This document shows positions 1 to 24,250 of a stretch of DNA of 24,250 nt, piece by piece; the stretch's first letter is position 1, and every line of letters starts with the position of its first letter. The DNA is from a virus, in the IMG/VR virus record IMGVR_UViG_3300031851_001771, positions 1 to 24,250 of that record. One strand, written 5' to 3'. The notes under the pieces are model-generated. The model saw only the letters and a list, made by a program, of their open reading frames with translations, did no database searches and had not been told where the DNA came from. The translations under genes and the position numbers were made by a program.

Positions 1-6
1 GTTATT

Positions 7-399
7 ATGGAAAAGATAGCACAGTTACAAGCAGAGCAAGATAGTTCTTTAAAAAGGATAATTGAAATAGAGGGTGTTGAATATGGATTCCATCCGAATT
101 TGGATGATATTACTCTTGGTGAGTATGCCGATTTAGAAACTTTTATAAAAATGGGAATAGAGCAGCACCTACCAGAAGTTATGGCAGTTTTATATAGACC
201 TGTAGTAGAAAAAAAGAATGAGGTTTATACTATTGAAAAGTATGGAGGGGATTTAACTATACGAGCCGAACAGATGAAAAAGATGTCAGCAGAACAGGTA
301 CAAAGTGCTTTAAGGTTTTTTTTTGCTTTCGTGAGCGCATTGTCAGTGATTTCGGAATCATATTTGACCAAGAAGCTGAAGGAAATGAAGACTCAATAG
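7..399 (+). CDS. Tail assembly chaperone, short zero-frame product (gpG-like)
   Basis: This 130-residue protein is read as the short form of a siphovirus tail assembly chaperone, which coats the tape-measure protein while the tail tube polymerises. The N-terminal ~100 residues are acidic and helical in character (for example HPNLDDITLGEYADLETFI). The main support is the arrangement: codons for three consecutive Phe lie on a T9 run at 316-324, and a second open frame (-1) continues without a stop to 587. This is the layout of lambda gpG/gpGT and its relatives. After the T run the zero frame gives a short lysine-rich tail ending at 399. The frame is open to the window edge, so an upstream start cannot be excluded, but the ATG at 7 is plausible. 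The chaperone role is inferred from architecture rather than from a diagnostic domain. Confidence 0.7.
   Translation: MEKIAQLQAEQDSSLKRIIEIEGVEYGFHPNLDDITLGEYADLETFIKMGIEQHLPEVMAVLYRPVVEKKNEVYTIEKYGGDLTIRAEQMKKMSAEQVQSALRFFFAFVSALSVISESYLTKKLKEMKTQ
315..324 (+). promoter_or_regulatory. Probable -1 programmed ribosomal frameshift slippery site (T9)
   Basis: In the zero frame the codons are AGG TTT TTT TTT GCT. The heptamer T TTT TTT at 318-324 fits the X XXY YYZ rule for tandem slippage, and slipping back one base continues with TGC TTT CGT GAG into the long -1 open frame. No convincing pseudoknot or strong stem was identified just downstream by eye. Transcriptional slippage on the T9 run could give the same product. 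Confidence 0.7.
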
Positions 400-587
400 T
401 CAGTGAAAGTGTAGGAGAGAAGTGGGGATGGTTCGGTGTCATGCACCGATTGTGTAATGAACAGATTGTAAACTTAGAAAGGATAACAAACTTAGGGCTT
501 TTAGAATGTTTAACATGGCTCAGTTATGAAACAGATTTGAACGAAAGTCAAAAAATGAAATTAAATGGTAAGCAACAAAACTTATAA
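318..587 (+). CDS. Tail assembly chaperone, -1 frame extension (gpT-like part of a GT fusion)
   Basis: This open frame is one base back from the preceding chaperone frame and runs from the T9 run to TAA at 585-587, adding about 89 codons. It has no good start codon near its beginning and is most simply read as the distal part of a frameshift fusion of about 193 residues. The translated segment looks like a real protein: it contains KWGWFGVMHRLCNEQIV followed by TNLGLLECLTWLSYETDLNE, a Trp-rich pattern I associate with C-terminal parts of chaperones in Bacteroidota phages. It also fills the otherwise empty gap between 399 and 565. The stop overlaps the start of the next gene by 23 bases. A homopolymer sequencing error that joins two real frames is the main alternative. 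Confidence 0.75.
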   Translation, partial: FFCFRERIVSDFGIIFDQEAEGNEDSIVSESVGEKWGWFGVMHRLCNEQIVNLERITNLGLLECLTWLSYETDLNESQKMKLNGKQQNL

Positions 588-1113
588 TAACGTACTCAAT
601 ACTCTTTTGAGAATGGCAGAGTATCATGAACAGATATACTCTACTTCTGTAGGAGACATATTCAGTATAGATTTGGAAAAGGAGACTAAATTTCCATTAA
701 TCCATTTCAATCCAACGTCAGTATCAACAGGAGATACAACGCTTACTTACAACTTTCAGATATTCATTATGGATATGGTAGATGAGAAAGCAAACTGGAC
801 TGAGAATAATGCAGACGCTAACTTTACTAAACTTTACAAAACTTTAAGTAATGAGCAAGATGTGTTTAATGAAACACTACAAATAGCAACTGACTTTATT
901 GGTATGCTTAGACATTCAGAAAGACAATCATTAGAAGGAGTAGATGATATTAATGCACCTATATACTTTACAGATGACCAATTTACAATAGAGCCATTCC
1001 AAGAAAGGTTTGACAATTTATGTTGTGGATGGGTGTTCTCAATTAATGTATTAGTTCTAAATGACTTCCAGACTTGTAAGATACCTGTAGAAAGAAAAGG
1101 AGCTGGGTACTAA
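565..1113 (+). CDS. Probable tail terminator / tail completion protein
   Basis: This 182-residue protein lies between the tail chaperone and the neck-like protein. I recognise its pattern from Bacteroidota phage tail modules: an N-terminal helix (YNNVLNTLLRMAEYHEQI), a central strand pair (FPLIHFNPTSV, then TLTYNFQIFIMDMV), a phrase of the type NEQDVFNETLQIATDFIGML, and a closing segment EPFQERFDNLCCGWVFSI followed by C and P. Length and layout suit tail terminator proteins, which cap the tube at the head-proximal end. No catalytic motif is visible. The ATG at 565 lies inside the -1 extension of the chaperone, so the two are probably translationally coupled. The terminator assignment is an inference from family resemblance and position. 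Confidence 0.5.
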   Translation: MVSNKTYNNVLNTLLRMAEYHEQIYSTSVGDIFSIDLEKETKFPLIHFNPTSVSTGDTTLTYNFQIFIMDMVDEKANWTENNADANFTKLYKTLSNEQDVFNETLQIATDFIGMLRHSERQSLEGVDDINAPIYFTDDQFTIEPFQERFDNLCCGWVFSINVLVLNDFQTCKIPVERKGAGY

Positions 1114-1178
1114 TGGAATTTAAAGTAGGTAAATATAAAATAATAATAGGATTTTTCAAAATAACAATTAAATTATAA
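1113..1178 (+). CDS. Possible 21-residue peptide (uncertain)
   Basis: An ATG overlaps the stop of the preceding gene as TAATG, the junction style used throughout this window. It opens a 21-codon frame rich in Lys and Ile (starts MEFKVGKYKI) that ends four bases before the next gene. There is no recognisable domain. The junction is the only support, so this may be non-coding leader. Confidence 0.2.
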   Translation: MEFKVGKYKIIIGFFKITIKL

Positions 1179-1181
1179 AAA

Positions 1182-1634
1182 ATGGCAGATTTAACAACAA
1201 CAATCACCGACTCGGTTTTATTAAATAATTCGGTTAGGGGGTCTACTAATGTAGTAACTACTTCAGGAATAAATGATGTATTTGAAAGGATAGTAACTTG
1301 CGCACATTCTCAAACTACAACAATAGCAGTATTTGGAGCGAGTCCTCACACATCAGCAGGAGCAATTGATGTAGACAGAACAAAATATATTCGTGTAACC
1401 AACTTGGATTTAAGTGCAGAAATTGAGTTAGCAGTAGTAACAACTAACACTAATTATCAGATAACAATTAGAGGAGGTTGTTCTCATCTTTTATATCAAG
1501 GTGGTGCAATTGCTTTAGGTGAAGCTGATACAAGTCCTTCTTTTGGAACAATGGAAGACGTAACATCTTTACAAGTAAGACCAGTAGGTGCTTCTTACAA
1601 TCCAAGAGTAGAAGTATTTGTAGGACTTGAGTAA
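1182..1634 (+). CDS. Small structural protein of unknown role (beta-rich)
   Basis: This 150-residue protein is rich in Thr, Val and Gly with alternating hydrophobic residues, so it is probably all-beta. It begins MADLTTTITDSVLLNNSVRG and carries segments such as TTTIAVFGASPHTSAGAIDV and KYIRVTNLDLSAEIELAVV. The style is that of virion structural proteins in Bacteroidota phages, and the neighbours are all tail or neck genes. It could be a minor tail-tube or decoration component; I cannot name the family. It follows an A-rich leader (TTATAAAAA) without a Shine-Dalgarno sequence. It shares its stop (TAATG) with the start of the next gene, which suggests coupled translation and matched output. 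Confidence 0.55.
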   Translation: MADLTTTITDSVLLNNSVRGSTNVVTTSGINDVFERIVTCAHSQTTTIAVFGASPHTSAGAIDVDRTKYIRVTNLDLSAEIELAVVTTNTNYQITIRGGCSHLLYQGGAIALGEADTSPSFGTMEDVTSLQVRPVGASYNPRVEVFVGLE

Positions 1635-2173
1635 TGGATACAGCTAATATAGAAAGGTACTTAAAAAGCTTCGGTCAGAACGTAGTAGAAGATTCTAAGA
1701 AACTGTTGTGGTCAGAAAAGGGGAATACCGCTTTAGGCAAATCAATTAGGTTTAAAGTTGAAAAAACAGCAGATGGCTTTAGCACCAAATTCTATATGGA
1801 TGATTATGGAACTTTTTTAGATGAAGGAGTTTCAGGAAACAAAAAGCCACAATCTTTTACAGACTATAAAGGAAAGACTAGAAAAAGCTCTTACAGTTAT
1901 ACAACCAAAGGTCCTCCTATTGACATACTTTCTAAATGGATAAAAAAGAAAGGAATAAAAGGACATGGAGTTAAAAAAGGAAGGTCTAAGAATACTGGTC
2001 AATTTGTTTCAGGGTTAGCTTATTTAATAAGCAAAAAAATAAAAAGAGATGGAATAAAAAGTCTTAGCTTCTTTCAAAAACCTTTAGGTTTATGGTACGA
2101 TAGATTGCAAGATGATTTTTTAAAAATATTTAAACAAGACATACAAAGCTATTTAACAACATTTACAAAATAA
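1634..2173 (+). CDS. HK97-gp10-like neck / tail completion protein
   Basis: This is a strongly basic 179-residue protein. Its layout resembles HK97 gp10-type proteins that join head and tail: an N-terminal helix (NIERYLKSFGQNVVEDSKKLL), a beta hairpin ending in the phrase YMDDYGTFLDEGVSG, a Lys-rich loop with KGPPIDILSKWIKKKGI, and a C-terminal helix (AYLISKKIKRDGIKSLSFFQKPL). In this family, a phrase for 'edge, then G' followed by a W-containing helix and a late 'I..dGi...ff.kp' motif is usual, and those landmarks are all seen here. The ATG overlaps the previous stop as TAATG. The next gene starts two bases after this stop. The neck role follows from family knowledge; the assignment is by eye. 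Confidence 0.6.
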   Translation: MDTANIERYLKSFGQNVVEDSKKLLWSEKGNTALGKSIRFKVEKTADGFSTKFYMDDYGTFLDEGVSGNKKPQSFTDYKGKTRKSSYSYTTKGPPIDILSKWIKKKGIKGHGVKKGRSKNTGQFVSGLAYLISKKIKRDGIKSLSFFQKPLGLWYDRLQDDFLKIFKQDIQSYLTTFTK

Positions 2174-2174
2174 T

Positions 2175-3668
2175 ATGCCAACATATACCACAACAATAGA
2201 ACAAGCTCTACCTTTTGCATTTACACCTGTTCAGCAAGATTTGATTATAATAGTCGGAAATAGTTTGGCAGTAGCTAATGAAACAGGAGTTAAATTCTGT
2301 TTAAAAGTAAGTTTAATTGATACAACTGTTATTGGTAATTTTAAAACTACACCAAACAATGAAGGGTATGGGGTGTTTGATGTAAGCAGTATAGTAACAA
2401 ACTATGTATCGGCAGATAATGAAGCAGTAGGGAAGTCTCAATATAAAGAATATGGAGCTAAAGGGTTAGACAGATTTCCTTTACATATTATAGACAAATA
2501 CAGCCTACAAACAAAAGCTTTAAGACAGATTCAGTTTGACGCTTACACTGAATATACAGACTCAGATGGTGTTGTTGTACAAACAAATAGTGCTTTCGGA
2601 GGTTTCCATAATTTCTTTAATGGGTATGTAAAAGAAACAGATAAACTATCATTTTCTTCAAGCCTTACAAATTTTGGAACTGGTGCTGCTGTTAATGGTG
2701 GATTTGGTTATGATACAGAAGCCTTTAAATTAAAATTAAATTACGACCCTCCACACAAGTTTTTAAGTAATTCTCCATCTATACAATGGGCTACTCGTAA
2801 TGACTATGGAACTATGGCATTTTTTCCAAAGTGGCAGGGTGATGCGTTTACATCTACACTTGGACTACAAAATCACGTTCACGCTTATAGAGTAATAACT
2901 TATACTGGATTAAATGCAACAGGTAGTCAGCTTAGCGTTATTGATATTGACAGAACTTATCTTAATGGAGCATATGATGGAAATTCAAGCTTCACTGATT
3001 TTTTAGACATAGAAAAAGAATTGTTAATTTATTTTGGAGCATTTCCTGCAAACTTATATAGTGCGTCATCTACTTTTGCAAGTGATTTAGATACGAAAAG
3101 TAGAATGCAGTCTTATACTGTACATTTAATAGATGAGTCAGGAGAGCCGCTTACTCTAACAGAAATTAAAATTATTAATATTTTATGTCCTACTTTAAAA
3201 GGTTATGAACCTATCCGCCTTGCATGGCTAAACCAATGGGGAACTTGGGATTACTTTACGTTTAATCAAAAGTCTACAAAAACTATTTCAACAAAAGGTA
3301 GCACATATAATCAATTAGGAGGGGATTGGAATAAGAGAACTTTTTATCCTAAAGGATATAAGGGTGGAAAAAAGTCGTTTAGAGTAAATGCTACTGAAAA
3401 GATAAAAATGAATACTGATTTTATTACTGAAGAGCATTCAGAATGGTTTGAAGAACTAATAAATAGTCCTGAAGTTTACATTATTAAGGGATGGGAATCA
3501 CCACGTCATATAACGAATACTAATACTTTTGATTCTCTTAATACTTATGCAACACCCGTAAGACTTACAACTACGAGCTTTACAAAAAAGACAGTTGCAA
3601 ATGACAAACTAATTCAATATACATTTGAAGTAGAAAAAAGTAAGACACTTAATACTCAGTCAATATAA
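2175..3668 (+). CDS. Tail tip protein, probably distal-tail/baseplate component
   Basis: This 497-residue protein is of a type I recognise as conserved in Bacteroidota siphophages, directly upstream of the large tail hub. Landmarks are an N-terminal beta region, a central Gly/Ser-rich stretch, and a conserved-looking C-terminal third: RLAWLNQWGTWDYFTFNQKS, a TISTKGSTYNQLGG stretch, and KIKMNTDFITEEHSEWFEEL followed by INSPEVYII. No enzymatic motif is seen. The position before the 905-residue protein suggests a distal tail (Dit-like) role, forming the ring that closes the tube and carries receptor-binding proteins. It overlaps the next gene as TAATG. Whether it is Dit-like in fold is an inference. 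Confidence 0.55.
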   Translation: MPTYTTTIEQALPFAFTPVQQDLIIIVGNSLAVANETGVKFCLKVSLIDTTVIGNFKTTPNNEGYGVFDVSSIVTNYVSADNEAVGKSQYKEYGAKGLDRFPLHIIDKYSLQTKALRQIQFDAYTEYTDSDGVVVQTNSAFGGFHNFFNGYVKETDKLSFSSSLTNFGTGAAVNGGFGYDTEAFKLKLNYDPPHKFLSNSPSIQWATRNDYGTMAFFPKWQGDAFTSTLGLQNHVHAYRVITYTGLNATGSQLSVIDIDRTYLNGAYDGNSSFTDFLDIEKELLIYFGAFPANLYSASSTFASDLDTKSRMQSYTVHLIDESGEPLTLTEIKIINILCPTLKGYEPIRLAWLNQWGTWDYFTFNQKSTKTISTKGSTYNQLGGDWNKRTFYPKGYKGGKKSFRVNATEKIKMNTDFITEEHSEWFEELINSPEVYIIKGWESPRHITNTNTFDSLNTYATPVRLTTTSFTKKTVANDKLIQYTFEVEKSKTLNTQSI

Positions 3669-6385
3669 TGTCAGTCCAATTAGTAGTATATCCACAATGG
3701 TATGAGGGGATTCCAAGTGGTGGAAGTGGTGGTGGCGAATTGTTATCCAATCCAACTGATTTTTCAGCAGCAGGAACAGGTACTTTGTTTTCAGTAGCAG
3801 GACTGCCAGGAACAGTAATGGCTGCTAATAATGCAACTATGACTACTAATACTTGGTATGGGTTTTATAGTTCAATAGGAGCGGTAGCAACAGGACCAAA
3901 TATTGTTTTCTTGCAATATCCTCAATCTGGTATATATCAAAAAATTGGAAATCTTACAACTGGTGCTGTATATGATGTAACAATAACTTTTGGAACTGTT
4001 TTAGCACAACCTGTAAGAATAGATATTTATAATGGAGGTACTTTTGTTAGTCAAGTAGCTACTGTTGCTTCAGGAGCAAGTAATGAGGGAATAGTGCAAT
4101 TTACAGCACCAAGCGCATCAGAAACAATATTAGTTATTTCAACACTAGGGCAAACATCAGCTTCTTCTGATGCTTATATTATAGCCACTTCAGTTAAATT
4201 GGCTTCAAACGGTCCTTCTGTAGGTATTAATCATATTGGGGAAGGCTCTGTTATTGTTGATTTATATGAAGATGAAGATATACCTTTGACTTTAAGTGTT
4301 GATAATTTTAAGAATGCTGCTGAAAGTGTACAATCATACTCTAAGGCTTTTAACTTGCCAGGAACAAAAAGGAATAATCAGATATTTGACAATATGTTTG
4401 AGATTACACGTAATGTAGATGCAAATTCAATCCACTTTAATCCTTTAATTAAAACGAGAACAACATTAAAACAAGACGGAATTTTATTATTTGAAGGTTA
4501 TCTGAGAATGTTAGATATATCAGAAAAGGATGGAGAAGTTAGCTACAATGTAAACTTGTATTCAGAAGTAGTTGCTTTAGTTGATGCTTTAAAGGGTAGG
4601 ACATTATCCGATTTAGGTTTTAGAGAATTAGAGCATGATTACAATAAAACGAATATATTAAATAGTTGGAACGACATAGGAACAGGTATATCTTATCCAA
4701 TGCCAAACGCTTCAGGTTTTAGAAATGATAATACCACTATGAAATATCCTTTTGTAGACTGGAATCATCAGATGGTTGTTTCAGATGGAACTTACGTTAC
4801 AGCAGGGAATCCTGAATTAACTAAATTAGAACAAGCATTTAGACCTTTTATAAATGTTAAATATTTAGTAGACAGAATTTTTAATGCTCCTTTAACACCA
4901 TTCACATATACATCTAGTTTCTTTGATTTAAGTTTGTTTGAAAACTTATACATGGATTTTAATTGGGGTGCAGAACCTGATGGAGCTTCAACTAATAGGG
5001 TTGGAGACTTATATCAGAGAAGTGATGCTACTCAATTTTGGATGACTCAATCTTGGCAACTTATAAATTTACCTACAACTCAAAGTGGAGATAACAGTTT
5101 ATGGAGTACAAATAAATTTGTTTCAGATGTAAATAATTTAGAAGTTTCAGGCTCTTTTTATTTACGCTTATACAACACAAGTGGATTCCAAACAAGAAGT
5201 GTAAGCATGAAATTTGTAAAGTATAATGCACAAGGAGTAGCTGTTGAAACTTTTGGCTCTGTAAATGATGATTTGAGTCCTACAGGAAGTTTGCCTGATA
5301 TGCAAGGTACGTTTTCCACAACATTAAATACAGGAGAATATATTGCTCTAGCAGGTAAACAAGATTCAAGTGCGGGTGATGTAAGAATATCTAACTCAAC
5401 TTTTAGTTATATAAATGTAACTTATAATAACAATGCGGCACAAGCCGATACTCTTTTAGAAACAGCTAGAGGGGATATAAACCAATGGGATTTCTTAAAA
5501 GGTTTAATGAATATGTTTAATTTAGTAACACTTCCAGACCCTGAAAATATTAATAATGTTATTATAGAAACCTATGAAGAAATATTTGTAACTCAGCCAC
5601 TTAGTGTATTCGGACCTGGAGGTACGACCTTGAAAGAAAGAGGAATATTTTATGATTGGACAGATAAGGTTGATGGTTCTACTATGAAGCTAGAGCCATT
5701 ATTAGATACAAAAGCAAAGGTTGTTTTTAAGTTTGTAGAAGATGATGATGATTACACTTTTAATGTTTATAAAAAAGGAACAGAAGGTCATTTGTACGGA
5801 AGTAGTGTTTGGTTTGAAGAAGATTTAACTCTTTTAAGTGGTGAAGATGAAGTAGTAGCAGAACCTTTTGCCGCTACAGTTATAAAGCCTTTAATGAGTC
5901 AGTATCCTGACTTAATAGTACCATCTATTTATGCTATGAATGATGATGGAGAAACAGAAGGATTTGAAAATGCTCCAAGAATTATGTTTAACAATGGAGT
6001 AAAAGATTCAGGAACTACTTATTATATCCCCACACAAAACGGAGTTGCTGGTGCGACTGAAACTGATTACTTACAATTTAGCCACTTTACTAATACACCT
6101 CCAGGAGCTACTAATATTGATATTAACTTTGGAACTTGTCAATTACTTCCAAATTATACACCTATCTCATCTGATTTATTTACTCTATTTTGGCTACCTT
6201 ATTTTGCAGAACTTTATAATCCAAACACTAGGTCAGTAACTTTGAAGGTTGATTTAAGTCCTAGTGATATTAATACATTCAAATTCAATTATAAGGTTAT
6301 GATAAAAAATAGAACTTTTAGAGTTAATCAGATAAACTACAAGCCAAATGATTTTGCAACTGTTGAATTAATACTACTACCATAA
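3668..6385 (+). CDS. Large tail tip / tail hub protein with N-terminal carbohydrate-binding-like module
   Basis: This 905-residue tail protein begins with a short peptide and a flexible GGSGGGE linker (residues ~18-24). A Ser/Thr/Gly/Val-rich segment follows (roughly 25-180) whose alternating pattern and phrases such as VYDVTITFG and QPVRIDIYNGG resemble a beta-sandwich of the carbohydrate-binding kind. From about residue 190 the tail-hub portion starts: SVIVDLYEDEDIPLTLSVDN, then KNAAESVQSYSKAFNLPGTK. This is a pattern common in Bacteroidota phage tail tips. A later stretch (around 600-630) reads ARGDINQWDFLKGLMNMFNL. The C-terminus is beta-rich. It is coupled by TAATG on both sides. I infer that it forms the tail-tip hub and carries a sugar-binding domain for adsorption; no lytic motif was seen. 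Confidence 0.6.
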   Translation: MSVQLVVYPQWYEGIPSGGSGGGELLSNPTDFSAAGTGTLFSVAGLPGTVMAANNATMTTNTWYGFYSSIGAVATGPNIVFLQYPQSGIYQKIGNLTTGAVYDVTITFGTVLAQPVRIDIYNGGTFVSQVATVASGASNEGIVQFTAPSASETILVISTLGQTSASSDAYIIATSVKLASNGPSVGINHIGEGSVIVDLYEDEDIPLTLSVDNFKNAAESVQSYSKAFNLPGTKRNNQIFDNMFEITRNVDANSIHFNPLIKTRTTLKQDGILLFEGYLRMLDISEKDGEVSYNVNLYSEVVALVDALKGRTLSDLGFRELEHDYNKTNILNSWNDIGTGISYPMPNASGFRNDNTTMKYPFVDWNHQMVVSDGTYVTAGNPELTKLEQAFRPFINVKYLVDRIFNAPLTPFTYTSSFFDLSLFENLYMDFNWGAEPDGASTNRVGDLYQRSDATQFWMTQSWQLINLPTTQSGDNSLWSTNKFVSDVNNLEVSGSFYLRLYNTSGFQTRSVSMKFVKYNAQGVAVETFGSVNDDLSPTGSLPDMQGTFSTTLNTGEYIALAGKQDSSAGDVRISNSTFSYINVTYNNNAAQADTLLETARGDINQWDFLKGLMNMFNLVTLPDPENINNVIIETYEEIFVTQPLSVFGPGGTTLKERGIFYDWTDKVDGSTMKLEPLLDTKAKVVFKFVEDDDDYTFNVYKKGTEGHLYGSSVWFEEDLTLLSGEDEVVAEPFAATVIKPLMSQYPDLIVPSIYAMNDDGETEGFENAPRIMFNNGVKDSGTTYYIPTQNGVAGATETDYLQFSHFTNTPPGATNIDINFGTCQLLPNYTPISSDLFTLFWLPYFAELYNPNTRSVTLKVDLSPSDINTFKFNYKVMIKNRTFRVNQINYKPNDFATVELILLP

Positions 6386-7251
6386 TGTCAGCAAAATACC
6401 CTCCAACTGAGCCAAACTTTATTTCAGGATTTAACGTGAAACCAGGACCTGTGAATAATTTAGGACTTGTAACTTTTGTAGATAGAGATGGAGATGAAAT
6501 ATCTCCAAACCAAAGACAATGTAGAGCTTATGGTTATACTTATGATAATGCTACAAATACTTGTAGAGCATTTCAACCAAGTCAAGCATTACAAACGAGT
6601 TTAAGAACTGAAGACAATACAGTAAATGGTCAAGGAAATACAATAGGTATAGGAACTACTAATAGTTATGTAATGGGAGCAAAGAATACCATTATTGGAA
6701 ACTCAAGAAATAACATAGTAGTAGGAAACAATAATACCATTGCAGAGTATGTAGATAATGCTAACGTCTATGGCACTTTAGGTGAAGCTACAGCCATTAA
6801 CTCAATAGTCTTAGGGGGTAATGCTGCTGGAGATAATTTAGGCGAAAGACAGACAATGACTTTTATGTATGGCTGTCAAACAACTGATGGAAGTACAGTT
6901 GATGCTTTTCTAAACAATACAACAGATAGCTATTTTGTAGTGCCTACAGATACAGCTATTTATTTTCAATCTGAAACTTTAGCAGTAAGAGTAGGAGGTA
7001 CAGCAGCAGGAGCTGTTGGTGATTTTAAGTCTTGGGTTGAAAGAGGTGTAGTTATAAATAAATCAGGAACATTAAGTATTCAAAGGTCAAGAACATCACC
7101 TGCAAGTTCTGGAACAACTACAAGTTGGAGTCCTATAAATTCAGTTTCAGGAACAAACTTCTTACAAACAGTAAAAGGAAAAGCAGACATGACATTAGAA
7201 TGGGCTTCAACAATTAGAATGACACAAATAAAAACAGGAGTAGCACTTTAA
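6385..7251 (+). CDS. Tail fibre-like protein with Asn-rich beta-helix-like repeats
   Basis: This 288-residue protein has two Cys in a short N-terminal loop (RQCRAYGYTYDNATNTCRAF, residues ~43-62). From about residue 76 to 125 it carries repeats of the style N-x-I-x-G (GNTIGIG, KNTIIGNS, NNIVVGNN, ANVYG, then NSIVLGGN). Such repeats are typical of trimeric adhesin heads and beta-helical phage fibres. The C-terminal ~80 residues contain Ser/Thr-rich beta segments ending near WASTIRMTQI. Position between tail tip and tape measure, and the repeat style, suggest a trimeric fibre or tip protein. No peptidase-type chaperone domain is visible at the C-terminus. It starts at the TAATG overlap with the hub gene. 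Confidence 0.55.
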   Translation: MSAKYPPTEPNFISGFNVKPGPVNNLGLVTFVDRDGDEISPNQRQCRAYGYTYDNATNTCRAFQPSQALQTSLRTEDNTVNGQGNTIGIGTTNSYVMGAKNTIIGNSRNNIVVGNNNTIAEYVDNANVYGTLGEATAINSIVLGGNAAGDNLGERQTMTFMYGCQTTDGSTVDAFLNNTTDSYFVVPTDTAIYFQSETLAVRVGGTAAGAVGDFKSWVERGVVINKSGTLSIQRSRTSPASSGTTTSWSPINSVSGTNFLQTVKGKADMTLEWASTIRMTQIKTGVAL

Positions 7252-7262
7252 AAAATAAAGAT

Positions 7263-9035
7263 ATGGCAAAAGAGGTTTTAGAAATGGAAGTTAAGTCAAA
7301 CATTAAATCAGTAACTAAAGATACTGATAAAATGACTAAATCCGTCAAAGATGCTAAAGAAGAAACAAAAGGTTTAGCAAAAGAAACTGAAGAAGTAGGA
7401 GAAGCTGCTAAAAAATCAAGTGGTGGTGTCAAGACATTAGCTAAGGGATTTGGTAGTTTAATGAAGTCTTTAGGAATAGTAGCATTAATAGCTACAGCTT
7501 TTACAGCACTAAAAGAAGCGTTAGACAGGAATCAAAAGGTAATGAATGTTGTTAATACTATAATGACTACAATATCAATAACTTTTAATCAAGTTGTAGA
7601 TGTTTTAACTGATACTGTAAAATGGGTAACAGAAAGTAGTGATAGATTTGATGGCTTAGGAAAGGTGCTTACAGGATTAGTAACTATTGGGCTAACACCT
7701 TTAAAGTTAGCGTTTTTTGGTGTTAAGTTAGGAATTGAACAATTAATGTTAGCTTGGGAAAAAAGTCCGTTAGGTGGTGGAGATGAAGATAAAATAAAAA
7801 ATCTAACAAAAAGTATTCAAGAAACTAAAACCTCTATTGAAGGAGTTGCCACAGCAGCAGTAAATGCAGGAGGAGATATTGTAAATAATTTTGGAGATGC
7901 AATTGGTGAGATAGGTTCTATTGGTAAAGTAGCTATTGAAGGTATATCTGAAATTAGTATTAAAGCAAATCATGAACTAGCAAAGGCAACAACTGAAGCT
8001 GTAAATAGCTCGGCATTAGCAGAAGCGGCAATACAAGGATTGATTGAAAAATACGATAGACAAGCAGAGTTGCAAAGACAAATTAGAGATGATGAAACAA
8101 AAACATTTGAAGAAAGAATAGAAGCTAATAAAAAGCTTGGTGAAATTCTTAATGAGCAAGAACAAGAAATGTTAAAATTAGCAGACGCTAGAGTTGCATC
8201 AGCAGCTTTAGAGTTATCGGCTAATGAAGACAACATAGAACTTCAGGTTGCTTATAAACAAGCATTAAATGATAGAGCTGGAGTAGAAGCTCAAGTAGCA
8301 GGATTCAGAAGTGAACAGCTTACAAACCAAGTATCTTTAGAAAAAGAATTAGGAGAAGTACAAAATGAGGTTCTTTTAGCAGGATTAGAAGGATTAGCTC
8401 TGGAATTAGCTGAACTAGAAAGAGCTTATGAATTAAAATTAGAAATGGCTAGAAAAGCAGGAGCTGATACTGCTGCTATTACTGAACAATATGAGAAAGA
8501 GAAAGCTACTATTGTAAAAGGCTATCAAAAAGAAGGAGAAAGGTCTAGTGAAGAACTTGCTAAAAATCAAGTTAAATGGGCTGAGATGACTGCTAATGAA
8601 AAAATGAATCTAGCATCAGAAACAGCAGGGAATCTATCTAAGGCATTAGGAGAAGAAACAGCGGCAGGAAAAGCAGCAGCTATAGTACAAGCTACTATTG
8701 ATACTTATAAAGGTGCTACAGCAGCTTATGCTTCTTTGGCAGGTATTCCTGTAGTTGGTCCTGCTCTTGGGGGTATTGCAGCGGCAGCAGCAGTTGCTTC
8801 AGGTATCGCTAATGTGAAAGCTATTACATCAGCAGGAGGTGGAGGAGGAGGTGGAGGAGGTATGTCAGACAACTCTACCGCTACTGAGCAACCACCAGCA
8901 CCACAAATGATGTCAGGTTCTTTTGATTTAACAGGGGGAGAAGCTCCTGCACCTATCAAAACTTTTGTTGTAACCGACGAGATGACCTCGAGTCAAGCAC
9001 AGCTTGCAAATATAAGACGTAGAGCAACAATTTAA
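7263..9035 (+). CDS. Tail tape-measure protein (short)
   Basis: This 590-residue protein sets tail length and is ejected at infection. Features seen: a charged N-terminus (residues 1-60) with coiled-coil character; a hydrophobic stretch around residues 66-82 (SLMKSLGIVALIATAF); a long Ala/Glu/Lys-rich helical region (~240-470); a second apolar segment near 490-525 (GIPVVGPALGGIAAAAAVAS); a run of nine Gly (encoded at 8835-8861); and a C-terminus ending KTFVVTDEMTSSQAQLANI plus a basic tail. The ending and the Ala/Gly-rich preface are familiar from tape measures of Bacteroidota phages. By the usual 0.15 nm per residue relation the tail would be near 90 nm. Unlike the usual order, it lies about 7 kb from the chaperone gene and directly before the head genes. 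Confidence 0.8.
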   Translation: MAKEVLEMEVKSNIKSVTKDTDKMTKSVKDAKEETKGLAKETEEVGEAAKKSSGGVKTLAKGFGSLMKSLGIVALIATAFTALKEALDRNQKVMNVVNTIMTTISITFNQVVDVLTDTVKWVTESSDRFDGLGKVLTGLVTIGLTPLKLAFFGVKLGIEQLMLAWEKSPLGGGDEDKIKNLTKSIQETKTSIEGVATAAVNAGGDIVNNFGDAIGEIGSIGKVAIEGISEISIKANHELAKATTEAVNSSALAEAAIQGLIEKYDRQAELQRQIRDDETKTFEERIEANKKLGEILNEQEQEMLKLADARVASAALELSANEDNIELQVAYKQALNDRAGVEAQVAGFRSEQLTNQVSLEKELGEVQNEVLLAGLEGLALELAELERAYELKLEMARKAGADTAAITEQYEKEKATIVKGYQKEGERSSEELAKNQVKWAEMTANEKMNLASETAGNLSKALGEETAAGKAAAIVQATIDTYKGATAAYASLAGIPVVGPALGGIAAAAAVASGIANVKAITSAGGGGGGGGGMSDNSTATEQPPAPQMMSGSFDLTGGEAPAPIKTFVVTDEMTSSQAQLANIRRRATI

Positions 9036-9072
9036 AAATCAAACAAACTAACTAAAAATCTATATATAAATA
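9033..9072 (+). promoter_or_regulatory. Two-part leader element, copy 1 (possible phage promoter)
   Basis: TAAAAATCAAACAAA at 9033-9047 and TATATAAATA at 9063-9072 are separated by 15 bases. The same two words recur 16 bases apart upstream of the scaffold-like gene (11089-11129). The element covers the tape-measure stop and ends on the ATG of the CxxC protein. The spacing suggests a promoter-like or translational leader element; the AT-rich base composition weakens the case. Confidence 0.35.
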
Positions 9073-9731
9073 TGCCGTGTACTAAATGTAAAGACGATAA
9101 CTATAAATGGGGGAATACTGGTGAGTGTAAATACGCCACCAAAGAAGCCTGTGAAGAAGCTAATCCTAAAAAATACAGTAAGATGAGACCAACACCACTT
9201 GGAAAGAAGTCGTATGAAGAATACGCAAAAGAATTAAAAGAATATAATTTAAGTTCAGCACATAGAGTAGAGTTGGGCTTGGCAGATGATGTAGAGAAAC
9301 AAACTTTACAAGCTAAAGAAATACTCTCTACATTAAAAGAACAAAAAAAGAAAGTAGATGTAGAGCAAAAATACTTTGACAAAATTTCTAACCAAAGAGA
9401 AAAAAACAAGGATAAATCAGCAAAAGCAGCAGATAAGTTTTTTGCCTTACAAGATAAATATCAAAAAGCAGAAGTGGCTTATGATGATGCAGAAGAAGAA
9501 TTAAAAAAATCTATGCGTTTTTTAGAAGAAAGTAACAAAGAGCTAAAAAAGCTAGACGCAGTTTTGCAAAAAGAAAACAACAAAGCAGGAAAACTATCTA
9601 AAAGTTTAGTTAAAAATTTAAACAAACTCGAAAAAGCAGCAAAAGATTTAGGGGTTAAAATACCAGGTGTAGATAATGGCTATAAGATAGTTAATCAATT
9701 ATTAAGCCTTCTTCAGCAAATACAGAAATAA
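9072..9731 (+). CDS. CxxC-containing coiled-coil protein of the head-maturation cluster
   Basis: This 219-residue protein has four Cys in its N-terminus (C3, C6, C19, C27; MPCTKCKDDNYKWG, then GECKY), which could bind zinc. A phrase KYSKMRPTPLGKKSYEEYAK follows, which I associate with Bacteroidota phage structural genes near the prohead protease. RVELGLADD occurs at residues 65-73. The rest is Lys/Glu-rich and probably coiled-coil, ending in a segment (EKAAKDLGVKIPGVDNG) that resembles the C-termini of the next two genes. I infer a capsid-associated or scaffold-like role from location and from these shared motifs; the function is not known. The start ATG is embedded in an A/T-rich leader. Confidence 0.5.
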   Translation: MPCTKCKDDNYKWGNTGECKYATKEACEEANPKKYSKMRPTPLGKKSYEEYAKELKEYNLSSAHRVELGLADDVEKQTLQAKEILSTLKEQKKKVDVEQKYFDKISNQREKNKDKSAKAADKFFALQDKYQKAEVAYDDAEEELKKSMRFLEESNKELKKLDAVLQKENNKAGKLSKSLVKNLNKLEKAAKDLGVKIPGVDNGYKIVNQLLSLLQQIQK

Positions 9732-9735
9732 TAAT

Positions 9736-10647
9736 ATGAAAGAAAATAACTCCGTTACTAAAATAGTAGAATTAGTAATAGCAGATGATAGTCAAGAACT
9801 AGCTATTGATGCTATCTCGCTTGTTCACTCACCTGCGATAGAATCTAACTTTGTATTTTTCGGAAAAGAGAAAAACAACTTGACATTTGCTAAGGTAGAT
9901 GAAGAAAAGAGAATGCTTGTAAGTCCTGCATTAATTCCTAATAAGCAAATCTTTAGATACGACCCTAACACCGATTCAGACTACTATGTTTATTTTAGTC
10001 CTGAAACAGTACGTAAGGCTTCTGAGTTATATTTAAAACATAACAACCACCACAAAGCTACTCACGAGCATTCTGAGAGAGTTTCAGGTGTCTTGACTGT
10101 AGAGTCTTGGATTAAGGAAGGAGACAGCGACAAGTCAAAAATGTACGGATTTGATTTACCTAACGGAACTTGGTTCGTTAAAATGAAAATAGAAAATGAA
10201 GACCTGTGGCAAAAGATAAAAGCAGGTGAACTTAAAGGACTTTCAATAGAAGGCTACTTTACTAATAAATTTGAACAAATGCAAAATCAAGAACCAACAA
10301 CAGAAGAAGTAAGAACTGCACTAAAAGAATTGTTAAGTGTTCAGAAGGTTGAGTTGGGGCTAATAGATGATTTTGAAAAGCTATCTAGCAAAGCTATAAA
10401 ATCAGGTACTAATGCAGGTGGAGATGTCCAAGATTGGATAGACAAGCTACCTAAGTTAATTTCAGCATTAAGAGATTCGGAAAAAGACCAAGATTTAGTC
10501 GTTACAATGGGTGAGAAAATAGAAAAACAAGCAAAAGAATTAGGAGTAGATTTACCTAAAAATGTTACAAAAGGACTAACAGGTGCTAAAGAGTGGTCAA
10601 GTGAAATAAAATCTATAATAAAAAAAGCTCAAGGATTTAAATTATAA
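9736..10647 (+). CDS. XkdF-like prohead protease (Peptidase S78_2 type) with C-terminal helical domain
   Basis: The N-terminal ~180 residues match the XkdF-like serine protease pattern: KIVELVIADD and IDAISLVHSPAIESNFVFF (25-42), MLVSPALIPNKQIFR (60-74), a candidate catalytic His in ATHEHSERVSG (H110 or H112), and a candidate catalytic Ser in IKAGELKGLSIEGYF (S170). Such enzymes have a herpesvirus-protease-like fold and trim scaffold and other head proteins inside the procapsid. The C-terminal ~115 residues form a separate Lys-rich helical part with KVELGLIDD at 204-212 and KQAKELGV near 254-261. Both are echoed in the flanking genes. The position before the scaffold and major capsid genes fits head maturation. 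Catalytic residue choice is by analogy and not certain. Confidence 0.75.
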   Translation: MKENNSVTKIVELVIADDSQELAIDAISLVHSPAIESNFVFFGKEKNNLTFAKVDEEKRMLVSPALIPNKQIFRYDPNTDSDYYVYFSPETVRKASELYLKHNNHHKATHEHSERVSGVLTVESWIKEGDSDKSKMYGFDLPNGTWFVKMKIENEDLWQKIKAGELKGLSIEGYFTNKFEQMQNQEPTTEEVRTALKELLSVQKVELGLIDDFEKLSSKAIKSGTNAGGDVQDWIDKLPKLISALRDSEKDQDLVVTMGEKIEKQAKELGVDLPKNVTKGLTGAKEWSSEIKSIIKKAQGFKL

Positions 10648-10653
10648 TAAAAT

Positions 10654-11082
10654 ATGAAACCAACAACAGAACAAATACTAAGTGCTTTAAACAAGCTAAT
10701 AAGAGAAAACAAAACTGAACTAAAAGCAGAAAAGGTTGAGTTGGGAGATATTGATGATTTAAAAAAATTAGTAGATAAGTCTAAAAAGATATTAAAAGAA
10801 GTAACTACTTTGGAAAAGAAAATACAAAGTGAACAGAAAACATTAAGAAAAGCAGTAGATACTTACAATAAATTTGCTAAAAATTTAGATGAATTTGAAA
10901 AAGAAAAATCACCCTTACAATCAAGAGTTAGAAATGGGATAGACGGAATTAGAAAACAAGCAAAAGAATTAGGTATAAATGCAAACAAAATAGATGGTAT
11001 GCAAGAAGCGATTACAGTAGTTGATGAATTAGCAAAAAGAAGTGCTTTAGGTGGTGAAGCAAGTTTAATGTTTATGAGCTAA
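10654..11082 (+). CDS. Paralogue of the protease C-terminal domain (head-cluster helical protein)
   Basis: This 142-residue Lys-rich, probably helical protein lines up with the last ~115 residues of the upstream protease. PTTEQILSALNKLI matches PTTEEVRTALKELL; KVELGDIDDLKKL (27-39) matches KVELGLIDDFEKL; and RKQAKELGI matches EKQAKELGV. It therefore looks like a duplicated stand-alone copy of that domain, without the catalytic part. A role as scaffold-like filler, protease cofactor or minor head protein is possible. It begins six bases after the protease stop and is followed by a ~70-bp A/T-rich leader before the scaffold-like gene. Confidence 0.5.
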   Translation: MKPTTEQILSALNKLIRENKTELKAEKVELGDIDDLKKLVDKSKKILKEVTTLEKKIQSEQKTLRKAVDTYNKFAKNLDEFEKEKSPLQSRVRNGIDGIRKQAKELGINANKIDGMQEAITVVDELAKRSALGGEASLMFMS

Positions 11083-11088
11083 AAAATC

Positions 11089-11129
11089 TAAAAATCAAAC
11101 AAATAAATAATTATTCTATTATATAAATA
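11089..11129 (+). promoter_or_regulatory. Two-part leader element, copy 2 (possible phage promoter)
   Basis: TAAAAATCAAACAAA (11089-11103) and TATATAAATA (11120-11129) lie 16 bases apart in the 73-bp non-coding gap before the scaffold-like gene. The same words occur 15 bases apart before the CxxC gene. If this is a promoter, transcription would start shortly after 11129 and lift expression of scaffold and capsid. No canonical TAnnTTTG element is present in the gap. Confidence 0.35.
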
Positions 11130-11155
11130 CAAACTTACAATAAATAAAAATTACT

Positions 11156-11839
11156 ATGGATTTAAAAGAAAAAATATTAGTTGCTTTAGGACTTGATACT
11201 GAAGTTAAGTTAGGTTGGCAAGGCAAATCAGAAGATGGTACACTTTTTGTGTCTACTGCCGAAGAATTAGAAGCAGGTGTAGACATTTCAGTTTTAACTG
11301 AAGACGGAACTACAATCTTATTGCCTGTCGGAACTTATAAGACTGATGATGGTCTTTCTTTCAGAGTTGAAGAAGAAGGTATTGTTGCTGAATTAATTGA
11401 GTCAGAAACAGAAGAAGAAGAAACTACTGAAGAAGAAATGGCTAAAGAAGATGAAGACAACTATGAAGAAGAAGCAGATGTAGCTGATTGGGCTGGTATG
11501 GAGAAAAGAATCCAGAACTTAGAAGATGCTGTAGCTTCACTAAAAGAAGAAAAAGTAGGGGGTGATGATGAGGTTGAAGAAATGGCTGAAGAAACTCCTG
11601 AAGTTAGGTCTACAAATCCAAAAACTATAACTACTAAAGAAGTAGTAGAATTTTCAGCAGAAGATGAGTTAGAAAAATTAAAAGCTGAAAACGAAAAATT
11701 AAAAACGGAATTAGCAGAAAGTCCTGCTGACACTCCAATAAACACAAATAAATTTAGCTCAGAAAGAGCAACTCCTACAAAGAAAGAAATTGGCAAAATG
11801 ACTAAGCAGGAGAAATTTTTATATAACTTATACAGATAA
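11156..11839 (+). CDS. Probable capsid scaffold protein (acidic, coiled-coil)
   Basis: This 227-residue protein lies directly upstream of the major capsid gene, the usual place of a scaffold. Its N-terminus (MDLKEKILVALGLDTEVKLG) is followed by a small beta domain with DGTTILLPVGTYKTDDGLSF and VEEEGIVAELIE (~50-80). A highly acidic stretch comes next (~80-110, many Glu), then predicted coiled coils (RIQNLEDAVASLKEEK and ELEKLKAENEKLKTELAE) and a basic C-terminal tail ending KEIGKMTKQEKFLYNLYR. Acidic coiled-coil cores with a basic capsid-binding tail are typical of phage scaffolds. EVKLG at 16-20 resembles the VEL motifs of the neighbouring genes. No sequence-specific scaffold signature was identified. 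Confidence 0.6.
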   Translation: MDLKEKILVALGLDTEVKLGWQGKSEDGTLFVSTAEELEAGVDISVLTEDGTTILLPVGTYKTDDGLSFRVEEEGIVAELIESETEEEETTEEEMAKEDEDNYEEEADVADWAGMEKRIQNLEDAVASLKEEKVGGDDEVEEMAEETPEVRSTNPKTITTKEVVEFSAEDELEKLKAENEKLKTELAESPADTPINTNKFSSERATPTKKEIGKMTKQEKFLYNLYR

Positions 11840-11862
11840 TAACTTAAAAAAAACAAAAAATT

Positions 11863-12798
11863 ATGGCACAACCAACAATTACGGGCAGCACATTTGCGGG
11901 GAAGGCAGCTGGATTCTATATTTCAGCGGCTTTAAAAGAAGCAAAAAGTATTGACTTTTTAACTTTAATGGAAAATGTAAAGTTTAAATCAGTTCTACAA
12001 AGAATGTCTCATGGAGCAGATGGCTCAGGAAATGGAGTAGTAAGAAATTCTACTTGCGATTTCACAGGAGCAGGGAAACTTGAATTAACAGAAAAGGTGT
12101 TACAGGTTAAGGATTTACAAGTTAATATGGATTTATGTTCATTAAACTTGTTATCTAGCTGGGAAGCTTTAGAAATGAGAGCAGGAGCAGGTGCGCCACC
12201 TCCAGCATCTTTTGATGACTATGTTATTTCTTATATTGGTGAGATTATCGCTAATCATGCAGAAAACAACATCTGGACAGGAACAGGAGCTACAAATGGA
12301 GAATTTGAAGGATTTTTAACAGCTACAACGGGAGCTTTTGCTGTTGATGGAACAGTTCATGCAGATACTGCAACTGCACCATATTCAGTAACAAATATTA
12401 TTGATAATTTACAAGCTTTGACAGCAGCAATGGCAGCTAACTTAAATTCAGCTTTAACTAAAGATGATATGCACATTTATATGAATGCTAAAACTTATGC
12501 TTTATATATCTCAGCAGTATCTACTTTAGGATATGTTAATGCTTACAATATGAATGGAGATTACCAACCAGTATTTGAAGGGTACAAAATCGCTGTTTGT
12601 CCAGGTATGCCTAACAACGAAATGGTAGCAGCAGAAAGAAGTAATTTATATCTAGGTGCTGACCTAGTTTCAGATACTACTAGAATTAACTTATTGGATA
12701 TGAGTCAATTAGACGGAAGCTCAAATTTACGTTTGGTTTGTAAATATGCAATGGGAGTTCAGTTAGGAATTGGAACAGATATTGTTCACCAGTCATAA
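11863..12798 (+). CDS. Major capsid protein (probable HK97 fold)
   Basis: This 311-residue protein forms the head shell. It begins MAQPTITGSTFAGKAAGFYI. A short helical N-arm region is followed by a glycine-rich stretch (SHGADGSGNGVV), a DFTGAGKLELTEKVL segment, and a conserved-looking core with SFDDYVISYIGEIIANHAEN (a spine-helix-like segment near 116-135) and GTGATNGEFEGFL. The C-terminal half contains ALTKDDMHIYMNAKTYALYI, QPVFEGYKIAVCPGMPNNEM, and ends with MGVQLGIGTDIVHQS. The order of spine helix, then a 'm..ktya' strand-helix, then a 'G.ki...pgmp' turn fits HK97-type capsid proteins of Bacteroidota phages. It follows the protease and scaffold-like genes and is followed by a hairpin. 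No separate delta domain is obvious, in line with the separate scaffold gene. Confidence 0.8.
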   Translation: MAQPTITGSTFAGKAAGFYISAALKEAKSIDFLTLMENVKFKSVLQRMSHGADGSGNGVVRNSTCDFTGAGKLELTEKVLQVKDLQVNMDLCSLNLLSSWEALEMRAGAGAPPPASFDDYVISYIGEIIANHAENNIWTGTGATNGEFEGFLTATTGAFAVDGTVHADTATAPYSVTNIIDNLQALTAAMAANLNSALTKDDMHIYMNAKTYALYISAVSTLGYVNAYNMNGDYQPVFEGYKIAVCPGMPNNEMVAAERSNLYLGADLVSDTTRINLLDMSQLDGSSNLRLVCKYAMGVQLGIGTDIVHQS

Positions 12799-12817
12799 AT
12801 AATATAAAAACGGAGAG

Positions 12818-12837
12818 GGAGGGTGTCAAAACCCTCC
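12818..12837 (+). terminator. Hairpin after the capsid gene, possible weak terminator or RNA-stability element
   Basis: GGAGGGT (12818-12824) pairs with ACCCTCC (12831-12837) around a six-base loop GTCAAA. The stem is seven base pairs and GC-rich in an AT-rich region. It is followed by ATCTTTAT, which is a poor U-tract, so partial termination or protection of the capsid mRNA is more likely than full termination. Confidence 0.5.
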
Positions 12838-12868
12838 ATCTTTATAACAACTTAAAAATTAATCACTT

Positions 12869-13435
12869 ATGGCTTGTACAGCATTAACAAAAGGACGTGG
12901 TCTGGATTGCAATAGAATTGCTGCTGGAGTAAAAGCGATATATTTCGCTGTATCTGACCAAGTAACATCAATAACAGCAGCATCAGGTGAAGTAACAGAT
13001 ATAGATATGGGAGCTAATAGTCTATATAAATATGTCGTTCCTCGTGGAAGCACTACAGCGAGTGAAAGTATTACAGGTAGTACTGAAAACGGCTCGTTAT
13101 TTTACACGCCAACAGTTTCAATGGTACTTAACAAACTCACCAAAGAAGACCAAAACGAAATTAAATTACTCGGACAGACTCAAGTTATCATATTCGCACA
13201 GCTTAACGAACAATTAGCTAATGGACATGACGTTATAGTTTGTTTAGGAAGACAAAACTCTATGTCATTAAATGGCGGTACAGCTGATTCTGGCGCAGCA
13301 TTCGGGGATAGAAACGGATACACTCTTACGTTTGACGGAATGGAAGCAGAACCATTTAATATGGTTGTAGATTATACTGCTACACCATTTGACAATGCAG
13401 ATTCAAGTGGTGCAATACCAATTGTAGCTTCATAA
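12869..13435 (+). CDS. Probable major tail (tube) protein
   Basis: This is a 188-residue protein. It begins MACTALTKGRGLDCNRIAAG followed by VKAIYF, a Cys-containing opening that I associate with a tail-tube-like structural family in Bacteroidota phages. The remainder is beta-rich: TDIDMGANSLYKYVVPRGST, then SITGSTENGSLFYTPTVSMV (an LFYTPTV strand often seen in tube proteins), an acidic helix KLTKEDQNEIKLLG, and a late segment TLTFDGMEAEPFNMVVDY. The gene lies between the capsid gene, with its hairpin, and a strong terminator, which suggests high expression as expected for the tube subunit. The location away from the chaperone is unusual. Tube identity is a family-based inference; a second capsid decoration protein is the alternative. 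Confidence 0.55.
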   Translation: MACTALTKGRGLDCNRIAAGVKAIYFAVSDQVTSITAASGEVTDIDMGANSLYKYVVPRGSTTASESITGSTENGSLFYTPTVSMVLNKLTKEDQNEIKLLGQTQVIIFAQLNEQLANGHDVIVCLGRQNSMSLNGGTADSGAAFGDRNGYTLTFDGMEAEPFNMVVDYTATPFDNADSSGAIPIVAS

Positions 13436-13466
13436 TCTAATTAGTAGTTTTCATATATTCTTAGTT

Positions 13467-13498
13467 AAGACCTGCTTTTGTGGGTCTTTTCTTTTTTT
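13467..13498 (+). terminator. Strong intrinsic terminator after the tail-tube gene
   Basis: AAGACCTGC (13467-13475) pairs with GTGGGTCTT (13480-13488) as nine base pairs, two of them G-U, around a TTTT loop. TTCTTTTTTT follows to 13498. The stem-loop and U-tract make a clear rho-independent terminator, ending the transcript of the head and tail-tube genes. The first TTG in frame with the next gene falls inside it and is therefore not a real start. Confidence 0.85.
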
Positions 13499-13537
13499 AA
13501 TCCAAACAGAATCAAAGTTTTTCTATTATATAGTATA

Positions 13538-14998
13538 ATGATACAAGCATTCACACAATCATCCTTTACTGCCTATATTTCTACAGAAGATAATCGTATA
13601 GATACATCAGTTGCTTCAACTCAGATAAGACATTTATTTAAGTTCATAAATGATATGGATGGTTCTATTCAATATGCGTATGGAGCTAGTGAAACAATTT
13701 ACAATAGATATACAGCACTACCATTTACATATAGTATAACTCCAAATATGTATAAAGGCGAAACAAAGCTACTACCAGCAGGACATTGGAAATATGAAGT
13801 CTATGAAGTAAGTTGGATAGGAACAGTATCAGTAAGTGTAGGTTATGCACCTGCTACAGAAACAGATGTATTAAGTCCTGTATCTGATATAAAAGGAGTT
13901 GTGCAAGGCTTGGTAACAAAAGGCATTTTAAATTTAACAGAAAAAGCAGGAACAGAGCAAGTACAATATACACAACATGAAGAACCTGCTGGAGATAATT
14001 ATATATGGTATGGTGGAGGGTCTGCACCTGAAGATACTTTTACATTTTCAGTTAATACAGCTAATACATCTACAGATTCAAGTTCATCTAGTCAATACAA
14101 ACTACCTTTAGTTGATGCAGGAGCTATTAATATGAAGGTCTATTGGGGTGATGGAAGTGATGATACAATAACATCTTATGACCAAGCAGAAGTATTACAT
14201 ACTTACGCAAGTCCAGGAACATATACTATTAATATAGAAAACGAGGTTAGAGGATGGCAACAATATCAAAGCTCACCAGCAAATAAAAAAGACCACTTAA
14301 AGATACTTGAAATTAGTAAGTGGAGTAATTTTACGATAACTGATAATACAGCTTTTTCTTTTTCTGAGAATATGACAGTAACAGCAACTGATAAACCTAC
14401 TATTGAAACAACAACTTTGGCTTGGTGTTTTAGGGGTTGTAGTAATTTCAATACAAATATTGATAATTGGGATGTAAGTGCAGTAACAAACATAAGTGTT
14501 ATGTTTAGGGATTGTACTTTATTTAATCAACCTCTAAATAGTTGGAATACAAGTAATGTTGATAATTTTGGTTCTACTTTTCAAGGTTGCCCTGCATTCA
14601 ATCAGCCTTTAAATAATTGGGATACATCATCAGTTGTTAATTTTTCCAATATGTTTTTTCAAGCAACAATTTTCAACCAAAACATAGGAGCTTGGGCTAT
14701 GAGTTCAGCAACTAATATAGGTGCAATGTTTAGCACTGCAACAGCGTTTGACCAAGATATAAGCGGTTGGGATGTAAGAAATGTTACAATAGCTACTAAT
14801 TTCTTTGAGTTATCTGGTTTATCTACAGAATTCTATGACTTGTTATTAGTGTCATGGAATTCTAATACTCCTGTTGCTTCATCATTAACAATTGATTTCG
14901 GAACGAGTCAGTATACTTTAGGAGGTACACAAGAAGCAGCAAGAACAAATTTAATAAGCACACATGGTTGGACAATAACTGATGGAGGTGGAATATAA
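13538..14998 (+). CDS. Modular virion surface protein: phage N-domain, PKD-like domain, DUF285 (BspA-like) repeats
   Basis: I place the start at the ATG at 13538 (486 residues). Earlier in-frame codons fall in the terminator and are not ATG. Residues 1-150 (MIQAFTQSSFTAYISTEDN onward, with LLPAGHWKYEVYEVSWIGTV) look like a structural domain common in Bacteroidota phages. A hinge near 150-165 (EEPAGDNYIWYGGG) leads to a PKD-like segment at 165-240 with VYWGDGSDDTI and VLHTYASPGTYTINI. Residues 300-420 carry about five repeats of ~25 residues of the DUF285/BspA type (for example FNQPLNSWNTSNV, FNQPLNNWDTSSV, FDQDISGWDVRNV). Such modules bind surface glycans or proteins in bacterial adhesins. 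I infer a capsid- or tail-exposed adhesin; exact placement on the virion is unknown. Confidence 0.7.
   Translation: MIQAFTQSSFTAYISTEDNRIDTSVASTQIRHLFKFINDMDGSIQYAYGASETIYNRYTALPFTYSITPNMYKGETKLLPAGHWKYEVYEVSWIGTVSVSVGYAPATETDVLSPVSDIKGVVQGLVTKGILNLTEKAGTEQVQYTQHEEPAGDNYIWYGGGSAPEDTFTFSVNTANTSTDSSSSSQYKLPLVDAGAINMKVYWGDGSDDTITSYDQAEVLHTYASPGTYTINIENEVRGWQQYQSSPANKKDHLKILEISKWSNFTITDNTAFSFSENMTVTATDKPTIETTTLAWCFRGCSNFNTNIDNWDVSAVTNISVMFRDCTLFNQPLNSWNTSNVDNFGSTFQGCPAFNQPLNNWDTSSVVNFSNMFFQATIFNQNIGAWAMSSATNIGAMFSTATAFDQDISGWDVRNVTIATNFFELSGLSTEFYDLLLVSWNSNTPVASSLTIDFGTSQYTLGGTQEAARTNLISTHGWTITDGGGI
14438..14797 (+). repeat. DUF285/BspA-like ~25-residue protein repeats
   Basis: The repeats are visible at protein level as F(N/D)Q followed four to six residues later by (S/N/D)W(N/D)(T/V)S and then an MF-type turn. 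They are about 75 bases apart; copies begin near 14446, 14520, 14598, 14673 and 14749. At DNA level they are diverged, so they are old relative to recent tandem duplication. Confidence 0.65.
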
Positions 14999-15017
14999 TA
15001 AATAAATAAATAAAAAA

Positions 15018-15302
15018 ATGGCAATAGAAAACGTACAACAGCTTTTAACAGAGCAATTAGGAAAAAACAGATGTGATGTAATAGCAACAACTGCTATGAC
15101 AGGAAAGGACTATTATGCAATTCACTTTCCAGTAGAGAGTGTAATATCACACATAGCAGCAGCAAACGCTATAGTAGGAGGTGGAAGTGATATAGCAAAT
15201 TTAGAAACGACTATACCAGCGGGAAATACGATATTTCTTAATATTTCTGAAATAACTTTAACTTCAGGAATTGGGTTAGCTTATTATGACGAGGTAATAT
15301 AA
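15018..15302 (+). CDS. Small structural protein, unknown (between two adhesin-like genes)
   Basis: This 94-residue protein begins MAIENVQQLLTEQLGKNRCD, a helix, and continues as beta strands with KDYYAIHFPVESVISHI, a glycine turn (IVGGGSD), and a C-terminal TTIPAGNTIFLNISEITL. Length and pattern resemble small decoration or adaptor proteins seen in phages of this group next to host-binding genes. No family can be named. It begins after a leader made of TAAA repeats (AATAAATAAATAAATAAAAA). Its stop overlaps the ATG of the LamG-like gene as TAATG, so the two are probably made together. It may form the attachment base for the downstream protein, but this is only inference. Confidence 0.5.
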   Translation: MAIENVQQLLTEQLGKNRCDVIATTAMTGKDYYAIHFPVESVISHIAAANAIVGGGSDIANLETTIPAGNTIFLNISEITLTSGIGLAYYDEVI

Positions 15303-16060
15303 TGAAGTTAATAAGACTCGGACAAACATTATGTGATGGTAAAGCTGCACCACCACCACCACCAACGGCAAATGCACTTTTGTTTTTAAAGAAGAATACT
15401 AATATGTATGGTGGGTTTCACACTGAGGGTTGTGCTGTTGTTGACCCTCCCCGTTCAAGTAATGCTAGTACCATGTATTATGGACAACCTATTACTAAGT
15501 GGGAAGACTACAATGGTAGTTCTGTTTATGCTGAACAAACTACTTGTCTTGATTGTCCTCAATATAATTATGGAAGTGCGGAAACTGCTGTCGGGGAAAC
15601 TCGTTTTTTTGATTTGAATAGTTCTGTTGTTTTGACAGGCGAATTTACAATCTACATAAAAGCTATATTGGGCGCAACAAATAATAACTCTTTTGTAGGG
15701 GGTAATTCAACTAATTTTTGGAGAATATCTAATAACAAAGAATTTAGAGTAAGAATAGGAGGTACAGCCAACAATTTATTTACTGAAGCAACCGATACAA
15801 TAGGAATTAACAATAAAGGTTATATTTTTTGCTTACAAAGAGATGCTTCAGGTTACTTAAGTTTATTTGTAAATGGTAGAGAGTATAATGATAAGCCTTG
15901 GGGTTCTACCACAAATCAAGATATTGACACTATGACTATCGGTAATATTGGCGCACAGGCAGATGACACACAAACTTTTGCTGGTAATCTGAATGATGTA
16001 TTAATTTATGACACCGAGCATGATGCTTCACAAAGAGCTATAATTTACAACTATTTATAA
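15302..16060 (+). CDS. LamG / concanavalin-like lectin protein with proline hinge
   Basis: This is a 252-residue protein. A short N-terminal peptide (MKLIRLGQTLCDGKAA) is followed by five Pro (residues ~17-21), a rigid hinge. The rest resembles a LamG-type jelly roll: a segment FFDLNSSVVLTGEFTIYIKA (~105-124) with a typical 'lsg.fTiy.k' strand, then NFWRISNNKEFRVRIGG, FCLQRDASGYLSLFVNGREY, TMTIGNIGAQADDTQTFAGN and LNDVLIYDTEHDASQRAIIY. The order of strand, 'dg.l.lyvNG', 'iG.....f.G.l.dvliYd..' is classic for this fold, which binds carbohydrates. There are Cys in the N-terminal half (CLDCPQY). It is likely a virion-attached, host-facing lectin; the short N-terminus would be the anchor. It overlaps the preceding gene by TAATG. 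Confidence 0.65.
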   Translation: MKLIRLGQTLCDGKAAPPPPPTANALLFLKKNTNMYGGFHTEGCAVVDPPRSSNASTMYYGQPITKWEDYNGSSVYAEQTTCLDCPQYNYGSAETAVGETRFFDLNSSVVLTGEFTIYIKAILGATNNNSFVGGNSTNFWRISNNKEFRVRIGGTANNLFTEATDTIGINNKGYIFCLQRDASGYLSLFVNGREYNDKPWGSTTNQDIDTMTIGNIGAQADDTQTFAGNLNDVLIYDTEHDASQRAIIYNYL

Positions 16061-16061
16061 T

Positions 16062-18044
16062 ATGAAAGACACAATGATTAACATCAATTTGGAAACTTCC
16101 ACCTCACCAGTCGTGGCAGAGGTTAGAGGTAAAGATTGGATTGAGTACGGAACAGAAGATTGGAAAAACTTATATCCACAGTTCTTAATAGACCTTTACT
16201 ATTCAAGCAGTATTTCAGCCGCTATTATTAATGCGACTGCTGAGATGATTGCAGGAGAAGACCTTATTATAGAGGATGAAGATGATAGGGATACGGAAGC
16301 TAGAGTTAAGTTACAGAACTTTATGGATAGAGCTAATGGAAACGAAAGTTTACATGAGGTATTAAAAAAGGCAGCTTTTGATTTTAAACTTCAAGGAGCT
16401 TTTGCTCTTAATATTATATGGTCAAAAGACAGAACACAAATTGCAGAAATATATCATGTAGCTGTAGAAAAAATTAGATGTGCTAGACCTGATGAGTTTG
16501 GAAAGACTCCAGGATATTATATATCTTCAGATTGGTCAAATACTAGACAAAACAAGCCTTATTATGTACCTGCTTTTAATGCAAATGATAGAACTTGTGC
16601 TAATCAAATTATGTATTCAGGTCTTTACAGTCCTAATATGAACTCTTATTATACTCCTGACTATGTTAGTTGTAACAATTGGGCTTTGATTGATAGTCGT
16701 GTTTCTGAGTATCACTTAAACAATATATCTAATGGGTTTGCAGGGTCGTTTATGATTTCTTTCGCAAATGGGATTCCAACGGCTGAAGAAAGAAACCAGA
16801 TAGAAAGAAGTCTTACTGATAAGTTTTGCTCAGAAAGTAATGCAGGAAAATTTGTACTGACGTTTTCAGATGATAAAACTAGGACTCCTGAGATTACACC
16901 AATAAGTCCTGACAAATTATCTGAACAATATATCGCTTTACAAGAGCTTTTGACTCAAAACATCTTATCAGGTCATAGAGTAACATCCCCTATGCTGATG
17001 GGTATAAAGTCCGATACAGGGCTTGGAAACAACGCTGACGAGCTTAATTCAGCAGCAAATTTTTATCATAATACAGTAATTGTAGGATTCCAGGATATGA
17101 TAGTTAAACAGCTTAGAAAAATCTTTAAGATTAATAATATGGATATGCCTGTAAATTTTGTACAGCTTAAACCAATTACTTTAGAGTTTACTTCTGAAGA
17201 CCTTAAAGGAATTTTAACAGAAGACGAATTGCGTGAGCAAATGGGGTTAGCTCCCTTAGATGTAGAAGTAAGAGAAGATTTTAGTAAAGTTGGAATGGTA
17301 GACGGAAAGCCTGTTTTTAGCACTATAGCTGAAGCTGAAGCTCACGCAAAGACTTTAGGGTGTGAAGGGTATCATGAACACGAATTAGACGGCAAAACGG
17401 CTTATATGGCTTGTGAGGGTCATGCAGAAGCTACAGAATTATCAAAATTTATTGAAGAATTTGGAGAAGACGAACCTGAAGGTTATACTCTTTTGGATGA
17501 AGAAATGGTAGATGATGAGCATGAAGACTTTGATTTTGAAAATGAATTAAACGAAATAGGAAAAGTAGAACTTGCAACTGTACCTAAATCTGATAGAGAC
17601 GGCTTAGATGACCAAGATGGTTGGAGTAAAAAAGTTAGTAAATTTTTTAAAGTAAGATACAAATACGATAGAGACCCTGCACTTACTAATAAATCAGGAA
17701 CTAAAAGAAGTTTTTGTAAAAAAATGATGGGTGCGAATAAGCTATATAAAAAATCTGATTTAGTAGCATTAGATAATAAAGCGGTTAATCCTGGCTTTGG
17801 TATTAAGGGTGCGGCAACGTACTCGATTTGGAAATTTAAGGGCGGACCACAGTGTTTCCATCGGTTTATCCGCAAGGTGTATGTAATGGAGTTAGAAGAT
17901 GCTTGGAAAGAAAAAGACATTACAAGATATGGTAAATTAATTTCTACTGCTAAAGCTAGAAGTCAAGGTTTTTATCCTGAGCCTAACGATAAGAAAGTAG
18001 CACAAGCACCAAGAACAATGAAAAATAACGGATATTACAATTAA
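16062..18044 (+). CDS. Portal protein with Cys/His-containing and FCKKM C-terminal extension
   Basis: This 660-residue protein forms the dodecameric DNA gate of the head. The portal core (~20-410) shows WIEYGTEDWKNLYPQFLIDL, a membrane-free helical stretch, GHRVTSPMLMGIKSDTGLGN and ADELNSAANFYHNTVIVGF, and ends with ILTEDELREQMGLAPLD, all familiar portal landmarks. The extension has a Cys/His-rich piece (C434, H438, H440, C451, H454), a strongly acidic linker (~465-500), KVELATV at 501-507, and a C-terminal domain with RYKYD, KRSFCKKMM (C552) and GGPQCFHRF (C598, H600). I associate that domain with head proteins of Bacteroidota phages. The position after the capsid and adhesin genes, not before the protease, is unusual. 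Portal identity is strong; the extension's function is unknown. Confidence 0.8.
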   Translation: MKDTMININLETSTSPVVAEVRGKDWIEYGTEDWKNLYPQFLIDLYYSSSISAAIINATAEMIAGEDLIIEDEDDRDTEARVKLQNFMDRANGNESLHEVLKKAAFDFKLQGAFALNIIWSKDRTQIAEIYHVAVEKIRCARPDEFGKTPGYYISSDWSNTRQNKPYYVPAFNANDRTCANQIMYSGLYSPNMNSYYTPDYVSCNNWALIDSRVSEYHLNNISNGFAGSFMISFANGIPTAEERNQIERSLTDKFCSESNAGKFVLTFSDDKTRTPEITPISPDKLSEQYIALQELLTQNILSGHRVTSPMLMGIKSDTGLGNNADELNSAANFYHNTVIVGFQDMIVKQLRKIFKINNMDMPVNFVQLKPITLEFTSEDLKGILTEDELREQMGLAPLDVEVREDFSKVGMVDGKPVFSTIAEAEAHAKTLGCEGYHEHELDGKTAYMACEGHAEATELSKFIEEFGEDEPEGYTLLDEEMVDDEHEDFDFENELNEIGKVELATVPKSDRDGLDDQDGWSKKVSKFFKVRYKYDRDPALTNKSGTKRSFCKKMMGANKLYKKSDLVALDNKAVNPGFGIKGAATYSIWKFKGGPQCFHRFIRKVYVMELEDAWKEKDITRYGKLISTAKARSQGFYPEPNDKKVAQAPRTMKNNGYYN

Positions 18045-18046
18045 TT

Positions 18047-18607
18047 ATGGCATACGTACTCTTTATATCAGAAGCGAAGCTGAAAGACAGCACCGCACTT
18101 CAACTATCAGTTTCAGTAGACCTCTTGCTTCCGTTTGTACGAGAAGCTCAGAAGCTCTATGTAGAAACAGCATTAGGAACTGACCTTACACAACACCTTA
18201 AAGACCAAATTTCAGCAGGTACTTTATCAGGAGCTGATAAGACTTTAGTAGATGAATACATTGGTGATATGCTTCCAGGATACAGTCTTTACCACGCTAT
18301 CCCGTACCTCAGACACAAGGTGGAAAACGGAAATATTTACTCTAAGACTTCCGAAACTGGTACACCTTTATCAACGGAAGAAGCACAAGCGTTTAGGGAA
18401 GAAATTTTAAATACAGCGTCTTATTACAGAGAAAGGATGATAGACTACATAAAAAACAATATATCTAGTTTCCCAGAATACAGTACAAATTCTGGTTCTG
18501 ACGTTTCACCATCATCTGAAAACTATTACAACGGAATGAATCTTGAAAGACCAAGACAAGGAACTAGACTTACATTAAGAGATTTTCTAACTCCTGATTT
18601 AACATAA
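18047..18607 (+). CDS. Head-tail connector / adaptor protein (DUF6712-like)
   Basis: This 186-residue, largely helical protein directly follows the portal. It opens AYVLFISEAKLKDSTALQLS and continues with VDLLLPFVREAQKLYVETAL and LGTDLTQHLKDQISAGTL. In Bacteroidota phages, proteins with the opening 'lFISea.LK' and an 'f...Aq...i...LGt.L' helix occupy the adaptor slot below the portal and link it to the neck. A C-terminal tail (residues ~150-186) is Ser/Asn-rich and ends RLTLRDFLTPDLT. The match to the DUF6712 group is by eye and tentative. It ends in a TAATG overlap with a small ORF, so the connector and the lysis-like small ORFs are probably co-translated. Confidence 0.6.
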   Translation: MAYVLFISEAKLKDSTALQLSVSVDLLLPFVREAQKLYVETALGTDLTQHLKDQISAGTLSGADKTLVDEYIGDMLPGYSLYHAIPYLRHKVENGNIYSKTSETGTPLSTEEAQAFREEILNTASYYRERMIDYIKNNISSFPEYSTNSGSDVSPSSENYYNGMNLERPRQGTRLTLRDFLTPDLT

Positions 18608-18723
18608 TGAAGAAACATTACAAAACAAAACCAAAAAACATAACTAAATTAAAATCCTACTTGGATAAAAAAACTATAAAAAATGACAGACCTAAAAGAC
18701 ACACTACAAGTAGGATTAGCTAA
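18607..18723 (+). CDS. Possible 38-residue basic peptide
   Basis: The ATG overlaps the connector stop as TAATG and opens a 38-codon frame beginning MKKHYKTKPKNI, very rich in Lys. Its last 41 bases overlap the start of the membrane-protein gene at 18683 in another frame. There is no recognised domain. It may be a real small gene, or a coupling leader that brings ribosomes to the next start. Confidence 0.35.
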   Translation: MKKHYKTKPKNITKLKSYLDKKTIKNDRPKRHTTSRIS

Positions 18724-18841
18724 TGGTTCAGCTATCGGCTTTACTTTAGCAAGTGCAAATGAAATATTAAGTTTCATTGCTTTGGTACTTTCTATAGCAT
18801 ATACAATATATAAATTTTTTAAATTTGACACTAATAAATAA
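18683..18841 (+). CDS. Holin-like small membrane protein (52 residues)
   Basis: This 52-residue protein has the opening MTDLKDTLQVGLANGSAIGF followed by TLASANEILSFIALVLSIAYTIY in continuous hydrophobic character (split here for length: residues 13-43), then a short charged end (FDTNK). One or two membrane spans are possible. The pattern and the location three genes ahead of another small membrane protein and beside a DUF5675 protein fit a holin or small inner-membrane lysis protein. The stop overlaps the ATG of the next ORF as TAATG. Holin function is an inference from size, membrane segment and neighbours; family identity was not confirmed. Confidence 0.55.
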   Translation: MTDLKDTLQVGLANGSAIGFTLASANEILSFIALVLSIAYTIYKFFKFDTNK

Positions 18842-18972
18842 TGCCTAAGAAACGTAAGCTAAACAGTTTAAATCCTAAGTATCAACCTGAAGCAATAAAA
18901 GATGATAAAGTGGTTAAGAAGTTTATTAAAGAAGTTAAAGGCGTTAAAGTGTACGCAGTCTATTCCAAGTAA
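18841..18972 (+). CDS. Small basic protein, unknown (43 residues)
   Basis: This starts at a TAATG overlap with the holin-like gene and reads MPKKRKLNSLNPKYQPEAIK, then a Lys/Val-rich end (KFIKEVKGVKVYAVYSK). The composition looks protein-like rather than random. It overlaps the ATG (18902) of the DUF5675 frame by 71 bases, and its stop (18970-18972) lies one base before an in-frame TTG of that gene. The role is unknown. Confidence 0.45.
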   Translation: MPKKRKLNSLNPKYQPEAIKDDKVVKKFIKEVKGVKVYAVYSK

Positions 18973-19384
18973 TTTGGCAACAATCAATCTTCTTATTATA
19001 AGAGATACATTTACAAAAGAATCTACCATTGGTGAGCTTTTTCTTAATGGAGAAAGAATGTGTGATACTTTAGAATTACCATGGAAAGACAATCAAAGAA
19101 GTATATCTTGTATTCCTGAAGGTGAGTACAAGGTAAGACTAAGACTAGCAAGAGAATCAGCTACAAGAGACTACTTGCACCTTCTAGTTCAAGATGTACC
19201 CAACCGAGATTACATACTTTTTCATAGGGGAAATTCAGCTAAAGATACACGTGGCTGTATCCTAGTAGGATTAGGAAGCCAACAGGACTTTGTTCAGAAC
19301 TCAACTTTAGCAATGGATTTATTGATGAAAGAAATCATTAATTTAGGCGGCACAAACATTAATTTAATAATCAAAAATAAATAA
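18902..19384 (+). CDS. DUF5675-family protein, probable lysis-related
   Basis: This protein has 160 residues from the ATG at 18902. The conserved domain begins near residue 25 (ATINLLIIRDTFTKESTIGE) and shows CDTLELPWKD, SISCIPEGEYKV, DVPNRDYILFHRGN and RGCILVG, the signature I know from DUF5675 proteins. These occur widely in phages of Bacteroidota and others, often next to holin genes. H108, N111 and C119 (H-x-G-N then G-C-I) recall the His...Gly-Cys arrangement of L,D-transpeptidases, but a relationship is not established. A start at TTG 18974 would give a domain-only 136-residue protein and would follow the 43-residue ORF directly, so the 5' end is uncertain. Flanking small membrane proteins suggest a role in lysis or envelope modification. 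Confidence 0.65.
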   Translation: MIKWLRSLLKKLKALKCTQSIPSNLATINLLIIRDTFTKESTIGELFLNGERMCDTLELPWKDNQRSISCIPEGEYKVRLRLARESATRDYLHLLVQDVPNRDYILFHRGNSAKDTRGCILVGLGSQQDFVQNSTLAMDLLMKEIINLGGTNINLIIKNK

Positions 19385-19386
19385 TT

Positions 19387-19575
19387 ATGAAACAGTACAT
19401 TATCACAAAACTCCTTACTTCTAAGAAGGTATGGCTTGGAATCAGCTCTATTGTTATTCCAATTATTGCAACTTTTTTAGGTGCTGATGAAGATGCAGTA
19501 TCTAAAATATGGTGGAGTTTATTAGCAATGTTAGGTGGTCAATCATTCGCAGATTTTGGAAAGTCCAAAAAATAG
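19387..19575 (+). CDS. Small membrane protein, second holin candidate
   Basis: This 62-residue protein starts two bases after the DUF5675 stop. A basic N-terminus (MKQYIITKLLTSKKV) leads to a hydrophobic helix (residues ~15-31, WLGISSIVIPIIATFLG), a short acidic loop (ADEDAVSK), and a second weaker apolar stretch (IWWSLLAMLGGQSFADFG) before a charged end. A two-span arrangement with a short loop, and the ending 'GqsfaDfgk', resemble small phage membrane proteins near endolysins. Whether this or the 52-residue protein upstream is the holin cannot be decided from sequence. The last 41 bases overlap the annotated start of the metallophosphoesterase. Confidence 0.5.
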   Translation: MKQYIITKLLTSKKVWLGISSIVIPIIATFLGADEDAVSKIWWSLLAMLGGQSFADFGKSKK

Positions 19576-20287
19576 ATATAGACTAAAGCCACATGAAATA
19601 GTGGCGTTAAAAAAAATGAGGGAAACCGAAGCCAGAAATGTTCTGGTTATCGGTGACCTTCATGAACCATTCTGTCTTGATGGTTATCTTGACTTCTGCT
19701 TAGAACAATATGAAACTTTTAATTGTACTTCAGTAGTCTTTATAGGCGACGTTATAGATAATCATTATTCTAGCTACCACGAGGCTTCTGCTGATGGTTT
19801 AGGTGGCTTAGACGAACTAGAATTAGCTATCAAGAAAATATCAAAATGGTATCAAGCCTTCGGAGATGTAGGCACAAAAGTCATAATCGGAAACCATGAC
19901 CGTATTATAATGCGTAAAGCGCAAACATCTTCTATTCCTTCTAAATGGATTAAATCTTATAAAGAAGTATTGCAAACTCCTAATTGGGATTTTGTAGAAC
20001 GCTTTGAACAAGATGAAGTACAATACATTCACGGTGAAGGTGGAACGGCTAGGAGTAAATGTCGTGCTGATATGATGAATACCGTACAAGGTCATCTCCA
20101 TACACAATGCTATACAGAACATTATGTTGGTAAAAAATTTAGAGTTTACGGAACTCAAGTCGGTTGCGGAATTAATCATAAATCTTATGCCATGGCGTAT
20201 GCTAAGTATGGAAAAAGACCTGCCGTTGGTTGTGCTGTAATATTAAACAATGGTAAAACACCTTTAAATCTTTTAATGCCTTTATAA
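19535..20287 (+). CDS. Calcineurin-like metallophosphoesterase
   Basis: The protein (250 residues from GTG 19535) carries the full motif set of the calcineurin-like fold: GDLH (40-43), GDVIDN (71-76), GNHD (119-122), H166 in YIHGEGG, and GHLH (186-189). These bind two metal ions and hydrolyse a phosphoester; the substrate is not known. Candidates include nucleic acid ends and small nucleotides. The start is uncertain: GTG 19535 overlaps the preceding gene by 41 bases, TTG 19556 is possible, and the only ATG before the first motif is 19616, which gives MRETEARNVLVIGD. The residues between 19556 and 19616 (KNRYRLKPHEIVALKK) look coding. Phages of several groups carry such an enzyme near replication or lysis genes. 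The stop overlaps a tiny ORF as TAATG. Confidence 0.8.
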   Translation: MVNHSQILESPKNRYRLKPHEIVALKKMRETEARNVLVIGDLHEPFCLDGYLDFCLEQYETFNCTSVVFIGDVIDNHYSSYHEASADGLGGLDELELAIKKISKWYQAFGDVGTKVIIGNHDRIIMRKAQTSSIPSKWIKSYKEVLQTPNWDFVERFEQDEVQYIHGEGGTARSKCRADMMNTVQGHLHTQCYTEHYVGKKFRVYGTQVGCGINHKSYAMAYAKYGKRPAVGCAVILNNGKTPLNLLMPL

Positions 20288-20364
20288 TGAAAATAAAGGA
20301 TTCTACTAAACTTACTTTATTTTATATGCTATTAATTGTAATAGTATTACTTTGTAGCATATAG
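20287..20364 (+). CDS. Possible 25-residue membrane peptide
   Basis: This starts in a TAATG overlap with the metallophosphoesterase stop. After a charged opening (MKIKDSTK) the rest is one hydrophobic helix (LTLFYMLLIVIVLLCSI). It is the last ORF before a non-coding gap. There is no lipobox of normal form (Leu-Leu before the Cys). Tiny single-span peptides occur in phage lysis regions, but translation is unproven. Confidence 0.35.
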   Translation: MKIKDSTKLTLFYMLLIVIVLLCSI

Positions 20365-20420
20365 TTTTTACCCTACCCTTTAGCCGTTTTAGGCACTTTC
20401 TCACACTTTTTATACTAATA

Positions 20421-20455
20421 TACTAGACAGCACTTAAAGTCGCTGTAATCTAGTA
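20421..20455 (+). repeat. Imperfect inverted repeat (hairpin) in the control region
   Basis: TACTAGA (20421-20427) pairs with TCTAGTA (20449-20455), and CAGC (20428-20431) with GCTG (20442-20445). A TAA bulge lies on the 3' side and a ten-base loop (ACTTAAAGTC) could pair internally. That is eleven pairs in total. No T-tract follows on either strand, which argues against a terminator. Confidence 0.55.
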
Positions 20456-20480
20456 AACACCATTACTAACATTATAATTG

Positions 20481-20508
20481 TTAATAACTTTGTAAATAAA
20501 GTTGTTGA
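20481..20508 (+). promoter_or_regulatory. Palindrome overlapping a Bacteroidota -7-like element
   Basis: TTAATAACTTT and AAAGTTGTTGA are inverted copies (9 of 11 positions) around GTAAAT. The left arm contains TAACTTTG (20485-20492), matching the TAnnTTTG -7 consensus of Bacteroidota sigma-A promoters. No TTG-type -33 element is seen at normal spacing. This could be an operator-controlled promoter. Confidence 0.4.
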
Positions 20509-20535
20509 TATGTCAGTTAATCCAAATATTTGTTT

Positions 20536-20543
20536 TATTTTTG
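20536..20543 (+). promoter_or_regulatory. Candidate -7 promoter element TATTTTTG before the early genes
   Basis: TATTTTTG fits TAnnTTTG and lies 31 bases upstream of the ATG at 20574. The nearest TTG (20505-20507) is 28 bases away, longer than the usual spacing, so the -33 part is weak and the call is tentative. Confidence 0.3.
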
Positions 20544-20573
20544 TTCCATAATTAATTTAAAGAATAAAAGAAA

Positions 20574-20795
20574 ATGAAAACAAGAGAATTAAAAACAAGA
20601 TTAATAGATAACGAAGAATTATTAACTTTTAGCAACGAAAAAGATATATTTGATATTGGAACTATTGGTGGTAAAATAAGATTTCAAATTAACGGCAAAA
20701 GCCAACCAAGAAAAACAAATTTTGATAAGTTTTGGACTATAAAAGACATACAAGATTTGATAAAAGAAAACAGGTTGCAATTAGAAGAACTATAA
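20574..20795 (+). CDS. Small protein, unknown (first gene of the early block)
   Basis: This 73-residue charged protein begins MKTRELKTRLIDNEELLTFS. A middle part reads IGTIGGKIRFQINGKSQPRK (small beta hairpin) and the C-terminus is helical (TIKDIQDLIKENRLQLEEL). There is no recognised domain. It directly follows the control region, with an A-rich leader (AAAGAATAAAAGAAA) instead of a Shine-Dalgarno sequence, so it is probably among the first transcribed early genes. Small early genes in phages often modulate host functions; nothing in the sequence shows which. Confidence 0.5.
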   Translation: MKTRELKTRLIDNEELLTFSNEKDIFDIGTIGGKIRFQINGKSQPRKTNFDKFWTIKDIQDLIKENRLQLEEL

Positions 20796-20820
20796 TAATT
20801 AATAACTAAAAAAAAAGAAA

Positions 20821-21063
20821 ATGAAAAATTTAAACATTACAACAGGTGCAGACTACAAAGTAACTCACAAGCTGACTAAATCAGTTCAGTTTATGAATGC
20901 TCAAGAAGTTGCAACATTTGTATTCAAAAATGACTACAAAAAATATGACATAGAAAATACAGAAAAGAGATTTGTAGATAAAATACCATCTTGGCTTTTA
21001 TATACTTCTTTTATAATATTAATGACAGCTTCAGTATTTCTACACATACACCTTAACTACTAA
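20821..21063 (+). CDS. Small C-tail membrane protein, unknown
   Basis: This is an 80-residue protein. The N-terminal part is polar (MKNLNITTGADYKVTHKLTK, then VQFMNAQEVATFVFKNDYKK). The C-terminus is one hydrophobic segment (residues ~58-77: WLLYTSFIILMTASVFLHI), which suggests a tail-anchored single-span inner-membrane protein with its soluble part in the cytoplasm. There is no named family. It follows the 73-residue gene after 25 bases and overlaps the next by TAATG. An early membrane-bound product might act on the host envelope or in superinfection exclusion, but this is speculation. Confidence 0.5.
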   Translation: MKNLNITTGADYKVTHKLTKSVQFMNAQEVATFVFKNDYKKYDIENTEKRFVDKIPSWLLYTSFIILMTASVFLHIHLNY

Positions 21064-21437
21064 TGGAATTAAAATGCGAGACCTACTACTTTTATCCTAA
21101 TGGAGAATACAAGACATTCTCAAAATGGGATAGCCAACTTTATTGTTTCTCAAATGACGTAAAATCTATCAGTTCTTCGGTCAGGATTTTTGGCACTCAG
21201 AAGCAAATAGATGCAGCTCTTGATGACATCTGTACACTTACAGGACTTAATCTTGATGAAACCTTTCCTTACGAAACAGAAAAGAAAGGTAGCTATTGGG
21301 AAGAGATAGTATTTAGTGAAACCAGAAAAGATAAACCAACACTAAAAGAGTATAACAATATTGTGAATAAAAAGCTCAAGCAATATAAAGAAGCATACAA
21401 AATAAATAAAAGAGCTTTGATATTAAATTTAAAATAG
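21063..21437 (+). CDS. Unknown early protein (124 residues)
   Basis: The protein starts MELKCETYYFYPNGEYKTFS; a beta-rich first half includes YCFSNDVKSISSSVRIFG, followed by a helix KQIDAALDDICTLTGLNL. The second half is charged (KGSYWEEIVFSETRKDKP) and ends in a basic helix (KLKQYKEAYKINKRALILNL). I recognise no family. Codon style and junctions (TAATG with the upstream gene, 35 bases to the Rad52-like gene) match the surroundings, so it is a real gene, probably early. It may be involved in DNA metabolism given the neighbours, but nothing specific is visible. Confidence 0.5.
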   Translation: MELKCETYYFYPNGEYKTFSKWDSQLYCFSNDVKSISSSVRIFGTQKQIDAALDDICTLTGLNLDETFPYETEKKGSYWEEIVFSETRKDKPTLKEYNNIVNKKLKQYKEAYKINKRALILNLK

Positions 21438-21472
21438 TATTTTTAACAAAATTATTAACTAACAGATTAGAT

Positions 21473-21925
21473 ATGAATTTAGAAGAATTAAAACAAGAAA
21501 TGCCTTTCAAATGGAGGGTGCAATCAGCAAATCAATGGGGAGCGTCTTGCGTAGCTTATATAGATGCAAGAGATTGCCAAGACTTATTAGACCAAGTATG
21601 TGGTCAGGAAAATTGGCAGACTATATATTACGAAAGTGCAGGTCTACTATTTTGTAAAGTGGGAATAAAAAAACAAGATGAGTGGGTATGGAAATCAAAT
21701 ACAGGTTCAGAGTCTAATGTAGAAAAAGACAAAGGACACGTTTCAGACGCATTTAAAAGAGCTTGTGTTGAATGGGGGATAGGAAGATTCCTTTATCGTA
21801 AGACTATTGTAAAGCTACCTGTAAAGGAAAAAAATGGTAGGTTTGCTCCTTACTCAGCAAAGACTGGTAAGTTTATATATGGTGATGATATTTCAAAATG
21901 GTGTAACTCAATAAATAACAAATAA
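21473..21925 (+). CDS. Rad52-like single-strand annealing protein
   Basis: This 150-residue protein shows the Rad52/Rad22 pattern: PFKWRVQSANQWGASCVAYI with DARDCQDLLDQVCGQENWQ (positions 11-49), a strand YYESAGLLFCKVGIKK, WVWKSNTGSESNVEKDKGHV (71-90) and SDAFKRACVEWGIGRFLYRK (91-110). In this family the basic helix around 'SDAFKRA' and the 'wGiGRyLY' segment form the DNA-binding groove of an annealing ring. Such phage proteins pair complementary strands during recombination-dependent replication. No partner exonuclease is seen in the window. The SSB-like gene follows after 38 bases, a common functional pairing. Confidence 0.8.
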   Translation: MNLEELKQEMPFKWRVQSANQWGASCVAYIDARDCQDLLDQVCGQENWQTIYYESAGLLFCKVGIKKQDEWVWKSNTGSESNVEKDKGHVSDAFKRACVEWGIGRFLYRKTIVKLPVKEKNGRFAPYSAKTGKFIYGDDISKWCNSINNK

Positions 21926-21963
21926 TTAATTAATAAAGACCTGCAAAAACAGGCACAATAAAA

Positions 21964-22296
21964 ATGAAAATTATAGGAAAATTAGTAAAAAAATTAGACA
22001 GAGAAACAGGAACATCAGATGCTGGTAAATCTTGGGAGAAGCAATTAATCTTTATTGAGCAGTCAGGAGTAAAATACAAGAAAGACGTAGTAGTTACTTT
22101 CTTTGGGGATAATGTTAAAAGTCTTAGAGATATACAAGAAGGCTCAGAGGTTAGTGTTTCAGTCAACTTATCCTCAAGAGAGTTTAAGGGCAAATACTAC
22201 CATAATATTGATGGTTGGTTTATCGCTAAGATAGGGGAAGAAACAGTAGGCAACAAGTTTGTTACTACTGATGATAATGATGATTTACCTTTCTAA
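21964..22296 (+). CDS. DUF3127-type single-stranded DNA-binding protein
   Basis: This 110-residue protein has an OB-fold-like strand pattern: KIIGKLVKKLDRETG, SWEKQLIFIEQSG, KYKKDVVVTFFGDNVKSL, GSEVSVSVNLSSREFKGKYY and HNIDGWFIAKI. It ends DDNDDLPF (103-110), the acidic tip with terminal Pro-Phe by which SSB proteins recruit partners. The 'dva vt.fgd' and 'ssre..gk.y....' phrases match DUF3127 proteins of Bacteroidota. It probably coats single strands at replication or recombination. It lies after the Rad52-like gene and overlaps the DnaA-domain-like gene as TAATG. Recognition is by motif; binding is inferred. Confidence 0.75.
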   Translation: MKIIGKLVKKLDRETGTSDAGKSWEKQLIFIEQSGVKYKKDVVVTFFGDNVKSLRDIQEGSEVSVSVNLSSREFKGKYYHNIDGWFIAKIGEETVGNKFVTTDDNDDLPF

Positions 22297-22814
22297 TGAT
22301 AGAAAAAGACAACTTCAGATACATCTGTGAAATTACAACTAGAGCTTTAGGCTTTACAACAGATGACCTTGCTTTAAAAAGCAGGAAGCGACCACTACAC
22401 ATTGCAAGAGCAGTAGCTGCTTATATAGGTAGAAAAGAAGAATCTATACATCCTAAGATAATTGCAAAAGCATTTAAAAGGGATAGAACTTTAATCTATC
22501 ACTATGAAAAGTGTCACAAGGATAATTATGCAAACTGTGAATCTTACAGGAAAGCCTTTACTAAGGTCTATAAGGCTTACAAGAGTATAGATGAGGACAG
22601 GGAGGTATTTTTAGATGGTGATTTTATGAAAAAATATTTACTTAAAAATGGAGTTAAAGAATCTAAAGCTGATAAAAACTCACAAGTAATTTTAGAAGTA
22701 ACAAATGATAAGGTTAAATGTAAAATCAGAACATCTTATTTTGACTTCAGTAATCAATTAGAAATTATTAAGTTTGTCCTTAAAAATTATCATTATACAA
22801 TTAAGATTATATGA
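22296..22814 (+). CDS. DnaA domain IV-like DNA-binding protein (no AAA+ part)
   Basis: This is a 172-residue protein. Residues ~8-72 resemble DnaA domain IV: an N-terminal helix, DDLALKSRKRPLHIARAVAA (24-43) in place of the DnaA 'ksr.r.ia.aRqvamyl' helix, and KIIAKAFKRDRTLIYHYEK (54-72) in place of the 'ig..fg.rdHstvlha' signature. The usual His of the signature is replaced here by Arg. There is no Walker A or B motif, so it cannot act as an ATPase initiator itself. The second half is unrecognised and beta-rich. It may bind the phage origin or repress/redirect replication. It overlaps the next gene as ATGA. Confidence 0.6.
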   Translation: MIEKDNFRYICEITTRALGFTTDDLALKSRKRPLHIARAVAAYIGRKEESIHPKIIAKAFKRDRTLIYHYEKCHKDNYANCESYRKAFTKVYKAYKSIDEDREVFLDGDFMKKYLLKNGVKESKADKNSQVILEVTNDKVKCKIRTSYFDFSNQLEIIKFVLKNYHYTIKII

Positions 22815-23431
22815 CCAAGCCTAACTATTATGCAGTTATCCCTGCCGAAGTAAGATACAGTAAAAACTTGACACCGAATGCTAAACTACTTTATGCAGAG
22901 ATAACTGCCTTATGTAATATGAATGGTAAATGCACAGCTTCAACTCAATACTTTTGTAGACTCTATGAAGTTAGTAGGGCATCAATTCAAAATTGGCTAA
23001 AGCTATTAGAGAAAAATGGATATATAACTAGGGATGTAAAATATAGACAAGGTAGTAAAGAAATTTTGTCTAGGTCTATTAAATTGGTAGACAACCCTAG
23101 TCTAAAAATGTGTACAGATAATACTAATATAAATATAACTAATACTAATCTTACAGATAGTAATAAGAAAGCTCTCTTTAAAAAACCAACTTTAGATGAA
23201 GTTAAAAATTATTGTATCTTACGCAAGAATAATATAGATGCAGAAGCCTTTATAGATTTTTATGAAAGCAAAAACTTTATGATAGGTAAAAATAAGATGA
23301 AAGACTGGAAGGCTGCTGTAAGAACTTGGGAACGCAGAGAAAAGGATAAACCAGAAACTATGAGTAAAATACATCAGCATTTACAAAAGAATCTAAATGT
23401 TAAAGAAAAATTAAAAAAACAATTTGAATAA
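22811..23431 (+). CDS. Helix-turn-helix replication initiator-like protein (HTH_36, DnaD-like C-term)
   Basis: This is a 206-residue protein. Residues 1-75 form a winged-helix pattern: NYYAVIPAEVRYSKNLTPNA, KLLYAEITALCNMNGKCTAS and YEVSRASIQNWLKLLEKNGY, typical of HTH_36 proteins found in plasmid and phage initiators. An Asn/Thr-rich linker follows (~100-120). The C-terminal part (~125-180) reads KPTLDEVKNYCILRKNNIDA, then FIDFYESKNFMI and MKDWKAAVRTWERRE. This is the 'dF..fy..k.w........W.a.vrtW' signature of replisome-organiser proteins, which recruit helicase or its loader. The ATG overlaps the previous stop (ATGA). It is probably the phage initiator or helicase-loading partner of the DnaA-like protein. 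Confidence 0.65.
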   Translation: MTKPNYYAVIPAEVRYSKNLTPNAKLLYAEITALCNMNGKCTASTQYFCRLYEVSRASIQNWLKLLEKNGYITRDVKYRQGSKEILSRSIKLVDNPSLKMCTDNTNINITNTNLTDSNKKALFKKPTLDEVKNYCILRKNNIDAEAFIDFYESKNFMIGKNKMKDWKAAVRTWERREKDKPETMSKIHQHLQKNLNVKEKLKKQFE

Positions 23432-23799
23432 TGAGATTAATTAAAACAATGTCAAAAGAAGATTTGATATTATCTTCAGTTGATTTAGTAAGTAAGACTT
23501 ACATAGAGTTAGGGCAAAATAATGTAGAAGAAGAAACTATTGAAATAATGGCTACAAGTTTAGCTGCTGACTTAGCTAGAATGTATAAGAATTTCTATTT
23601 TGAAGATGCAGAAAAAGCATTTAATTTAGGAGTAAGAAGTCCTATAACAAATGACTTTATACATTTAACTGTTCCAACTTATATGAAATGGCTTAGAAGA
23701 CATCAGGAATTAATATGGGATGCTAGGTCAAGAGTAGATAAAGGAGAAAATCCCAAGCAAGTTCCGCATTTCAGACCTGAACCAAAATTATTAAAATGA
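23431..23799 (+). CDS. Unknown helical protein after the initiator
   Basis: This is a 122-residue protein. A helix-rich sequence begins MRLIKTMSKEDLILSSVDLV, continues KTYIELGQNNVEEETIEIMA and TSLAADLARMYKNFYFEDAE, and ends with VPTYMKWLRRHQELIWDARS. No named family is recognised. Position directly after the replication-organiser-like gene (TAATG overlap) is often that of a helicase loader or of a protein tied to it, and the size and helical content are compatible with this. Such a role is inferred from position only. It overlaps the next small ORF as ATGA. Confidence 0.5.
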   Translation: MRLIKTMSKEDLILSSVDLVSKTYIELGQNNVEEETIEIMATSLAADLARMYKNFYFEDAEKAFNLGVRSPITNDFIHLTVPTYMKWLRRHQELIWDARSRVDKGENPKQVPHFRPEPKLLK

Positions 23800-23957
23800 C
23801 AAAAGAAAAACTTTACAATCCAGATAAGTGTAGCTCCTTTAAAATGCAATTTGGATTTGAACAACTAACTAATTATATGCCTAACAACAGAAGAAAAAAA
23901 TCTATAAATTATGAAAACAATAACAATCACATCAAGCCAAGTAAAGAGTCAGTCTGA
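23796..23957 (+). CDS. Possible 53-residue protein overlapping the HTH gene
   Basis: The ATG overlaps the upstream stop as ATGA. The first ~38 codons (MTKEKLYNPDKCSSFKMQFG, then FEQLTNYMPNNRRKK) look protein-like, while the final ~15 codons overlap the start of the downstream gene in another frame and are Asn/Lys-rich. There is no recognised domain. It is probably a real small gene that couples translation to the next one, though a non-coding leader is possible. Confidence 0.4.
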   Translation: MTKEKLYNPDKCSSFKMQFGFEQLTNYMPNNRRKKSINYENNNNHIKPSKESV

Positions 23958-24186
23958 TGCAATACTCTGGCACTTAAAGACTTATGGAAGTATAACGAGC
24001 TATGAAGCCATAAAGGAATATGGAGCTACAAGACTTTCAGCTATTATCTTCAATCATAGAAAAGAAGGCTATGATATTGATAGTTTACCTTTGACTAAAA
24101 AGACTAGATTTGGTAGAAACACAACAATTGCTAAGTATATCTATACAGCACCACCTCAAGAATTAGTACAAGAAATGCTGTGGTGA
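23911..24186 (+). CDS. Helix-turn-helix protein (HTH_39 type)
   Basis: This is a 91-residue protein. The core pattern SDAILWHLKTYGSITSYEAI (residues ~15-34) continues with EYGATRLSAIIFNHRKEGYD and matches the HTH_39 style: 'I l.hLk..gsIts.eAi..yg.tRLsa.I..lr..G..i'. These small winged helices bind DNA and are frequent next to recombination or replication genes of phages. The C-terminus (YIYTAPPQELVQEMLW) is short. It might be a regulator of early genes or a replication accessory protein; the sequence does not decide. The stop overlaps the next start as GTGA. Confidence 0.65.
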   Translation: MKTITITSSQVKSQSDAILWHLKTYGSITSYEAIKEYGATRLSAIIFNHRKEGYDIDSLPLTKKTRFGRNTTIAKYIYTAPPQELVQEMLW

Positions 24187-24250
24187 AGTCAATAAGCAAA
24201 CTTAAAAAAGAACTAGACAAATTTTTTAGCCTTTTCATTAGGCTGAGAGA
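24183..24250 (+). CDS. Start of a probable NinG-like gene (cut by window end)
   Basis: A GTG overlaps the stop of the HTH gene (GTGA) and opens a frame to the window end. Its 22 visible residues read KSISKLKKELDKFFSLFIRL after the start, close to the opening of NinG-like phage recombination proteins ('LkkklDkvfSlyIRlRda...'), whose zinc-binding part would come downstream. Only the N-terminus is visible, so the call rests on a short motif and location. Confidence 0.5.
   Translation, partial: MKSISKLKKELDKFFSLFIRLR

Follow-up and report, generated by a model that had tools for sequence, protein, structure and literature searches.

A widespread phage gene divided between two reading frames at nine or more Ts: a probable tail assembly chaperone and a possible case of transcriptional slippage

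As far as PMC5009743 relays the work of Xu, Hendrix and Duda (2004), the G/GT genes of phage lambda yield a short zero-frame protein and a long -1 fusion product, lie in an operon of tail genes, use a slippery site of low efficiency, and keep this arrangement across very divergent sequences. The split gene described here, with its predicted products, resembles G/GT in each of these respects. Set against the same partial account, it differs in that its putative recoding site never has fewer than nine Ts without a break, in that the zero-frame tail beyond this site is long (17 to more than 60 codons across the family) and kept open, and in that the gene follows TerL, with several genes standing before the tape measure gene; no relation between the two was detectable by sequence or by solved fold.

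Slippage by RNA polymerase offers a second set of precedents. In bacteria, transcriptional slippage classically takes place on runs of nine A or T (PMC1088944), and it is described for homopolymers of eight or longer (PMC3711429). The genes known to use it at runs of nine (Thermus dnaX, Shigella mxiE and IS elements; PMC1088944) share with the split gene conserved overlapping ORFs at a homopolymer of at least nine and the avoidance of such runs in other genes of the genome; the longer product of mxiE, like the fusion predicted here, needs one extra U. Those are cellular or IS genes, whereas the split gene is a phage gene known from its sequence. A search of the open-access literature found no report of transcriptional slippage in a phage tail gene, or of a T-run recoding site in the gene described here.

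The window (the whole stretch of DNA analysed, an IMG/VR virus record of 24,250 bases at 33% GC) carries the split gene at its left edge (Table 1), and the T9 run is its only run of eight or more Ts. An earlier note on this DNA had placed the run at 316-324, the end of the zero frame at 399 and a -1 frame open to 587, all of which we confirm on the sequence. As a correction to it, the ATG at 7 turns out on comparison with complete relatives to be an internal Met, and the true 5' end lies beyond the left edge of the window. Complete relatives begin MKVKIKK..., some 65-70 aa further upstream, and have about 172 residues before the slip, which would give a short zero-frame protein of about 200 aa and a long -1 fusion of about 255-260 aa. 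Both would arise from one start, with part of expression slipping at the run of at least nine Ts in a manner equivalent to one inserted U. The zero frame of the window reads ...QSALRFFFAFVSALSVISESYLTKKLKEMKTQ up to its stop. In the -1 frame no stop occurs from 237 through 584; translation of its second half gives FFCFRERIV...KWGWFGVMHRLCNEQIVNLERI...LTWLSYETD, and the continuation in pieces is FFCFRERIVSDFG...KWGWFGVMHRLCNEQ...LTWLSYETDLNESQKMKLNGKQQNL.

Table 1. The split gene and the neighbours discussed in the text (window coordinates)
Feature	Position	Strand	Basis or remark
Zero-frame ORF, predicted short product, 5'-truncated by the window edge	1..399	+	Stop 397-399
T9 run, putative recoding site; zero-frame codons AGG TTT TTT TTT GCT	316..324	+	Read from sequence; at least nine Ts in 415/415 distinct related loci
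In-phase heptamer T_TTT_TTT, candidate ribosomal tandem-slip site	318..324	+	Any T9 has exactly one in-phase T_TTT_TTT
Zero-frame tail past the slip, 24 residues, AFVSALSVISESYLTKKLKEMKTQ; dual-coding overlap with the -1 extension	325..396	+	Open-frame simulation; AlphaFold2 model of a relative
Second half in the -1 frame, 89 residues; joined to the first in the predicted long product	318..587	+	Stop 585-587; conserved to ~25% identity
Following gene (182 aa), probably a gene of the tail or neck	565..1113	+	Starts inside the end of the -1 half; order matches a relative (L172)
Tape measure protein gene, several genes downstream of the split gene	7263..9035	+	PHROG 1538, E=1.6e-13

Used alone as a query, the -1 half recovers 568 related stretches in IMG/VR, and the zero-frame half recovers 139. 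Repeated scans with ever more distant queries and with profile HMMs were used to build a set of distinct loci containing both halves. The second half lies in the -1 frame in 351 of the 353 loci of the first set, none of which has a T run shorter than nine; two scans run after this rule had been noticed added 62 new loci, all in the -1 frame and all T9 or T10. The combined set thus has the -1 relation in 413 of 415 distinct loci and at least nine uninterrupted Ts in 415 of 415 (T9 in 349, T10 in 65, T12 in one). One exception, L182, looked in-frame as a result of an apparent contig deletion inside its first half, and its local relation is still -1. The other, L433 (463-1242), has T10 where its relatives have T9 and reads as a single continuous ORF of 259 codons; it is the only relative whose T10 fuses the halves, either as a real frame-fused variant or through a sequencing indel. 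The test that the earlier note proposed, conservation of the T run and the -1 frame in related phages, therefore came out in its favor across these loci and in a cultured isolate. A single gene with a conserved -1 shift of frame at the T run is strongly supported by these comparisons. Outside virus collections, a scan of 84,980 bacterial and archaeal genomes gave a single confirmed match, in a contig of a Pseudooceanicola MAG (L159, PAPR01000049.1), and this contig may itself be a phage binned along with the bacterium; two short peptide patterns served as queries, so that relatives could be missed.

Signs of selection are found in both frames. Variability by codon position follows the zero frame up to the run and the -1 frame beyond it, each time in the manner of coding sequence (0.29/0.12/0.36 over the three -1 codon positions), the register changing at the run; the -1 half is coding and under purifying selection. 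Past the slip, a zero-frame stop within 17 codons occurs in 0 of 345 relatives, against 74% in a simulation in which the -1 codons were redrawn synonymously. These genes write Ile most often as ATA, yet ATA never stands at the -1 codon at which it would give a zero-frame stop. The second conserved Phe codon past the slip is TTT in 344 of 345, against a TTC share of 23-27% at conserved Phe columns outside the overlap. The sequences show that selection keeps the zero-frame tail open, and because the frame is held open past the slip, both the short and the long protein are probably made. In an AlphaFold2 model of the zero-frame product of one relative (L002, mean pLDDT 93.1), the overlapped tail ends a long C-terminal helix (residues 165-200). 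Since the tail is kept open and completes this helix, the short product probably needs it; the long product probably swaps it for the second domain. The model of the fused L433 protein (mean pLDDT 67) is confident in the second half only.

Searches with the portal and capsid proteins led to the cultured Nonlabens phages P12024S/L. P12024S was found only with profile HMMs of the two halves, which match it in gp38 at E=1.1e-14 and in the -1 frame spanning gp38/gp39 at E=8e-7; a tblastn search of INPHARED with both halves gave no match. At about 25% amino acid identity, this is a direct homologue of the window gene, with TerL directly upstream and with the same split in the -1 direction at a T9 in the same site (23578-23586, ATA CTT TTT TTT TAT CAT). 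GenBank annotates two unrelated genes, gp38 and a truncated 55-aa gp39, each as "hypothetical protein." Because gp38 belongs to PHROG 32199 and gp39 to PHROG 38404, the public families keep the halves separate; read as proposed here, these two families, both "unknown," become one gene. The expectation in the earlier note that a gene caller would miss the second half holds only in part, since gp39 was annotated in truncated form and some relatives offer a TTG start at the slip. In Flavobacterium phage 6H (L444), gp10 (minus strand, 10352-10927) is distantly related to the first half by structure and by profile. An open stretch in another frame follows it in the unannotated 305 bp, with no long T run; the recoding site of 6H would then seem to be a different one, unless its sequence has an indel.

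If lambda gpG/gpGT is the model, the split gene would supply a short and a long tail assembly chaperone, whose task is to load the tape measure protein and bring in subunits of the tail tube. From the conserved ORF arrangement and this analogy, it is reasonably likely that two proteins, one short and one -1-fused and long, are made from one start by slippage at nine or more Ts and act as tail chaperones. The ORF pair expected for a short product and a frameshift fusion is indicated by the -1 relation in 413 of 415 loci together with selection on both frames, and the slippery heptamer that ends the first ORF in phase has its counterpart in a T_TTT_TTT at every locus. Gene order in a relative (L172) runs TerS-TerL-split gene-tail genes. 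A G/GT pair stands just upstream of the tape measure gene; here several genes lie between the split gene and 7263. Chaperone families diverge beyond recognition, and the split gene has no match among Pfam, NCBIfam and the named PHROG chaperone families, no usable match by sequence in PDB and none there by fold. The best matches in BFVD are uncharacterized phage proteins, P12024S gp38 among them, as well as one from phage 6H that with 191 aa is as long as gp10; those annotated "Tail assembly chaperone" are weak, at E 0.088 (prob 0.99, TMt 0.65) and E 0.35. Matches to PHROG 166, "tail protein," in 14 of 90 first halves are short and weak and were set aside. With no curated family or solved fold matching, and annotated chaperones only at weak E values, the chaperone role is the best reading by architecture, and we infer it from that architecture, the neighborhood and the weak fold match. 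Of the G/GT assignment made in the earlier note, the short/long -1 architecture survives, and the chaperone identity is less certain.

The run itself has a peculiar pattern of variation. Runs of 9, 10 or 12 Ts, never fewer than nine, occur in all three codon phases, in contexts such as XGG TTT TTT TTT; NTT TTT TTT TAN; CTT TTT TTT TTC; ATG TTT TTT TTT TAC; and GCT TTT TTT TTC. Parsimony on a quick tree gives 34 changes of run class and 21 changes of phase (an estimate, the alignment being short). The reasoning that run length and not phase is conserved is limited by the hydrophobic flanking residues, which constrain the flanks. A C at the last slip base, synonymous in both frames, appears only where the run is lengthened upstream to T10. 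In 948 other genes of the same phages (619 kb), runs of at least nine Ts number 0 against 8.2 expected and runs of at least nine As 16 against 69 (a fourfold depletion), while in-phase T7/T8 is tolerated (64 occurrences); the T7 deficit differs little between in-phase (0.64) and out-of-phase (about 0.8) runs. Synonymous change near the run shows only a mild, patchy dip. A +1-frame stop, expected if the polymerase also deletes a U, follows after 3-4 codons in observed and simulated sequences alike.

Several other explanations of the locus can be weighed against these data. Two independent genes, the second with its own start, would agree with the GenBank listing of gp38 and gp39 as distinct genes and with the TTG at the slip in some relatives. 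This is very improbable, in keeping with a -1-frame ATG between the frame opening and the slip in 0 of 112 loci, with homology that begins exactly at the run, and with the invariance of the run itself; homologues with separate starts, which the earlier note named as a finding that would overturn its reading, are on the ATG count very unlikely. It likewise named resequencing to eight or ten Ts. A T9 is error-prone, and the T10 of L433 does give one continuous ORF, but an indel from sequencing or assembly is put out of serious consideration by the equal frame relation in 413 of 415 loci from many metagenomes and in an isolate, with at least nine Ts throughout. A different role for a real short/long pair, as some other assembly factor belonging to the packaging or neck module beside the terminase, is unlikely on our assessment: the position directly after TerL, the distant tape measure gene and the silence of the chaperone families speak for it, while G/GT genes are recognized by just such a -1 overlap of a short and a long product within a tail operon, and the BFVD chaperone matches, weak as they are, point the same way.

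The closest contest concerns the agent of the slip. To our knowledge, the tail chaperone frameshifts that have been tested are all ribosomal. In a purely ribosomal -1 frameshift, two tRNA-Phe would slip in tandem at T_TTT_TTT, the mechanism of other siphovirus tail chaperones, with the extra Ts a by-product of conserved hydrophobic residues. The lambda-type G/GT precedent (PMC5009743) favors it, as does E. coli, where H_HH.U_UU.Y motifs are among the most efficient heptamers and U_UU.C ranks above U_UU.U (PMC4066793). The ribosomal rule is obeyed at every locus, since a T9 always includes one T_TTT_TTT in phase; and because the flanking V/L/I-F-F-L residues partly force the outer Ts, the floor of nine is itself compatible with a ribosomal slip. 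We put this reading at somewhat below an even chance, for T7 or T8 runs that would keep the heptamer occur in 0 of 415 loci, and other genes tolerate in-phase T7/T8 while runs of nine or more Ts are absent from them. U_UUU_UUC, moreover, should slip well on the ribosome (PMC4066793), yet the synonymous C is seen only alongside the T10 extension. A search for a downstream stimulatory stem-loop or pseudoknot in 22 divergent sequences found no excess folding energy (mean z ~0). These observations, and the floor of nine in all three codon phases, exceed what the ribosomal rule asks. The strict minimum run length hints at a possible role of RNA polymerase rather than the ribosome, although mutational instability can also cause the shortage of long runs elsewhere. 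We lean slightly toward slippage of RNA polymerase on the homopolymer over tandem ribosomal slippage at T_TTT_TTT; both may contribute. Of the -1 frameshift proposed in the earlier note, the frame change at the T run stands, and its ribosomal nature is now less certain, transcriptional slippage fitting at least as well. The fuller proposal is tentative, a little short of an even chance: that a widespread, mostly uncultured phage family sets the ratio of short to long tail-assembly protein by RNA polymerase slippage at nine or more Ts, not by a shift on the ribosome, and that one stretch of DNA codes for both the zero-frame tail and the fusion domain.

Hundreds of uncultured phages and one cultured pair retain the split gene at nine or more Ts, and the T-run split can serve as a motif for annotating such phages. 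With hundreds of variants that shift phase yet never fall below nine Ts, the family is also a natural setting in which to ask whether phage tail genes can use slippage in transcription, instead of translation, for programmed recoding.

Some further features of the window and its relatives were seen along the way. A leader motif, TTCTATTATA, occurs in the window at 11114 and 13521, and many relatives have it ahead of the split gene (e.g. L002:2464). Of its 189 non-redundant occurrences, 187 are followed within 60 nt by an ORF that starts with ATG, the distance to the ATG being mostly 4-7 or 32-34 nt. The motif may be a phage promoter or a translation-start element. The portal gene (16062-18044) has a DUF3721-like segment in a C-terminal extension (PF12518, residues 419-455, E=4.8e-6; window 17316-17430). 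A gene of the structural region (13478-14998) has a C-terminal part that looks like repeats of the form NWDVSxVTNxxxMFxxCxxFNQPLNxW, BspA/DUF285-like by eye.
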